Source: Methanoculleus sp. UBA374 (GTDB lineage: Archaea; Halobacteriota; Methanomicrobia; Methanomicrobiales; Methanoculleaceae). Taken from it: a stretch of 64,000 nt of DNA. How positions within the stretch are numbered: position 1 is the stretch's first letter; each line of letters starts with the position of its first letter. The notes under the pieces are model-generated. The model searched no databases, had not been told where the DNA came from, and saw only the letters and a list, made by a program, of their open reading frames with translations. The stretch is taken from the NCBI GenBank assembly GCA_002508705.1, contig DAYL01000019.1, positions 53,028 through 117,027 on the forward strand, given 5' to 3'. A program made the translations under genes and the position numbers. Of this stretch, positions 1-64,000 are shown piece by piece.

Positions 1-1
1 G

Positions 2-1195
<1,194 letters not shown>

Positions 1196-1232
1196 TATCT
1201 TTTTATCTTGAAATCACTAACATTTAGTAAAC

Positions 1233-1856
1233 ATGCTTGAGGGCAGCGACGTTTCCCGTTTACTCGATATCCTGGGAAACCGGAACAGACGGCGAATAAT
1301 AGAATTGCTGAGGCAGAAACCGTGTTTTGTGACTGAGATCTCCGAGCGCCTGCTGCTCAGTCCGAAAGCGGTGATAGAGCACCTGCAGCTGATGGAGCGG
1401 GAGGAACTCCTTGTTTCCTGCCAGGACGAGCGCAGGCGAAAGTATTACTACCTCTCGCAAGACATCAATGTCATCGTAAACCTGCAAAAGCAGGATGGGG
1501 TTATGCTCCCCTCTGTTGAAGAGGACCAGGAGACAAGATTTATGCGAAATCTCACGGCACTCCGGCGGATGGTCCGGGCCCGCGACGAACTTCTGGATAA
1601 TCTCGAACAACTGGAGCGGGAGATCGAATCGAGGTTCGACGAGGTCCTGCGCACGAAGGGAGGTTTCCTCACCGACGATGGGGATCTGGACATCATTCTT
1701 CCTCTCTCCCATGCCGACCTGACGTTCGTTGAACTCGAGGAAGTGAGCAGCCTGTCCACGGATGAGCTGAAACAGAGACTGAGCAATCTCGTGTATACCG
1801 GGGTTGTCGAGCAGGTCAACAATCGATATCGAATACGTGGTACACATGGCGAATGA
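1233..1856 (+). CDS. ArsR-type winged-helix regulator
   Basis: Cytoplasmic transcription regulator, target unknown. Residues 5-75 form an ArsR-like winged helix (RLLDILGNRNRRRIIELL, then a recognition helix near LLLSPKAVIEHLQLM and a wing with RRRKYYYLS). A helical segment at about 105-140 (RNLTALRRMVRARDELL) looks like a coiled-coil dimerisation region, and a second small helical domain follows. No metal-binding Cys cluster is visible. TATA-like TTTTTATC at 1199-1206 lies about 27-30 bp before the ATG, and there is no Shine-Dalgarno, so the transcript is probably leaderless. It overlaps the next gene by 11 nt, so the two are likely co-translated. Confidence 0.8.
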   Translation: MLEGSDVSRLLDILGNRNRRRIIELLRQKPCFVTEISERLLLSPKAVIEHLQLMEREELLVSCQDERRRKYYYLSQDINVIVNLQKQDGVMLPSVEEDQETRFMRNLTALRRMVRARDELLDNLEQLEREIESRFDEVLRTKGGFLTDDGDLDIILPLSHADLTFVELEEVSSLSTDELKQRLSNLVYTGVVEQVNNRYRIRGTHGE

Positions 1857-2268
1857 TCCATACGACGAAATGTTTCGGAATATCGCGCGGTTGATGGAGA
1901 GGATCTTAAGCGAGATGCCCCTTCACGACCCAAGGATCATCGGGTTCACCATCATCAGCGGATTGCCCGAAGGGTCGCCTTACCTTGACCCGTCCGCGGA
2001 GAACGAGAATGAAGGGTCCGATGTGGAGGTGGTCGAGGGAGATGACTGTATCTACATCACCGCGATGACGGATGCGCGGGCAGAGGGCGCTCCTTACGTC
2101 ACATTCCAGAAAAACTCCGTAACGCTCTGCACCGGGGGCAACGAAGAGACGGTCATCGATCTCGACTGCGAGATAGACATTCTGCACAGTTTCTACAATG
2201 TGCAGCACGGCGTGATCGATGCAGTCTGTCGTAAGAAGAGCGTCCCGGGCGAGATTGCCCGGTCCTGA
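1846..2268 (+). CDS. Hsp20-like (alpha-crystallin fold) small protein
   Basis: A 140-residue protein. I chose the ATG at 1846, which overlaps the stop of the preceding regulator. Its layout mirrors the clear Hsp20 encoded at 4372-4830: an N-terminal amphipathic helix (DEMFRNIARLMERIL), an acidic linker, then a beta-rich domain ending in HGVIDAVCRK, which lines up with HGVLEVKFSR in the Hsp20. I infer a diverged Hsp20-type chaperone; it lacks an obvious C-terminal IxI anchor. Coupling to an ArsR-type regulator suggests a stress-controlled pair. A hairpin terminator overlaps its 3' end. Confidence 0.6.
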   Translation: MANDPYDEMFRNIARLMERILSEMPLHDPRIIGFTIISGLPEGSPYLDPSAENENEGSDVEVVEGDDCIYITAMTDARAEGAPYVTFQKNSVTLCTGGNEETVIDLDCEIDILHSFYNVQHGVIDAVCRKKSVPGEIARS

Positions 2269-2286
2269 ACCGGGCCCGGAGTTTTT
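2257..2286 (+). terminator. Hairpin terminator of the regulator/Hsp20-like operon
   Basis: Perfect 6-bp inverted repeat GCCCGG (2257-2262) / CCGGGC (2270-2275) with a 7-nt loop that contains the TGA stop codon, followed by a short T run at 2282-2286. The stem forms partly from coding sequence. Confidence 0.5.
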
Positions 2287-2320
2287 CCACTCTTTTATAT
2301 CGGGTTAAAAATAAAGTGTC

Positions 2321-2662
2321 TCATTCCTGACATTCTTCAAGGGCGAGCTGGTACATCCAGTCAAGGAGGAGCGCACAATCTTCAGGTGTGCACTCCCGTT
2401 CGCAGCCGATGCACGGGAGGATCTCTCCTCCTGCCAGGATGACGCAGGGGTCGATCGCTCGCCTCTTCGCCCGCAGAAGGTAAGTCTTGATGCCGTCGCT
2501 GCGGAACTCGACGCGTTCGATCAACCCTGCATCCAGCAGCCGTTTTACAATCCTTGAGCACTTCCTGCTGTCGATATTGAGATGTTTCCAGAGCGTGCTC
2601 TGGAGAATTCCCTGGCGCTGGGACTGAATAACCTTGAGTGCTTCTTCCTCCTGGTCGGGCAT
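2321..2662 (-). CDS. Winged-helix regulator with C-terminal cysteine cluster
   Basis: A 113-residue protein. Residues 5-65 are a MarR/Lrp-like winged helix (STLWKHLNIDSRKCSRIVKRL as helix-turn-helix, wing near FRSDGIKTYLL). The C-terminal part holds C73 and then C84-x2-C87-x3-C91-x4-C96 (PCIGCERECTPEDC), a spacing fit for an iron-sulfur cluster or zinc. I infer a redox- or metal-responsive regulator; its ligand and target are unknown. It starts 5 nt after the lsm stop codon, so lsm and this gene are one transcription unit. Confidence 0.75.
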   Translation of the reverse strand: MPDQEEEALKVIQSQRQGILQSTLWKHLNIDSRKCSRIVKRLLDAGLIERVEFRSDGIKTYLLRAKRRAIDPCVILAGGEILPCIGCERECTPEDCALLLDWMYQLALEECQE

Positions 2663-2667
2663 GGCTA

Positions 2668-2904
2668 TCAGAGCACGGGTGCAATGGTCAGGATATTGTT
2701 GCCGCGGATGACGACGGTTCCAAGGGTGCGGCCTCTCTGATCGCCGGTATACTCGGTAGTCTCGTCCATATGCAGATTCAGGTGTTCATCCACTGCCACG
2801 AGCCGGCCCTGGAGTTTTCTGCCGTCATCTTTGATCTCAACGACGATTTTAGAGTCGACGAGCGAAAAAACTTTCTTTACGGGGAGTACAATGCCGTTAA
2901 CCAT
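2668..2904 (-). CDS. lsm: Archaeal Sm-like protein (Lsm)
   Basis: Sm-fold RNA-binding protein that assembles into a ring, usually a heptamer, and binds U-rich RNA. The 78 residues show the Sm1 motif (IVVEIKDDGRKLQGRLVAVD followed by HLNLHM) and the Sm2 motif near the end (LGTVVIRGNNILTI), which carries the RNA-contacting RGNN. A Shine-Dalgarno AGGA sits 5 nt before the ATG. In many archaea lsm is followed by the L37e gene; here it is followed at once by a Cys-rich winged-helix regulator, a less usual pairing. Confidence 0.92.
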   Translation of the reverse strand: MVNGIVLPVKKVFSLVDSKIVVEIKDDGRKLQGRLVAVDEHLNLHMDETTEYTGDQRGRTLGTVVIRGNNILTIAPVL

Positions 2905-3019
2905 CTGTTCCTATATGGTTATCTTCACGCATTAAGGTTTCCCCATGACTGGTTGCAGGCGTCGCGGCACCGTTGAGCGCATACCTCTGCACCCGCCGGC
3001 CGATTCGAAAAAAAGTGAG

Positions 3020-4117
3020 TTACTCGGGAAGGTCTTCCCAGCGGTCCTTAAACTGCTTCTCAACGCCCGGGAGCGTGGTGTACTCCATCTCCTCAAGCGA
3101 GAGGCGGTGCGGTTCAAACGGCCCGTGGGCCCGGAGAACGTCGGAGAGCTCGCAACACCGGTCGCGAACGCGGTTGAACGCCGGATCGTCGAACATGTCC
3201 GCAGGCCCGATCAACTCTCCGTTGCTGACCTGGAACCCGAGACAGATGACCCGGGGCGGTCCGTCGAACTGGGTGCAGTTCGCATCGCAGACGCCCACCG
3301 GCATGAACGGTCCGTGGTGCGAGCCGCGCATCCAGCCGGCCACGAGGATGGGTGTCCTGAAGGGGTCGATGACCTCGCCGACCGACGGGAACCCGCTCTG
3401 TGCCCTGATGACCATGACCGGGTCGTCCTTACCGACGTAGCGGCCGGCCATCAGGTTCAGCCGCTGGGTGCTGGTGGACGCCGCGATCGTGCCGTCCCTC
3501 TTCCAGACGTACTTGATCACGTAGCGGCTCGGAGCTCCGATGTACGCAAGGAGGCTGTAGGACTCTTCGGGCGTGTTGAAGCGGATCCTCCGCTTCTCCA
3601 TGACGTCATGAACCTCGAACGTGAACCCCTGGTGCATCGACGGGTCGATGACGAGGCCGGATGTGCTGAAGGGGTCGGCGAAGATCCGATAGAGGAAGTA
3701 GTTCCATGCCCCGGGCTCGGTCTTATCGGCCATGAAGACCAGGACCGGGTCGGAACCGCGCTCTTCAAACTCCATCTCTGCGACACCGGGTCCCATTCCC
3801 TTGACGTTGCCGCTGAACGCGTCGCCGAGCAGGTCCTGGCCGGCGCCGTAGAGTTTCATCTCTTTCGCGATCCCGGCGCACTCCATGAAGATGTCCCACG
3901 CCAACTTGTGGATCTCTTCATTGTCCTCGCCCTTGTTGTGCGTCATAATCAACTCGAGATCATCACCGCAGTGGGTGACGTACGAGTCGATGAGGGTGCT
4001 GCCTTCCGCTTCTTTGAGCCTCCGGGCGGCTACCTCAAGAAGCTTCGGGTGGGTCCGGGAATGCCCCGGGAAACTGCCAACATCTGCTTTAATTACGGAC
4101 ACGGTGGTTTTAACCAT
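3020..4117 (-). CDS. fbp: Fructose-1,6-bisphosphate aldolase/phosphatase (archaeal, bifunctional)
   Basis: The archaeal type V FBPase condenses dihydroxyacetone phosphate and glyceraldehyde 3-phosphate and then dephosphorylates the product, driving gluconeogenesis one way to fructose 6-phosphate. At 365 residues it has the usual size. The N-terminal VSVIKADVGSFPGHSRTHP is the family signature, with Asp and His ligands for Mg2+; THCGDDLELIMTH and GAGQDLLGDAFSGN are further metal- and phosphate-binding stretches. lsm lies about 115 nt downstream on the same strand, so read-through is possible. Confidence 0.97.
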   Translation of the reverse strand: MVKTTVSVIKADVGSFPGHSRTHPKLLEVAARRLKEAEGSTLIDSYVTHCGDDLELIMTHNKGEDNEEIHKLAWDIFMECAGIAKEMKLYGAGQDLLGDAFSGNVKGMGPGVAEMEFEERGSDPVLVFMADKTEPGAWNYFLYRIFADPFSTSGLVIDPSMHQGFTFEVHDVMEKRRIRFNTPEESYSLLAYIGAPSRYVIKYVWKRDGTIAASTSTQRLNLMAGRYVGKDDPVMVIRAQSGFPSVGEVIDPFRTPILVAGWMRGSHHGPFMPVGVCDANCTQFDGPPRVICLGFQVSNGELIGPADMFDDPAFNRVRDRCCELSDVLRAHGPFEPHRLSLEEMEYTTLPGVEKQFKDRWEDLPE

Positions 4118-4210
4118 TTCATCACACTACCTGGCGGGCGTAGCCCTTACGACTAGTAGATAGGTATTACCGTATATGTAGGTGTTGTTGTCTTGAAAAA
4201 CGTTGGCTGC

Positions 4211-4235
4211 GGCAAACCCGCATATGCGGTTTGCC
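4211..4235 (-). terminator. Hairpin between fbp and hsp20 (likely hsp20 terminator)
   Basis: Near-perfect palindrome with arms GGCAAAC/GTTTGCC around a self-complementary core CGCATATGCG and one bulged base. Read on the minus strand it is followed within about 12 nt by a T run near 4193-4197, so it can end the cdc48-hsp20 transcript just before the fbp promoter. It could instead be an operator for fbp. Confidence 0.45.
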
Positions 4236-4371
4236 TGGTTTCTGGCGGGCCGATCCTTTCGAAGCATATGCGCCGGTTAGTGTTCCCGGCGGGCGAGATC
4301 ATCGGGGATGCCCGATGGGAGAAAAAACTGTTGCGGCCTTGCCGGGGTTTGGGCCGGCAGGCAGGTTCCGG

Positions 4372-4830
4372 TCAGTCGATCTTGATGGGCTTACCCCGGG
4401 AGAACTTGACCTCCAGGACTCCGTGCTTATAGTTTGACTGCATGGAGTCGGGGTCCACGGTCGGGATCTCCACCGAGGTCAGCTGGCTCGCGCCCGCGAT
4501 GATCGTCAGCGTACCGTTGATGAGCGACAGGTGAATATCCTCCCTCTCGACGCCCGGAAGATCGACTGCCACCGTTACGTCATCGTCGGTCGTATACATC
4601 TCTGCTATCGGCTCAATGGTCCCTTCTGACTGGGCCTCTGCAGGATAGACAGTGGATTCAGTATCCTCTACGGCGGGCTCCGTCGCCCCGGCATCGTGGA
4701 GGACGATCTTGAACCCGTAGGCGAACGGCCTATTCTGGTCTCCCTGCTCTTTGAGCCCCTGCTCCATGAGGCGTTTCATCAGTTCGTTGAGCTGCTCGAA
4801 GATGTCTGTTGGACTGTCACTCATGTGCAT
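4372..4830 (-). CDS. Hsp20/alpha-crystallin small heat-shock protein
   Basis: ATP-independent holdase chaperone. The 152-residue protein has an N-terminal amphipathic helix (DIFEQLNELMKRLMEQGL), an acidic linker, and an alpha-crystallin domain from about residue 78: DDDVTVAVDLPGVEREDI is the classic strand with the LPGV motif, and GVLEVKF near the end is the conserved GxLxxxF strand. The terminal KPIKID may act as a C-terminal IxI-like anchor. Starts are possible at 4833, 4830 or 4824. It lies 59 nt downstream of cdc48 on the same strand, which makes an unfoldase/holdase pair. Confidence 0.9.
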   Translation of the reverse strand: MHMSDSPTDIFEQLNELMKRLMEQGLKEQGDQNRPFAYGFKIVLHDAGATEPAVEDTESTVYPAEAQSEGTIEPIAEMYTTDDDVTVAVDLPGVEREDIHLSLINGTLTIIAGASQLTSVEIPTVDPDSMQSNYKHGVLEVKFSRGKPIKID

Positions 4831-4889
4831 CACGTTGTTTCTTCATCACTGCTGGTAGGGGGCGAGCCCCCTCCTCTGGGGACGCCCGG

Positions 4890-7358
<2,469 letters not shown>

Positions 7359-7365
7359 CTAGTAT

Positions 7366-7953
7366 TTATATATTCTCACTGTCCCACTCGCGTTGCACCC
7401 GGTAAATCCCTTTTTCTGTAACGATGTAATCCATCTTCACGTCGTTCTCGTCGACAGGAATGCTCTGTGCCTGCTGACAGGAGAACGCGATGCCGATCTT
7501 CTGCGCGTGCGGGCAGCGGCAGAGGAAACGGTCGTAATACCCGGCACCGTAACCGAGGCGGTTTCCTCTGGCGTCGAATGCAAGCATCGGTATGACGACG
7601 ACCCCGATGTCTCCCGGCCGTGCCGGAAGTTCGTGTCCGATCGGCTCGGGCACGTTGAACGTGCTCGGGACAAGGACCGCGGGGTCCGGCAGATACGACA
7701 GGCGGAGGCTTCGGGTCTCCCGTTCGATGAGAGGCACGACAACCCGCACGCCCCGGCGGTTCAGGTCGATGATGAGGTCGTCTGTCCGGACCTCCTGGGG
7801 CTTTGAGACATAGACCATGACGGTCGTAAATCCGTTCAGAAGTTCGAGGAGTTTTCTTTCGATGCTGCTGCTGTACGTGGCGATCGCTCGAGGCGAGAGA
7901 AGAGACCTGGCCTCCTTTGCCTGCTCCCGGAGGGCCGCCTTTGTCTGGCTCAT
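7366..7953 (-). CDS. 5-formyltetrahydrofolate cyclo-ligase family protein
   Basis: Converts 5-formyl-tetrahydrofolate to the methenyl form with ATP in folate-using organisms; in a methanogen the pterin could be folate or a tetrahydromethanopterin-type cofactor, and which is unknown. The 195 residues carry the N-terminal Lys/Arg-rich helix (KAALREQAKEARSLLSP) and the family nucleotide signature RLGYGAGYYDRFL at about 126-138. VYVSKPQEVRTDDLI matches the substrate-binding stretch. It is transcribed towards cdc48 with about 50 nt between them. Confidence 0.88.
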   Translation of the reverse strand: MSQTKAALREQAKEARSLLSPRAIATYSSSIERKLLELLNGFTTVMVYVSKPQEVRTDDLIIDLNRRGVRVVVPLIERETRSLRLSYLPDPAVLVPSTFNVPEPIGHELPARPGDIGVVVIPMLAFDARGNRLGYGAGYYDRFLCRCPHAQKIGIAFSCQQAQSIPVDENDVKMDYIVTEKGIYRVQREWDSENI

Positions 7954-8011
7954 TGTGAAAAAGGTTTGGCTGAATCAGACCATAAAGTATGCATGCCCCG
8001 GGGTGTGCGGC

Positions 8012-8428
8012 CTACTCCTCCGCCCCCTGTTCTTTGCCGTAGACCTCCCGGAACTGGCGGAGGGAGGACGCAAGGACCCGGGTTTTGCCGACCATGGCGG
8101 CGATCAGGAGGGTGTCGAGGACCTCGTCGCGCGATGCCCCTTCCTTCAGGGCGGCTCCGAGATGTACTTTCAGGCAGTTTTCCGCCCCTGCTCCCGCAGC
8201 GGCGGCAACGGCGATCAGTTCCGCGGTTTTTGCGTTGAGGGAGTCCGGCCGGGCGATCCGGGAATCGGCGATGGCTGAGAGCGCGAAGGTGTCGGGCCGG
8301 TCCCGGAGAACGGTGAAGATGAACGGCACGACGCCGAGCATCTCTCTTATGTCCTCCGTGATATCGTCGCCGAGATCGTCTGCATGGGTAAGAAAGTCGC
8401 TCACCAGTTTTTCGGTATCGGGTTTCAT
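8012..8428 (-). CDS. Carboxymuconolactone decarboxylase (AhpD-like) family protein
   Basis: All-helical protein of 138 residues with the family core NAKTAELIAVAAAAGAGAENCLKVHLGAAL. AhpD-type members use a CxxC pair plus a His as a redox or proton-relay site. Here the second Cys (C85) and the His (H89) are present, but the first Cys position is Ala82 (GAENC). A disulfide mechanism is therefore not possible at this site, and peroxidase-reductant activity is unlikely. It may be a decarboxylase-like or structural member; no substrate can be named. A single-gene unit with its stop about 60 nt beyond the folate ligase start. Confidence 0.8.
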   Translation of the reverse strand: MKPDTEKLVSDFLTHADDLGDDITEDIREMLGVVPFIFTVLRDRPDTFALSAIADSRIARPDSLNAKTAELIAVAAAAGAGAENCLKVHLGAALKEGASRDEVLDTLLIAAMVGKTRVLASSLRQFREVYGKEQGAEE

Positions 8429-8675
8429 GAGATCTCCTCGTAATGAGTGTGAACGGGGAGGAGGATAACGGTGTGGTTTTTGTATGCATCCGTTGGTACG
8501 GGAGTCGAGTATGAAGTAGGGGTGTACACGATTGATAACCGCGAGTTCGCTCTATGGGTATAATATCCATGAGGTCAAACCTGCGTTATGGACGGCATTG
8601 TATGTCCTGATCTTCAAGGTACATCCGTGGGCTACAAAACCGGTCCGGATGTTATGCCCGGAGGCGAACGAAAAA

Positions 8676-9329
8676 ATGTCAGTATCGAAGTCCTGGGACT
8701 GGAACGCTGAAAAGGATAATGTATGGCTCATACCCGGCGAAGAGAGTCACTATATCGCCTATCGCTGGAAGGAGGCGGGGTTTAAAGATCTGCTGGATTT
8801 CGGTTGCGGTTTAGGTCGCCACTCCATTTTTTTTGCGAATTACGGGTTTTGCGTATCGGCGTTTGATCTATCATCCGACGGGGTTAGGCATCTGAGAGAA
8901 TGGGCAAACCGGGAAGGTTTATGCATTGATACCCGGGTTGCCGACATGCTGCAATTGCCGTATTCAGACAGTTCTTTTGACTGCCTCTTTGCATATCACG
9001 TCGCATCTCATACCGACACCCGCGGGATGAACGTCATTTTGAGGGAGATCAAGCGAGTGTTGAAGCCCGGCGGTGAGTTTTATTTGACGCTGTGCTCCAA
9101 GGAGACCTGGTCGTTTACTGAGGCCGGGTATCCCAGACTGGACGAAAACACGATTGTGAAGACCGATGAGGGTCCGGAAAAGGATATCCCGCATTTTCAT
9201 GTGAACCTGGACGATGTGCTCCGGTTGTTTTCAGATTTTACGCTATTGGACGTTCGACACACCAATGACTGCTTCCTTGAAGGCAGAAAGCAGGATAGCA
9301 AGCATTTCTTTATACTTGGGAAAAAGTAA
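8676..9329 (+). CDS. Class I SAM-dependent methyltransferase
   Basis: A 217-residue methyltransferase of the Methyltransf_11/UbiE type. The SAM-binding motif I is LLDFGCGLGRHSIFFA, the acidic end of strand 2 is SAFDLSSDGV, and the later motifs are ADMLQLPYSDSSFDCLFAYHV and IKRVLKPGGEFYLTL. The frame is open further upstream, but the ATG at 8676 has GGAGGCG ending 9 nt before it, so I take that as the start. Its codons are richer in A/T (TTT, TTA, GGT) than its neighbours, which hints at recent acquisition. Substrate unknown. Confidence 0.85.
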   Translation: MSVSKSWDWNAEKDNVWLIPGEESHYIAYRWKEAGFKDLLDFGCGLGRHSIFFANYGFCVSAFDLSSDGVRHLREWANREGLCIDTRVADMLQLPYSDSSFDCLFAYHVASHTDTRGMNVILREIKRVLKPGGEFYLTLCSKETWSFTEAGYPRLDENTIVKTDEGPEKDIPHFHVNLDDVLRLFSDFTLLDVRHTNDCFLEGRKQDSKHFFILGKK

Positions 9330-9380
9330 GAGCGGTGATGGGGAGAAGAGTCCGCCGAACCCCCTCCTTCTTTCTATCCT

Positions 9381-10661
9381 TTAGAAGTTGAAATGCCGCC
9401 CGACGATCTTCAACGCACAGTAGTCCCCGCACATCGTGCAGGCATCGGTATCGGCCGGCATCCGCTCGGCCCGGATCGCCCGGGCGCGCTCGGGGTTGAT
9501 CGCGACTGAAAATTGCCGCTCCCAGTCGAGGTCCCGGCGGGCGTGTCCCATCTCGAGGTCGGCATCCCGCTTTTTGAGCTTGATCATATCCCCGACGTGG
9601 GCGGCGATCCTCGAACTGATGACGCCCTCGTAGACCTCCTCGGGCGTGGGGAGCGCCAGGTGCTCCGCCGGCGTCACGTAGCAGATGAAGTCGGCGCCGT
9701 AGGAGGAAGAGAGTGCGGCCCCGATGGCGGCCACCCGGTCGTCGTAACCGGGCGCGATGTCGGTGACCAGGGGCCCGAGCATGTAGAACGGTTTCCGGTT
9801 CGTAACCCGCTTTTCGAGGACGACGTTCGTCTCGATCTCGTCGATGGGGATATGCCCCGGTCCCTCGATGATCGCCTGCACGCCCTCTGCATGCGCCTTG
9901 TCGGCAAGCTCCGCGTTGATGAGCAGTTCCTGGATCTGGGCGCGGTCGGTTGCGTCGTGGACGGCGCCTGCCCGCATACCGTTGCCGAACGAGAGGGTGA
10001 CCTCGTGCTCTTTGAGGATCTCAAGCAGGTAATCGAACTCAGCGTAGAGCGGGTTCTCCTTCTCGTTGTGGAGCATCCACGCGGTCATGAAGGCCCCGCC
10101 CCGGGAGACGAGCCCGGCATGGCGTCCCTGGTTCTTCAGGCGCTTCATCGTTTCGTAGTTGATCCCGGTATGGATTGCCATGAAGTTGGTCCCGAGTTTC
10201 GCCTGCTCCGCCGTGATCCGGAAGAGGTCGTCTTCTTTCATGTCGACGACCGCGCCATACTTCCGGGCGGCCTCGATGAACGCCTGGTAGAGCGGGACCG
10301 ACCCGACCGAGAGGGTCGTCGTCCCGACGACCCGGCGCCGGATCTCCGTCATGTCGCCGCCGGTGGAGAGCTCCATCAGGGTATCGGCACCGGCACGCTC
10401 GGCCTGCCGGGCCTTCTCGATCTCCATATCTACATCGACGATATCCGAGGACGTCCCGATGCTTGCGTTGACCTTCGTGCGGAGCCCTTCGCCGATACCG
10501 CAGATCTTTACCTTCCGGTAAGGAGAGACCGGGATGACGATGTGACCCTCGGCCACGCCGCGCCTGACGAAATCTTCAGTTACACCTTCTGCTGCTGCGA
10601 CGGTTCGCATCTCCTCGGTGACGACGCCGCGCTGTGCGTCTTCTATGAGACCCATGGCCAT
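9381..10661 (-). CDS. thiC: Phosphomethylpyrimidine synthase ThiC
   Basis: Radical SAM enzyme that rearranges 5-aminoimidazole ribotide to the HMP-phosphate pyrimidine of thiamine. The 426 residues match the shorter archaeal form, which lacks the bacterial N-terminal extension. Visible blocks are KVNASIGTSSDI, ADTLMELSTGGD, EGPGHIPIDE, PFYMLGPLVTDIAPGYDDR and GADFICYVTPAEHL. The C-terminal cluster motif is CTMCGDYC, that is C-x2-C-x3-C, one residue shorter in the last gap than the C-x2-C-x4-C familiar from bacteria. No TPP-riboswitch core is visible upstream. It is divergent from the radical SAM activase gene. Confidence 0.97.
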   Translation of the reverse strand: MAMGLIEDAQRGVVTEEMRTVAAAEGVTEDFVRRGVAEGHIVIPVSPYRKVKICGIGEGLRTKVNASIGTSSDIVDVDMEIEKARQAERAGADTLMELSTGGDMTEIRRRVVGTTTLSVGSVPLYQAFIEAARKYGAVVDMKEDDLFRITAEQAKLGTNFMAIHTGINYETMKRLKNQGRHAGLVSRGGAFMTAWMLHNEKENPLYAEFDYLLEILKEHEVTLSFGNGMRAGAVHDATDRAQIQELLINAELADKAHAEGVQAIIEGPGHIPIDEIETNVVLEKRVTNRKPFYMLGPLVTDIAPGYDDRVAAIGAALSSSYGADFICYVTPAEHLALPTPEEVYEGVISSRIAAHVGDMIKLKKRDADLEMGHARRDLDWERQFSVAINPERARAIRAERMPADTDACTMCGDYCALKIVGRHFNF

Positions 10662-10831
10662 ATGTTTGTAGAAAAGAGTTGATAAAGGCTTGTTTTTTCA
10701 ATTCCGGCTAAGATATTGTTGATCTCTCCTCAAGTAAAATTGTTTTTACCTTATTCAGATCCTGTTACGCTATCCGGAAAGCCAAGGCTTACAAGAGATC
10801 GGGGAGCACCAGTATACCGTCTGGTGATCCG

Positions 10832-11530
10832 TTGTACGTTAATTTTGGGGGTTTCATCCCGATCAGCACCGTCGACTGGCGGGGGCGGGCGGCCTGCACC
10901 GTCTTCCTCCGGGGGTGCCCCGCGCGTTGTTTCTACTGCCACAATGCCGCCCTCCAGGGTGGCGAAGACCCCCGCGACGCTGAAGAGGTCCTCTCGATGA
11001 TCCGGGGCTCCCGTACTCTTGCAGGCGCCGTGGTCTTCTCCGGCGGGGAGCCTACCCTGCAGGGGCCGGCGCTCGTCCACCTCGCCGCCGCCGCCCGTAC
11101 TCTGGGTTTCTCCGTCGGCCTGCATACGAACGGGATGTTCCCCGGGGTGCTTGAGGACTTGATCGACCGGCGTCTGGTGGATATGATCGCGCTCGATATC
11201 AAGACCACGTGGGAGCGCTACGACGGCCTTCTCGGGCTTGCGGCCGTCGATGCCGTGAAGCGGTCGCTCGCCGTTTGCAGGCAGGCGAGGGCCGACGGCA
11301 GCCTCGAAGATTTCGAGGCCGTGGTCACTCTCTTTCGCGGCCGCGAGTGCGACCTCCCGTCCATTGCGGAGGCGGTCGGGGAGACGGACCTCGTGCTCCA
11401 GCAGGGAGTCGCCCCGGGTTTTTCTCCTCTGACCCGGCCGGAACTCGAGACAGCGGCGGCACCGCTCGGGCGGAGCGTCCGGATAAGGACACGGGAGGAC
11501 GGAGAGGTCCGCTACGACCCGGAGCGGTGA
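10832..11530 (+). CDS. Radical SAM protein, anaerobic ribonucleotide reductase activase type
   Basis: A 232-residue glycyl-radical activase-like enzyme. Residues 1-60 hold the start FGGFIPISTVDWRGRAACTV and the radical SAM cluster CPARCFYC (C-x3-C-x2-C); VFSGGEPTL is the SAM-binding GGE motif. This family (NrdG/TIGR02495) installs a glycyl radical on class III ribonucleotide reductase, but no nrdD is in the window, so the partner is unproven. I use the TTG at 10832 because relatives begin with this same sequence; a GGTGAT lies just upstream with short spacing. Confidence 0.85.
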   Translation: MYVNFGGFIPISTVDWRGRAACTVFLRGCPARCFYCHNAALQGGEDPRDAEEVLSMIRGSRTLAGAVVFSGGEPTLQGPALVHLAAAARTLGFSVGLHTNGMFPGVLEDLIDRRLVDMIALDIKTTWERYDGLLGLAAVDAVKRSLAVCRQARADGSLEDFEAVVTLFRGRECDLPSIAEAVGETDLVLQQGVAPGFSPLTRPELETAAAPLGRSVRIRTREDGEVRYDPER

Positions 11531-11680
11531 CTGTTCCGGCGGGTGCACCGTTCCCGGTTCTGCCGGTGCAGCGGTGACGTTAAGCATAAGAGCGTCGGGA
11601 ACGCAAAGTTTATGGAGATGGCTGCGGCGACCGCCACAGCCCGCTGTTCTGGATATACTATATAAAGTGGAGAAGCCTCG

Positions 11681-12229
11681 ATGAAGGTCATTGGAATCGT
11701 AGGTATGCCGGCAAGCGGAAAAGGAGAGATATCAAAGATCGCCCGGGACCTCGGGATTCCGGTCGTGGTCATGGGGGACGCGATACGGGACCGGGTGAGA
11801 GAGGCCGGGCTTCCGGTGACGGACGCAAACTGCGGCACGATCGCCGGAAAGTTGCGCGCGGACCTCGGCATGGACGCCGTCGCCCGGATCACCATCCCGG
11901 CCATCGAGGCCCGGTCCTCTCCGGTGGTCCTGGTCGACGGCATCAGGGGCGACTACGAGGTGGCGACGTTTCGGGAGCACTTCCCCGACTTCACGCTCAT
12001 CGGGATCGTCTCTTCGTTTGAGACCCGTTATCGGCGGCTCGCGAACCGGGGCCGGCCCGACGACACCCTCACCGCCGACGAGCTCCGGGTCCGCGACGAG
12101 CGGGAGCTCGGGTGGGGGCTCGGTCGAGCCCTCTCCCTGGCAGACTGTCGCGTTGTGAACGAGGGAACGCTCGAAGAATTTACCGCGGAGGTCCGTGCCC
12201 TGCTCCGCCGTCTCGGAGGGAGGGCATGA
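11681..12229 (+). CDS. UPF0200 family nucleotide kinase-like ATPase
   Basis: P-loop protein of 182 residues. Walker A is GMPASGKGE at 8-16, and VVLVDGIRGDYEVATF is the Walker-B-like strand. The fold resembles dephospho-CoA kinase and adenylate kinases, and the archaeal family is catalogued as UPF0200; a role in CoA synthesis has been suggested but is not shown here. First gene of a co-directional run to 18243; an AT-rich promoter-like stretch (TATACTATATAAAG) lies at about 11653-11667. It ends in an ATGA overlap with the next gene. Confidence 0.85.
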   Translation: MKVIGIVGMPASGKGEISKIARDLGIPVVVMGDAIRDRVREAGLPVTDANCGTIAGKLRADLGMDAVARITIPAIEARSSPVVLVDGIRGDYEVATFREHFPDFTLIGIVSSFETRYRRLANRGRPDDTLTADELRVRDERELGWGLGRALSLADCRVVNEGTLEEFTAEVRALLRRLGGRA

Positions 12230-12999
12230 GTCTTATTCCGTATTTTTCATCTTCATCCAAGGTCTGGGAGTCGCGGGACTGGGTCTTCGGACTCGAGGAC
12301 ATCGGGTACACCGGCTGGGAGATCGTTGCCGACGGGAAGTATCGCCTGGACAACCCCGAAAATTTCGCCGCCATCCGGGAGAACCTCGAAAGCACCGGTC
12401 TACTCGCGACCGTCCACGCTCCCTACAGCGACTTAAACCTTGCATCGCTGAATTACCCCATCTGGCGCGAGTCCATCCGTCAGACCTGCTGCTGCATCCG
12501 CTACGCGGCCGACCTGACCGACCGGGTAACGGTTCACCCCGGGTTTGTCTCCCCCGTAGGAAAACTCGTCCCCGAGAAGGTCTGGGAGATGCAGAAGACC
12601 GCACTTGTCGAGATCGGGAAGTATGCGGAGGAGCACGGCGTCCTTGCATGCGTCGAGAACATGATCAGCATCAAGGACTTTCTCTGCCGCTACCCGGAGG
12701 AACTCCTCGGACTCACGGAAGGGATTGCGGGGATCGGGGTCACCCTCGACATAGGGCATGCCAACACCAACGGTCTTGTGGATGCGTTTCTCGCCCATGT
12801 CCGGGAAGCCAGTCACCTGCATGTCCACGACAACCACGGAAAGTCGGACGAGCACCTTGCCCTCGGCGACGGGACCATCGCCTGGGAGAAGGTCGGGTGG
12901 GTCGTTGCCCGCGATTACTCCGGCCGGGTCGTGATCGAGGGCCGGACGCTTGAAGAGGCAAAGCGGAGCCTTGCAGCATTCAGGGAGTGGTTTGTATAG
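12226..12999 (+). CDS. TIM-barrel protein, sugar phosphate isomerase/epimerase (AP endonuclease 2) family
   Basis: A 257-residue xylose-isomerase-like barrel. The frame is open upstream, but the ATG at 12226 overlaps the previous stop as ATGA and gives the family-like start MSLIPYFSSSSKVWE. Metal-ligand positions are visible in TVHAPYSDLN, DRVTVHPGF, CVENMISIKDF, TLDIGHANTNG and LHVHDNHGKSDEHL. This set of Glu, Asp and His residues is typical of the family. Members include sugar epimerases and endonuclease IV; no substrate can be assigned. It overlaps rnz by 13 nt. Confidence 0.82.
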   Translation: MSLIPYFSSSSKVWESRDWVFGLEDIGYTGWEIVADGKYRLDNPENFAAIRENLESTGLLATVHAPYSDLNLASLNYPIWRESIRQTCCCIRYAADLTDRVTVHPGFVSPVGKLVPEKVWEMQKTALVEIGKYAEEHGVLACVENMISIKDFLCRYPEELLGLTEGIAGIGVTLDIGHANTNGLVDAFLAHVREASHLHVHDNHGKSDEHLALGDGTIAWEKVGWVVARDYSGRVVIEGRTLEEAKRSLAAFREWFV

Positions 13000-13940
13000 C
13001 CGGCGAGACCCTGCACGTTCACTTCCTCGGTACGGCGGGTGCGCTCCCGTCGCCGCAGCGAAACCCCTCCTGTATCCTGATCCGACGGGGTTCCGATACC
13101 CTGCTCTTCGACTGCGGGGAGGGTACCCAGCAGCAGATGATGCGCGCCCGGACCGGGTTCACCGTGAACGCCATCTTCATCACCCACTGGCATGCCGACC
13201 ATTTCCTCGGTGTCTTCGGGCTTATCGAGACCCTTGCGTTCATGGGACGTACCGACCCGCTTCCGATCTACGGCCCTCCCTGGGTGGAGGAGTTCGTCGA
13301 GATCGTGCAGAAGATTAACCGCCACACCCGGGGATTTTCCGTCACCGCTCACGCTCTCGACCACGGTTCGGTCGTGCCCTTCAGCGGCTACACCGTCCGG
13401 GCGTTCGCCACGTCTCACGGCATCCCCGGGCTCGGCTACGTGATGGAGGAGGATGAACGGCCCGGCCGGTTCAACCGCGAGCGGGCGATTGCGCTCGGCA
13501 TCCCGCCGGGTCCGCTCTTCGGGAGGCTGCAACGCGGGGAAGCGGTCCGCATCGTCCGCGACGGCGTCGAGACCGAGGTCCTGCCCGTCGATGTGCTGGG
13601 AGAGCCGCGCCCCGGACGGAAGGTCGTCTATACCGGGGACACCCGACCGCTCCAGAACCAGCCCGAGACCGCGGCGATGATCCGGGACGCCGACCTCCTG
13701 ATCCACGACGCTACGTTCGACGACCAGGAGAGCAACCGCGCCCGGGAGGTCCTGCACTCCACCGCCGGTGAAGCCGGTGAGGCCGCCCGGGCCACAAACG
13801 CCCGTATGCTTGCCCTGATGCATATAAGCTCCCGGTATACGAGCACAGCAAACCATATACGCGATGCAAAGCGACAGTATGAGGGAGACGTGATCCTGCC
13901 GGCAGACCTGACGGTGCTGGAGGTCCCGTATCGAGGTTGA
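12987..13940 (+). CDS. rnz: Ribonuclease Z (tRNA 3' processing)
   Basis: Zinc endoribonuclease that removes the 3' trailer of pre-tRNAs. The 317 residues open with the metallo-beta-lactamase start LHVHFLGTAGALPSPQRN. The metal motif is THWHADHFLG (HxHxDH), with later ligands in VVYTGDTRP, LIHDATFDD and LMHISSRYT. The insertion SHGIPGLGYVMEEDERPGRF is the usual substrate-recognition part of short-form RNase Z. The start is a GTG inside the end of the preceding gene. Confidence 0.95.
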   Translation: MVCIAGETLHVHFLGTAGALPSPQRNPSCILIRRGSDTLLFDCGEGTQQQMMRARTGFTVNAIFITHWHADHFLGVFGLIETLAFMGRTDPLPIYGPPWVEEFVEIVQKINRHTRGFSVTAHALDHGSVVPFSGYTVRAFATSHGIPGLGYVMEEDERPGRFNRERAIALGIPPGPLFGRLQRGEAVRIVRDGVETEVLPVDVLGEPRPGRKVVYTGDTRPLQNQPETAAMIRDADLLIHDATFDDQESNRAREVLHSTAGEAGEAARATNARMLALMHISSRYTSTANHIRDAKRQYEGDVILPADLTVLEVPYRG

Positions 13941-13955
13941 TTGCGATGGACGGTG

Positions 13956-15158
13956 ATGGTGATGTGGCAGGGTCTCTTCAGCCAGAACCGCCTGATCCTG
14001 ACCGGTCTTGGCGCTTTGCTCGCCAGCGCCGCTGCCTTAAGCATTGCAGGCATCTATCTTGGCTCCGTCCGTGAAGTCCTCAGCCTGATCCCCGGCCTGA
14101 TGGTGCTTCTGCCGTCGACCATCAATATGCGGGGGAGCATCGCCGGGGTTTTTGCATCCCGCCTCTCGTCGTCGATGCACCTCGGGGAGTTCTCCATCGA
14201 CTTTCGGGACGGCTCGGTCCTCGGCGATAATATCCGTGCCTCGCTCGTGGTGACGGTCGAGACGGCCTTCGCGCTCGGCATCCTCGCCTACGCGGCGGGT
14301 CTTCTCTTCGGGTTTCCCACGGTGGGCGTCGTCGACCTCGTGCTGATCTCGGTTGTGAGCGGGATCGTCTCCGGGCTTGTGGTGACGGGAGTCACCCTGG
14401 TCGTTGCGCTTGTAAGTTACCGTTACGGCCTCGACCTCGATATGATCGCCGCACCGACCGTCACCACCTCCGGAGACATCGTCACGCTCCCGATCCTCAT
14501 GCTCTCCGCGACATCGGTCATGCTCCTTTCCCCCGGGGCACGCCAGGCGCTCGGTGTCGTCGTGGTCGCCGTCGTCATAGCCACGCTCCTCTACACCCGC
14601 CGCCGGTCGGAGGGGACGGGAGCCATCGTCCGCGAGAACCTCGCTCTCCTCATCCCGCTCGGCGTCTTCGGTACGCTGGCCGGGCTGACCTACTCGTTCA
14701 ATCTGGACAACTTGCTTGTGCTTGCGGTCTTCCTCATCCTGATACCGCCGTTCACGGGCGGACTCGGATCGATAGGCGGCATCCTCGCATCGCGCCTATC
14801 GACGGAGATGCACACCGGCGAAGTCAACCCCTCGTTCCTCCCCGGGCGCGGTGTCGTGCATCATTTTATTATTTCCTATCTCTATACGTTGATACTGCTT
14901 CCACTGCTGGCGCTCATCGCGCATGGTGCGGCGGTGCTCATGGAGTTAAACAGCCCCGGCCCCGGGGTACTGGTCACCATCAGCCTTGTAGCAGGTCTGG
15001 CCGTCGTGACACTGGTGAACGGCGTGGCGTATATAACCGCCAGCCTTTCGTTTCGGTATGGTCTCGATCCCGACAACTTCGGAATCCCTGTCATCACAAG
15101 CCTGATCGACCTGATCGGCGCAGCCACCCTTGTGACAGTGATGAACCTGCTGTTGTAG
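13956..15158 (+). CDS. MgtE/SLC41-type divalent cation transporter
   Basis: Integral membrane protein of about 400 residues made of two homologous halves. Each half begins with a loop rich in Pro/Gly/Ser (LPSTINMRGSIAGVFASRLSS in the first; PPFTGGLGSIGGILASRLST in the second), followed by four or five hydrophobic helices. These are hallmarks of the MgtE/SLC41 Mg2+ channel family. The cytoplasmic CBS gate of bacterial MgtE is absent, as is common in archaeal forms. Nearby start codons (13953, 13956, 13962) cannot be separated. The next gene encodes a PhoU/RCK_C protein, the likely cytosolic regulator. Confidence 0.85.
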   Translation: MVMWQGLFSQNRLILTGLGALLASAAALSIAGIYLGSVREVLSLIPGLMVLLPSTINMRGSIAGVFASRLSSSMHLGEFSIDFRDGSVLGDNIRASLVVTVETAFALGILAYAAGLLFGFPTVGVVDLVLISVVSGIVSGLVVTGVTLVVALVSYRYGLDLDMIAAPTVTTSGDIVTLPILMLSATSVMLLSPGARQALGVVVVAVVIATLLYTRRRSEGTGAIVRENLALLIPLGVFGTLAGLTYSFNLDNLLVLAVFLILIPPFTGGLGSIGGILASRLSTEMHTGEVNPSFLPGRGVVHHFIISYLYTLILLPLLALIAHGAAVLMELNSPGPGVLVTISLVAGLAVVTLVNGVAYITASLSFRYGLDPDNFGIPVITSLIDLIGAATLVTVMNLLL

Positions 15159-15172
15159 TAAAACATGAGAAA

Positions 15173-16393
15173 ATGGTTGACAGACCCATGACGGAACGTG
15201 AATATCAGCCGATCAGCTTCAAAGACGTTCTGATCGAGATGAAGGACGTCTCGGAACTGATGGTTGACCTCGCCTATTCTGCGATACTCTTCGACAGCAA
15301 AGAGATAGCGCTCGAGGTGATTAATCTCGAGGAAAGCATGAATAAACTGGTTTATCAGGCCAGAATTCAGAGCGTCCTTGGTGCTCGAAGGCTCGAAGAG
15401 GCGGAAGCGATGAGCGGTATGCTTCAGGTGGCTGAGGCAGCGGAGCGAATTGCGAACTCGGCTTCCGACGTAGCAAAACTTATCCTGAAAGACATCAGGT
15501 TCCCGGCAAAACTCAAGCGCGTCTTTCCCGAAGCTGAAGAGATTGTCACCCGGGTTATCGTCGGCCAGGGAAGCGAACTTGTCGGCCGCACGCTCGGCGA
15601 ACTTAAAATCCAGAGTACGACGGGTATGCAGGTGATTGCCATCCGTCGCGGGAGGGGCTGGATCTACGACCCCGATAAAACCACCCGGGTGGAGAGCGGC
15701 GACATCCTGATATCGCGGGGCTCGGAGGCCGGAGCGGCTATCCTCTCCCGGATGGCGGGGGTGACGGAATGCGCCCCGGGAAAATCCTCGCATGCGGCCG
15801 AGGTCGATGACCTTGACCGGGCGGTCCAGTTGATCATCGAGATGAAAAACCTCTCGGAACTCTCCGTTGGACTGGCATACACCTCCCTGCTCTTCAACAA
15901 CAAGGAGGTCGCGCACGAGGTGGTCGCCCTTGACTCGACGCTCGACGACATGCGCTACGACCTGGACCTCTGGATCCTTGAAGCGGCGCGAAAGATCGAC
16001 GATGTGCGCTACCTCCGGGGTCTTTTGTATATGTCCTCTTTTGCACAGGGGATCAGTGATTCTGCCCACGCCATTGTCGACGTAATCCTGCGTGATATTG
16101 AGGTCCCGCCGGTCTTTAAGAAGATCGTCCGTGAGTCGGATGAGATTATCACGCGGGTTCCTGTGGCCGGCTCGTCGCTGCTCGTGGCGCGGACCCTTAA
16201 GGAGGCGTCGCTTTCGACGGTGACCGGGATGGTCGTGCTCGCCATCAAACACCGCGACCGGTGGGTCTACCGCCCGGGGAAGGATGTCCGACTAGCGAGC
16301 GGTGATATTATCATCGCCAAGGGCAGACGGGATGGTGAGTGCCGGTTGTATGAACTTGCCGGATACCCCGCCAGGGTGCCCGAAGAAGAATGA
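15173..16393 (+). CDS. Tandem PhoU-like / RCK_C (TrkA-C) regulatory protein
   Basis: A 406-residue soluble protein built as a duplication. Residues 10-110 and 208-305 are PhoU-like helical bundles (FKDVLIEMKDVSELMVDLAYS; VQLIIEMKNLSELSVGLAYTS). Residues 115-200 and 310-395 are RCK_C domains (GSELVGRTLGELKI... RVESGDILISRG; GSSLLVARTLKEASL... RLASGDIIIAKG). RCK_C domains bind ligands such as c-di-AMP in K+ transporters. The 14-nt gap after the MgtE-type gene supports a role as regulator of that transporter. The ligand is not predictable from sequence. Confidence 0.85.
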   Translation: MVDRPMTEREYQPISFKDVLIEMKDVSELMVDLAYSAILFDSKEIALEVINLEESMNKLVYQARIQSVLGARRLEEAEAMSGMLQVAEAAERIANSASDVAKLILKDIRFPAKLKRVFPEAEEIVTRVIVGQGSELVGRTLGELKIQSTTGMQVIAIRRGRGWIYDPDKTTRVESGDILISRGSEAGAAILSRMAGVTECAPGKSSHAAEVDDLDRAVQLIIEMKNLSELSVGLAYTSLLFNNKEVAHEVVALDSTLDDMRYDLDLWILEAARKIDDVRYLRGLLYMSSFAQGISDSAHAIVDVILRDIEVPPVFKKIVRESDEIITRVPVAGSSLLVARTLKEASLSTVTGMVVLAIKHRDRWVYRPGKDVRLASGDIIIAKGRRDGECRLYELAGYPARVPEEE

Positions 16394-16407
16394 TTTGGTG
16401 AACTGTT

Positions 16408-18243
16408 ATGGAAGATACAAACGACATGATTGTCTATCGCCTCGGGGCGAACTGTGACCTCGACGAGGTGGAAGAAGGAAAGACGTATCTTGGACGGGTG
16501 CAGGGTTTCGCCCCGTTCGGCGTCTTCGTCCAGTTGAATGATCGGGTTAAGGGGCTCGTTCATAAGAGTAATGTAAAGTTGCAGCATACCGAGCGCGACC
16601 CGATCATCGTTCACGTCCTCCAGATCCGGAGCAACGGCAACATCGACCTTGAAGAGGTTACGCCGACCGTCTACCAGACCCAGAACGTGAACAAGAAGAC
16701 GACGAATGTGCTTCTTTCCGATATCGGGAAGAAGATCGGCAGGACGGTACTGATCGAGGGCGAGATCGCCCAGATCAAGCAAACATCGGGACCGACGATC
16801 TTTACGGTCGTGGACGAATCCGGCACCGCAAACGCGGCTGCATTCATCGAGGCGGGTGTCCGCGCCTACCCTGAGGTGAACCTCGGTGATATCGTTTCCC
16901 TCACGGGTGAGGTGATGCAGCGCAACAACCAGCTCCAGATCGAGGCCAGGTCCATGGCGGTCATGGACCCGGGGGACGCGGGCGAGGTCCGGGGGCGTAT
17001 CGATGCGGCGCTTGAGAAGCGTGCGGAACCGCCCGACCTTCCGTTCCTTATTGAGAGTGAGGTCCTTGACGCTCTCCGGCCCCGGATGCGCCAGGTGGCA
17101 AAGGAGATCCGGAAGGCGGTCCTGACCGCGAGGCCGATTATCCTCCGGCACCATGCGGACGCTGACGGGATCTGTGCTGCCGTTGCTATTGAGCAGGCGG
17201 TGACCGCGCTGCTCCGTGAGAGCGCCGGAGACTTCGATGCAGAGTACTTCCTCTTCAAACGGTCGCCGTCCAAAGCCCCGTTCTACGAGGTGGAGGACAT
17301 CACGCGCGACCTCGACTTCGCTCTCAAGGACAACGTCCGCTACGGACAGAAGATGCCGCTGATCCTCCTGATGGACAACGGGTCCACCGAGGAGGATATG
17401 CCGTCGCTGAAGTTGACCCGGATCTACGGTCTCCCGGTGATGGTTGTGGACCACCACCATCCCGATAAGGTCGTGGATGATTACCTGATCGGGCACGTGA
17501 ACCCCTATCTGGCGGGGGGAGATTACGGGATCACGGCCGGGATGCTGGGAACGGAGATCGCCCGCATGGTCAACCCGGCGATCGAGGACCAGATCCGGCA
17601 CCTGCCGGCGATTGCGGGGGTCGGCGACCGGAGCGAAGCACCGGAGCGTGCCCGTTACCTCGCGGTGGCCGCACCCGGCTACTCGGAGGACGATTGCCGC
17701 GATATTGCTCTGGCACTCGATTATGAGCAATTCTGGCTCCGGTTCGGCGATGGGAGAGAACTTGTCAAAGATATCCTGAACCTCTCCGGTAAGCCAGAAC
17801 GCCATGAACAGTTCGTCGACCTGCTGGTCGAAGAGGCAAATCACGCGATCGAGGAGCAACTCAGTGCCATCATGCCCCACGTCGAGAGCCGGGTGCTGCA
17901 GAACGGGGCTCATCTCTTCATGCTCGATGTGGAGATCTTCGCTCACAGGTTCACGTTCCCGCCGCCCGGCAAGACTTCGGGAGAGGTGCATGACCGGCTG
18001 GTCAAAGCGCATCCGGGAGAGCCGGTCGTCACGATCGGGTTCGGGCCGGACTTTGCCGTCTTGCGTTCCCGGGGCGTCATGATGAACATACCCCGGATGG
18101 TGCGCGAACTCCATAGTGAGATCTCCGGCGGCGGGGTGAGCGGCGGCGGTCATCTTGTCGTCGGGAGCATCAAGTTCGTCGAGGGAATGCGCGATGTGGT
18201 ACTGGATAGCCTGATCCAGAAGATTGGCGAAGCACCAATCTGA
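16408..18243 (+). CDS. DHH-family phosphoesterase with S1 and OB nucleic-acid binding domains
   Basis: A 611-residue archaeal RecJ-like protein. Residues 20-80 are an S1 domain (EGKTYLGRVQGFAPFGVFVQL), residues 105-190 an OB fold (IGRTVLIEGEIAQI... PTIFTVVDESGTANAAAF), and from about 235 the DHH core. Catalytic motifs are RHHADADGICAA and LLMDNGSTEED, then the signature VDHHHPDKV; the DHHA1 part near the C-terminus has SGGGVSGGGHL. Relatives are RecJ/GAN-type single-strand nucleases or nano-RNA/cyclic-dinucleotide phosphodiesterases. The fused S1 domain favours RNA or replication substrates. Last gene of the run. Confidence 0.9.
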   Translation: MEDTNDMIVYRLGANCDLDEVEEGKTYLGRVQGFAPFGVFVQLNDRVKGLVHKSNVKLQHTERDPIIVHVLQIRSNGNIDLEEVTPTVYQTQNVNKKTTNVLLSDIGKKIGRTVLIEGEIAQIKQTSGPTIFTVVDESGTANAAAFIEAGVRAYPEVNLGDIVSLTGEVMQRNNQLQIEARSMAVMDPGDAGEVRGRIDAALEKRAEPPDLPFLIESEVLDALRPRMRQVAKEIRKAVLTARPIILRHHADADGICAAVAIEQAVTALLRESAGDFDAEYFLFKRSPSKAPFYEVEDITRDLDFALKDNVRYGQKMPLILLMDNGSTEEDMPSLKLTRIYGLPVMVVDHHHPDKVVDDYLIGHVNPYLAGGDYGITAGMLGTEIARMVNPAIEDQIRHLPAIAGVGDRSEAPERARYLAVAAPGYSEDDCRDIALALDYEQFWLRFGDGRELVKDILNLSGKPERHEQFVDLLVEEANHAIEEQLSAIMPHVESRVLQNGAHLFMLDVEIFAHRFTFPPPGKTSGEVHDRLVKAHPGEPVVTIGFGPDFAVLRSRGVMMNIPRMVRELHSEISGGGVSGGGHLVVGSIKFVEGMRDVVLDSLIQKIGEAPI

Positions 18244-18455
18244 TCGCTACTTCTTTCTCGCTGATATTCCTCTCTGCCGGGTTCTTCTCTTTTGCGGCCC
18301 TGGTTCGGGTCTTTTCACGGGCACTGTGTCTTCTTACGGCGCTTGTTTCCGTATAACGATCTCTCCAGCATTGCTATGTCTGGGAGAACCACTACCGGTG
18401 TATCTTTGATTGATACCGAAATATAAAAATAGGTTTATACCGAATCGGGGTCCTC

Positions 18456-19025
18456 ATGGCAGGAAATCGATGGACATGGAGAGGACTCCTGGTAGTGCTC
18501 TTCGTGACAGCAGCGGCCCTTATGTTTCCCGTGACGGCCCAGAGCACGGCATCCGCAGAACCTCTGACCTGGACTCTCCCCCCGACCCCCGAAGAAACTC
18601 CGGATGATGCGACTCCGGAGGCAACTCCGGATGAGACGCTGAGCAACGAAACTCCGGATGACGAGACAATCAACGAAACCGTTGTCGATGAGACTCTGGA
18701 CGACGTGACTCCGGACGAGACTCCGAGCAACGAAACCCCGGCTGACGGGACAACCAACGAAACGGCTAACGAAACCCCGGGCAACGAGACTCTCAACGAG
18801 ACTGCTGTGGAGACCGGACCGCCCATCATCATCGGGACGGATGAGGTGACGACGGAAGCGACACCGGCAGAGACTTCAACGGCCGAGATGCCGACCTTCA
18901 CGCCGATACAGGCGGCACAGGTCAACGTAAGCCCGACAGCTACCGCCCCTCTCTCGCTTGTCGGCGTCGTTACGGCGGTTGCAGTAGCCGGGCTCCTTGT
19001 CGTGATGCGGAGGAACAGGAAGTAA
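18456..19025 (+). CDS. Surface protein with N-glycosylation-rich Thr/Glu/Pro stalk
   Basis: A 189-residue secreted, membrane-anchored protein. The N-terminal signal segment is RGLLVVLFVTAAALMFPVTA. The middle (about 45-130) is low-complexity repeats of TPDE, DDET and NET units and contains seven Asn-Glu-Thr sequons plus a later NVS, so it can be densely N-glycosylated. The end has a transmembrane helix, SLVGVVTAVAVAGLLVVM, and a basic tail RRNRK. It resembles archaeal stalk proteins that hold domains at the S-layer. No folded domain is visible. A TATA-like AAATATAAAAAT lies at 18419-18430. Confidence 0.75.
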   Translation: MAGNRWTWRGLLVVLFVTAAALMFPVTAQSTASAEPLTWTLPPTPEETPDDATPEATPDETLSNETPDDETINETVVDETLDDVTPDETPSNETPADGTTNETANETPGNETLNETAVETGPPIIIGTDEVTTEATPAETSTAEMPTFTPIQAAQVNVSPTATAPLSLVGVVTAVAVAGLLVVMRRNRK

Positions 19026-19303
19026 CGAGAGGATACAGGGTTCCTACCGGATCGGTGCCGGACGGCCGCGTCTCCGGGTCAACGGCGCCTATACCGGGCG
19101 CTCCACCGTTATGCAGCCCCGATAAAAGAGGGGGCCAGTCCCACCCCTTCCGGCATATCGACCGCCTCGCCTCACCGTTCGGCGCGCCGATGCACAATAA
19201 TATCCGGTGATTTGTATAGATCTATGGAGATATTTTGGTGTCAAATGAGTAGGTTTTTATAGTGCTCGCTACAAAAAGCACTTGCTCACGAGGGAATGAG
19301 TCG

Positions 19304-19555
19304 ATGTCGACAAAAGATCGAATTAAAGAGAAATATACCGATACCCAGAGGAAGATCCTGTACCACCTCAAATCCGGGCTGAAGACAGGCAAATCCTACT
19401 TCAAATCAAAGTATATCGCGACGGACCTGGGTCTTTCCCCGAAAGAAGTCGGGATCAACCTTGCTATCCTCTCGGAGATCTGCGACGAGCTGGATATCAA
19501 GCGCTGGAGTTACTCGAACAGTACGACGTGGCGTGTTACCCCCCGGGCAGCATAG
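19304..19555 (+). CDS. Small conserved archaeal winged-helix-like protein
   Basis: An 83-residue basic protein starting at the ATG at 19304. The core TQRKILYHLKSGLKTGKSYFKSKYIATDLGLS looks like a compact helix-turn-helix, followed by KEVGINLAILSEICDEL and a wing-like KRWSYSNSTTWRV. It resembles small DNA-binding proteins found across Euryarchaeota; I recognise the type but not a function. A TTTTTATAG promoter-like element at 19253-19261 precedes it. Confidence 0.65.
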   Translation: MSTKDRIKEKYTDTQRKILYHLKSGLKTGKSYFKSKYIATDLGLSPKEVGINLAILSEICDELDIKRWSYSNSTTWRVTPRAA

Positions 19556-19584
19556 TTTTATTCTGGAACGCCGTACTCTACGGC

Positions 19585-19770
19585 ATGAAGATCGTCGAGT
19601 TCGAAGCACCTGTCGAGTTTGTGGCCACCATCAACGACCACAAAGACTGCCTCATGTCCCAGGACAAGAGTCACGAGAACCCTGCTGTGCTCTGGTTTAA
19701 TATCGATGTCCCGAAGGGGCACGGTATACAGGCCGGAGACCGTGTCCGGGTCACGGTCGAAAAGATCTGA
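19585..19770 (+). CDS. Small hypothetical protein (61 residues)
   Basis: An acidic 61-residue protein starting MKIVEFEAPVEFVATI, with a central CLMSQDKSHENPAVLWFNIDVPKG and an ending RVRVTVEKI. It looks like a small beta-barrel (alternating hydrophobic strands). The start at 19585 is chosen because the frame upstream overlaps the previous gene and loses coding character. It lies 29 nt after the HTH-like gene and is probably cotranscribed. Function unknown. Confidence 0.6.
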   Translation: MKIVEFEAPVEFVATINDHKDCLMSQDKSHENPAVLWFNIDVPKGHGIQAGDRVRVTVEKI

Positions 19771-19852
19771 GTTAAGGCTCGCTGCGGTTGGGGCCCCCCT
19801 CCTCGTCGCGGATGGGACCCCAACACGTTCACGGTGCGTGGGAAAAGAGGTT

Positions 19853-20452
19853 CTATTCGATAGGATTTTCCAGGTATTCAGGGAGCGTCTCCAGAGTGAT
19901 GCGGTAGGAGTCGACCTCATCCACACTGACGATGACGTAGAAGTCCTTACCGCCCCTCTCGACGTTTTTGATGATGCCGCCCGGGTAATGCAGGTCGGCC
20001 CCTTCTACAATGGTCCCGCTCTCGAGTTCCACAAGTGCCATCCTGAAGTGTGCCGCTTCAGGCCTTACCGTTGAAGAGAAACTGCAGTTCAGCCTCCAGA
20101 TCGCGTAGGGCACATGGAATGCCTCGGTGATGCCTCCTCTTGTTTCCTCGATGTACGCGAACGGGATGATCTTCGTGGTCTCCTTCCATGGCGGGTCGGA
20201 ACCCCCATAGAACGTGAGATTATCGGGGAGGTGACAGAGGGGGTAACTCCAGAACCCGGCCGTATAGGTGAGCCTGGCAGGTTCGGGCGGTACGGGCGAT
20301 GTCGGCGCAGGGGCAGCGGTGACGGTGGGCGGCGGGGGGATGTTTTCCGGAATTTCCGACCCCGCATCCGCTACAGGCGGGCGAAATATCACCGCTATTG
20401 CGGAGACGATGATCAGGGCAGCAACGATGCTCAATGCGTCGCCTTTATCCAC
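19853..20452 (-). CDS. Membrane-anchored extracellular protein, unknown function
   Basis: A 199-residue protein with a short cytoplasmic start MDKGD, one hydrophobic segment (ALSIVAALIIVSAIAVIF), a Pro/Ala-rich linker (IPPPPTVTAAPAPTSPVPP), and an extracytoplasmic domain from about residue 60 with alternating strands (FHVPYAIWRLNCSF, KDFYVIVSVDEVDSYRITL). Two Cys (CHLP and LNCSF) could form a disulfide. The GTG start at 20452 has no visible Shine-Dalgarno. I do not recognise the family; it stands alone between divergent and convergent neighbours. Confidence 0.65.
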   Translation of the reverse strand: MDKGDALSIVAALIIVSAIAVIFRPPVADAGSEIPENIPPPPTVTAAPAPTSPVPPEPARLTYTAGFWSYPLCHLPDNLTFYGGSDPPWKETTKIIPFAYIEETRGGITEAFHVPYAIWRLNCSFSSTVRPEAAHFRMALVELESGTIVEGADLHYPGGIIKNVERGGKDFYVIVSVDEVDSYRITLETLPEYLENPIE

Positions 20453-20637
20453 AGGTATAGTAGGAGGGAGTACAAGGCAAAAGACCTTCTGGTTTGAGAT
20501 CTGTATTCTCCCCTGGTAATCGTGGAAATTGTCGTTTGAGATTTGAATAATCCCGGTTTTATCATGTATCCCCTCTCGATTGAGGTTTTAAAACGGAACC
20601 GTTAATACAGAGGCAGTTCCAATGTCCTGATGAGAGC

Positions 20638-20895
20638 ATGGACGTCACTGAGGTTCGCACGTGGGTGATCTTTTATCTGCTCTCGTTTGTGGTGCTCCTC
20701 GTAGCGGTCTTCATTACCCAGAGCGACAGCCAGCTCTGGGTCAGCCTCATGCTCATCATCGTCGTCGTCGGAGTAAATTTTTACCTGCTCTTCTCTGAGT
20801 TGAGGCGTTACCAGGCCCGGAAGGCGTTCATGCACCGGATGTCGCAGTTCGACGAAACCGAGACGGACACGGACTCTTCCGGCCACCGCTGGTAA
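20638..20895 (+). CDS. Small two-helix membrane protein
   Basis: An 85-residue protein with two transmembrane helices (WVIFYLLSFVVLLVAVFI and LWVSLMLIIVVVGVNFYLLF) joined by a short loop. A basic/charged C-terminal tail follows: RRYQARKAFMHRM and then an acidic end. Function unknown. A TATA-like GGTTTTAAAAC lies at about 20584-20594, and a bidirectional terminator follows the gene. Confidence 0.6.
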   Translation: MDVTEVRTWVIFYLLSFVVLLVAVFITQSDSQLWVSLMLIIVVVGVNFYLLFSELRRYQARKAFMHRMSQFDETETDTDSSGHRW

Positions 20896-20902
20896 TGAGG
20901 TT

Positions 20903-21004
20903 GTCCCAAAATTCTGCTCTGCCAAGGCCCGGATGGCAAACACATGACATGCAAGCGTTTTGATCAAGGTAGTACAAAAAAAGGTTTGCGGACCTTTTTG
21001 GGAC
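20903..21004. repeat. MITE-like element with terminal inverted repeats
   Basis: The 9-bp sequence GTCCCAAAA at 20903-20911 is repeated inverted as TTTTGGGAC at 20996-21004, enclosing about 102 bp with no coding capacity between two convergent genes. The layout fits a small non-autonomous transposable element or the relic of an insertion sequence end. Target-site duplications are not evident, so this is tentative. Confidence 0.35.
20978..20999. terminator. Bidirectional hairpin terminator
   Basis: Perfect 8-bp stem AAAAAGGT (20978-20985) / ACCTTTTT (20992-20999) with a TTGCGG loop. A run of A on one side and T on the other lets it act on both strands, between the membrane protein gene and the convergent cheR. 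Confidence 0.6.
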
Positions 21005-21019
21005 GATTACGATCTCTCC

Positions 21020-21814
21020 CTATGCAGCTTTTCGGAATATCTTTTGCATCGTGTTGTACGGCGTAAAGAGGCTCTCCACCTCCCTTGAAAGGTACTCCGT
21101 TTTACCTATGATATAGAAGCCGTCGTTCGCAAGTGCGGAGTAAAAAAGGTGCGTCAGGTCATTTTTTTGCTTTTCCGTGAAGTAAATGGTGACGTTCCGA
21201 CAGGTGACGGCGTCAAGGTATCGTGCGATGGGAACGCCCGACATCAGGTCGTGTTTCCGAAACTTGACGAGGTCTTTGATGTGAGGACGCACTTCAAACT
21301 TACCATCGTCATGGCTGATAAAATGCTTGCGGATTCTCTTCTCATCCACATTTTCGAGCGCCTTTCTGTCATAGATCCCGGCCGCGGCTTTCTGCAGCAC
21401 CACGGCGTCGATATCGGTCGCGTATATCGTTACGCTGACCCCCGGATGGAGTGCCATAAGTTCGTGTACGAGGATCGCTATCGAGTAGGGCTCTTCACCC
21501 GTGGCGCAGCCGGCGCACCAGATCCTGATCGTGTCTCTCCGACGCGCAAGGTCCGGCAACACGTCCCGTCGTATCACCTCAAAGACCTCCGTGTCCCGGA
21601 AAAATTTGGTGACGTTGATGGTGAGAGCATTGCGGAGCAGATTGATCTCCTCCGGGTTTGCGAGGAGATACTTGTGATAGGCCTCGTAATCTGCAGTATT
21701 CGTCAGGCGCATCCGCGAGAGGATACGCCGTTTGATGTAATCCTCTTTATAGTTTGAACACTGGATCTGGACCAGCTTCTCGATGCTCCTCTGGAGTGAT
21801 GCAAATGCGTCCAT
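21020..21814 (-). CDS. cheR: Chemotaxis protein methyltransferase CheR
   Basis: Transfers methyl groups from SAM to glutamates on chemoreceptors, giving adaptation. The 264 residues contain the N-terminal helical CheR domain (IKRRILSRMRLTN; EINLLRNALTINVTKFFRD) and the SAM domain with RIWCAGCATGEEPYSIAIL and TIYATDIDAVVL. FRKHDLMSG and DAVTCRNVTIYF match the later family motifs, where bacteria have CRNVLIYF. Last gene of the parA-mcp-cheW-cheR operon, 27 nt after cheW. Confidence 0.95.
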   Translation of the reverse strand: MDAFASLQRSIEKLVQIQCSNYKEDYIKRRILSRMRLTNTADYEAYHKYLLANPEEINLLRNALTINVTKFFRDTEVFEVIRRDVLPDLARRRDTIRIWCAGCATGEEPYSIAILVHELMALHPGVSVTIYATDIDAVVLQKAAAGIYDRKALENVDEKRIRKHFISHDDGKFEVRPHIKDLVKFRKHDLMSGVPIARYLDAVTCRNVTIYFTEKQKNDLTHLFYSALANDGFYIIGKTEYLSREVESLFTPYNTMQKIFRKAA

Positions 21815-21841
21815 GCCGTTCTTTCTCTCGTCCCGGACGCT

Positions 21842-22321
21842 TTACGGAGCGTTCTGGTAGTGCCCGATGTCGCTGATCACTTTCTGGACATTGAGCCAGA
21901 TGATGAGGGTCTCGATCTTCTCGTCATCTTCGCCCCCGATCTTGATGATTGCTTTGACGTAACTGCTGATCGACGATGTGATACCTTCATTGATGTGTTC
22001 TATCTGGTCGTCACGAACCGAAATGACGCCGTGAACATCGTCGACGATGATCCCCACGTTCGACCCGCCTGCTACGTCCGGCATCAGCACGATGATCTTT
22101 CGGCTATCGGCCTCTTCCGATTCCGGGAGCCCGAGGAGATTTCTGAGATCGATGATGTTCGTGATCTCGCCCCGCAGGTTGATGATACCCGCAAGGTACT
22201 CGGGAGCGCGGGGGAGGGGAGTGATTGGCATCATCTCCACGATCTCCCGCGCAATCTGGATGTCCAGCGCGTAGTGTTCCTCCCCGAGCTGGAACTCTAC
22301 AACGTCTACGGGTGCTGTCAT
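21842..22321 (-). CDS. cheW: Chemotaxis coupling protein CheW
   Basis: Scaffold that links chemoreceptors to CheA. The 159-residue protein begins VEFQLGEEHYALDIQIAREIV, with the typical PLPRAPEYLAGIINLRGEITNIIDLRNLLGL in the middle and VGIIVDDVHGVISV later. All are standard CheW features. It sits 12 nt after the chemoreceptor gene and before cheR. CheA, CheB and CheY are not in the window. Confidence 0.95.
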   Translation of the reverse strand: MTAPVDVVEFQLGEEHYALDIQIAREIVEMMPITPLPRAPEYLAGIINLRGEITNIIDLRNLLGLPESEEADSRKIIVLMPDVAGGSNVGIIVDDVHGVISVRDDQIEHINEGITSSISSYVKAIIKIGGEDDEKIETLIIWLNVQKVISDIGHYQNAP

Positions 22322-22333
22322 CGTCTCCTCCTT

Positions 22334-25180
22334 CTAGTTAATCTTGAACTGTTTGAGTGCCGCTTCCATCTGTTCGGCCATACTTGCCAGTTCGTGAGAT
22401 GCGCTCCCGACCTCCTGCGTTGAGGCGCTGACCTCTTCTGCAAGCGCCGCCATGTCTTCGGTGCGGTCCAGGCTCTCCTTGGTCATGTGGTTGGACTCGT
22501 CCATCTTCTGCATGACATCGTTGGTGGAGCCGGCCTGGTCTTCGGTGGCCTTCGAGATCTCGGTGATGCCGTGGGCGACTACCTCCACACTGTTGACGAT
22601 CCGGTTTAAGCCCACAATGACCTTGTTGACGCTCTCGATGCCTGCCTGGATCTCCTGATGAGACGCCTGCATCGAACCGGTGGTCTTCTCGGTGCTGGCC
22701 TGGATCGTCCGGATCAGGTCCTCGATATCCTGGCTCGCACGCTTGGACTCCCCGGCAAGGTTCCGGATCTCGCCTGCGACCACGGCGAATCCACGACCGT
22801 GCTCTCCGGCGCGGGCGGCCTCGATTGCGGCGTTCAACGCAAGGAGGTTTGTCTGGTTGGCAATGTCGGCGATCAACTTGACGATATTGTTGATCTCCCG
22901 CATCTGGTTGTTGAGGGTGCTGATCTCGTCTACGGTCTGCTTGGAGATCCCCTCAACAAGCTGCATCTTCTTCGCCGCGACTTCGCCGAGCGAGGCCGCT
23001 TCTTTCCCTTCTTCCGACGCCTTTGCGGCCTGGTCCATGACCTCCTGCGACGTGCTTGCGATCTCCTCGATAGACGCCGAGAGGTCGTTGATATCCTTCC
23101 CGATCTCTTCGATCTTGTCGAGTTGCCGGCGTGCATCTTCCGACGACTGCTGTGTCGAGGTGGCAACCTGCTCGGTGGCCCGGATGATCTCGTCGGTGCT
23201 CTTGCTGACCTCTTTTGTCGTCAGGTCCACCTGGTGCCCTGTTTTTGCCACTTCTCCGAGGAGTGTGCGGATGGCGGTCAGCGAAGCGTTGTAATCGTTC
23301 TTGACGACCTGGAGCGGGTCGTCGTTTCCTGCATTCACAAACGCCGTCAGGTTGCCCTGTGCCATGGCGGCGAGTGCTTCCCCAAGCTCTTCGGCGCTTT
23401 CGGCGAGTCTCTCTTTCTCCTGCTTTGCAGTCTCCATCAGGTTTTTAACCTGCTCTTCTCTCTCCCGCTGCTCCGTGATATCGTTGTAGACGGTGAGAAC
23501 CGAGTCCAGATTGCCGGTACGGTTGAGGAGCGGGATGTTGTGCCGATCAAGGAGGTAGGTGCCGGCCGGGAACTCTATTGCTGCCTCTCCGTGGCTTGCC
23601 TGCCGTGTCCGTATAGTGTCGAGAATCCCCTGTCCCGACTGGGAACGGTATTTGAAGTCCTGTGTGGTGAGCCTCGACGCCTGGTCTTCGGTGTACCCCG
23701 AGAGTTTCAGGAACGCCTTGTTTGCCATCTTCAGGGTCGCATCAGGGTTCCAGAGGAGGATCGGCATCGGGTTCTCCTGAACCATGACGTCCGTCTGTTC
23801 CTGCAGTTCCTTGATCTCTTCCATCTCTTCCTGCTGTTTGGTCCAGTCGTTCCAGACGTAGAAGGCCATCTCGATCTCGCCTTTCTTGTCGAGGATGGGG
23901 ATGGCGTTCAGGGTGAGGTATTTCTTCACGCCGTCGGGCCACTTGACCATGACGTCGCTTCTGGCGAGTTTTTTCGTCTCGTAGCAGGTGTAGAAGTCCA
24001 CGCCGTTGAGGATGGTGATGTCGTAGTCGTAGAGTTTCTTTGCAAGGGTCTCTTCCCGGGTCCCCCGCCACATCCGGACGTACTCGTCGTTAATGTCGAT
24101 CCGGCTCTTGTCCGAGCGGAGCGTCGCGATTGCAAGCGGGTTCTGCTTGATCATCGCATCCACCCGGTATTCGGTCTTCTTGACTTCTTCCTCCTTCTCA
24201 TGGAGGTCGGTCCAGTCGTTCCAGACGTAGAAGGCCATCTCGATCTCGCCCTTCTCGTCGAGGATAGGGATGGCGTTCAGGGTGAGGTATTTCTTCACGC
24301 CGTCGGGCCACTTGACCATGACATCGCTTCGTGCCGGTTTCTTCGTCTCGTAGCAGGCGTAGAAGTGCACGTCGTTGAGGATGGTGATGTCGTAGTCGTA
24401 GAGTTTCTTTGCAAGGGTCTCTTCCCGGGTCCCCCGCCACATCCGGACGTACTCGTCGTTGATATCGATCCGGCTCTTGTCCGAGCGGAGCGTCGCGATT
24501 GCAAGCGGGTTCTGCTTGATCATCGTATCGACGCGGCGCCGTATCCGCCGGCTTTCCTCCTCCCCCTCCCGCTGCCGGGTGAGATCGTTGTAGATGATGA
24601 GGATGCTCTCGATCTCGTTCTTCTCGTCGAGAAGCGGAATGCCATACTGCTCAAGTGTATGGGTCCCCGAGGGTAATTCGACGACGACTTCCCCGTACAC
24701 GCGTTTTCTCTCCCGGATGGCCTGCCGGAGGCCGGAACCATTCAGTGAGAGTATCTTGAAGTCCGAGAGTCTCCTTGAGAGCACCTGCCCCTCCGGGATC
24801 CCGCTCATCTCGGCATAAGCAGCGTTTGCCAGGGTAATTTTGAACTGCGGGTCGACAACCAGGATGGGCATAGGGTTTTCCTGGACGATCGTCTCGGACC
24901 GCTGCCGGGCGGCTCCTGCCGCCTCCAGTCTGTTCTGGAGGTCCCGCTTCTCCTCCTGCGTCTTCTCAAGCAGCGCATTAATCGAAACTGCGAGCGGCCG
25001 AAACTCCTCCGGAACGCCGGCAAGGTCGATCTTCGCCAAGTCGTCGCCGTCGATCCCTGCGTGGAGCGCACCTTCGATGGCCTCCGGCAGTACCACCGGC
25101 CCCTGTTCTATCTTCTGTCCTGCAGTACCCGGCACAATCGGCCCGGTGAATAGTGCTTTCCTTCCAGGTTTATCGGTCAT
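22334..25180 (-). CDS. Cytoplasmic methyl-accepting chemotaxis protein with four PAS domains
   Basis: A 948-residue chemoreceptor without any transmembrane helix, hence cytosolic. Order: a coiled-coil start (about 60-100); PAS1 ([16 protein letters not shown]); PAS2 from about 218 and PAS3 from about 341, nearly identical ([20 protein letters not shown] in both); PAS4 from about 465 ([16 protein letters not shown]); a HAMP-like linker ([14 protein letters not shown]); then the signalling domain with hairpin tip [23 protein letters not shown] domains probably bind haem, flavin or small ligands, but no cofactor residue is certain. It is 3 nt from a parA-like gene, suggesting dedicated positioning. 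Confidence 0.95.
23841..24156. repeat. Direct repeat copy A (PAS3 of the chemoreceptor)
   Basis: This 316-nt block matches the block at 24210-24525 with about 14 mismatches by hand count (roughly 96% identity). The offset is exactly 369 nt (123 codons), so the frame is kept. Silent positions are as conserved as coding ones, which points to recent duplication or gene conversion. Confidence 0.9.
24210..24525. repeat. Direct repeat copy B (PAS2 of the chemoreceptor)
   Basis: Partner of the copy at 23841-24156. Differences cluster around 24325-24375, where the protein reads KPARSD...VHFYACYET rather than KLARSD...VDFYTCYET, that is, in the likely ligand pocket rim. Confidence 0.9.
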
Positions 25181-25183
25181 TGA

Positions 25184-26062
25184 TTACACCTCATCATGTT
25201 CATTGTCCAGTTCCAGGAGCGCAGTTGTTATTGCTCGGTACTCTCTGCCCGCCTCGTTTTCGGGCGCGTAGTGGGAGATTGGAAGTCCTCGTTGTTGTGA
25301 TTCATAGATTGCAGGTGAGTAGGGGACGGTGAATACCTGTTTGAACGTTTTTTTGACCTCGGATTCAAAAGTCTTCAGCCGCTCCTGCTCTTTTTCCTCT
25401 TCTGCGGAGGAGCCGGGTGAGAAGATCCGTTTCAGGAAGAGCGCGAGGCCGCGCGTTCCGGTCGCCTGGCTGCCTGAACCCTTCCAGCGGGTCAGGATGG
25501 CGAAATCCGCTACGACGTCCTCTCCGAGCATCTCTCTAATGTCATCAAAGACCATTGAAAGGGCTTCCATACCTCTGAGGGCAAAAGTACCGGAATCGAG
25601 GGTGACGATGGTGTGGTCCGCTGCGACGAGTCCATTGATGACGAACTGGCCCATGCTCGGGGGCGTATCGATCAGGATGAAGTCGTAGTTATCCCTCACC
25701 CGGGCGAGCGCCTCCTTGAGCAGCCCTGCTCTGTCCTCGATACCGTAGAGATAGGGTTCAACCCCCACGAGGTCCAGGGTTGCCGGGGCCAGGTCGATCC
25801 CTGATGCCGTAGGGATGATGATATCTTCAATCACGACGTCCGGAAATCCTTCGAACGTGCTCATGAAGACGTCGTACATGCTCAGTTCAAGGGTTTCGGG
25901 GACGATCCCGAGTCCCGTGGTGGCATTGGCCTGCGGGTCGCAGTCCACCACCAGAACGCTTTTTCCGTCTTTCTGGAGGTATCCCGCAACATTGAGGCAC
26001 GATGTCGTCTTTCCGGTGCCACCTTTGTGGTGGGCGAACGCTACAGTTGTGATATCCAGCAC
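25184..26062 (-). CDS. ParA/MinD-type ATPase of the chemotaxis operon
   Basis: A 292-residue Walker-type positioning ATPase. The deviant Walker A is HHKGGTGKTTSCLN, with the signature Lys before GG; VLVVDCDPQANATTGLG is switch I and FILIDTPPSMGQF is Walker B/switch II. FTVPYSPAIYESQQRGLPI matches the ParA/Soj C-terminal part. ParA homologues next to chemotaxis genes in bacteria (PpfA, ParC) position receptor arrays, and I infer the same job here because the next gene, 3 nt on, is a soluble receptor. It is unlikely to be the chromosome partition ATPase, as no parB is nearby. Confidence 0.88.
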   Translation of the reverse strand: MLDITTVAFAHHKGGTGKTTSCLNVAGYLQKDGKSVLVVDCDPQANATTGLGIVPETLELSMYDVFMSTFEGFPDVVIEDIIIPTASGIDLAPATLDLVGVEPYLYGIEDRAGLLKEALARVRDNYDFILIDTPPSMGQFVINGLVAADHTIVTLDSGTFALRGMEALSMVFDDIREMLGEDVVADFAILTRWKGSGSQATGTRGLALFLKRIFSPGSSAEEEKEQERLKTFESEVKKTFKQVFTVPYSPAIYESQQRGLPISHYAPENEAGREYRAITTALLELDNEHDEV

Positions 26063-26083
26063 CCCTCAATACCACTATTTGAA

Positions 26084-26131
26084 ATGCGGGTTATTAAACT
26101 TACTTTTATGATACTCACGTATGCGGGTTAT
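26084..26131. promoter_or_regulatory. Paired 11-bp direct repeats upstream of the chemotaxis operon
   Basis: ATGCGGGTTAT occurs at 26084-26094 and again at 26121-26131, 37 bp apart (start to start). It lies on either side of AT-rich sequence (TTATTAAAC at 26091-26099) that could serve as the TATA region for parA. This fits a dimeric regulator binding two sites around the promoter. The rest of 26132-26434 shows no convincing gene; a 68-codon frame at 26215 has a GGAGGG before it but no coding character. Confidence 0.4.
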
Positions 26132-26434
26132 GTTTTGGATTTTGAAATGACTGAGAAACCCTGTTAATTAATCCGGTTTGTATCTGCGAGGAACATCTGG
26201 ACGGAGGGATCGACATGAGGCAGGGGCCGGCTATTTTCTTCCCGCTCTTGTGTTCGACGGATGATAGGTGTGCAGCGACGTCTCCTGCGAGACAGGGTTG
26301 GTCCGGGCCGATCGGGAGGATGGAGCGTGCATTCACCGGACCGGCCGGAAAACGGGATGATTGCAATTTGCGCTTTTTTCACAATATATTAATATTAGCA
26401 ATCAAAATGGTGAATGAATAGAGGTGAAAGAGTA

Positions 26435-26524
26435 ATGCGGAGGATGCCCGACCCGCGCTACACCGGCACGGTGCGCCCCTCCGGTTCTCCAAGCGAATGC
26501 CCAGCAAATACGTTGGTTTTCTGA
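26435..26524 (+). CDS. Possible 29-codon leader ORF before the lipoprotein
   Basis: An ATG at 26435 has a strong GAGGTGA 7 nt upstream and runs 29 codons to a TGA at 26522. The lipoprotein ATG at 26497 lies inside it in another frame and has no Shine-Dalgarno of its own. Translational coupling through this short ORF is a simple explanation. The peptide (MRRMPDPRYTGTVRPSG...) matches nothing I recognise. Confidence 0.35.
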   Translation: MRRMPDPRYTGTVRPSGSPSECPANTLVF

Positions 26525-26856
26525 TACTGATCCTTACTGTTCTCATCGGGACTGCCGGATGCTTATCTGCGACATTTGAAGCGGTGACCTACAGCGGCGA
26601 TGCCCTGCAGATCCATGTGACGAATTCCGGCGAACCTGTTGAGAACGCTGTACTCCAGGTAACGATCATGGAGGTGAGCGCGCTTGAACAGCACAAGGTC
26701 TTTTCCGAAGCACGATATGTTTACCTTGACCGTGGAGAGAACGAATATACAATCCCGATTGACCTGCAGCCCGGATCATACAGGGCCTTCCTGACCGTCT
26801 TTGTCGGTACCGAACGGAGAGCCTCCGTCATCCGCGACCTGGGGGTAGCAGCCTGA
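26497..26856 (+). CDS. Small lipoprotein, unknown function
   Basis: A 119-residue secreted protein. The signal peptide YVGFLILILTVLIGTAGC ends in a lipobox-like GTAGC, so Cys22 would be lipid-anchored. The mature part (about 97 residues) is a single beta-sandwich-like domain (LQIHVTNSGEPVENAVLQVTI; NEYTIPIDLQPGSYRAFLTVFVG), like the CARDB/FxLYD domains found in archaeal surface proteins. Binding partner unknown. The adenine deaminase start follows 8 nt after its stop. Confidence 0.75.
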   Translation: MPSKYVGFLILILTVLIGTAGCLSATFEAVTYSGDALQIHVTNSGEPVENAVLQVTIMEVSALEQHKVFSEARYVYLDRGENEYTIPIDLQPGSYRAFLTVFVGTERRASVIRDLGVAA

Positions 26857-26864
26857 CCCCGGCA

Positions 26865-28511
26865 TTGCTCGCGGCGGCCCGGGGACTTGAACCGGCGGAT
26901 GCGGTCTTTTCCGCAGGTGAGGTCTTCAACCCGTTTGCGTGCGTCTGGGAGCGTGCGGACTTTGCGGTGAAGGACGGTTACGTCGTCGGCCTCGGGGAGT
27001 ACGAGGGGAAGCGGGAGTACGACCTTGCGGGGACCTACGTGGTGCCCGGGCTGATCGACGCCCACGTCCATATCGAGAGTTCTCTTCTCACGCCGGCGGA
27101 GTATGCCCGGCTCGTTCTTGCGCACGGCACGACGACGGTGATCGCCGACCCCCACGAGATCGCGAACGTCTGCGGAGCGCCGGGAATCGAGTATATACTC
27201 GCCGAAGGAGCGCGAACGCCGCTCGACATCCTGGTCATGCTCCCCTCCTGTGTCCCGGCAACGCCCCTTGATATGGGCGGCGCCGTGCTCACGGCAAAAG
27301 ACCTCGCCCGATTCCGGGGGCGGGAGGGGGTCGTCGGGCTTGCCGAGGTGATGAACGTTCCCGGCGTTCTCGCCGGGGACGGGGACCTCCGGGCAAAGAT
27401 GGATCTCTTTCCCGTGATCGACGGCCACGCACCGTGCCTCTCCGGGAAGGACCTGAACGCCTACATCGCCGCCGGGGCGAGAAGCGACCACGAGTGCACG
27501 ACTCTCGCGGAGGCAAGGGAGAAACTCCTCCGGGGAATGTACGTCATGATCCGGGAGGGGTCGACGGAGAAAAACCTCCGGGACCTCCTGCCGCTCGTGA
27601 ACGCCTGCACGGCGCCGCGGTGCTGCTTTGCCACCGACGACCGGCACGCCGACATGCTTGTCGGGGAAGGGCATATCGATGATTGTGTGAGAAAGGCGGT
27701 TGCAGGCGGCCTCAAAGTCGAGCAGGCGCTCCGTATGGCCACGCTCTCCGCTGCCGGGCGGTTCGGGCTCTCTGACCGGGGCGCCCTCGCTCCCGGGAGG
27801 ATCGCCGACTTCTGCGTCGTCGACGACCCCGATCGTTTCCGTGTCGTGCGGACGTTCAAGCGCGGCGTCGAGGTGGTCGACGCCGGTTACCGCCCGCCGG
27901 TCTGTCCTGCGGCACCCATGCACGCCCGCGTCCCGGGACCCCGCGACATCCGGATCACCGGCCGGGGAGAGGCGCGGGTGATCGGGATCGTGCCCGGGCA
28001 GATCGTGACCCGGGACCTGCGCTGTCCGGTGGACGCCGCCGCGGTCCCGGACACCGACCGCGATATCCTTAAAGCGGTCGTCACCGACCGTTACCGGGCG
28101 AACGGCTCCGGTGTCGGGCTTGTTCACGGCTTCGGGCTGCAGAATGGAGCGATAGCGGGGTCGGTCTCCCACGATTCCCACAACATCGTCGCCGTCGGGG
28201 TCGGCGACGCGGATATCATTCACGCCGTCGGCGAGGTGGTCCGGCTCGGCGGGGGGCTTGCGGCGGTCTCCGGCAATGACAGGACCGTGCTTCCTCTCGA
28301 GTGCGCCGGGCTCATGTCGGCGCTCCCCCACGATGAGGTCGTGAGACGCCTTGCGGCTCTTGAGGCGCATGCCCGACGGCTCGGAGCGGTCGAGAATCCC
28401 TTTATGTACCTTTCGTTCCTCGCCCTGACCGTCATCCCGGAGGTGCGGGTCACGGAGCGGGGAGTTTTCGACGTCCGGGCCTTTGCGGACGTCCCGATCT
28501 TCTGCGAGTGA
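26865..28511 (+). CDS. ade: Adenine deaminase
   Basis: Hydrolyses adenine to hypoxanthine in purine salvage. The 548-residue amidohydrolase has the metal motif GLIDAHVHIESSLLTP, the GTTTVIADPHEIANVCG block, VIDGHAPCLSGKDLNAY, SDHECTT and ATDDRHADML. The C-terminal half includes SGNDRTVLPLECAG and ALPHDEVV. All are standard for AdeC. The start is a TTG at 26865 immediately after the lipoprotein gene; the likely upstream codons offer no better start. Confidence 0.95.
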   Translation: MLAAARGLEPADAVFSAGEVFNPFACVWERADFAVKDGYVVGLGEYEGKREYDLAGTYVVPGLIDAHVHIESSLLTPAEYARLVLAHGTTTVIADPHEIANVCGAPGIEYILAEGARTPLDILVMLPSCVPATPLDMGGAVLTAKDLARFRGREGVVGLAEVMNVPGVLAGDGDLRAKMDLFPVIDGHAPCLSGKDLNAYIAAGARSDHECTTLAEAREKLLRGMYVMIREGSTEKNLRDLLPLVNACTAPRCCFATDDRHADMLVGEGHIDDCVRKAVAGGLKVEQALRMATLSAAGRFGLSDRGALAPGRIADFCVVDDPDRFRVVRTFKRGVEVVDAGYRPPVCPAAPMHARVPGPRDIRITGRGEARVIGIVPGQIVTRDLRCPVDAAAVPDTDRDILKAVVTDRYRANGSGVGLVHGFGLQNGAIAGSVSHDSHNIVAVGVGDADIIHAVGEVVRLGGGLAAVSGNDRTVLPLECAGLMSALPHDEVVRRLAALEAHARRLGAVENPFMYLSFLALTVIPEVRVTERGVFDVRAFADVPIFCE

Positions 28512-28639
28512 AGAGGGGGCGGGAGAGCACCTGACAGATGCTCTTTCTCTCACAATCAATCGTTTTTGGCGTTCGGTTGTCTCGACGGGTGGGCAGCCGG
28601 ACGAGAGGGGAGGAATGGTGATGCAGAAAAGAGAAAACG

Positions 28640-28669
28640 GGCCACCGTTCCTTTCCAGGTTCGGTGGCC
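28640..28669. terminator. Hairpin in the ade-terC convergent gap
   Basis: Perfect 8-bp inverted repeat GGCCACCG (28640-28647) / CGGTGGCC (28662-28669) with a 14-nt loop, in the gap between two convergent genes. There is no T run, so its role as a terminator is only by position. Confidence 0.35.
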
Positions 28670-28695
28670 GGGGACGAGTCGCTGCTGAATACAGG

Positions 28696-29775
28696 TCACT
28701 CGTCGTCTTTCTTGGGCTCCTTTTGGTCTTTTGATCCTGAACGGGCCGTCTCTTCCGTAAGGGCCGGGGCGTCATCGGCATTGAGGTTCTTGAGGGCGGG
28801 GCAGGCCCCGGCCTGCACTTCCTCCACCACCGGACAGGTTCCGGTGCGCCGGTTCCGGATCATGGATGCGACGACGGCCACCCCCAGGATCAGGAGGATG
28901 ACGGCAAGTGAGACCTCCACCGGGACGTGGTAGATATCGGCGATCAGCATCTTGACACCGACAAAGCTGAGGATACCGGCCAGACCGTACTTCAGGTAGC
29001 AGAAGGCGTTCATGATGTGCGCCAGCGCGAAGTACATCGACCTCAGGCCGAGAATGGCAAAGGCATTGGAGCTGAACACGATGAACGAGTTGGTGGTGAT
29101 GCCGATGACGGCGGGGATGGAATCCACCGCGAACATGATGTCGGTGGTCTCCACCACCAGCAGGGTCACGAACATGGGGGTGGCCCAGAGCACCGTCCTG
29201 CCGGTCCGGTCCGGCTTCCTGACGAAGAACCTGTCGCCTTCGTAGTCCCGGGTGACCGGCATGATCTTCCTGAACCCGCGGACCAGGATGTTCTTGTCCG
29301 GCTCGACCGTTGTCTCCTCCTTCTTGACTACCATCCTGATGCCGGTGAGGATCAGGAAGGCGCCGAAGATGTAGAGCACCCAGGAGAACCTCTCCACCAG
29401 CGCCACACCTGCCATGATGAACGCCAGACGGAACACCAGAGCCCCTATGACGCCGTAGAACAGCACCTTATGCTGGTCCTTTGCTGGCACGCAGAATGCG
29501 GCGAATATGATGACGAAGACGAAGAGATTGTCGACGCTCAGCATCAGTTCCATGATGTAGCCGGTGGTGAACTCCAGCCCGGCCTGGGGCCCCATCCAGG
29601 CATATATCCCGATATTGAAGATCACCGCGGCGAAGATGAAGACGGCGACCTGTAAGAGCGCCTCCCTTGGTTTTATGACATGGGCCTTGCGGTTGAAGAC
29701 GCCGAGGTCCAATGCCAGGAGCGCCACTATGCTGATGATGAATACGATCCACGCTGCGTCCATTATTTCTGTCAT
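28696..29775 (-). CDS. TerC/Alx family integral membrane protein
   Basis: A membrane protein of about 359 residues with eight or so hydrophobic helices. The family motif ELMLSVDNLFVFVIIF and the second acidic motif TTDIMFAVDSIPAVIGI are both present. Recent work on this family points to Mn2+ (or other metal) export rather than tellurium resistance itself. I take the ATG at 29775, preceded by GAGTGATC, rather than the TTG at 29787. The C-terminus is a charged tail with a CPVVEEVQAGACP stretch that might bind metal. No Mn-type riboswitch core is visible upstream. Confidence 0.9.
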   Translation of the reverse strand: MTEIMDAAWIVFIISIVALLALDLGVFNRKAHVIKPREALLQVAVFIFAAVIFNIGIYAWMGPQAGLEFTTGYIMELMLSVDNLFVFVIIFAAFCVPAKDQHKVLFYGVIGALVFRLAFIMAGVALVERFSWVLYIFGAFLILTGIRMVVKKEETTVEPDKNILVRGFRKIMPVTRDYEGDRFFVRKPDRTGRTVLWATPMFVTLLVVETTDIMFAVDSIPAVIGITTNSFIVFSSNAFAILGLRSMYFALAHIMNAFCYLKYGLAGILSFVGVKMLIADIYHVPVEVSLAVILLILGVAVVASMIRNRRTGTCPVVEEVQAGACPALKNLNADDAPALTEETARSGSKDQKEPKKDDE

Positions 29776-30152
29776 AGGATCACTCAACCCGGGGCATCGT
29801 CCCGGTCACGCCAGGATGCCTGTGGGATAAAACGGGGCGGAAATAGAACTTAAGATCGGCTTTGCTTGAGATTCCGGGCGACATCATCGTTCCCGGGCCA
29901 CACCTGCCATAGGCAACGTAGCCCCCTTTAGAACTCTCTTCAAGGTGTCCCCTCTTGTGCGGATTTGCGGGAGCGGATCGTCGAAAAACCCTCCCTGACG
30001 GAAGTACCTTTATCAAAATCTCGATCAGGCAATATCTCAGTTCTTCGGTGACCGGTCCCGCACCCCATCGTCTCACCTGATCATTTCTGCTCCCCCGTCG
30101 AAAATACTTTCTGCCCCGTTCCTGCGTCGCACTTGAAACCGCTCCAGCCCTC
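29776..30152. other. Intergenic region between terC and the acyltransferase-like gene
   Basis: About 375 bp with no supported gene. The minus-strand part next to terC has an AT-rich CTTAAGTTC/GTTTTATCC stretch (about 29828-29855) that may be the terC promoter. I see no structured RNA that I can name. Confidence 0.5.
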
Positions 30153-30908
30153 TCACCAGAACCCCGATCCCGACATGGCCCCGGGCGCGAGGGCCGCGAT
30201 CACGAGGAGAAGGAAGGGCTGGTGCAGGAAGTAGATCAGGAGCGAGTGCCGGCCGAGGAACGAGAGCGGCCGGACGGCTGCCGGCTCCGCCGCCTGGAAT
30301 GAGAACCCCCGCCTCCCGTCCGGGTAGAAGAGGGACCCGAAGGCCATCCCGAGGAGGACGAGGCCGAACCAGGGGAGGAGCGGTACGTAATCGAGGCTCG
30401 CGAAGGACTCCGGGTGAATCCCGAGCCAGAGAAGAGGCCAGGGCCCCGGAACGGCGTCGGCGATATAGCCCGCGAAGATGCAGGCGGTGCTCGTGAGGAT
30501 GAGATTTATGGGGTTGAACCGGGCAAACAGCGGGGCAAGCAGGACGGCGACGCCGATGAAGTGCAGGATGCCGAAGACGATGTAGACGGACGGCAGGAAG
30601 AGCCGGGTGACGGCGGTGATGACGAGGCCGTAACAAAATATCGTAAGACCGCGCCGGACATACTTGAGCGTAAGGTCCCTCCCGGCGAGCCGTCGCCCGG
30701 CCCGGGCGTAACTGATCGTGAACGAGGCCCCGACGAGAAAGATGAACGTCGACGCGGTCAGGTAGGCGAGCATCCGGAGGAACCCCCCGGAGACGTCGAG
30801 CGGGAGCACCCCGAAGAAGTTGAGGTCGAATGCCGCATGAAAGACGATCATCGTCACGACGGCGACGCCCCGGGCGACGTCGATCTCCCAGTAGCGCTCT
30901 CCCGGCAT
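30153..30908 (-). CDS. DUF1624 / heparan-alpha-glucosaminide acetyltransferase-like membrane protein
   Basis: A 251-residue polytopic protein. I start it at the ATG at 30908 (MPGERYWEIDVARGVAVV), since the WEIDVARG motif is the conserved N-terminal start of this family. About eight transmembrane helices follow, including LAYLTASTFIFLVGASFTIS, and the late motif LSFLGRHSLLIYFLHQP. Related proteins move acetyl or acyl groups across the membrane onto sugars. The natural substrate is unknown, possibly a surface glycan. It begins 11 nt after a tiny zinc-ribbon gene. Confidence 0.85.
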   Translation of the reverse strand: MPGERYWEIDVARGVAVVTMIVFHAAFDLNFFGVLPLDVSGGFLRMLAYLTASTFIFLVGASFTISYARAGRRLAGRDLTLKYVRRGLTIFCYGLVITAVTRLFLPSVYIVFGILHFIGVAVLLAPLFARFNPINLILTSTACIFAGYIADAVPGPWPLLWLGIHPESFASLDYVPLLPWFGLVLLGMAFGSLFYPDGRRGFSFQAAEPAAVRPLSFLGRHSLLIYFLHQPFLLLVIAALAPGAMSGSGFW

Positions 30909-30919
30909 GGTCCCGGCCG

Positions 30920-31078
30920 TCAGAAAGATCTTCGCCGGACGGGGGCGCCGCAGACAGGGCAGGTCTTCAGATCGTCGATCTCTCTGTTCTGCTCTTCGGT
31001 AGGCTCGTTGTAGATACGGGTGAAGCCGCACTGCCGACTGCACTCGATCACGATAAACGGGCTACAGATCCTGCCCAT
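30920..31078 (-). CDS. Zinc-ribbon miniprotein (52 residues)
   Basis: A short gene with start ATG at 31078 and stop TGA at 30920. A GGTGAG lies just upstream. The protein starts MGRICSPFIVIECSRQCG and ends CPVCGAPVRRRSF; the pairs C13-x3-C17 and C40-x2-C43 make a typical treble-clef or zinc-ribbon site. A short charged helix (TEEQNREIDDLK) separates them. It lies 11 nt upstream of the DUF1624 gene in the same direction. A nucleic-acid or protein adaptor role is possible. Function unknown. Confidence 0.7.
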   Translation of the reverse strand: MGRICSPFIVIECSRQCGFTRIYNEPTEEQNREIDDLKTCPVCGAPVRRRSF

Positions 31079-31279
31079 ATCTCACCACCCCGTTATCCTC
31101 TGTAAGCATCTCCTATGTCCATGGGGCGGCAATCAGATAAGCGTTTACCCCGGGTCGGGGATGGCACTGTTATTCCCGTGTCCGCCCGGGCCCTCTGCCT
31201 ATATTACGGCCGCCCTCCTCCCGGCCTTGCGCATCACAGCATGTCCCGGGACCGCAGGTCCACTCGCCGCTTTGCTGAC

Positions 31280-31975
31280 CTACCTGCCCGGGATGCCCAC
31301 GTGGCCCGGGAGTTCGGAAAACGCTGCAAGGACGATATCCACCTCGATCTCCGCCGGCCGGCTCTGCCGCCAGTCGCCGTAGGCGGCAAACGCCGTCGTC
31401 ATGCCTAGGTGCCTTCCCGGGGCGATGTCGCGGACCAGGCTGTCGCCGACCATTATCGCCTCCGCCGGGGCCGCATTGAGCCGCCGGAGGGCATAAATAA
31501 GGGAGTCCGGTTCCGGTTTTCGTTTTCCCGATATATCCGGGGTCACCACGGTCTCGAAGTAATCGATGAGCCCGGTTTTATTGAGCCGCCGACGCGCCTG
31601 GAACGTCTCCGCGTCGGTGACGACCGCGAGCCCGATCCCGGCGTCCGCGAGGCGCCGGAGCGTCTCTTCGACGCCCGGATACGCCTCGACCATATCGAGT
31701 TTCACGTCCTCATAGGTGCGGCAGCAGACGTCGAACGTCCCGGGCTCGTACACCCCGAGGTCTCTGAGATAGTCGCGGATGTTTCTATGGTCCTCGAACC
31801 CGTACGTCCCCCGGAGAAACTGCGAAAAGAGCGTTTCAGGGTCCCCGGTCCCGAGGTAGTCGACCACGCACCGGCATGCCTCCCGCTTTGCTCCGACGAA
31901 GTCAAAGAGCGTGTTGTCCATGTCGCAGAGGACCGCCGTTACTTTCTTATGCCGAGTGCCGCAAGTCGCCTGCAT
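31280..31975 (-). CDS. HAD-superfamily hydrolase
   Basis: A 231-residue phosphatase of the haloacid dehalogenase type. Motif I is CDMDNTLFD with the Asp nucleophile, motif II VVTDAETF, motif III the Lys in GKRKPEPDSLIYAL, and motif IV MVGDSLVRDI. The helical cap lies between residues 25 and 95. The substrate is a small phosphomonoester of unknown type. The start must lie upstream of motif I, so it overlaps the PIN gene by 37 nt; it is therefore translated from the same mRNA as the CARF-PIN pair. Confidence 0.88.
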   Translation of the reverse strand: MQATCGTRHKKVTAVLCDMDNTLFDFVGAKREACRCVVDYLGTGDPETLFSQFLRGTYGFEDHRNIRDYLRDLGVYEPGTFDVCCRTYEDVKLDMVEAYPGVEETLRRLADAGIGLAVVTDAETFQARRRLNKTGLIDYFETVVTPDISGKRKPEPDSLIYALRRLNAAPAEAIMVGDSLVRDIAPGRHLGMTTAFAAYGDWRQSRPAEIEVDIVLAAFSELPGHVGIPGR

Positions 31976-32946
31976 ATCTCCAGTTCCCTTGTGAATTCAT
32001 GGTATGTCCCGTCATCCCGAAAGCGCACCTTCAGTTCGTCGAGGTCGTTGCCCTTCCCGCCGAACTCCCCGAAGACGGTGAAACCGTTGCAGCCTATAAA
32101 CCCGAAGACAGCGGCCAGGTTGAAGATCAGCCGCCGGAATTCCTCTGCCGTGCAGGTCGCCCCCTCCAGTCTATATGGGCGGTCGAAGTAGAAGTACTCG
32201 AGCCCCTCGGCCATGCAGAGGTCGGCCATGTAGATATCGGCGGTGAGGAGAACCGGGAGGGCATACCGTTCCTCCTCGAATTTCCGAAGCGCCCGAACGA
32301 TGTTACGGTCGTTCTCTTCCGTCAGGTGCGTGTGGGGGCCGGGCGCTGCGATCTCCATCGCCCGGTCGCGGATGGTCCGGTACTCCTTCAGCGCGAGGTA
32401 GGCCGCTTTCCGGGACCGCTTCGTCCGCTTGTTCTCGAGTTCCCCGATGAACTCCCGCGAGCCCGGTGCGCACGCCGCCATCTCCGCGATCGTCTTCGCC
32501 GGGTACTTGCGGTTGATGGCGTAGGTGATCTCGTCCCGGACGGTATCGACGATCAGGTAGGAGGAGTGGTTGATCGCCGGGTTGTTCGACGCAAAACCGT
32601 GGTAGAAAAGGTTCGTATCCAGGCCGAAGAAGACATCCTTCTTGAGCTGCCCATAGGATACGCGCATCGATTCAAAGGCGGCCTGGTTTGTGTAACGCGC
32701 GATCCCGCTTGCAAACATGCATTCCTGAAGGTCGGCGTAGGATGGAAGTTCGCCGGCGATAGGCCCGTACCCGGAGAGCCAGTTCTGGAAGGTCTCGCGC
32801 GTTGCGGGTAGTTCGAGGGCGTAGCCGGTTCCATCGGGGTGTGCGACCAGAATATCCCCCTCATAGAGCGGATACGAAACACGGACTTCGTCGAGACTGT
32901 TGAGGAGGACCTGCACCTCGTCCTCCCGAATGACCGCGTCGTGCAT
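31939..32946 (-). CDS. PIN-domain ribonuclease (335 residues) coupled to a CARF-like protein
   Basis: The start ATG at 32946 shares its first base with the stop codon of the CARF-like gene (TGATG). The N-terminal 105 residues are of unknown fold. The PIN core follows: VFFGLDTNLFY (D110), VRDEITYAI (E139), EENDRNIV (D213) and VLLTADIYMADLCMAEG (D237). That is the complete acidic quartet that binds Mg2+/Mn2+ in active PIN RNases, and ADLCMAEGLEYFYFDRP is the classic end of the core. A C-terminal part from about 265 is extra. A single-strand RNA nuclease gated by its partner is the inference; no antitoxin-like gene is present. Confidence 0.75.
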   Translation of the reverse strand: MHDAVIREDEVQVLLNSLDEVRVSYPLYEGDILVAHPDGTGYALELPATRETFQNWLSGYGPIAGELPSYADLQECMFASGIARYTNQAAFESMRVSYGQLKKDVFFGLDTNLFYHGFASNNPAINHSSYLIVDTVRDEITYAINRKYPAKTIAEMAACAPGSREFIGELENKRTKRSRKAAYLALKEYRTIRDRAMEIAAPGPHTHLTEENDRNIVRALRKFEEERYALPVLLTADIYMADLCMAEGLEYFYFDRPYRLEGATCTAEEFRRLIFNLAAVFGFIGCNGFTVFGEFGGKGNDLDELKVRFRDDGTYHEFTRELEICRRLAALGIRK

Positions 32947-33458
32947 CACGGCACCCCTCTCGCATCCTCCATGATATCCCGGATCTTCTGGACCTGGCGC
33001 GGGATCATCATATACGGCTTTGCGACGTCGTCGGTGCTCTTCATGGAGAGGTAGTAGATGTGCTGGATATCGAGCCCCGCAAGTGAGACCGCGATGAGCG
33101 CCCCGGCGACCGTAACCTTCCTTCCCGAGGTGATATCGATCGCCACGCGGAGCCCCTGCCGGATGAATTCTGCGGCAAGCGAGCGGATTGTCTGTCCGGC
33201 CCTTATAAAGTCCAATTCCGGCAGAATTTCCACATCTATTGCCGGGGTGAACCCGTATCCCTCTGAAACTACCCGGATTGCTTCGGCTGCGGTCGATGCA
33301 TCTCCCGCGTAGGGCTCTTCTGTGACGATTGAGACCCGTTCGAGGCGCAACCCCTTCTCCCGCAGGACTGCATGATAAGCGTTGACGAGCGCCCACGTTG
33401 AGCGTCCCAGAAGTGTTATGTAGGCATCGCCGGAAGCGGGTGTCACGGGAGAGATCAC
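32946..33458 (-). CDS. Stand-alone CARF-like (Csm6/Csx1-type sensor fold) protein
   Basis: A 170-residue Rossmann-like protein with the two CARF ligand-loop motifs. The first-strand loop is ITLLGRSTWALVNAY (residues 14-28), and RVAIDITSGRKVTVAGALI (104-122) corresponds to the DxTGGxK motif of CRISPR-associated Rossmann fold sensors. Strand 2 is RVSIVTEE, and the last strand is IQHIYYLS. CARF domains usually bind cyclic oligoadenylate or related nucleotides and switch on a fused nuclease. Here the effector is on a separate, translationally coupled gene. The GTG start lies 27 bp from a TATA box, so the transcript is probably leaderless. Confidence 0.65.
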   Translation of the reverse strand: MISPVTPASGDAYITLLGRSTWALVNAYHAVLREKGLRLERVSIVTEEPYAGDASTAAEAIRVVSEGYGFTPAIDVEILPELDFIRAGQTIRSLAAEFIRQGLRVAIDITSGRKVTVAGALIAVSLAGLDIQHIYYLSMKSTDDVAKPYMMIPRQVQKIRDIMEDARGVP

Positions 33459-33480
33459 TGCTCAAGACTCATCCTGCTGC

Positions 33481-33489
33481 TATATAGGC
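33481..33489 (-). promoter_or_regulatory. TATA box of the CARF-PIN-HAD operon
   Basis: GCCTATATA on the minus strand, centred about 27 bp from the GTG at 33458. This is the normal archaeal TATA-to-start distance, which implies transcription begins at or within a base or two of the start codon. The rest of 33490-33765 shows no gene I can support. Confidence 0.6.
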
Positions 33490-33765
33490 TTTGTCGGGAG
33501 CCCTCTTTCGGGAAAAAGATCAAAAAGTGGTAATCAGAGCACGATATCCTGTTTTCTTGGGCGGATCTGCTCAATTCGCATGTATTTTGGAACTGAATGA
33601 GATGGAATGCGGGATCGTGACGGCATTTCACTGCCGGGGTGCTTAAACAAAGCCTTTGATGCTAAAGAAATCGCAAAATACCGCAAAATATTTGGTAAAT
33701 CTTTTATGATCCATACCCCCACAGTGGTATAAGAGCGCGAAAATACCCGGGAGAGATTCTGGCAC

Positions 33766-34371
33766 ATGGAGACGAGAAAAGTACAATTACGGACACCGGC
33801 TGAGATCTGGGGACTGGCGGACCCGGATCAACAGAGGAAAGCGCGTCAGGATGCTATCGACGACGGGGATCTGATCGAGATCACCAGGATGGGGAGGGAT
33901 GCGGGCATCACCTACCCGATTGCAGTCTCGGCACGGGCCGCAGAGCGTATGGTTCCATTCCCGAATATCCCGCAGGAGACCGTCACGGAGAACTTATGGG
34001 ATACTCTTCATGCATTCAGGGCCAAGGCCTTTGCCACAACAAAAGAAGAGTTTGAGTTCCAGGTCAGCCTCTACCAGAACGGGCTCGTTCCCAACCTCAC
34101 CTTCAAGGCCGCGGTCTCGCCGGGAGACGACGGCGAACCGGTCATCACCATCATGCTGCCGGACGAGGACTGGGAGACGATCGGATGCGGCTGCCGTCAT
34201 AGCGCGGGCGACAGGATGCTCACCGTCGACGACGTCGCCTCGACCCTTAACTTCACTCCCGGCCGGATCCGGGAGTTCATCCGGGAGGAGCGGATCCCGG
34301 CGGTCAAGTGTGGGGGGTCCTGGCGGATCAAGCGTTCAGAACTTGAACGGATCATGAACGAAGGTTTCTGA
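33766..34371 (+). CDS. DUF6573-like protein fused to an excisionase-type helix-turn-helix
   Basis: A 201-residue two-domain protein. Residues 20-130 resemble DUF6573 (DAIDDGDLIEITRMGRDAGITYPIAV... TFKAAVSPGDDGEPVITIMLP), a family often found on plasmids and in phages. Residues 148-201 are an excisionase/MerR-type HTH (LTVDDVASTLNFTPGRIREFI... CGGSWRIKRSELERIM). A CGC motif (IGCGCRH) lies between them. I infer a DNA-binding regulator of mobile-element origin. A TATA-like GGTATAAGA lies about 30 bp upstream, at 33726-33734. It stands alone. Confidence 0.7.
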   Translation: METRKVQLRTPAEIWGLADPDQQRKARQDAIDDGDLIEITRMGRDAGITYPIAVSARAAERMVPFPNIPQETVTENLWDTLHAFRAKAFATTKEEFEFQVSLYQNGLVPNLTFKAAVSPGDDGEPVITIMLPDEDWETIGCGCRHSAGDRMLTVDDVASTLNFTPGRIREFIREERIPAVKCGGSWRIKRSELERIMNEGF

Positions 34372-35046
34372 CCGGTTCATATGGGACGGCGGAAAAACAA
34401 TAGTTTTTCTGAACGTTTCTGTCGTTCGCCAGCGGTTCTGCCAGTTGCCATACCGCCTGTCCGGATAACCGTCAGGCGTTTTTCCGGGCATGGATCTGCC
34501 GCACTGTCCGGTCCTGTATGATATCCGTTCCGGTGCCTCGCATCTCATCTGGCCTGGTCCCGATGTCGTTTCCATCTGTTTGTCAGGGATATGCGCTACC
34601 TGGGCGTCGGGGCAGGAGCCCCGGGAAGAGGGTGACCCCCCCATATGCTCTCCTGAAATATGATCTATTTAAATTTTTTCTTATTGATAAGACACATAAA
34701 ACAAACATTTTTAATTTTTAGACGTATAGTTCTCTTAATGTGCGTCGAGGGCCCACGAGTATTCCCGGACTGTTCTTTCGCCTATTCCATGGCGGGTATC
34801 GGCGATTTTACGGCAAAACCGTTAGATTGCGAAGGTGGGGAGGTGCCCCATCCCGATGACCGTGCCAGTTTCGGGATATCGTGTGGCCTCTGGCGTGCGA
34901 TCTTCTGGGGCACCTGTATTATTCTCCTTTTTCTTGGAGCGGAGGTACTGGGGGTGTCTTCGGTGCCGGCGATCGATGCAGCATGCCCCATTGTATGCTT
35001 TCCCGGGCTCTTCGGGCCGAATGGATCTTCGTTCCTCAGGTACCGG
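34372..35046. other. Long region between the HTH gene and the HEAT protein
   Basis: It holds a hairpin terminator at 34392-34409 (GAAAAAC/GTTTTTC around AATA), a hairpin CGGGGC-AGGA-GCCCCG at 34608-34623, and an AT-rich promoter-like block at 34665-34720 (TATTTAAATTTTTT). The HEAT frame stays open upstream to 34660, with an ATG at 34738 and a possible hydrophobic segment (AIFWGTCIILLFLGAEVLG), so a longer N-terminus is not excluded. Confidence 0.5.
34392..34409 (+). terminator. Hairpin terminator of the DUF6573-HTH gene
   Basis: Perfect 7-bp stem GAAAAAC / GTTTTTC with loop AATA, 20 nt after the stop codon, ending in five T residues. Confidence 0.5.
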
Positions 35047-38000
35047 ATGAAGAGGTCCGCCGAAGGGGGCGGCAAGGAGGACGATTCGGGGGGTCACGAC
35101 CCTGACCCTGGCGCCTCCCTGCCGGATTCCAGTGCGCCGGACGAACCCGCCCGTGCTGACGGCGAAGAAAATATTCTCAATAGATTTGAAAAGATCCCCG
35201 AGGCCCTTCGGCAGTTTGACAGCCTCATCTACGGGGAGAAACCGGGTGCGGACCTTTCTTCCGGCAAACCGATCGAAGCGGAGAGGCTCCCTGCCCTTCC
35301 TCCACGGCACAGCCCGGATGACGGCGCGTCCGACGACCCGGACAATTTTCCGGAGCGTTCCATGGATGATCCGCTCCCGGTGAACTCCAAACCCTTCAAA
35401 CCGCCCGACTCCGACGATAAGGGCGATGAACCGTCTCTTCCGGGCCTCGTCCGTGATGCCTGCCTGCCGGAGGATGAGTCTGGTCCTGACGAACCTGCGG
35501 TAGTTTCTGTCGTGGAAGAGCGTCCCATTGCGTCACTCGTCGACGACCTCGGCAGTGACGATGCCGGTATCCGTGAACGCGCCGCACATGCCCTCGCAGA
35601 GCGCGGAATCGACGCCGTGGCTCCTCTGATCCGGGCTCTTGCTCTTGTGGACGACGGGAGGCGGTGGTGTGTCGCCGAAGCCCTTGCCCTGATCGGCGAA
35701 GATGCAATTCCGGCATTGATTGCTGCACTTGGAGATCCCGGGACGCAGGCAGGAGCGGCTGCAACGCTTGTGCGTGTCGGCGAACCTGCCGTGCCGTCGC
35801 TCATCGCAGTGCTTGCCGGCACCGACGACGAAGTGCAGTTCGGTGCCCTCTATGCCCTCCATGAAATCGGCGAGGCGGCTGTCCCTGCCCTTGTCGATGC
35901 TCTCGATGCGCCCGACGGGGGCATCCGGAGGGCTGCCGCTTCTGTTCTTCGGGAACTCGGGTGGAAGGCGCCTGATGAAGCCGGAACAATCCGGTATCTT
36001 ATTGCCACCGAGGCGTGGCTCGATGTGGCGGAACACGGTGAAGCCGTGATCGATCCTCTCATCCGCATCCTGCGGTCTCCGGATCGGGAGATCTGGTGGA
36101 ATGCCGCCCGGACCCTCGGGGAGGTCGGCGGTGCAGCGGTCGGTCCTCTGGTCGATCTCCTGCGCGAAGCAGGTGATGAGGTGCGGCCGCTGGCGGCGAT
36201 GGCACTCGCAGAGATCGGGTCTTCCGCGGTCGATCCGCTCATCCGGTTGCTTTCCGACTCCTCCCTCCGGAATACGGCGGCGGCAACCCTGATAAAGATC
36301 GGGGAGCCGGCGATAGAGGCATGTATCCAGGCCCTGGACGGCGCGGATGCGGACGTGCAGGCGGCGCTCCAAAACGTCCTCTGTGCGTTCGGCGACGCGG
36401 CGGTCCCATCTCTGATCCAGGCACTGACCTCCGATCGGTCCCGTGCTCCTGCCGCTACGATCCTGGATCGGATGGGCTGGGAGCCCTGGAGCGACACCGA
36501 ACGGGCATGGTACCTGATCGCCCGGGAGGAGTGGGTGGAACTCGCCTTGATGGGTGCGCCGGCGGTCGAGCCCCTGATCCGGACGCTCAACGGCGGCGAT
36601 GACCGCATACGCGGCGAAGCTGCGGCGACGCTCGGCGAGATCGGCGATCCTGCGGCTGTCGGGCCGCTCGTGGATGCCCTTGCCGACGAGGCCGTTGCCC
36701 CGGCAGTGGCGGATGCGCTCGTTGCCATCGGGAAGCCAGCCGTACCTCCGACTCTTGCGCTGCTTGAAGAGAGGACCGGTGCCGCCCTCTCGAATGCCGT
36801 CGAGGTGCTGGGCAGACTCGGGGCGGACGAAGCGGTTCCGGCACTCGTTGAACTCGTCAGGAGCGGCGGCGACCGCCTTCACCGGAAAGCCGTCGACGCC
36901 CTGGTCGGCATCGGTGCGCCTGCGATAGGCCCCCTTATCTCCCTCCTCGGCGAGGACGGCGACGGGCACACGGGAGCAGTGGCGGCGCTCACCGGAATCG
37001 GCGACGCCTCATCCGGGTCGCTTGCCGCCGCGCTTCGCGATGAGAACGTCCTGACCCGCATGGGGGCCGCCACCGTCCTCGGGAGGCTTGGCTGGGCTCC
37101 TGCAGGAGAGGAGGAGCAGGTTGTCTACCTGATTGCGCTGCAGCGGTGGTCCGACACTCCGGCCCTCGGGGCTGCGGCCGTCGACCCCCTGGTTGCGCGG
37201 CTCGGCGATCCGGACCCCGGCGTGCAGATGGGTGCGGCGGAAGCGCTTGCCCGGATCGGGGCGCCTGCGGTACCTCCTCTGGTCCGCCTGCTCGGCGATG
37301 AGGCCGGTTCCGCGCTCGCAGGCGATACGCTGGTACGGATCGGCGAAGCAGCCGTAGATCCGCTGATCCGTGCTCTCGGCGACGATGCGCTCCGGCAGGC
37401 TGCCGCCGGGGTGCTGGTCCGGGTCGGGCGCCCCGCTGCCGGTGCGCTCGTTCCAACCCTCGGGCTTTCCGACACGGGCGAAATTACGGCAGAGATCCTG
37501 GCGGCAATGGGCGAACCTTGTGTCGATGTCCTGGTCGGTGCGCTCGGGAGCGACGACGCCCGGATCCGACAACGGGCGGGGGATGTGCTCGTCGGCCTCG
37601 GCGATATCGCTATCGGCCGGCTTATCGGAGCATTGGGGTATCCGGACGGTGCCCTCAGGATCGGGGTGATCGATACGCTCACCCGGATCGGCAGACCGTC
37701 GACGGCCGGCCTTATGGAAGCACTTTCGGACGAGCGCTACCGTGTGCGGCTGGGCGCGGCGGAGGTCCTTGGTAGAGCCGGCTGGGTTCCGGAGACCGGG
37801 GAGGAGACCGTCCTCTACCTGATCGCAAAGGAGCAGTGGGCCTCTGTTGCAGAGACCGGGCCCGGTGCCGTCGAACTGCTGATCCGGACGCTCAACGATC
37901 CCGACAGCGCAATCCAGATGGGTGCGGCCCGGGCGCTCGGCATGATCGGGGCTCCCGCGGTCGCGCGACTGACCGACGAACTCCGTACGGAGCAGGACGG

Positions 38001-38967
38001 CAGGCAGAGGAAGGCGGTCGAGGCACTCAAGTTGATCGGGGCGCCCGCGGTCGTGCCGCTCATCGACGCCCTTCAAGACCGTGACTGGCGCATCCGCCTG
38101 GGAGCGGCGCGTGCGCTTGTCGCTATCGGGGACCCCGCGGTCGATCCGCTGGTCCGGGCTCTTCGAGAGGGCTCCCCGGCGGTCCAGATGGGAGCTGCGG
38201 CGACGCTCGGTAAGATCGGAAGCCCGACGTCCATCAAGCCGCTTACCGATGCGCTCCTGCATGACGACTGGCGCGTGGGGCGCGTTGCGGTGCGGGCGCT
38301 CGGCATGCTGGGCGAGGCGGCAGTCGAGCCGCTTCTGTCCGTCCTCCGGGAGGGGAACGATACGGCCTGGAGGGGTGCGGTTACGGCTCTTGTGCTGATC
38401 GGCGATGCGGCGGTGCGGCTGCTCCCCGGTGCGCTCACGGACGGGCATTTCCGTGTCCGTGCCGGGGCCGCGGATGCGCTCGACCGTCTGGGCTGGTCCC
38501 CGGAGCCGGGGGAGGAGACGGTTCGTTACCTGATCGCGAAGGAGCAGTGGAGCGATCTCGCCCGGGTGGGCGAAGCGGCGGTTGAGCCGCTTGTCGCGGT
38601 GCTCAACGACCGCGACGACAGCATCCGGCGGCGGGCGGCCATGGCCCTCGGTGAATTGCGCGACCCCCGGTCGGTCCCGGCGCTCATGACCCTCCTCCAC
38701 GACGACTACTACAGCAACCGGCGAGAGGCTGCGGCGGCGCTCGTTGCGATCGGAGCCCCTGCCATGGCTTCCGTCGTCTCCGCTCTCGGCGACGGGGACG
38801 GCGATGTCAGGAAGCGTGCGGCGGATGTGCTGGCCGAGATCGGGGATGCACGGGCGGTCGAGGCTCTCAGGAATATCTTCAACGATGAGGACTGGTATGT
38901 CAGGAAGGCTGCCGAAGACGCGGTGGAGCGGATCCGGGAGCGGACCGGCGGTGCATCGGGCGAGTAG
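35047..38967 (+). CDS. Giant HEAT/PBS-lyase repeat protein
   Basis: At least 1,306 residues. The first 140 are acidic and disordered. From about 35490 the protein is an unbroken solenoid of some 35 HEAT-like helical pairs (AVPALVDAL, IGEAAVPSLI and variants). Five times a longer Trp-containing unit interrupts: LGWKAPDEAGTIRYLIATEAW near 35950, then near 36470, 37085, 37778 and 38488, so the superhelix is built of long supermodules. Such proteins act as protein-binding scaffolds. The start at 35047 (MKRSAEGG) has a weak AGGT upstream; upstream ATGs at 34738 and 34789 are possible. No enzyme domain is visible. Confidence 0.88.
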   Translation: MKRSAEGGGKEDDSGGHDPDPGASLPDSSAPDEPARADGEENILNRFEKIPEALRQFDSLIYGEKPGADLSSGKPIEAERLPALPPRHSPDDGASDDPDNFPERSMDDPLPVNSKPFKPPDSDDKGDEPSLPGLVRDACLPEDESGPDEPAVVSVVEERPIASLVDDLGSDDAGIRERAAHALAERGIDAVAPLIRALALVDDGRRWCVAEALALIGEDAIPALIAALGDPGTQAGAAATLVRVGEPAVPSLIAVLAGTDDEVQFGALYALHEIGEAAVPALVDALDAPDGGIRRAAASVLRELGWKAPDEAGTIRYLIATEAWLDVAEHGEAVIDPLIRILRSPDREIWWNAARTLGEVGGAAVGPLVDLLREAGDEVRPLAAMALAEIGSSAVDPLIRLLSDSSLRNTAAATLIKIGEPAIEACIQALDGADADVQAALQNVLCAFGDAAVPSLIQALTSDRSRAPAATILDRMGWEPWSDTERAWYLIAREEWVELALMGAPAVEPLIRTLNGGDDRIRGEAAATLGEIGDPAAVGPLVDALADEAVAPAVADALVAIGKPAVPPTLALLEERTGAALSNAVEVLGRLGADEAVPALVELVRSGGDRLHRKAVDALVGIGAPAIGPLISLLGEDGDGHTGAVAALTGIGDASSGSLAAALRDENVLTRMGAATVLGRLGWAPAGEEEQVVYLIALQRWSDTPALGAAAVDPLVARLGDPDPGVQMGAAEALARIGAPAVPPLVRLLGDEAGSALAGDTLVRIGEAAVDPLIRALGDDALRQAAAGVLVRVGRPAAGALVPTLGLSDTGEITAEILAAMGEPCVDVLVGALGSDDARIRQRAGDVLVGLGDIAIGRLIGALGYPDGALRIGVIDTLTRIGRPSTAGLMEALSDERYRVRLGAAEVLGRAGWVPETGEETVLYLIAKEQWASVAETGPGAVELLIRTLNDPDSAIQMGAARALGMIGAPAVARLTDELRTEQDGRQRKAVEALKLIGAPAVVPLIDALQDRDWRIRLGAARALVAIGDPAVDPLVRALREGSPAVQMGAAATLGKIGSPTSIKPLTDALLHDDWRVGRVAVRALGMLGEAAVEPLLSVLREGNDTAWRGAVTALVLIGDAAVRLLPGALTDGHFRVRAGAADALDRLGWSPEPGEETVRYLIAKEQWSDLARVGEAAVEPLVAVLNDRDDSIRRRAAMALGELRDPRSVPALMTLLHDDYYSNRREAAAALVAIGAPAMASVVSALGDGDGDVRKRAADVLAEIGDARAVEALRNIFNDEDWYVRKAAEDAVERIRERTGGASGE

Positions 38968-39057
38968 CGGTGCAGAGGGGAGGTTTCGTCAAGAATCCGG
39001 GAGCCGTCCGCTGGCGCCTTCGGTGTATATTTATGCGTTCCGTCCCAACATTTCCGC

Positions 39058-39561
39058 ATGTGGGCCGACATTTCACGGGAGTTTGCCGATTCACCGTCCC
39101 AGGGCCGGGTAATCCGTTTTATGCTTGAGAACGGGTTCGGCATCAATGAGGAGGGACGCATTGTCTGTAACGACATCGAGATCCCCAACACGCACATCGG
39201 CAGGGCGATCGACACCGACCGCAGGGTCGTCGACGCCACCGCCCGCCGCATCCTTGAAAATCCCGGGCTGCGTGAATTTTTCATCAGGATGCGCGCGGTG
39301 CCAGACCTCTCCCTGGTCTCCGAGGTCCTCGGCCTCTCGGTGATCACGCTCTACCCGAAAGATGCACATCAAAAAGGGATCGTCGGCGCGGCGGTCAAAG
39401 TTCTTGTCGACCACGACCTTTCCATCCGCCAGATCTTCGTCACCGACCCATACCTCGCAGAAGAGCCGAGACTCGTGATGATCGTGGACGAGTCGCGGGT
39501 CCCGGCGTCGGTCTATGAAGACCTGCGGGCGCTCCCGCAGGTGCAGCGGCTGGTTATCTGA
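39058..39561 (+). CDS. ACT-domain regulator of amino acid metabolism
   Basis: A 167-residue archaeal protein. The first part is HTH-like (SQGRVIRFMLENGFGINEEGRI; NTHIGRAIDTDRRVVDATARRI), and the second half is an ACT-like domain (VITLYPKDAHQKGIVGAAVKVLVDHDLSIRQIF). The family is annotated as predicted regulators of amino acid metabolism; the amino acid sensed is unknown. Its stop overlaps the convergent HD gene by 8 nt. A TATA-like GTATATTTATGC lies at 39024-39035, so the message is nearly leaderless. Confidence 0.8.
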   Translation: MWADISREFADSPSQGRVIRFMLENGFGINEEGRIVCNDIEIPNTHIGRAIDTDRRVVDATARRILENPGLREFFIRMRAVPDLSLVSEVLGLSVITLYPKDAHQKGIVGAAVKVLVDHDLSIRQIFVTDPYLAEEPRLVMIVDESRVPASVYEDLRALPQVQRLVI

Positions 39562-40039
39562 AGAGTTCCATCTCCTGCCCCAGTCGGCAGATCCGCTTTC
39601 TCTGCCGTCTCGGAAGGGCGATTGCCTGCCCCAGCCGCTCCTCCATGGTGATGACGCGGGTCCCTTTCACCAGGTTATCCGCGTTGGCGACGATCTTCTC
39701 TTCGAGCGTCTGCGGAATGCAGTCGCGCGGCGTCAGGTTGAGGAGCGAGCACTCGTCGGCCGTCAGCCCGGCACCGATGTGCCGCTCGACGATGGCGACG
39801 ACGCCCGGGTCAAGACCGAACGAGCGGCATATCTCGCCGCCCACCTCGGCGTGGCGAATATCGTGCGTTACTCCCCGGCCGATATCGTGGAGCAGGGCAC
39901 CAATCCGGACCAGGTCGCGGTCGACGATCGGATCGGTTGCATAGGCGAGTGCAAGGTCGCGCACCGCCCTGCAGTGCGCGATGACGCCTTCGGAGCACCC
40001 GGCGCGCCTGAGAAGGTCGATACAGTCCTGCTCACGCAC
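39554..40039 (-). CDS. HD-domain phosphohydrolase (TIGR00295 family)
   Basis: A protein of about 161 residues with the HD signature: [37 protein letters not shown] and VERHIGAGL. The catalytic His-Asp pair is in LLHDIG. Starts are GTG 40039 or TTG 40045; an AAGGAG 10 nt before the GTG supports the former. Substrate unknown, probably a nucleotide or tRNA end. It overlaps the stop of tfe by 8 nt, so the two are co-translated. Confidence 0.85.
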
Positions 40040-40553
40040 TTCCAAGGCTCTCCTTGATCTTGTCGACCCTTCTTCTGAGAGCAGTGGCGATGAGTTCATT
40101 GTCGAAATGTTCGAGCATCTTCTCACAGTTCGGGCACTCGAAGTTCCAGTTCGCCGCATCCGTGAAGGTGTAGATGGCGCCGCAGTTCTTGCACATGTAA
40201 AAGTCGTTCTTTTCTTCGTAGGCGAGCCGGACATCAAGGTGTTCGAGCACGTCCCGGATCTCTTCTTCGAGTACGTCGTGGATACGGTCCAGGCGGAGAT
40301 GCCAGAGGTAGGTGAGCCACCCGGTCTCGGCGTTCTTCAGCCGCCGGTACTCGGCAAGGCGCTTCTCGTAGAGCGTGTACAGCGTGTGGCGAACGGTGTT
40401 GAGGTTGACTCCGGTAATCTCGGCAAGTTCCTCGTCACTGTGTTCCCCTTCTTCGGGGAACCGCCTGAGAAGTTCGATACCCTCCTCTCCGATCATGCGC
40501 AGGATGTATGCGTTGATCGCCGGATTGTTTAACAGTTCAGCGACGGATGCCAT
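40032..40553 (-). CDS. tfe: Transcription initiation factor E (TFE alpha)
   Basis: Archaeal homologue of TFIIE alpha, which stabilises the open promoter complex and RNA polymerase clamp. The 173 residues have an N-terminal extended winged helix ([50 protein letters not shown]) and a C-terminal zinc ribbon ([13 protein letters not shown]... [11 protein letters not shown]) with four Cys ligands. The length and order match TFE. It is immediately followed by the HD-domain gene. Confidence 0.97.
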
Positions 40554-40680
40554 GCTAAAATCTCCCCATAGTCAGGTATTGCATAATAGTTACGGTTTCG
40601 GGATCGGTGCGCACCATATTCTGCTCTCAATCTTTAACTTCTTTTCCCGTCGAAGGGGCCGGAGAGCCCGTGCCCGGGGC

Positions 40681-41757
40681 TCACTCACCGGTCATCCTCC
40701 GGACCGCCCCGATGTTTTTCTCAAGGTCCACGGAGGCTTCCGCCTCCGTTTTCCCGCATCCGTAGACGCTCACCAGGGCATGCCCCTCTTCAAACTCGGT
40801 GCCGGGCCATGGAATATCGGCGATGCGGGGTGCAAGCGCCGAAAGATCGGCATCAAGCCGCATATCCCGCTCCGCAAAGAGGATCCGCCGGATCGCAACC
40901 CGCCCGACCTTCGGCCTCGTCTCCGGGAGCACCCCACGGCAGGCGTCCATGTGCATGGCAAAGACGCTCGTTCCGGTTGCCGCCTCGACCGTGTCCAGGG
41001 TGGCCTGAAACCGCGGGTTGATCTCGATCGCCCAGGGTTTCTCCCCCGCCATGAAGTCGACCCCGACCGAGCCCACGCACCCGCTCATAGCAGCGATCCG
41101 CTCGGCCGCCGCGATCATCTCCCCGGCGAGAGGGTGGGCGAACGGCGTGACCGACCCGGCAAACCCGTGCGCGCTCTCGCCGTTGCCCCGCAGGATCTGC
41201 CGGTTGACGGCGACGGCCAGCGCACGCCGACCGTCGGCAACGCAGGAGACGCTCGACGGGACCCCGTCGACGAGTTGCTGCGCAACATACGGCACGTCCG
41301 GCCAGGTCTCCTTCCATCGGCGGAGTTCTTCGCTGTTCATCACGACCGTGTTCCTCCATCCCCCCGCTCCACGGCGCGGCTTGACCATCGCCGGAAACCG
41401 CCCGTCTTCGGCAAGCGGCGGGATCGGCACGTCCAGCCTCTCGAAGAACCGCTGGATCTCCAGTTTGTCAAGGAACCGCTCTACCTTCCGGGGCGGTGTG
41501 CCGCAGATCGGGATCGTCGTCCCGATGGTCTCGGCGCCCGAAGCGACGACCAGCGCGTCGACCGGGTGGCGGGCGGCAAGTTCGGCGATCTTTCCCGGAA
41601 GGTCGGTGAGGTCGTCGAACGAGAGGCAGTCGTCCGTGCACCAGGTGAGGTCCTGGTCGCAGAAGTGGTCGACGGCGTAGACCGTGTAGCCGGCCCGGCG
41701 GGCCGACTGAGCGATGTGCCGCGTGGCGAACCCGGCAACCAGCACCCGACCCTTCAC
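40681..41757 (-). CDS. ATP-grasp carboligase (COG2232-like)
   Basis: A 358-residue ATP-grasp enzyme that would join a carboxylate to an amine or thiol through an acyl-phosphate. It has a preATP-grasp start ([26 protein letters not shown]), the ATP-binding loop [16 protein letters not shown], then [19 protein letters not shown] and the Mg-binding [14 protein letters not shown]. The family is a predicted carboligase related to biotin carboxylase; the substrate is unknown. MfnD (methanofuran synthesis) is another ATP-grasp but has a different layout, so I do not assign it. The GTG start overlaps the Trm56 stop as GTGA. Confidence 0.8.
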
Positions 41758-42278
41758 GTCTCCACCGTTCTCTTTCCCGCCTTTGTCGGCTCAATCCGGA
41801 TCTTTGCATCCGGGTACTCCCGGTTGAGTTCCTTTCCCTCATAGAGGTGGTCGAGGAAGAGGGCGAGGCTTGAGATCTCGGAGTGAGGCTGGGTCGTCAC
41901 CGAGACGTTGTAGTCGGCGAGGCCGTAGATCTCTCCCGGCACCTTCTCCGCGCCGACCACGACGAGCACCCGCTCCTGGCTCCGGATCTCGTCGATGACG
42001 TCGGTCATCCGAAGTCCGTACATCGTGAGGTGGGCGACCTTGCCGCCGCCCGCCTTCCAGTCCCTGATGCACCGCCGCCACGCCACGTTGTTCTCCACAA
42101 AAAAATCTCCTCCCCACCGGGAGGCTACGTCCTCGATGCTGGCGACCACGCCCCGGTCGTCTGCAGCGAGGTACATCCCCCGTGCCCCGAGCGCCCGCGC
42201 CGCGAGCCCGACATGCGTCGTCACCCGCTGGTCGCGTTCGGGCCGATGCCCGATCCTGAGCACCGCTACTTCCGGCAT
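41754..42278 (-). CDS. tRNA (cytidine(56)-2'-O)-methyltransferase
   Basis: Archaeal Trm56: an SPOUT-fold enzyme that methylates the ribose of C56 in the T-loop. The 174 residues start [21 protein letters not shown], the family opening, and contain [25 protein letters not shown] and [22 protein letters not shown], the knotted SAM site. A Shine-Dalgarno GGAGGGAG precedes the ATG. Middle gene of a three-gene operon with a winged-helix protein and an ATP-grasp enzyme. Confidence 0.93.
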
Positions 42279-42279
42279 G

Positions 42280-42558
42280 TCACTCCCTCCTCTTTGCCTT
42301 GACAACGCCGTTTTCGATGACGAACGGAAGTTCTTCCTTTGCATACCGGCACTGACACTCGATCAGCGACTCCTGGATGGAGAGGAGCCGCACCGTCTCC
42401 CCGGACCGACGGACCAGAAGATAGCGCTCAAGGCGCTCAAGCGATCTCGTGACCGCATCGGCTTCGAAACCGGTGGCTGCTACCAGGTTTTCGACCGTAA
42501 CGCCCCCGGTTTCGGGAATCCGGTGGTATATGGCCCAGTCCAGATCTTCCTCACGCAC
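42280..42558 (-). CDS. Small winged-helix protein upstream of Trm56
   Basis: A 92-residue w[46 protein letters not shown] is the helix-turn-helix and wing. Residues near the end include CQCRY. It ends 1 nt before the Trm56 ATG. TATA-like AACTATATC at about 42584-42592 lies about 29 bp before the GTG start, so it may be leaderless. It may regulate its own operon. Confidence 0.75.
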
Positions 42559-42692
42559 ACCTATTCTTTTTTCCGGGTAGACCGATATAGTTATTCATGC
42601 GCCGCCTGCACCGTTCCGGCTCTGCATGCCGCTATCCGTGCGGTTTGTTCGCCGGGCATCGGGCGCGACGGAAGATACGGTGGGAACCGAGT

Positions 42693-43085
42693 ATGGTCAA
42701 TTATGCGGAACTGGCGGACCTTGCCGACAGGCTCTTTGAGGCAAGCAACGACGACGACGAACTTCTCGCGGAGCGACTCGATACGCTTGACGGAGAGACC
42801 CGGGGAGCGCTGCTCTCCTCCGACTTCCTCAACGCCTATCAGGTCTTTTACTATTACTTCCGGGAGACGCCGGACGACCTGATCCTGGAGCGGCTGCAAC
42901 TCCATGCGGCATCGGACCTCGCCCGGGGGATCGTCATCGAGGAGTTCGATATCTACGAGGTGGTTTTCGGCGTGGAGGACGGGAGGCCGTTCCTCATCCT
43001 CACCGACGGCGAGACGACGCTCGCGCGGTTCGAAGGAGAGCGGGCATACGCCGAACTGGTCCGGTACCTGGACGAATCCTTCTAG
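42693..43085 (+). CDS. Hypothetical methanogen protein (130 residues)
   Basis: An acidic soluble protein from the ATG at 42693 (VNYAELADLADRLFEASNDDDEL). The second half (ARGIVIEEFDIYEVVFGVEDGRPFLILTDGETTLARFEGERA) looks like a small antiparallel sheet. It resembles nothing I can name. The stop overlaps the convergent UPF0280 stop by 4 nt. The frame upstream of 42693 is out of character. Confidence 0.6.
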   Translation: MVNYAELADLADRLFEASNDDDELLAERLDTLDGETRGALLSSDFLNAYQVFYYYFRETPDDLILERLQLHAASDLARGIVIEEFDIYEVVFGVEDGRPFLILTDGETTLARFEGERAYAELVRYLDESF

Positions 43086-43798
43086 ACGGGCGGCCGTCCG
43101 GCCGTGATCAGCCGCTCGTCCACGTTCGCCCGCACGACCGGGGGAAGGTCTCCCCAGCGGATCACCGCGTCGCCGATGACGGCAAGCACGCCAGAGACGC
43201 CGGTTCCCGGGAGGACGTCGAGGACCGACGTGTCGTTCGGCGTAATCCGGTTGCAGACCGCCGTCGCCCAGGCGTCCGCGACGGCGACATCGTGGGCGAA
43301 CACCGTCACGGCGTCGGCGATGCCGAAACTGATGGACGGTCCCACCGTAGCCGATGATGTGCAGATGCCGAGGATCTCTTTTTCCGGCGGGACCCGGAAC
43401 GCAATCCTTCCACTTAAGGAAGATGCGCCGGCAAAGACGCCGACCTTTATCTCCCGGTCGCTCACGAGGGCGATATCTCCCCCGTTGTCGATGAGGCCGA
43501 ACGACGCGCCGGCCGTAACCATCGCCTCCACCCCAGCCTCGGCGATGGCGCCCGCCACGGCCGCCATGGGGCCGACCCCCGCCCCTGCAGCGGCCCGCGC
43601 CATGCGGCCGGCCGTCTTCTCCGGGGATTTCGGGGTGTACGGCTCAAACGTCGCCGAAAAATAGGGATCGCGAGTGACCTGCCGCTCGACCTCCTGCCGG
43701 GCGGTCATCATGCCTGTTTTGGCCGCCGCAATCTGCCGGGGGTCGTCGGCAAGGATCGTCGCGATCGTCTGCCGAAACTCGAAGTGCTCCCGAATCAT
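43082..43798 (-). CDS. UPF0280/ApbE-like protein (COG2122), sulfide assimilation
   Basis: A 238-residue relative of ApbE with the Gly/Ala-rich core GAGVGPMAAVAGAIAEAG and DNGGDIALVSDR. In Methanosarcina acetivorans, genetic work on a COG2122 protein (MA1715) showed it is needed for efficient sulfide use in homocysteine synthesis. Here it sits directly behind the other two homocysteine genes, its ATG overlapping the ferredoxin-like stop (ATGA). The start is the ATG at 43798 (MIREHFEF). Its exact chemistry is unknown. Confidence 0.88.
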   Translation of the reverse strand: MIREHFEFRQTIATILADDPRQIAAAKTGMMTARQEVERQVTRDPYFSATFEPYTPKSPEKTAGRMARAAAGAGVGPMAAVAGAIAEAGVEAMVTAGASFGLIDNGGDIALVSDREIKVGVFAGASSLSGRIAFRVPPEKEILGICTSSATVGPSISFGIADAVTVFAHDVAVADAWATAVCNRITPNDTSVLDVLPGTGVSGVLAVIGDAVIRWGDLPPVVRANVDERLITAGRPPV

Positions 43799-44193
43799 CC
43801 CTGTTGAGAGAGGGCGCCGTGCGGGCATGCCTGGATGCACCTGCCGCAGAGGACGCACCGTTCGGGCCGCACATGGAGGCGCCACTCTCCGTCGAAGGAG
43901 AAGACCTCCTGGGGGCAGATGCTGATGCAGGCCCCGCAGTCGACGCACTCGGCTTCGTCAAGCGTGACGGCGTTCTCCATCGCGCGGACCGCGACCCCCA
44001 GTTCTTCGAGGCGCCGCCGGACTCGGTCCGCATCCGTATCGGGGACGTCGATCAGCACCTCCCCTGCCATCGAGTCGATGTTGGCCTTCTCGACGTTGAT
44101 GAGGACGCCGGTCTCCTTCACCACGCGGGCGATCACCGGCTCCCTTCCCGGGTCGGCCTTCCCTTTCCGCGAGAACGCGAGCAGGAGTTTCAT
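43795..44193 (-). CDS. NIL-domain ferredoxin, homocysteine synthesis
   Basis: A 132-residue protein with an N-terminal NIL domain (EPVIARVVKETGVLINVEKANIDSMAGE) and two 4Fe-4S motifs (CVDCGACISICP and CVLCGRCIQACP). In Methanosarcina (MA1822) it works with the DUF39 protein to make homocysteine from aspartate semialdehyde and sulfide, likely as the electron donor. Start and stop both overlap their neighbours by 4 nt, so three proteins are made in step. Confidence 0.93.
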   Translation of the reverse strand: MKLLLAFSRKGKADPGREPVIARVVKETGVLINVEKANIDSMAGEVLIDVPDTDADRVRRRLEELGVAVRAMENAVTLDEAECVDCGACISICPQEVFSFDGEWRLHVRPERCVLCGRCIQACPHGALSQQG

Positions 44194-45698
44194 TGCCGCC
44201 GCCTCCCGCCGAAGAGCTTCCCGAGATCGATCGCCGAGAGGATGCCGACCACCCGGTTCGCCGCATCCACCACCGGAAGCGCGCTGATGTTGTTCTGCTC
44301 CAGTTTCCGGGCGGCGATATCCACCGGCTCATCGGGGGTCGTCCGGATCACCTGCCGGGTCATGATGTCTTTCACCTTCTTCAACCGCCCGTCGTACACC
44401 ACCGCCTTCGAGACGTCGTAGGTGGTGATGATCCCGGAGAGCGTGCCGTTGCCGTCCAGGACCGGGAGATGGTTCGTCTCGCCCCGGAGCAGCCGTTTTG
44501 CCGCAACCCGGATCTCATCGTCCTCCGTGATGCTGATCACCTCCCGGTTCATGATGTCGCGGACGCGGGGGATCGCGGCCGTCTCCCGCATGGGCTTTAC
44601 GCGTTTTGCCGGGTCGATCCGCCGGGTGGGGAGGGCCAGTTCCATCTTTCCCGCCTCTATCCAGGCTTTCAGTTCCTGCGCCACCGCCCGTGCCTTCCGG
44701 TAACTGGAGAGCGACGACGTCCTGACCGCTTCACCGCCGATCTCAACGGACCCGCTCTTTAGGTCGGCGTAACTGACCCTTGCAAGCGCCGGCCGGTCCC
44801 GCCGGGGTGTGCCGTAATCGATGACGTCGGTCAGGATATCCTCGTCGCGCACCGCGGTGCTTCGGACGATCCCGGTATCGAGCACCGGTATCGGGACGCC
44901 GACGCCGAGATAGAGCGTCACGCCGTAGCCGTTCATCACCGCTGCGCGCAGGAATTCCTGCCGCATCTGTTTCAGGTCCCCGGTCACCATCAGCGTACCA
45001 AAGCTGCTCCCCGCCGAATGCTGGGTGCCTTCGCCGACGACCATGCCAGCCGCACCGGCAAGGAATATCGGGACGCCGCTCCCGATGACCTGGAAGTTCG
45101 GGTCGTTTGCGAGCGGCGAGAGGGTCCCTGCGCCGGAGTAGGAGACGTTGCCGCACCGCGGGAGGAGCGTCCCCATATAGGTGTGGAGCGTCCTGTCGGT
45201 GGCGTTCGTCGCCGCGTTGTAGCGCTGGTAGGAGTTCCTCGGGTTTACCATGATCGCCTGGTTCATGTCCTCAAGCAGCAACTCCGTGGTGACGCTCCGG
45301 CGCGGGTAGCAATCGGTCCCGTGGGAGGTTGCCCGCAGTTCAACAGTGCCTCCGGAGACGAGTTCCTCAAGGACATGGGCGCCGCCGTAGGGCTGGTCCC
45401 TGTCTTCAGCCTCCTCTGTTGCACCGAGGTAGGCGTCGACCGCCGCGATGCCGGCGTATGCTTCCACATCGTTGAGCCAGATACGCTCCATCCTGATGGG
45501 GGGGTCGGCGTGCCCGAAGTTGAAGAATGCGCCGGAGGAGCACATTGCCCCGAACGTCCCGGTCGTGACGACGTCGACCTCCTCCAGTGCCCCTTCCTCT
45601 CCTAATTCGTCGACAATGGCCGGCATCTCGTCGGCGGTGACAACTCGTACACTGCCGTCTCGTATCCGGGCATTGATGAGGTCGAGGGACTTTTCCAT
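44190..45698 (-). CDS. Homocysteine biosynthesis protein (DUF39/COG1900) with two CBS domains
   Basis: A 502-residue enzyme that, with the NIL-ferredoxin, makes homocysteine from aspartate semialdehyde and sulfide in methanogens (shown for MA1821). Residues 10-370 are DUF39 with the two conserved Cys (C53 in GAMCSSGAF, C130 in GTDCYPRRS) expected to carry the sulfur. Residues 380-500 are two CBS domains (DIMNREVISITEDDEI; DIMTRQVIRTTPDEPV), which could sense adenosyl compounds such as SAM. The ATG is 27 bp from a TATA box, so the mRNA is probably leaderless. Confidence 0.93.
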   Translation of the reverse strand: MEKSLDLINARIRDGSVRVVTADEMPAIVDELGEEGALEEVDVVTTGTFGAMCSSGAFFNFGHADPPIRMERIWLNDVEAYAGIAAVDAYLGATEEAEDRDQPYGGAHVLEELVSGGTVELRATSHGTDCYPRRSVTTELLLEDMNQAIMVNPRNSYQRYNAATNATDRTLHTYMGTLLPRCGNVSYSGAGTLSPLANDPNFQVIGSGVPIFLAGAAGMVVGEGTQHSAGSSFGTLMVTGDLKQMRQEFLRAAVMNGYGVTLYLGVGVPIPVLDTGIVRSTAVRDEDILTDVIDYGTPRRDRPALARVSYADLKSGSVEIGGEAVRTSSLSSYRKARAVAQELKAWIEAGKMELALPTRRIDPAKRVKPMRETAAIPRVRDIMNREVISITEDDEIRVAAKRLLRGETNHLPVLDGNGTLSGIITTYDVSKAVVYDGRLKKVKDIMTRQVIRTTPDEPVDIAARKLEQNNISALPVVDAANRVVGILSAIDLGKLFGGRRRQ

Positions 45699-45720
45699 GA
45701 GCCTTTATTCATTTTAGAAT

Positions 45721-45753
45721 ATTTATAAGTGTTGATTATTACTTTTAGTAATA
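45721..45753 (-). promoter_or_regulatory. Promoter and 17-bp palindromic operator of the homocysteine operon
   Basis: TATA box CTTATAAAT (45721-45729, minus strand) is centred about 27 bp from the start ATG at 45698. Immediately upstream lies a perfect palindrome TATTACT-TTT-AGTAATA at 45737-45753. Its place at about -39 to -55 suits an activator or a repressor that covers BRE/TATA. No matching site was seen elsewhere in the window. Confidence 0.55.
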
Positions 45754-45821
45754 TGCACCCGATTACGGTTCATTCCGTTACGGGATCAATCCGGGCCGAA
45801 AAAGAGGTGAATTCTGTCGTT

Positions 45822-47120
45822 TCAGTTCCGCTTCCGCAGGCCCACGAAAAGCCCGAGGACGCCGAGCGCTCCCACCACGGCGAAGGGCGCCATGCCTGCT
45901 TTCGCGGTCGGGTTCGGCACGGCCTCAAGCGAGGCCGAGGCAGATGCGGTGCTTCCGGAACCGACCTGGACGCTGGTCGACCAATCGTTGTAACCGGCGA
46001 GCGCCACCCTGACCGCATGAGTGCCGGCGGTAATACCGTCAATGGTCAGCGGGGTGACGCCCTTATAGGCGTTGTCGATGTAGACCCCGGCGCCGGAGGG
46101 GGAAGAGGTGACCTCAATGGAGCCCGTTGCGCTTCCGGAGGCGGGCTGGAGGGCTGCACTGACATGGGTCGTGGTCGCTTTGCTGACGGTAACCGATGTC
46201 GTGTAGTCCTGGTATCCGCCGAGAGCGACTTTCAGGGTATGGGAGCCGACCTGAACGTTCGAGATCGTAAATCCTCCGGACGGGGAGGTCTGTCCCTGAA
46301 GATTTCCGTCGAGGTAGACATTTGCCCCTGCCGGGTAGGAGACCACGTCGATAGCCCCGGTAGTTTCGGAGGGAATGGCTGCCATCCGGGCTTCGACGTA
46401 ACGGGTCACGCCGGAGGTCACGGATACGGTTGTCGCCCAGTCATAGTAGCCGGCGAGATCAAGTTCGATGTTATGGTTCTTTGCCGAGACGCTGTTGAGC
46501 GTCAGGGGCGTCCGTCCCTTGTAGACTCCGTCCATGTAGACATACGCGCCGCTCGGGCTGGAAGTGACGGTGATCGCACCGTGCTGCTGGACCGGCTTCA
46601 GAGTGAACTGAACGTTCGACTGCTGTCCTGACCTGACGGTGACGGTGGTCTGGTCGGACTGGTAGCCAGTTTGCTCGGCCTCAAGCGAATAGGTGCCGGG
46701 GCTGAGGCCATCGATCGTGAGCGGCGTTACGCCCCGGTAGTTTCCGTTCAGGTAGACCGCCGAGCCGGAAGGGCTGGATGTGGCGTAGATCGAACCGACT
46801 GTCTGGACCGGCTGCAGCGTCGCGTAGACGTCCACGGTCTCGCCCGCCGCGGGGCTCGATGGCAGGCTGCCGGAATACGTCTGGTAGCCGTTCTTCTCGA
46901 CCCGGATGGTGCTGTACGGCGTCCCGGTTGTGTAGACCGGGACATTGATCGTTCCTCCGTATGTGGTACCCTGATAGTGTCCGTCAAAATACACGTCCGC
47001 ACCGTCGATGTTGCAGTGGACGCGGTACCATGCTTCATCTCCTCCGATACCTGCAGCGACGGCGGGGATGCCGGCACAGAGGACGAGGAGCATCATTCCA
47101 GTGATAACGTTTTTCAGCAT
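45822..47120 (-). CDS. PEGA-repeat surface protein
   Basis: A 432-residue secreted protein. I use the ATG at 47120, with GGAGAT upstream, rather than the TTG at 47141. The signal peptide is ITGMMLLVLCAGIPAVAAG. Five PEGA repeats of about 70 residues follow (GSIYATSSPSGSAVYLNGNYRGVTPL; GAITVTSSPSGAYVYMDGVYKGRTPL and so on), then a C-terminal transmembrane helix MAPFAVVGALGVLGLFVGL and a basic tail. PEGA domains are presumed S-layer or wall-binding modules in methanogens. Confidence 0.9.
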   Translation of the reverse strand: MLKNVITGMMLLVLCAGIPAVAAGIGGDEAWYRVHCNIDGADVYFDGHYQGTTYGGTINVPVYTTGTPYSTIRVEKNGYQTYSGSLPSSPAAGETVDVYATLQPVQTVGSIYATSSPSGSAVYLNGNYRGVTPLTIDGLSPGTYSLEAEQTGYQSDQTTVTVRSGQQSNVQFTLKPVQQHGAITVTSSPSGAYVYMDGVYKGRTPLTLNSVSAKNHNIELDLAGYYDWATTVSVTSGVTRYVEARMAAIPSETTGAIDVVSYPAGANVYLDGNLQGQTSPSGGFTISNVQVGSHTLKVALGGYQDYTTSVTVSKATTTHVSAALQPASGSATGSIEVTSSPSGAGVYIDNAYKGVTPLTIDGITAGTHAVRVALAGYNDWSTSVQVGSGSTASASASLEAVPNPTAKAGMAPFAVVGALGVLGLFVGLRKRN

Positions 47121-47312
47121 GCCTCTATCTCCGATAGACAAATGTCGATTTTTTTGATGATAATCATTTCCATATGATATACTCGATATCTACCGGTTTT
47201 AGGGGATATTCTCTCTTTTCGTTGATGCGTTTGCGAAACGTTCAAATAATTGCGAACTCGCCCCGTCCGATACCCCATTCACCTTTTATTCTATGATGCC
47301 CATGGTATTCTC

Positions 47313-48023
47313 ATGGATATCGAGGGCTTCATCGCCGCAATGGAGCGGATCGCTCCGCCGGAACTGGCCGAAGACTTCGATGACGGGAGGATCGGTCTCG
47401 TCGTCGAGGGGAAGGAGGAGATCGGGACCGTCTGCTGTGCGCTCGACGCAACACAGCGGGTGGTGGACGCTGCCGTTCTTGCCTGCGCGGATATGCTGGT
47501 CGTCCACCATACGCCTCTCTGGAACCCGATCTCCGCGGTCAGGGGTCCTCTGTCGCACCTGCTCCGAACCCTCCTTTCTACCGGCACGAACCTCTATGTC
47601 ATGCATACGAACTTCGACCGTGCCGAAGGCGGCGTCAACGACCTCCTGGCCGCGAGACTCGGTCTTTCGCGGACGGAGCGGATGACCGTCGGCCTCGTCG
47701 GCGACTGTTCCCTCGATGCGAACGAGATCGCCCGCCGCCTCTCCGGCGGCGGAATACGGGTTTACGGGGAGACCGGGACGATCCGGCGCCTGGCGGTCGT
47801 GGGGGGGAGCGGGTTTGACCCCGACCTGATCCGGGAGGCCGTCGACCTCGGAGCGGAAGCCTTCCTCTCGGCGGAGTTGAAGCACCATGTGGCCCGTGCA
47901 TCGCCCATACCCTGCCTTGAAGCCACTCACTACGCGCTCGAAGCACCCGCCATGGAAGCCCTTGCCTCCCGTATGGGATGGCATTATATCCCTGATCCGC
48001 CACACGTAGTGGTAATTCCATGA
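47313..48023 (+). CDS. Nif3-like dinuclear metal centre protein
   Basis: A 236-residue protein of the NIF3/DUF34 family. The start at 47313 gives MDIEGFIAAMERIAPP. The metal-site motifs are ADMLVVHHTPLWNP, NLYVMHTNFDRAEGGVND and the late EATHYALEAPAME, with the His/Asp/Glu ligands of the two-metal centre. Members have been linked to nucleotide or folate-type hydrolysis, but no activity is settled. The SWIM gene overlaps its stop (ATGA). Confidence 0.88.
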   Translation: MDIEGFIAAMERIAPPELAEDFDDGRIGLVVEGKEEIGTVCCALDATQRVVDAAVLACADMLVVHHTPLWNPISAVRGPLSHLLRTLLSTGTNLYVMHTNFDRAEGGVNDLLAARLGLSRTERMTVGLVGDCSLDANEIARRLSGGGIRVYGETGTIRRLAVVGGSGFDPDLIREAVDLGAEAFLSAELKHHVARASPIPCLEATHYALEAPAMEALASRMGWHYIPDPPHVVVIP

Positions 48024-48337
48024 GCGGCATCTGGCAGAAGATCGAGCAAACCCGGGCGCTGACGCCGGAGTTCCGCACCTGCATCGAGCGTATCTACGGG
48101 GAGCGGGGAAGCAAGGCGCTCAGAGCCGTCGACGAAGGGCAGGTGAAGCGTTACCGCGACTTTTTCATCGTGGTGGGACGCAGCAACGAGTACATCGTCG
48201 AAGACGACTTCTGCACCTGCAGCGACTTTCTCTTCCGGGGCCGCGAATGCTGGCACATCCTTGCGGTACGTATCGCCGAGCGGACGGGATTATACGAATC
48301 CTACGATCTCTGGTACCAGGACACATGGAAACTTTAA
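48020..48337 (+). CDS. Short SWIM zinc-finger protein
   Basis: A 105-residue protein with the SWIM motif: C65-x-C67 (DFCTCSDF) and C77-x-H79 (GRECWHILA). The N-terminal part is a helix pair (CIERIYGERGSKALRAV) and a strand (YRDFFIVVGRSNEYIVED). SWIM proteins bind DNA or partner with RAD51 paralogues, so a recombination role is possible. It overlaps nif3 by 4 nt and alaS starts 61 nt later. Confidence 0.8.
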   Translation: MSGIWQKIEQTRALTPEFRTCIERIYGERGSKALRAVDEGQVKRYRDFFIVVGRSNEYIVEDDFCTCSDFLFRGRECWHILAVRIAERTGLYESYDLWYQDTWKL

Positions 48338-48398
48338 ACTTTCTGCACAAACAACTATATCGGTCACAATCATACCAGATTATGCTGCGTGATTTCCA

Positions 48399-51143
48399 AT
48401 GCTCGAAGAAGAATATACGCTCGATTATTTCCGATCTCAGGGATTTGAACGGAAGGTCTGCAAGAGTTGCGGGGCGGCCTTCTGGACCCGGGACCCTGAA
48501 CAGGAGTTTTGCGGCGACGCACCGTGCGTGACGTATAACTTCATCGGCAACCCGGTCTTCAAGCCCCATACCGTTGATGAGATGCGGGAGGCGTTCCTCT
48601 CGTTCTTTGAGCGGCACGGCCATACACGCCTCGAACGATACCCTGTGGCCGCACGGTGGAGGGACGATATTTACCTCACCATCGCATCCATCGCCGACTT
48701 TCAGCCGTTCGTCACGAGCGGGGTCGTTCCCCCGCCGGCGAACCCGTTGACCATCTCCCAGCCCTGCATCCGCTTAAACGACCTTGACTCCGTCGGCAGG
48801 TCGGGGCGTCACCTGACGCTCTTTGAGATGATGGCGCACCATGCTTTCAATACCCCGGGCGAGCAGATCTACTGGAAGGACGAGACGGTCGCTCTCTGCG
48901 ATGAGTTCATCGCGTCTATCGGGGGCGACCCCACCCGTGTCAGTTATAAGGAGCACCCCTGGTTCGGCGGCGGGAACGCCGGGGCGTCCGTCGAGGTACT
49001 CATCGGCGGCCTCGAAGTTGCAACGCTGGTCTTCATGAACCTCGGACGGCAGAAGACCGATCAGCCGCCCGTCGATGTGAACGGAGTGCCTTACTACCCG
49101 ATGCCGCTGAACATCGTGGACACCGGATACGGCCTTGAGCGGTTCGTCTGGGCCTCAAAGGGTTCGCCGACGATCTACGATGCGGTCTTCCCGGAGATGG
49201 TAAGCCGCCTGATGCGTTCGTCTCATCTGGAGCACCTCCTCGACAACCCGGAGTTCACGAAGATCATGGGCCTGAGCGCCCGGTTCGCCGGGGTGATGGA
49301 CATCTCCGGGACGAATCTCTACAACCTCCGGCGGAAGGTCGCCGAGGCGATCGATGTGCCGGTGGAGCGGCTGGAGCGGATCGTCGTCCCGATCGAGAAG
49401 GTCTATTCGGTCGCCGACCACACCCGCTGCCTCGCCTACATGCTCGGCGACTGCATCGTTCCCTCGAATGTCCGGGAAGGGTATCTCGCCCGGCTCGTGC
49501 TCCGCCGGACGCTCCGGATGATGAACGATCTCTCGATGGACGAGGACCTGGCGGACCTCGTGGAGGCGCAGATGCAGATCGTGGGGACCGAGAACTTCGG
49601 GCAGGACGTCGCCGTGGTCCGCGAGATCGTGGCGAACGAGGAGGAGAGGTATGCAAGCACCCTCGAGCGCGGGACCAGGATCGTCCAGAAGATCGCCCGG
49701 AACTACAAGGCAAAGAGTGCGCGGGTTCCCCTTTCGGAGGTCATCACCCTCTACGACTCGCACGGCATTCCGCCCGAAGTGGTGAAGGACGTCGCTGCCG
49801 CCGAGGGGGCCGTCGTGGAGATCCCCGACAACTTTTACTCGCTGATCGCCGATATGCACTCGGAAGCGCAGAAAGAGGCGAAAGGTGAGGACCCGCTTGC
49901 CCCCTACCGCGAGCGGGCCGAATCCCTGCCCCCGACGAAGAAACTCTACTACGAGCAGTCGGGCAAGGTCGAGTTCGAGGCGATGGTGCTCGATTACTTC
50001 GACGGGGTGGCGGTGCTGGACCAGACGCTCTTTTACCCCGAAGGCGGCGGTCAGCCGTCCGATACCGGCACCCTCGTGACGTCCGAGAGCGTGGTGCGGG
50101 TGGAGGAGGCGGTAAAAATCGGCGAGGTGATCCTCCACCGGGTCACGGGCGGCTCCCTGAAGCGCGGCGACCGGGTGAAGGGTGTGGTGGACGAGGAGCG
50201 CCGCCTGTCGTTGACGCGCCATCACACGGCGACCCACATCCTCCTGTACGCCGCAAAGAAGGTGCTCGGCGCCCACGTGCACCAGGCCGGCGCCCAGAAG
50301 GGGAGCGAGGTCTCCCGTCTGGACATCCGGCACTATACGCATATCACGCCCGAGGAACTCCAGCGGATCGAGATAGAGGCGAACCGTATGGTCATGGCCG
50401 ATACCCCGGTCTATATCAACGTCGAGGAGCGGACGAAGGCCGAGCAGAAGTACGGGTTTGGTCTCTACCAGGGCGGCGTTCCGCCGGGCCGGAATATCCG
50501 GACGGTGCAGGTGGGGAGCGACGTCCAGGCGTGTGCCGGAACCCATGTCCGGACAACCGGGGAGATCGGGTTTATCCGGGTCGTCGGCGTTGAACACATT
50601 CAGGACGGCGTCGAGCGGCTGGTCTTTGCTGCCGGGCTTGCCGCCGTGCACGCCGTGCAGAACATGGCGGGGCTCCTCCAGGCGTCCGCCGATGTGGTGA
50701 GCGTCCAGCCCGAGAACCTGCCCGCGACGGTGGCACGCTTCTTTTCGGAGTGGAAGGAGCAGAAGAAGGAGATCGAGCGCCTCCAGAAGAAGGTAGTGGA
50801 CCTTCAGGTGCAGCACCTCGGCGGCGAGACGGTCGACGGGGTCAGGGTTGTCGTCAGGCAGGTGGATGCGGATCAGAAAGAACTCGTTGCGCTTGCCACT
50901 CTCGTCTCTGATGAGGGTGGCGTGGCGCTCTTTGTATCGGCAGACGGAACCGTGAAAGTGGTGGCGGCGTCGGGCGTATCGGCGGTGAATGCTGTCGACG
51001 TCGTCCGGGAGGTCTGCAGCATCCTCGGCGGCAGGGGCGGCGGCAAGCCGAACCTTGCGCAGGGCGCCGGAACGGATGCCTCCCGGCTCGACGAGGCGCT
51101 CGAACGTGGGCGCAGCCGGATCCTTGAAGAACTCCATGGTTGA
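48399..51143 (+). CDS. alaS: Alanyl-tRNA synthetase (archaeal type)
   Basis: Charges tRNA-Ala and edits Ser/Gly mischarging. At 914 residues it has the archaeal N-terminal zinc element (VCKSCGAAFWTRDPEQEFCGDAPC), the class II core (FFERHGHTRLERYPVAARWRDD; NPLTISQPCIRLNDLDSVG), and the editing domain with HHTATH near residue 607 and CAGTH near 711 as zinc ligands. The C-terminal C-Ala domain has a coiled coil (WKEQKKEIERLQKKVVDL) and an ending GGRGGGKPNLAQGAG. It overlaps the next gene by 8 nt. Confidence 0.98.
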   Translation: MLEEEYTLDYFRSQGFERKVCKSCGAAFWTRDPEQEFCGDAPCVTYNFIGNPVFKPHTVDEMREAFLSFFERHGHTRLERYPVAARWRDDIYLTIASIADFQPFVTSGVVPPPANPLTISQPCIRLNDLDSVGRSGRHLTLFEMMAHHAFNTPGEQIYWKDETVALCDEFIASIGGDPTRVSYKEHPWFGGGNAGASVEVLIGGLEVATLVFMNLGRQKTDQPPVDVNGVPYYPMPLNIVDTGYGLERFVWASKGSPTIYDAVFPEMVSRLMRSSHLEHLLDNPEFTKIMGLSARFAGVMDISGTNLYNLRRKVAEAIDVPVERLERIVVPIEKVYSVADHTRCLAYMLGDCIVPSNVREGYLARLVLRRTLRMMNDLSMDEDLADLVEAQMQIVGTENFGQDVAVVREIVANEEERYASTLERGTRIVQKIARNYKAKSARVPLSEVITLYDSHGIPPEVVKDVAAAEGAVVEIPDNFYSLIADMHSEAQKEAKGEDPLAPYRERAESLPPTKKLYYEQSGKVEFEAMVLDYFDGVAVLDQTLFYPEGGGQPSDTGTLVTSESVVRVEEAVKIGEVILHRVTGGSLKRGDRVKGVVDEERRLSLTRHHTATHILLYAAKKVLGAHVHQAGAQKGSEVSRLDIRHYTHITPEELQRIEIEANRMVMADTPVYINVEERTKAEQKYGFGLYQGGVPPGRNIRTVQVGSDVQACAGTHVRTTGEIGFIRVVGVEHIQDGVERLVFAAGLAAVHAVQNMAGLLQASADVVSVQPENLPATVARFFSEWKEQKKEIERLQKKVVDLQVQHLGGETVDGVRVVVRQVDADQKELVALATLVSDEGGVALFVSADGTVKVVAASGVSAVNAVDVVREVCSILGGRGGGKPNLAQGAGTDASRLDEALERGRSRILEELHG

Positions 51144-51756
51144 CGAAGTTGTCGTTATTCAGCCGGGCGATGAACGAGCGCAGAAGATCGCACGGGCAAT
51201 GGCGAGCCAGACGGCGAATGCGGTCATCCAGACTTTCGGTGCCGGGCCGCTGACGTCGTCGGAGGTTGCGCGGCGGATGGCGATCCCCATCACCACCGCC
51301 ACCTATCACATCGAAAATCTCCTTGATGCCGGGCTCCTTAAGGTTATGACGACCCGCTGGAGCGAGAAAGGACGCGAGGTGAAGGTCTATGGCCTTGCTA
51401 ACCAGGTGTTCATCATCGCCCCTCAGGAAAGCGATCTCCGGTCGGTGTTGCGGAAGTACACGATGCTCTTCGGGATCGTCGTCCTCGCGAGCCTCGGTCT
51501 TCTGGCGTTCCTTCCGGCGGTACTGCCGGGCCTTCAGGACGCGTCGTCGCCCGAACCGAAGATTGCCGGCGTCAATGAGGAACTCTCGGCACTTCGGGCC
51601 CCCCTCGATACCGCCGGGGTGCCGTCGGTCCACGACCTGGTGATGGGCTTCTTCTTCGGAGCGTGCGCGGTGCTACTCGTACTGATGGTCTACGAGGTCT
51701 ATTACTGGTGGCGCACCTCCGGGCGCTATCGGGCGGAAAAAGAACAGGGTGAGTGA
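51136..51756 (+). CDS. Membrane-anchored winged-helix regulator
   Basis: A 206-residue protein. The first 95 residues are an ArsR-like wHTH (LTSSEVARRMAIPITTATYHIENLLDAGLLKVMTTRWSEKGREVKVYGL). Two transmembrane helices follow (YTMLFGIVVLASLGLLAFLPAVL and DLVMGFFFGACAVLLVLMVYEVYYWW), separated by a short extracellular segment of about 45 residues. A regulator tied to the membrane could sense the envelope. The start overlaps the alaS stop, and GCC/AGG-rich coding sequence gives no separate promoter. Confidence 0.85.
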   Translation: MVDEVVVIQPGDERAQKIARAMASQTANAVIQTFGAGPLTSSEVARRMAIPITTATYHIENLLDAGLLKVMTTRWSEKGREVKVYGLANQVFIIAPQESDLRSVLRKYTMLFGIVVLASLGLLAFLPAVLPGLQDASSPEPKIAGVNEELSALRAPLDTAGVPSVHDLVMGFFFGACAVLLVLMVYEVYYWWRTSGRYRAEKEQGE

Positions 51757-51796
51757 AACAGGGTCCGGGATGATAAAAAGGGTTTTGGGTCTTTAC

Positions 51797-51922
51797 TCAT
51801 CGCCCCCTGACAACTCCGTCATTCTGGGGTTTTCCACTTCCGGCTTCAACTTTTGCCCCGCATTTCGGGCATCGCGTCTTTTTCGGGTTGATCTCTGCAC
51901 CGCAACTGTAGCATTTTGGCAT
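51797..51922 (-). CDS. Zinc-ribbon miniprotein (41 residues)
   Basis: Very short gene, ATG 51922 to TGA 51797, with a strong GGTGAT 5 nt before the start. The protein begins MPKCYSCGAEINPKKTRCPKCG, giving C4-x2-C7 and C18-x2-C21, a classic rubredoxin-type zinc ribbon, then a short Gly/Lys tail. Members of such families are usually nucleic-acid or ubiquitin-like adaptors; function unknown. It is convergent with the membrane regulator. Confidence 0.8.
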   Translation of the reverse strand: MPKCYSCGAEINPKKTRCPKCGAKVEAGSGKPQNDGVVRGR

Positions 51923-52254
51923 GGTTTATCACCACACTATGCCTGATAGGAGCCTGCTACCATAAGGTTATCCAATGGCGATCCCGGTCGAAATATCTGT
52001 ATAGAAAGGAATCGCCGGTATGCGTCCCTGAATATGTCATCCGACGTTTTTTTCGCGATGTTGTTCTCTCCGTATTCGCGGGGTCGATGCCGGTCCTTGC
52101 TCGGAGAAGACCGGGTTCATCAGGGCTCTGCGTTAACCTGTTCGATACGCGTCCGGGTATATTATCCTGTAAATCGGGTCATCTGGATTTTTTGACATCC
52201 AGCATATATTTGTATGTGGATAAAAATTATAATCCCGCTCGTCAACTATGATCT
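51923..52254. other. Region between the zinc ribbon and the UPF0316 gene
   Basis: No gene is supported. It has a small hairpin CTGGAT/ATCCAG around 52180-52203, and at its end an AT-rich TAAAAATTATAA at 52220-52231 that is a plausible promoter for the next gene. The distance (about 25-30 bp to the ATG at 52255) implies a leaderless start. Confidence 0.45.
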
Positions 52255-52860
52255 ATGCTCGGCATCGTCCCTGATATCGGCCCAGAGGTCTTCTCCCTGG
52301 TCATAGTCCCGTTATTCATCTTCTTTGCACGGATCTGTGACGTTACTATCGGGACGATGCGGATCATCTTCGTCGCCCGGGGGATGAAGATGGTCGCCCC
52401 GATCCTCGGCTTTTTCGAGGTCTTCATCTGGATCGTGGCCATCGGCCAGATCGTTCAGAACCTCACGAATCCGCTCAACTACTTTGCTTATGCGGCCGGG
52501 TTCGCCACCGGAAACTATGTCGGCATGCTCGTCGAGGAGCGGCTGGCGATGGGGCTTGCGCTCATCCGGATCATCACCCAGAGGGACGCAACAAATCTCA
52601 TCGACTCCCTCCGCGCCGCCGGCTACGGGGTGACGGTCCTCGACGCCCAGGGGAAGATGGGCCCCGGCAAGGTCCTCTTCCTGGTGGTCAAGCGAAAGAA
52701 CATCCGGGACGTGGAGAACGCCATCCACACGTTTAATCCGAAGGCGTTCTACTCCATCGAGGACGTCCGTCGGGCGGCCGAAGGGACGTTCCCGACCGTC
52801 ACGCCGGGCCCGACTCCGTTTCACCCCTCTTTCGTCAGGGTCATCCGGAAGGGGAAGTGA
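52255..52860 (+). CDS. UPF0316/DUF2179 membrane protein
   Basis: A 201-residue protein with three N-terminal transmembrane helices ([61 protein letters not shown]) and a C-terminal soluble DUF2179 domain from about 100 ([31 protein letters not shown]). The GARGKVRVLFLVV-type strand [19 protein letters not shown] matches the family. DUF2179 resembles ligand-binding ACT-like folds. No transport role is proven. It shares its 3' end with the convergent dehydrogenase (20-nt overlap). Confidence 0.88.
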
Positions 52861-53995
52861 CCTCCGGATAGGTTATCCGGTAGACGGCACCGGCCCGGTC
52901 GTCCGAGACCAGGAGCGAACCGTCGTTTGCAATCTGCACGTCCACGGGCCGTCCCCAGGCTTCACGGCCCTGGAGCCAGCCTTCCGCGAAGACCTCGTAG
53001 GAGGTGGGCGTACCGTTGTCAAGGGTGACCATCGTCACCCGGTAGCCGACCAGCTCCGCCCTGTTCCAGGACCCGTGCTCGGCGATGAAGATCCGGTCGC
53101 GATACTCTTCCGGGAACTGCTCGCCGTCATAGAACCGCATGCCGAGCGCTGCGACGTGCGGCCCGAGTTCCTGTTCCGGCGGCGTGAAGTCCTCGCACGA
53201 TCGCCCCGCCCCGAACTCGGGGTCGGGGATCGAAGAGCCGTGGCAGAAGGGGAACCCGAAGTGCATCCCGGGTTCCGGCGCCCGGTTCAGTTCGTCGGGC
53301 GGGACGTCGTCGCCGAGCCAGTCGCGGCCGTTGTCGGTGAACCAGAGGTCCCCGGTCTCCGGGTGCCAGTCGAACCCTACCGTATTCCGGATGCCCCGGG
53401 CGTAGGTCTCGAGATCGGTCCCGTCCGGGTCCATCCGGAGGATGGTGCCGAACCGCTCGTCGTCGGGGTCGCAGACGTTGCAGGGCACACCTACCGGAAT
53501 GTAGAGTTTCCCGTCGGGTCCGAACGCGATGAATTTCCACCCGTGCAATGCTTCATCGGGAAATGCGTCGCTCACCACCTCCGGTTCGGGCGGGTTCGAG
53601 AGGTCCGTCTCGATATCGTCGTAACGCAGGATGCGGCCGATCTCGGCGACGTAAAGCGAACCGTTCCGGAAGGCGACGCCGTTCGGGGAGTCGAGACCGC
53701 CTGCGATGGTGATCACCTCATCGCCTCTTCCGTTGCCATCGCGGTCGGGGATGGCGTAGACGTTTCCGGGATCACGACTTCCGACGAAGAGCGTCCCGTT
53801 TGGGGAGATCGTCATCGACCTCGCCCCGGTGACGTTCCCGGCATAAACATCGATGGTAAACCCCGGCGGGAGGGTGATCGTATCGAGCGGCAGGGTGCCG
53901 CCGGTGCCGCCGGGCGGCATCACGACGGCCACGACGATGCAAAGGAGGCTAAACACTGCAACGGCAGCAAAAATAATGACGATCCGGCGTGTCAT
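52841..53995 (-). CDS. PQQ-dependent sugar dehydrogenase-like (sorbosone dehydrogenase) protein
   Basis: A 384-residue secreted six-bladed beta-propeller. The signal anchor is [22 protein letters not shown]. The propeller has the family motifs [58 protein letters not shown] and [19 protein letters not shown], ending [22 protein letters not shown]-type aldose dehydrogenases oxidise sugars in bacterial periplasms. Methanogens are not known to make PQQ, so the cofactor or activity may differ. GGAGATGAC precedes the start. Confidence 0.85.
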
Positions 53996-54183
53996 CTGGA
54001 GTCATCTCCAGGACTCCGGATGACGGGCGTGGATATAGCCGTTACTCACGGAGGGCCACCGCCCTGGTCGCTCATGTTTGTGCAGGCGCTTGGCCGGGCG
54101 CGCGGAGGCCCGAACGGATGCGTAGGTTTATCTATTCTGCAGGAAGAACCACCCATGTCGCCAACCGGCATAGGAGACAGACC

Positions 54184-54471
54184 ATGATAACCATTGTTGC
54201 TAAATGCAGCGTAAAACCGGGTAAGGCAGATGAACTCGTGGAGATCGCCCGCGATGTCGTCGAAGCGAGCAGAAAAGAAGCCGGGAACGAGTCCTACAAC
54301 TTCTATGCAGACCTCGCCGACCCCACGAAATTTACATTTGTCGAGGTCTGGAAAGACCAGGCCGCAATCGATTTTCACAGCGCCACCCCCCATTTTCTGG
54401 GCTTCGTGGAGAAGGCGGGACCCCTGTTTACCGGTCCGCTCGACATCGCCCAGTACCGAAAACTCACCTGA
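54184..54471 (+). CDS. ABM-domain (antibiotic biosynthesis monooxygenase-like) protein
   Basis: A 95-residue dimeric ferredoxin-like fold protein. It begins ITIVAKCSVKPGKADELVEIARDVVEASR and contains FYADLADPTKFTFVEVWKDQAAIDFHSATPHF, the YgiN/ABM core with the His pair. Such proteins are quinol or haem monooxygenases in some bacteria; in this anaerobe an oxygenase role is unlikely. The start at 54184 has a purine-rich GGAGA upstream. Alone in the gap between the dehydrogenase and a decayed gene. Confidence 0.85.
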   Translation: MITIVAKCSVKPGKADELVEIARDVVEASRKEAGNESYNFYADLADPTKFTFVEVWKDQAAIDFHSATPHFLGFVEKAGPLFTGPLDIAQYRKLT

Positions 54472-54712
54472 ACCCTCCTTTTCCGAAACGGAAAAGTTCT
54501 TCTCACCCTCTTCTCTTTCTCCCTGCATGATTAAAGCGACATCCGGTTCGTGAAATTTCCAGCATTCTCAACACAGAACATAGTCATATGCCCGTCTGCC
54601 AATCGTGCCGGTCGTTGTGTTGATCGGCAGCGATCGGCACAGGCCCGTAGCCGGGCGCTCACGGGGCCCGCGCGAACCCCTCGTTTACAGATAAGCGAAC
54701 GGATGGCGTACC

Positions 54713-54949
54713 GTGGAACAGGCGATCAGGACGGTCAGGCCCGGCGGGAAGATCGGGAACGTCAGCTACCCCGGCTCGGCGACTGGGCCGGGGATGGAGA
54801 AACTTGCAAGCCTCATCGAGGCCGACAGGCTCAACCTCTCTCCGATGCTCACCTGTCGGTTAAGGAGCTTCGAGAACCTCGAAAAAGCCCTGCCCCCGAT
54901 GAAGGAGAAGCCGCGCGACCTCATCAGGCCTGTCATTGTGATGAAAGCC
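54713..54949 (+). pseudogene. Remnant of a zinc-dependent secondary alcohol dehydrogenase
   Basis: The frame EQAIRTVRPGGKIGNVSYPGSATGPGMEKLASLI followed by LNLSPMLTCRLRSFENLEKALPPMKEKPRDLIRPVIVM is the C-terminal third of an NADP-dependent isopropanol-type alcohol dehydrogenase. The N-terminal catalytic domain with its zinc ligands is missing, and no start, GroES-like fold or stop remains: the frame runs into antisense of the next gene. Traces such as VVVLIGSDRHRPVAG at about 54610 suggest an older nucleotide-binding part broken by frameshifts. I infer loss of 2-propanol use. Confidence 0.8.
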
Positions 54950-54950
54950 C

Positions 54951-55667
54951 TCACGCAAACCGCCGGATGCCGGCAAGCGGGGGGAGGACCACCGCCTCGC
55001 CGTCGACCTCCACCACCGGCTGCAGGCCGCCCGCATCAACGCGGCGGAGAATGGGCGAGAGGAAGTCCCGGCCCTTTGCGTGATTTATCACGACGCCGGG
55101 TGAGAGCGGGTTTGCGGCCGGCATCACAACGAGGTCTTTTCCGTGCACGACGCCCTGTCCGTAGAGGAAGCAGGAGAACCGCGCCATATCGATCTCGATC
55201 ACCGGGTGGTCGTGGCCGATGACGAGCGTCCCGTGGTCCTCGACCTCCCGGTCGCCGTGAACCACCGTATACCCGCCGCGGTCGTAACGGTCGACCGTCC
55301 CCCCGGCGACCGCCGGGAGCATGGCGTCATGCGTTCCTCTGACGAGGACGACCTCGCATTCCGTCCGGAGGGCGGCAAGGATCGTCGAGAGCGTCTCCTT
55401 CACTCCCCGGCTCACCCGGTCGAAGGCATGGAAGATGTCTCCGTCGAGGACGAAGACCGTCGGTCCGAACCGATCGAGGACGGCCTCGAACCGGTCGAGC
55501 AGCGTCTCCTCCTCATGGAGCGGGAAGTGGAGCCCCTGCCGGTAGAGGGTCTCGGCAAGACCGATATGGACGTCGGAGACGACGCAGAGGCCGAGGTCCC
55601 GGACGTAGAGGGCGCCCTTATAGAAGCCAAACCGGCGGAGGAGGTCGGTTTCGCCGACTGCGGTCAT
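54951..55667 (-). CDS. Metallophosphoesterase paired with Lhr helicase (COG1407)
   Basis: A 238-residue calcineurin-like phosphoesterase. The metal motifs are VVSDVHIGLAETL, VLDGDIFHAFD, VLVRGTHDAML, and GTLVIGHDHPVIEID. The archaeal COG1407 family is predicted to be an ICC-like or DNA-repair phosphoesterase, and it is a regular neighbour of Lhr-type helicases. Its ATG overlaps the helicase stop by ATGA, so the pair is made together. Substrate unknown, likely nucleic-acid ends. Confidence 0.92.
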   Translation of the reverse strand: MTAVGETDLLRRFGFYKGALYVRDLGLCVVSDVHIGLAETLYRQGLHFPLHEEETLLDRFEAVLDRFGPTVFVLDGDIFHAFDRVSRGVKETLSTILAALRTECEVVLVRGTHDAMLPAVAGGTVDRYDRGGYTVVHGDREVEDHGTLVIGHDHPVIEIDMARFSCFLYGQGVVHGKDLVVMPAANPLSPGVVINHAKGRDFLSPILRRVDAGGLQPVVEVDGEAVVLPPLAGIRRFA

Positions 55668-58291
55668 GCCGTCGCCCCGTCTTCGATGCTGCTCATCACC
55701 CGGCGCTGGAACTCACGGAGCATCGCGAGCCGGTCCTGTGCGTAGACCGCGTCGGAGACGCCGAGGGTCGCAATCCCGAACGCAAGCGGGCTTGGTGACG
55801 CGGATCGGGTCAGGACGACCTCGATCTCGCCGGCACCGATGGCGTCGACGATCTCCCGGATGTTCTCCGCTTCGAACCGGTCCTCGATAACCTCTCGGTA
55901 GGTCTCCCGCATCACGGCAAAGTCCGGAAGACGTTTTGCAAACGCAATCAGCATATCGGCGCTCACCTGCTGGCGCCGGGCGCTCCGCTTCCTGCCCATG
56001 TAGTTACGGAGGATCATGAACGACCGCGCCGCGTTGATCCGGAAGACCCGTTTCTCGAGCTGGGTATTCCCGATGGCCTCCGTTAAGATCTCCCGGCATG
56101 CATCGGCCCGGATGCCCCTAAGGATGCGCACGGGGTCGGCTTTCTTCTCCAGAGGGACCGAAATTAAAAACCCGGTATCGCTGATCCCGACCGAGACGTT
56201 CGTCGTCACGTCCCGTGCAATCATGCAGGCGACGATCCGGGAGAACCCGTCGTTGAACCGCAGCCCGTAGTTGGTCATGAAGAAGTAGAACCGGCGGCGG
56301 TTCTCCCTGTCGGCCTGCTCTTCGACGACTATCCGGCCCGGTGTCGGGACGGCTAGATCGCCCAGATAGCGCACCTGCTGCTCGAAGATCGAGCAGATGC
56401 TCCGGGCGCTGTTCTCATCGATCGGGTACCGGGTGAGGAGCGCATCGACGAGTTCCTCCGTCGCAAACGTCTGCATCGCGCGAAGCATCCTCTCTTTGAA
56501 CCGGAGGACATGGAGCCCGAGGTCGAACGAGAGCGGGAGTTTCTCCGAGAACCAGCTCGGGATCGTCGGGCGGTCGCCTGTCGGGTCGACATAGAGTTTC
56601 CCGCCCCGGCGGTAGGCGAACTTGTAGCGTCGTCCCCCGAGGACGAAGACGTCGCCCTTGTTCATCCGCTCGAGATACTTTTCATCCAGGTTTCCGGCAA
56701 AGACCCCGCTCCGGGTGAGGACGTCGCAGGAGAACTCGTCCGGGATGGTCCCGGAGTTTAAGAAATAAATCATTCGGGCGTTTCTCCCCCGCTTCTGAAC
56801 CGTTCCGGTCTCCGGGTCGTGCCGGATCTTCGCGTAGATGTGCCGCTCTTCGAGCCCTGCGTACTCCCCGGCAAGGTAGCGGACGACGCTCATGAGGTCC
56901 TCCTCTTCGAGATTCCGGTAGCAGTGGGACCGGCGGAAGACCGCGAGCATCTCGCCGATCCGCTGTCTCCCGATAAGCGCCATCCCGAGGACGTGCTGAG
57001 AGAGGACGTCGAGGCAATTCTCCGGTATGTGGACCCGGTCCACAAACCCTTTCTGCCCCTCCCGGAGGATCACCGCGCACTCCACGAGTTCGTCGCGGTC
57101 GAGGACGATGATCCGGCCTTTCACCACCTCGCCGAGACGGTGTCCGGCACGCCCCACCCGCTGGAGGAGCGCCGCGACGGACTTCGGCGACCCCACCTGG
57201 AGGACGAGGTCGACATAGGGCATATCAACCCCGAGTTCGAGCGACGTCGAGGTCGTCACCACCTTCACCTTCCCGGCTTTGAGTTTTTCTTCGATGGCGA
57301 GCCTTCCCTCCGCCCCCATCGAGCCGTGGTGGCACCCGGTGTTCTCCTCCCGGTAATACTCCGGGTAGCGGACCCGGAGGTTGTGGAGGATCCGCTCGGC
57401 TCCGTTTCGGGTATTCGTGAAAATGAGCGTGTTGTTGTGCTCCTGGACCAGACGGTGGACGGCCGCATACAGGTGCCGCGAGAGGTCTTCGGGAGTGGTC
57501 TCGATCAGGTCGGGGACCGGACAGATGAGGGAGAGGTCGAACTCCCGTGAAAACCGGGTATCGACGACCGAGACGTTACGTCCGGCGCCGACGAGGAATT
57601 GCCCGACCTCCGCGAGGGGCTCGATCGTCGCCGAACACCCGATCCGCGCGAACCTGCCGCCGGTCTCTTTCACCAGTTCCTCCAGGCGCTCAAGGCTCAC
57701 CGAGAGGTGAACGCCGCGCTTAGAACCCGCAAGGGAGTGAATCTCGTCGACGACGACCCACCGCACCGTCCGGAGGCTTCGACGGAATTTCGGGGAGTTT
57801 AAGAGGATGCCCAGGGTCTCGGGGGTGATGTTGAGGATATGCGGGGGTCTTTGTGCTATCTTCGCCCTCCCGGCCCGCGAGACGTCGCCGTGGCGGACGG
57901 CGTGCCGGATGGGCGTGTGCTCGACCCCGCGCTCGCGGGCGATCTCCTGGATGCCCTCAAGCGGCAGACTGAGGTTTTTATGAATGTCGTTTGCGAGCGA
58001 CTTGAGCGGCGAGATATAGAGACAGTAGACGCTGTCCTCGAGGCCTTCGGTCCGTGCCTGGACGAAGAGGTTGTCGATGATTGCAAGGAACGCCGCGAGG
58101 GTCTTTCCCGACCCGGTCGGCGAGCAGATGAGGACGTTCTCGTTGTCATGGATGAGCGGGACCGCCATCCTCTGCGGGGGCGTGAACCGTCCGCCGAGTT
58201 TTCGTATGCACCATTCCCGCAAATTCTCGTCGAGGAGACCGAGGATCTCCTCATCCGAATGCCCGTTTCGCCCCGCCGGCCGTATCTCCAT
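55664..58291 (-). CDS. ATP-dependent Lhr-type DEAD/H helicase
   Basis: An 875-residue superfamily 2 helicase. Walker A is SPTGSGKTLAAF, motif II VVDEIHSLAGSKRGVHL, and motif III GCSATIEPL; the second RecA domain has TLIFTNTRNGAERIL, VTTSTSLELGVDMP and LLQRVGRAGHRLGE. A long C-terminal part (about 480-875) is the Lhr/DUF1998-like winged-helix core. Archaeal Lhr proteins unwind DNA:RNA and DNA forks in repair. GGTGAA with 8-nt spacing precedes the start. Cotranscribed with the phosphoesterase. Confidence 0.94.
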   Translation of the reverse strand: MEIRPAGRNGHSDEEILGLLDENLREWCIRKLGGRFTPPQRMAVPLIHDNENVLICSPTGSGKTLAAFLAIIDNLFVQARTEGLEDSVYCLYISPLKSLANDIHKNLSLPLEGIQEIARERGVEHTPIRHAVRHGDVSRAGRAKIAQRPPHILNITPETLGILLNSPKFRRSLRTVRWVVVDEIHSLAGSKRGVHLSVSLERLEELVKETGGRFARIGCSATIEPLAEVGQFLVGAGRNVSVVDTRFSREFDLSLICPVPDLIETTPEDLSRHLYAAVHRLVQEHNNTLIFTNTRNGAERILHNLRVRYPEYYREENTGCHHGSMGAEGRLAIEEKLKAGKVKVVTTSTSLELGVDMPYVDLVLQVGSPKSVAALLQRVGRAGHRLGEVVKGRIIVLDRDELVECAVILREGQKGFVDRVHIPENCLDVLSQHVLGMALIGRQRIGEMLAVFRRSHCYRNLEEEDLMSVVRYLAGEYAGLEERHIYAKIRHDPETGTVQKRGRNARMIYFLNSGTIPDEFSCDVLTRSGVFAGNLDEKYLERMNKGDVFVLGGRRYKFAYRRGGKLYVDPTGDRPTIPSWFSEKLPLSFDLGLHVLRFKERMLRAMQTFATEELVDALLTRYPIDENSARSICSIFEQQVRYLGDLAVPTPGRIVVEEQADRENRRRFYFFMTNYGLRFNDGFSRIVACMIARDVTTNVSVGISDTGFLISVPLEKKADPVRILRGIRADACREILTEAIGNTQLEKRVFRINAARSFMILRNYMGRKRSARRQQVSADMLIAFAKRLPDFAVMRETYREVIEDRFEAENIREIVDAIGAGEIEVVLTRSASPSPLAFGIATLGVSDAVYAQDRLAMLREFQRRVMSSIEDGATA

Positions 58292-58337
58292 CTCTCTTCA
58301 CCTGTTGCTGTCCCTGATCTTACGCTCGTGCGCCGCC

Positions 58338-58353
58338 CCGCATCGCGATGCGG
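58338..58353. promoter_or_regulatory. 16-bp palindrome upstream of the helicase gene; long gene-free region
   Basis: CCGCATCGCGATGCGG is a perfect 16-bp palindrome about 47 bp upstream of the Lhr start, a possible operator. The rest of 58292-58820 (about 530 bp) has no gene I can support: one minus-strand frame at 58472-58681 (RWNFSNSLDLRLSLTPCGTK) has odd composition and could be a transposase relic. AT-rich sequence at 58755-58795 should hold the hxlB promoter. Confidence 0.4.
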
Positions 58354-58820
58354 AGAGCGGCAGATACGTGTTATCCCTGTTCCGTCCCCGCTGCAGGAGA
58401 ATTAACCGACATCGGCGCTCTGGGATGATGAAATGGGGAAATAATGCCGTAAATTAAAATTCAAACAGCATTTATCCCGATTCTGCGATCAAAGCGCCGC
58501 GCTGGAATTTGAATATATTTTGCAGTCGACCAAGAATAGCTTTTGTGCCGCAGGGAGTAAGTGAGAGACGGAGGTCGAGACTATTGCTGAAGTTCCACCG
58601 TTTGTTCCCACATTTACGCGCGATGTTGCAGGTGCGTGATACCGGAGGGACGTTCAATCGTGAAAAGCCGTCACCATCCATAGGTATACGTATTTCTGGA
58701 GACTTTTCGTCAATTTACGGCTCTCCCTTCTCCCGGTGCGGTCCCGGGAATTGTTCCGCATCCCGGCGCATTTGAGATATTCTAATGTAGGATCTCGTGA
58801 AATGTAAGAGAGGAATTACG

Positions 58821-59420
58821 ATGACTGATCACCCGGTTAAGAACATGATGCGGTTGATGGCGACCAAGATCCGGACCATTGCGGACGTGATGTCCGACGA
58901 CCAGATCGATGCATTTTCGGACGAGATCCTGAACGCAAACCGTATCTATACCATGGGCGCCGGGCGCTCCGGGCTGGTTGCAAAATCGTTTGCCATGCGC
59001 CTGATGCACCTCGGCTTCACGGCATTCGTCGTCGGGGAAACCGTGACTCCGGCCATGAAGCCCGGCGACATCATCGTCGTCTTCTCCGGGTCCGGCGCGA
59101 CCAAGACGGTTGCGGATATCGCCGAGACTGCAAAGGAGATCGGCGGGCGGGTCTGCCTTATCACCTCAAAGAAGGAGTCGCGGATCGGCCGGATCGCCGA
59201 CTGCATCGTCATCATCGAGAGCCAGCGGGACAATGTGGCCGACGAGTCGGCAGAGTTCGAGATCCGGCAGATGATGGGCGAGCACAAGTCTTTTGCACCG
59301 CTCGGCACTATCTTCGAGACAACCGCCATGGTCTTTGGGGACGCAATCGTATCCCGGCTGATGGAGATCACCCAGTGCAGGCCTGAAGACCTTCAGTGCC
59401 GGCACGCAAACATTGAGTGA
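58821..59420 (+). CDS. hxlB: 6-phospho-3-hexuloisomerase
   Basis: Interconverts 3-hexulose 6-phosphate and fructose 6-phosphate; in archaea the reverse ribulose monophosphate route supplies ribose. The 199-residue SIS-domain protein has TMGAGRSGLVAKSFAMRLMHLG, the phosphosugar-binding VGETVTPAMKPGDIIVVFSGSGATKT and SAEFEIRQMMGEHKSFAPLGTIFE. The start ATG 58821 follows GAGGAATT. The partner 3-hexulose-6-phosphate synthase gene is not in the window; in some archaea it is fused to formaldehyde-activating enzyme. Confidence 0.93.
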   Translation: MTDHPVKNMMRLMATKIRTIADVMSDDQIDAFSDEILNANRIYTMGAGRSGLVAKSFAMRLMHLGFTAFVVGETVTPAMKPGDIIVVFSGSGATKTVADIAETAKEIGGRVCLITSKKESRIGRIADCIVIIESQRDNVADESAEFEIRQMMGEHKSFAPLGTIFETTAMVFGDAIVSRLMEITQCRPEDLQCRHANIE

Positions 59421-59428
59421 GCGGTAGC

Positions 59429-60535
59429 ATGAATGCACACAGGTGTGCCGACCGGGTCCGGTCGGTAGAGATGTCGGGTATCCGGAAACTCTTCGATGCC
59501 GGGGGGCAGGATGCGATCAATCTCGGCATCGGGCAGCCGGACTTCGATACCCCCGACCATATCAAGACGGCCGCAATCGCCGCCATCCGGGAGGGAAAGA
59601 CCGGTTACACTCCGAACTCCGGGATCTTGGAACTCCGCGAGGCGATCTGCGAAAAATTCGAGCGGGAGAACGGGCTCGCCTACCGGCCGGATCAGGTCCT
59701 CGTCACGGCGGGAGGAAGCGAGGCGCTCCATCTCGCCATGGAGGCGCTTGTAAATCCGGGTGACCGTGTCCTTGTCCCCGACCCGGGTTTCGTCTCCTAC
59801 GCCGCGCTTGCAACGTTTGCCGGAGGGCGGCCCGAGGGGATGGGGCTCGATGCGAACCTTCATATCGACGTCGAGCAGGCGAAGGAGCAGATGGACGGAG
59901 CGCGGCTCCTCGTCCTGAACACCCCGGGAAATCCGACCGGCGCCGTCGAGAGCGAGGAGTCGGTCCGCGCGCTCGTTGAGTACGCAAACGACCGGGGCGT
60001 CACCGTCGTCTCCGACGAGGTCTACGAGCACTTCGTCTACGAGAAAAAACACGTCAGCGCGGGCCGTTTCGGCGAGGACGTCATCACCGTCAACGCCGCG
60101 AGCAAGACCTACGCCATGACCGGATGGCGGGTCGGCTACCTTGCGGCACCTCTGGACTATGTCCCGGAGTGTCTCAAGGTGCACCAGTACGCCCAGGCAT
60201 GCGCGACGTCGGTCTCGCAGTATGCCGCGCTTGCGGCATACACCGGCGACCAGGGGCCGGTCGTGCGGATGCGGGATGAGTACCGCGCACGGCGCGACCT
60301 CCTTTACGCGGGGCTTTCCGGCCTTGGGTTTACCTTCCCCCGGCCGGAGGGTGCGTTTTACATGTTCGTTCCGATGGGACGAAGCCTTATCGGGAAGGCC
60401 ATCGAAGCAGGTATCATCATCGTGCCGGGTTCGGCGTTCGGTTCGCGGGCACCTGACCACGCACGTTTCAGTTACGCGACGTCCCGGGAGAATCTCTCCC
60501 GGGCGATAGAGCGGCTAAAGACACTGATGGAGTAG
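59429..60535 (+). CDS. Class I/II pyridoxal-phosphate aminotransferase
   Basis: A 368-residue enzyme of the aspartate/alanine aminotransferase fold. PLP contacts are seen in QVLVTAGGSEALHLAM and LNTPGNPTGAVES; the Schiff-base Lys is in VNAASKTYAMTGWRVGYL. The substrate-binding Arg is near RFSYATSRENLSRAI. Best matches in type are aspartate or aromatic aminotransferases of methanogens; specificity cannot be read. I use the ATG at 59429 (the GTG at 59417 is also open). It lies 8 nt after hxlB and 7 nt before the peptidase. Confidence 0.9.
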   Translation: MNAHRCADRVRSVEMSGIRKLFDAGGQDAINLGIGQPDFDTPDHIKTAAIAAIREGKTGYTPNSGILELREAICEKFERENGLAYRPDQVLVTAGGSEALHLAMEALVNPGDRVLVPDPGFVSYAALATFAGGRPEGMGLDANLHIDVEQAKEQMDGARLLVLNTPGNPTGAVESEESVRALVEYANDRGVTVVSDEVYEHFVYEKKHVSAGRFGEDVITVNAASKTYAMTGWRVGYLAAPLDYVPECLKVHQYAQACATSVSQYAALAAYTGDQGPVVRMRDEYRARRDLLYAGLSGLGFTFPRPEGAFYMFVPMGRSLIGKAIEAGIIIVPGSAFGSRAPDHARFSYATSRENLSRAIERLKTLME

Positions 60536-60542
60536 AAGAAAT

Positions 60543-61580
60543 ATGGTAAAAGAGTTACTCAGGAAGTTATCGGACGCCTACGGCGTCTCGAGCAGAGAAG
60601 GGAACATCAGGGAGATCATCAGAGCGGAACTTGCAGGGTCGGTCGATGAGTTCCGCGAGGATGCGATGGGCAACCTGGTCGCCGTAAAGCGCGGCGACGA
60701 TTTCTCCATCATGCTCGCCGCTCATATGGACGAGATCGGCCTGATGGTTCAGTACATCGACGAGAAGGGGTTCATCCGGGTCGTCCCCCTCGGGGGCTGG
60801 TTCGGGCCGGTGCTCTACTGCCAGCGGGTGGTCCTGCACGGGGTGAAGGGGCCGGTCCCCGGGGTCATCGGCGCAAAGCCGCCCCATGTGATGAAGGAAG
60901 ACGAGCGTAAGAAGGAGATCAAGATCGAGAATATGTTCATCGACGTGGGTGCGACGAGCGAAGAGGAGGTGAAGAACCTCGGGATCGAGATCGGCACCCC
61001 GATCACCATCGACCGCGAGTTTACCGAACTTGCCGGCAACCGCGTCACCGGAAAAGCGTTCGACAACCGGGTCGGCGTCGTGATGCTCATCCGGGCCCTG
61101 CAGCAGACGAAGTCGCCCCACACGGTCTACGGCGTCTTTACGGTCCAGGAGGAACTGGGGCTGAAGGGTGCGAAGGTGAGCGCCTACTCCCTGAACCCCG
61201 ATTGTGCGATCGCGACCGACGTCACCATTCCCGGCGACCACCCGGGAATCGAGAAGAAGGACGCGAGCGTCGAGATGGGCAAAGGCCCGGTCCTGGTCCT
61301 CGTCAGCGCAAGCGGCCGGGGGCTCATGGCCGACCCGAGGATGACCGCGTGGCTCCGGGAGACCGCGGAGAAGAACGGCATCCCTTACCAGCTTGAGGTC
61401 GGGACCGGCGGCAACACCGATGCGACGATCATCCACCTCGAACGGGGCGGCATTCCGAGCATCCCGTTCTCGATCCCGGCCCGCTACATCCACTCTCCGG
61501 TCGAGGTCGTCGATACCGGCGATATCGAGGCCGGAATCCGGCTCCTCGTCGAGGCGCTGAAGAGCAAACCCGCGCTTTGA
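60543..61580 (+). CDS. M42-family metallo-aminopeptidase
   Basis: A 345-residue di-zinc (or cobalt) aminopeptidase that forms a tetrahedral dodecamer. The metal and catalytic residues are in LAAHMDEIGLMV, GKAFDNRVGVVMLI, TVQEELGLKGAK, AIATDVTIPGDHPG and the late PFSIPARYIHSPVEVV. It is annotated by some as endoglucanase, but the M42 motifs show a peptidase. Cotranscribed with the aminotransferase; a hairpin terminator follows. Its role is probably peptide turnover after the proteasome. Confidence 0.93.
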   Translation: MVKELLRKLSDAYGVSSREGNIREIIRAELAGSVDEFREDAMGNLVAVKRGDDFSIMLAAHMDEIGLMVQYIDEKGFIRVVPLGGWFGPVLYCQRVVLHGVKGPVPGVIGAKPPHVMKEDERKKEIKIENMFIDVGATSEEEVKNLGIEIGTPITIDREFTELAGNRVTGKAFDNRVGVVMLIRALQQTKSPHTVYGVFTVQEELGLKGAKVSAYSLNPDCAIATDVTIPGDHPGIEKKDASVEMGKGPVLVLVSASGRGLMADPRMTAWLRETAEKNGIPYQLEVGTGGNTDATIIHLERGGIPSIPFSIPARYIHSPVEVVDTGDIEAGIRLLVEALKSKPAL

Positions 61581-61585
61581 CGCGG

Positions 61586-61616
61586 CCGCCCACCCTTTTT
61601 TAGGGCCGGGTGGCGG
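61586..61616 (+). terminator. Hairpin terminator after the M42 peptidase
   Basis: CCGCCCACCC (61586-61595) pairs with GGGTGGCGG (61608-61616) with one bulged base. A T-rich loop (TTTTTTAGGGCC) gives the stem little extra tail, so the activity is inferred from position only. Confidence 0.5.
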
Positions 61617-61718
61617 TACGGGCGCCTGCCTTTTGTGTTCGGGCGAGCACGTATCGGAGAGACCCTGCGGAAAAATTGGAGTGCCCAAGAGATAGGTTCC
61701 GTCCCGGGTGCATTCCGG

Positions 61719-61871
61719 TCAATGATGTGGTGTTTTTTTGTTCACAGCCGCAACCGCCTTGGTCTGTGAACCACCTGCATCACCTTGATGGGCCCAGGTG
61801 ATCCCACTCTCAGGCACACCCACCATAGTTCCCATAGAATATAGTTTTTCCTTAACCACAAGCATGACCAT
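61719..61871 (-). CDS. Unusual 50-residue ORF overlapping two perfect hairpins
   Basis: Downstream of the ferredoxin, ATG 61871 to TGA 61719 encodes MVMLVVKEKLYSMGTMVG... TPHH, which I do not recognise. Third codon positions are AT-rich, unlike the neighbours. Inside it are two perfect inverted repeats: GTTCACAG/CTGTGAAC (61740-61747, 61764-61771) and ATCACCT/AGGTGAT (61779-61785, 61796-61802). It may therefore be a small structured RNA rather than a protein, or a peptide gene acquired from elsewhere. No Shine-Dalgarno is seen. Confidence 0.35.
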   Translation of the reverse strand: MVMLVVKEKLYSMGTMVGVPESGITWAHQGDAGGSQTKAVAAVNKKTPHH

Positions 61872-61891
61872 TATTCGGGGCCCGGATCGCC

Positions 61892-62119
61892 TCAGTCTTC
61901 GACAGAGATGACCGCTACCGGGCACGCGTCGGCTGCCTCCTGCGTGCAGTCGGCAAGATCGTCGGCGACCTTGCCTTCCGCGAGGTTGCCGTCAACACGG
62001 TACTGCTCCGCAACCTCGCTCAAGCCGTCGTCCGGGTTCTGTTCGAAGACGTCCGGGCAGAGCGTCCAGCAGGACTCGCAACTGACGCATCCCGGTCTGT
62101 CGATGGTTATCTTCACCAC
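61892..62119 (-). CDS. Single 4Fe-4S ferredoxin
   Basis: A 75-residue acidic electron carrier. The cluster ligands are CVSCESCWTLCP (C-x2-C-x2-C-x3-CP) and CTQEAADACPVAVI near the C-terminus. The first motif, with its extra C-P, resembles the ferredoxins of sulfate reducers and Thermotoga that hold one 4Fe-4S cluster. The long acidic middle (NPDDGLSEVAEQYRVDGNLAEGKVADDLAD) is the usual insert. Its redox partner is unknown. It is divergent from the Gdx gene. Confidence 0.93.
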   Translation of the reverse strand: MVKITIDRPGCVSCESCWTLCPDVFEQNPDDGLSEVAEQYRVDGNLAEGKVADDLADCTQEAADACPVAVISVED

Positions 62120-62191
62120 GGTTCATTCCTCCGTTCTATTGCCGGAGAAGGTCATCCTCTCTCTTAAACGTGACGGCCGGGGTGGGCGTCT

Positions 62192-62226
62192 CTCCCCTGC
62201 GGGGAGGGGTGACGGCAAAATATATC
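62192..62226 (+). promoter_or_regulatory. Promoter of the Gdx exporter with a small palindrome
   Basis: TATA-like AAAATATATC at 62217-62226, centred about 29 bp from the ATG at 62251, so the message is near leaderless. CTCCCC-TGC-GGGGAG (62192-62206) directly upstream is a possible operator. Confidence 0.45.
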
Positions 62227-62250
62227 TTCAGTCCGGCCTAACAGGTGAGG

Positions 62251-62580
62251 ATGCAGAATGCGGCCTGGATAACCCTGTTCTTCGCCGGACTCCTGGAGAC
62301 CGGCTGGGCGATCGGACTGAAGTATACCGAAGGGTTTACGAAGGTCGTGCCGTCGGTGGTGACCCTTGCCGTGATGGCCGGGAGCATTTACCTCCTCTCG
62401 CGGTCGCTCTCCGGCCTTCCGCTCGGGACTGCGTATGTCGTCTGGACGGGTATCGGGGCGGTCGGGACGGTCATCGCGGGGATCGTCCTCTTCGGGGAGT
62501 CCAGGAGCGTCCTCCGCCTCCTCTGCATCCTCCTGATCGTCTCGGGTATCGTGGGGCTGAGGTTATGTTCGGAGGCCTGA
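62251..62580 (+). CDS. SMR-family guanidinium exporter (Gdx/SugE type)
   Basis: A 109-residue four-helix dual-topology transporter. The first helix holds LLETGWAIGLKYTEGFTKVVPS with the essential Glu; the GTAYVVWTGIGAVGTVIAGI helix is the SMR signature. The sequence is much closer to SugE/Gdx than to EmrE (LKYTEGFTK), so guanidinium export is the best call. No guanidine riboswitch is visible. A GTG at 62245 is also possible. About 160 nt on lies a large hairpin. Confidence 0.87.
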   Translation: MQNAAWITLFFAGLLETGWAIGLKYTEGFTKVVPSVVTLAVMAGSIYLLSRSLSGLPLGTAYVVWTGIGAVGTVIAGIVLFGESRSVLRLLCILLIVSGIVGLRLCSEA

Positions 62581-62741
62581 GGGATGCCCGGGTCTCCGGC
62601 GAGGCCCTGTGTTTCGAGTGCGTGCGCCTCTTACGTGAGGAGGTTCGGGTTGAGCGTTTTGCCCTGCAAGAAGAGAGGTTTCTCTCACAGGTCGTGTGTC
62701 TCTCGCCCGGTGACCACGGAATATGAATATGATCGTCCTTC

Positions 62742-62798
62742 CCGGCCGCAGCCGGTCAGATGTCCACTGAGGGGTTCACTCATCTGACCGGTGGCCGG
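62742..62798. repeat. Large imperfect hairpin between gdx and a small gene
   Basis: The arms CCGGTCAGATG (62752-62762) and CATCTGACCGG (62781-62791) are perfect, and CCGGCC (62742-62747) with GGCCGG (62793-62798) adds six more pairs after a 4/1 internal loop. The 18-nt loop is TCCACTGAGGGGTTCACT. It lies in a 340-bp gene-free gap. It may be a terminator, a structured RNA or a repeated extragenic palindrome. Confidence 0.6.
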
Positions 62799-62920
62799 GA
62801 GGAGCGCGCAGTAGTCGCCGCCTGTTCGATGAAAGCGATAGCCCCGGTGAAACAGACGATTACTGCGGTGATCAGGGAGGCGATCACAGCGGGTGTTCAT
62901 CGATCGGAGGTGCGGCCCCT

Positions 62921-63157
62921 ATGGGCGGCAGTTCTCTCCCGCAGATCCCGTGCAAGAACCCCAACTCTTCGAGTCCCGGCTTTGCCGCCGCCTGGGCGAC
63001 AGAGTGTGAGCCGTTATACCGGTGGCTCGAGGAGGAGTCTGCCTGGTGGGCGACCGTCTCCGACGAAGAGTACGCTGCCGGAAAAACCGTTCTTTCCGGT
63101 TGTTCGATCCTCCTCTTTATCCGGGCAGAAGGAGGAACAGATCCTATGAATGCCTGA
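62921..63157 (+). CDS. Small hypothetical protein (78 residues)
   Basis: An ATG at 62921 has GGAGGTG 8 nt before it, the main reason to believe it. The protein reads PGFAAAWATECEPLYRWLEEESAWWATVSDEEYAAGKTVL and has several Cys and Trp residues, no transmembrane helix, and no family I recognise. It ends about 25 nt before the cobalamin adenosyltransferase gene in the same direction. Confidence 0.5.
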   Translation: MGGSSLPQIPCKNPNSSSPGFAAAWATECEPLYRWLEEESAWWATVSDEEYAAGKTVLSGCSILLFIRAEGGTDPMNA

Positions 63158-63181
63158 CGAAATCCGGAGGGATTTTTGTTT

Positions 63182-63697
63182 ATGGAGCGAGGATACATTC
63201 AGGTTTACACGGGCAACGGCAAAGGGAAGACGACTGCGGCGCTGGGTATGTCGCTCCGGTGCGTCTGTGCCGGCAAGAAAGTGTTCTTTGGCGAGTTCAT
63301 CAAGGACAGGGAATCCAGCGAGCTGAAAGCAGGAGCATTCCTCCCGAACTTTGAGATTGTCCAGTTCGGATGCGGGTGTTTTATCGACCGCGACCCTGAG
63401 GAGGAAGATTTCAGGGCTGCCCGCGAGGGGCTTGCGCGGTGCGACAGGGTTCTGCGGTCCGGCGAATACGGCCTGGTGGTGCTCGACGAGATCAACGTGG
63501 CGCTCTTCTACGGCCTCCTGGAGGCGGGCGATGTCATCGAGGTACTGGGGAGGAGAGATTGCCGCGTAGAGGTGGTGCTCACCGGGAGGTATGCTTCGCA
63601 GGAGGTTATCGATGCCGCAGACCTGGTCACTGAGATGAGAGAGGTCAAACACTATTACCATGAAGGGGTAGAGGCCCGCCCGGGTATCGAGCGTTGA
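63182..63697 (+). CDS. Cob(I)alamin adenosyltransferase (CobA/BtuR type)
   Basis: Adds the 5'-deoxyadenosyl group to reduced corrinoids, needed for the cobamide coenzymes of methanogenesis. The 171-residue protein has the P-loop IQVYTGNGKGKTTAALGMSLRC, KVFFGEFIK, and the Walker B VVLDEINVALFYGLL. The ending TEMREVKHYYHEGVEARPGIE matches CobA. The ATG at 63182 is used; the TTG 6 nt upstream is the only alternative. Alone after the small hypothetical gene. Confidence 0.93.
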   Translation: MERGYIQVYTGNGKGKTTAALGMSLRCVCAGKKVFFGEFIKDRESSELKAGAFLPNFEIVQFGCGCFIDRDPEEEDFRAAREGLARCDRVLRSGEYGLVVLDEINVALFYGLLEAGDVIEVLGRRDCRVEVVLTGRYASQEVIDAADLVTEMREVKHYYHEGVEARPGIER

Positions 63698-64000
63698 AGG
63701 AGCGCCGTGTCTTGCAACATGCGCAGATGTGGTTGTTCTTGGATGGTATCGCAATGTGTGCGTGTGTCCATCTCTCTTAGAAAACTCATCGGCGTCCCGG
63801 ATCATGGAATCTATCATGAGCGCAGGTTGTCTCAGCGGCGTTATCTTCAAGTACCGTGTCGGAAAAGGGAAAATTCCTGGATATCTGGGAAGTCATCCTA
63901 AAAGTTTTCAGCGGCTGACGATTCCTATAGTTCAGAGTATGCTGTCGCCTCCCCGCGAAAAATTGAGTGATCTCTGGTGTCAAACCTCTGATACGGCTCC
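63698..64000. other. Right end of the window, no gene supported
   Basis: About 300 bp with short open frames only (63707-63901 is the longest) and no Shine-Dalgarno or family resemblance. AT-rich patches near 63775-63790 may be promoter DNA of a gene beyond the window. Confidence 0.5.

What the first reader, a model, noticed from the sequence alone, without database searches (positions are those of the whole stretch)
31280..33458. CARF-like sensor translationally coupled to a PIN nuclease and a HAD phosphatase
Seen: a 170-residue protein with CARF-type loops (LLGRSTWALVNAY at 16-28; IDITSGRK at 107-114), a TGATG join to a 335-residue protein with a full PIN quartet (D110, E139, D213, D237), then a HAD phosphatase gene overlapping by 37 nt. 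Known: CARF domains in CRISPR type III bind cyclic oligoadenylates and activate fused HEPN, PIN or other nucleases. Inferred: a split signal-gated RNase with a possible ring-opening or 2',3'-phosphate-clearing HAD partner. No CRISPR array or cas gene is in this window, so the signal may come from elsewhere or be another nucleotide.
Basis: partly seen in the sequence, partly recalled or inferred. Interest (0 to 1): 0.85.

Follow-up and report, generated by a model that had tools for sequence, protein, structure and literature searches.

The report
Split CARF–PIN RNase with HAD phosphatase
In methane-making archaea, a three-gene unit pairs a sensor domain best known from CRISPR immunity with a probable RNA-cutting enzyme and a phosphatase, and most sampled genomes that carry it have no detectable CRISPR enzyme to make the usual activating signal, so it probably answers to another one.

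Summary
The finding is real. 32946-33458(-) encodes a CARF protein: PADLOC CARF_m1, E 9e-61; invariant DITxGRK; CARF folds head the structure hits. 31939-32946(-) encodes a PIN protein whose D110/E139/D213/D237 are invariant in 33 relatives. Together they match both halves of the solved cA4-bound CARF-PIN protein SiRe_0806: a split CARF-PIN effector. The HAD gene overlaps PIN in 53 of 58 carrier genomes and stays while neighbourhoods change.

What stands out is the missing signal source. Of 179 Methanomicrobiales genomes, 58 carry CARF+PIN; 5 of 58 have Cas10, against 13 of 121 non-carriers. A Csx1/Csm6 control follows Cas10: 12 of 18 against 1 of 62 (6 and 0 counting strong hits only). CARF and PIN motifs persist in Cas10-free carriers (43 and 44 of 44).

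The HAD is near-core (165 of 179) and mostly present without CARF-PIN, so a dedicated signal-clearing role is not supported.

Verdict: probably a ligand-gated RNase of the type III ancillary kind, working without Cas10 in most sampled hosts; ligand unknown. New variant of a known kind.

The parts
32946..33458 (-). CARF sensor protein, 170 aa, GTG start (CARF_m1 family)
   Evidence: PADLOC PDLC01971 E 9e-61 over residues 11-166; 28-sequence alignment; AF2 model pLDDT 82.7; Foldseek/VIA hits are CARF proteins
33381..33413 (-). CARF loop 1, LLGRSTWALVN (residues 16-26); S20 among the residues at 90% or more
33117..33137 (-). CARF ligand-loop motif DITSGRK (residues 108-114); D108, I109, T110, G112, R113, K114 invariant in 28 sequences
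   Evidence: D[IVL]TxGRK kept in 43 of 44 loci from genomes without Cas10; aligns with DITGGRK of ring nuclease Sso2081
32944..32948 (-). TGATG stop/start junction CARF-PIN
   Evidence: sequence; by tblastn match start, overlap of 1-5 nt in 39 of the 64 loci with both genes
31939..32946 (-). PIN nuclease protein, 335 aa: N-terminal domain (about 1-103) and PIN domain (about 104-264)
32617..32619 (-). PIN acidic residue D110
   Evidence: invariant in 33 sequences and in 44 of 44 Cas10-free loci
32530..32532 (-). PIN acidic residue E139
32308..32310 (-). PIN acidic residue D213
32236..32238 (-). PIN acidic residue D237
31280..31975 (-). HAD class IA phosphatase, 231 aa, overlaps PIN by 37 nt
   Evidence: PF13419 E 1.7e-27; TIGR02253 108.8 bits, below its cut-off of 169.75; D18, D20, T120, K153, D178 conserved in 55 of 55
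31939..31975 (-). PIN/HAD reading-frame overlap
   Evidence: tblastn match start at -37 in 48 of the 60 loci that have a HAD match

Best explanation
A split, ligand-gated RNase. The CARF protein is the sensor and, with the N-terminal domain of the PIN protein, forms a complex equivalent to one CARF-PIN chain of the SiRe_0806 type (doubled as a dimer). A small oligonucleotide bound in the CARF dimer pocket switches on PIN cleavage of RNA and slows or stops the cell. In most sampled host genomes the ligand is not made by Cas10, because none is detected, so the sensor has been uncoupled from CRISPR and answers to another oligoadenylate-like nucleotide or to RNA ends. The co-translated HAD is a small-molecule or nucleotide phosphatase with its own core role. 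Shown: folds, motifs, gene order, overlap, Cas10 not detected. Inferred: complex formation, gating, RNA as substrate, ligand identity, HAD role.
Against: No biochemistry. The genomes' completeness is not told and many are fragmentary, so some Cas10 may be missed; of 8 carriers whose locus lies on a contig of about genome size, 6 lack it and 2 have it. In G033 a CRISPR array starts about 5 kb beyond the HAD and Cas10 lies about 16 kb from CARF; in G037 an array lies about 17 kb and Cas10 about 25 kb away. Cas10 is present in 8 of 17 more distant carriers, and L118 is a family member inside a type III locus. No alternative synthase was identified: SMODS hits at E<1e-9 in only 4 of 179 genomes, mCpol hits only inside Cas10 genes. 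The CARF model is poor (pLDDT about 47) at 141-170.
Confidence: 0.6

Rival explanations
1. It is an ordinary type III ancillary effector acting in trans: the ligand is cA4 from a type III system present elsewhere in the genome, recently lost, or gained transiently.
For: Sequence relatives lie within type III loci (L118, L127). The closest solved structure has cA4 bound (SiRe_0806). 5 of 58 Methanomicrobiales carriers and 8 of 17 more distant carriers have Cas10, and in G033 and G037 it lies within about 25 kb. K114 aligns with the conserved Lys of Sso2081.
Against: 53 of 58 carriers lack both Cas10 and RAMPs at E<=1e-5. No excess of Cas10 in carriers, while Csx1/Csm6 shows one. Motifs are unchanged in Cas10-free carriers and neighbours are shared across Methanoculleus-type loci, unlike a recent loss.
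Confidence: 0.25
2. The CARF senses broken RNA (for example tRNA fragments with particular ends), as the divergent CARF of RtcR does, and the unit is an RNA-damage or RNA-turnover response.
For: [quoted passage not shown] Most sampled carriers lack Cas10.
Against: The pocket motif resembles a cA4-cleaving CARF, and none of the six neighbours scanned is an RNA-repair gene.
Confidence: 0.2
3. A toxin-antitoxin pair: PIN toxin held in check by direct binding of the upstream protein, with no small ligand.
For: Two-gene overlap, upstream small protein, PIN domain structurally akin to VapC among others.
Against: The upstream protein is a CARF with an invariant ligand motif, not a VapB/AbrB-type antitoxin. 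Three relatives also carry a separate MazE-type/PIN pair between the two genes (L108, L110, L115).
Confidence: 0.1
4. The HAD is functionally unrelated: CARF-PIN merely shares an operon with a conserved core gene.
For: HAD in 165 of 179 genomes and in 108 of 121 lacking CARF-PIN. Trio and solo HADs intermix with 3 label changes forced by well-supported branches. Some solo HADs have an acyltransferase gene downstream that by eye resembles the one beside the trio in the window.
Against: Outside Methanoculleus-type loci only these three of the window genes tested recur, in 34 loci (HAD in 30 of 34), and overlap is kept at 39-55% HAD identity.
Confidence: 0.45

Closest known systems
SiRe_0806 of Sulfolobus islandicus (PDB 9jxw, 9jxx; 'PIN domain-containing protein', cA4 complex)
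   Same: CARF followed by a further domain and PIN; both halves match structurally
   Different: One chain; ours are two proteins, at 16-19% identity in the aligned parts, with a HAD gene attached. No paper naming it was found in the library.
PADLOC CARF_m1 models PDLC01971/01972 (CARF) and PDLC01973 (CARF_PIN)
   Same: Our CARF matches PDLC01971 over nearly its full length; our PIN matches the PIN part of PDLC01973
   Different: The model entries shown name the proteins only and say nothing of a HAD link or of Cas10. That they derive from the 2020 CARF classification (Makarova et al., gkaa635) is recalled; that paper is not held.
Split CARF + PIN inside type III loci (L127, L118)
   Same: Separate CARF and PIN genes, abutting or overlapping
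   Different: They lie near type III cas genes and a CRISPR array, and no HAD was found beside L118's pair; the L127 proteins are only distant relatives (26-28% identity)
Chp, CARF-HAD phosphatase effector (PMC12715507; outline and passages read)
   Same: CARF and HAD phosphatase linked
   Different: Chp is one membrane protein (HAD-TM-CARF) found in type III loci; here the HAD is a separate, near-core gene
RtcR
   Same: CARF used outside CRISPR
   Different: RtcR is a transcription activator; its CARF binds cyclic-phosphate tRNA fragments (PMC7790460, abstract)

Membership tests
CARF superfamily (CARF_m1) | Profile match | tested here: met
   PDLC01971 E 9e-61; but Pfam Csa3_N only 18.7 bits, under its cut-off of 27
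CARF superfamily (CARF_m1) | Rossmann-like fold with conserved ligand loops | tested here: met
CARF superfamily (CARF_m1) | Binds a cyclic oligoadenylate as a dimer | not testable with these tools
   needs protein
PIN nuclease | PIN fold with acidic quartet | tested here: met
   but PF13638 only 13.8 bits, under its cut-off of 21.9
PIN nuclease | RNA cleavage | not testable with these tools
   needs assay
SiRe_0806-type CARF-PIN effector | Same domain order and fold over both halves | tested here: met
SiRe_0806-type CARF-PIN effector | Single chain | tested here: not met
   two ORFs, TGATG join
Type III CRISPR ancillary effector | CRISPR array in the window | tested here: not met
   no array in the direct-repeat search
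Type III CRISPR ancillary effector | Co-occurrence with Cas10 across relatives of the same order | tested here: not met
   5 of 58 carriers against 13 of 121 non-carriers; control effector 12 of 18 against 1 of 62
Type III CRISPR ancillary effector | Cas10 in the window's own genome | not tested
   no genome held
CARF ring nuclease | Catalytic Ser/Lys and cOA cleavage | tested here: inconclusive
   S20 nearly invariant and K114 invariant; K114 aligns with the DITGGRK Lys of Sso2081; activity untested
HAD class IA phosphatase | Catalytic motif residues | tested here: met
   D18, D20, T120, K153, D178 in 55 of 55; PF13419
Chp CARF-HAD effector | HAD, transmembrane helices and CARF in one chain | tested here: not met
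   separate ORFs; HAD-CARF chains were not searched for elsewhere
VapBC toxin-antitoxin | Antitoxin of VapB/AbrB type upstream of PIN | tested here: not met
   upstream protein is CARF

The most novel reading that the evidence does not exclude
A CARF-gated RNase lineage that has left CRISPR: across Methanomicrobiales it is kept under purifying selection with an intact ligand pocket and active site in genomes with no detectable Cas10, which implies an undescribed archaeal oligonucleotide second messenger (or RNA-end signal) and its synthase.
Probability: 0.45. Interest if true: 0.85.

Novelty: new variant of a known kind. Interest (0 to 1): 0.62.

Why it matters
[quoted passage not shown] of 145 CARF-bearing genomes only 9 lacked both cas1 and cas10 (PMC4012209, section read). 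Here 53 of 58 carriers of a CARF+PIN pair lack Cas10. The comparison is not like for like: a Cas1-family match is nearly universal in this order (176 of 179), so by the 2014 criterion almost all these carriers would not count as CRISPR-free; and the same paper notes that each CARF family has members not linked to CRISPR-Cas (passage). Still, if the pocket binds an oligoadenylate, these archaea need another synthase; if it binds RNA ends, CARF sensing has a life outside CRISPR. A specific two-protein binding and cleavage test would settle it.

Tried and rejected
HAD as dedicated ring-opening partner: not adopted, because HAD is near-core (165 of 179) and occurs without CARF-PIN. That HAD chemistry does not open rings is recalled, not tested.

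Alternative cyclases: mCpol (PF18182) hit 6 of 179 genomes, each time at a Cas10 place. SMODS (PF18144) hit 105 of 179 at E<=1e-3, but 14 exceed the cut-off, only 4 at E<1e-9, and of these 4 only G146 is a carrier. I take the weak ones, mostly in frames of about 460-640 aa, for CCA-adding-type enzymes; this is inference.

cas1 as CRISPR marker: 176 of 179 genomes match, so it does not discriminate.

Viral carriage: none confirmed in viral contigs for the PIN profile (80 pattern matches, 0 relatives). Sequence-only search of solved structures: single proteins gave only E>0.3; with the CARF profile, weak hits to Sso2081 (0.012) and SiRe_0806 (0.057) ranked below two TAL-effector hits (0.0014, 0.0017) that I read as artefacts; the PIN profile gave only MJ1533 at E 0.14, so the PIN-SiRe_0806 link rests on fold, not sequence.

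Paper searches: SiRe_0806 0 papers; CARF/PIN domain/cA4/ribonuclease/Sulfolobus islandicus 0; CARF/PIN domain/cyclic oligoadenylate/Methanomicrobi 0; 'CARF-PIN' only scarf pins and the like; CARF + Methanoculleus 1, on olive mill wastes. That no printed account of the trio was seen rests on these and (listings) only; most subscription papers, and the 2020 CARF classification, are not held. PMC9704534 and PMC11229360: passages only.

Cautions. The PIN/HAD offset of -37 is a tblastn match start, not an annotated start; the nearly invariant PIN C325 (TGY codon) gives an NTG at that place in any case. The HAD tree has long branches and an unsure root. Fisher tests ignore kinship. The 179 genomes are an even draw from a larger group, completeness not told. 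PF22335 also rings in the E. coli control genome, so it may over-call; the RAMP marker, which does not ring there, gives the same 18. Of the 12 control hits in Cas10 genomes, 6 are strong (E<1e-40) and 6 weak (E 2e-6 to 3e-10), as is the one outside. Some loci are short contigs, so absence of a neighbour there says little.

Full report
OBSERVATION. The three minus-strand ORFs are as described. The CARF ORF starts at GTG 33458 and ends at TGA 32946-32948; PIN starts at ATG 32946; HAD (31280-31975) overlaps PIN by 37 nt. A longer TTG-start ORF in the PIN frame (31939-33465, 508 aa) only reflects an open frame across CARF: the first 54 PIN homologues listed (64-100% identity) are all 335 aa.

GENE ORDER. 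Of the 27 loci from the named-genome scan, all 27 have PIN after CARF, 24 have HAD directly after PIN, 2 end inside PIN (L022, L025), and L027 has HAD 6.5 kb away. Over the 66 loci examined, 60 have a HAD match, 48 of them at offset -37; of the 6 without, 2 are contig ends and 4 have DNA beyond PIN (L109, L117, L118, L121). In the 179-genome sample PIN and HAD overlap in 53 of 58 by coordinates. G033 and G133 (HAD cut by the contig end) add two; G154 and G163 end inside PIN; G002 is the L027 case. In 34 loci (4-19 kb) outside the Methanoculleus-type set, the only window genes (ORFs of 80 aa or more, 18-48 kb) recurring in 3 or more are CARF (32), PIN (34) and HAD (30), apart from overlapping shadow frames. 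Among 28 Methanoculleus-type loci the neighbourhood is also shared: the divergent DUF6573-HTH gene in 24, the acyltransferase in 20. Distances of the three proteins correlate (Pearson 0.95-0.97, Spearman 0.70-0.82, 53 loci; not corrected for kinship).

CRISPR. In a sample of 179 Methanomicrobiales genomes (completeness not told), CARF_m1 occurs in 58, PIN in the same 58, Cas10 palm in 18, RAMPs in the same 18. The overlap is 5: G009, G033, G037, G071 and G146 (5 of 58 against 13 of 121; Fisher p 0.79). As a control I searched Csx1/Csm6 (PDLC01031) in 80 of the 179 (all 18 with Cas10, all 53 carriers without, 9 of 108 others): 12 of 18 with Cas10 (6 strong, 6 weak), 1 of 62 without (weak), 0 of 53 in Cas10-free carriers. 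For 44 Cas10-free carrier loci examined, of 53 such genomes, 43 keep D[IVL]TxGRK (not L073) and 44 keep all six PIN residues checked. Against this: in G033 a CRISPR array starts about 5 kb beyond the HAD and Cas10 is about 16 kb from CARF; in G037 the array is about 17 kb and Cas10 about 25 kb away. Of 17 more distant carriers outside this sample 8 have Cas10 (20 genomes searched, including 3 with only a weak relative, 1 of 3 with Cas10). L118 has CARF-PIN without HAD beside a 45-copy CRISPR array, with Cas10 and Cas7 genes 5 kb upstream; L127 has a distant split CARF+PIN directly after type III genes with an array 4 kb on. The family thus has type III-linked members, while most sampled HAD-linked members in this order lie in genomes without detectable Cas10.

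HAD. It has class IA matches and motif residues. HAD orthologues at E<=1e-20 are in 165 of 179 genomes: 57 of 58 carriers and 108 of 121 others. A tree of 95 HADs (55 trio, 40 solo chosen from many; 5 trio fragments dropped) needs 6 label changes, 3 forced by starred branches. One 'solo' row, L132, is from a genome with a second, contig-broken CARF-PIN and may be a trio member. Six carriers show two HAD matches (G010, G033, G036, G092, G147, G171). So the HAD has a role of its own; its link with CARF-PIN looks old and stable, but a dedicated function is not shown.

MECHANISM. Most likely a CARF dimer with two PIN proteins, activated by a bound oligonucleotide. Sequence and fold support this; assembly, ligand and substrate are inferred. 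[quoted passage not shown] The 2025 classification lists PIN RNases among cOA effectors (PMC12669027, section read). Against that background a mostly Cas10-free CARF-PIN lineage is unexpected. RtcR shows that a CARF can read tRNA fragments instead (PMC7790460, abstract).

VERDICT. Observation confirmed; interpretation right on CARF, PIN and a possibly non-local signal, weak on HAD. New variant of a known kind; interest 0.62.

Noticed in passing
L108:9406-10021, L110:7759-8449, L115:2972-3587: A small antitoxin-like gene plus a small PIN gene is lodged between the CARF and PIN genes in three relatives; Pfam confirmed MazE_antitoxin in L108 and PIN in L110, the others by likeness.
   Followed up: partly
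L109:7668-8312, L110:9415-10068, L116:6291-6940: A protein of about 215 aa follows PIN (before HAD in L110 and L116; two overlapping frames in L116); no Pfam match for the L109 and L110 copies.
   Followed up: partly
L169:4486-9918: A 1810-aa ORF on the opposite strand lies between PIN and HAD in the L027/G002 genome, the clear break of the trio.
   Followed up: no
window 33766-34371: Divergent DUF6573 + HTH_17 protein next to CARF, present in 24 of 28 Methanoculleus-type loci; possibly a regulator.
   Followed up: partly
window 34660-38967: 1435-aa protein of HEAT repeats, found in 18 of 28 Methanoculleus-type loci.
   Followed up: no
window 23810-24109 and 24179-24478: Direct repeat of 300 nt, 92% identical.
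   Followed up: no
179 Methanomicrobiales genomes: A Cas1-family match in 176 of 179 genomes, which suggests a near-core stand-alone Cas1 relative (inference).
   Followed up: no
L020:744-1015 and L052: A gap of about 240 nt separates CARF and PIN in L020; L052 shows the same match spacing.
   Followed up: no
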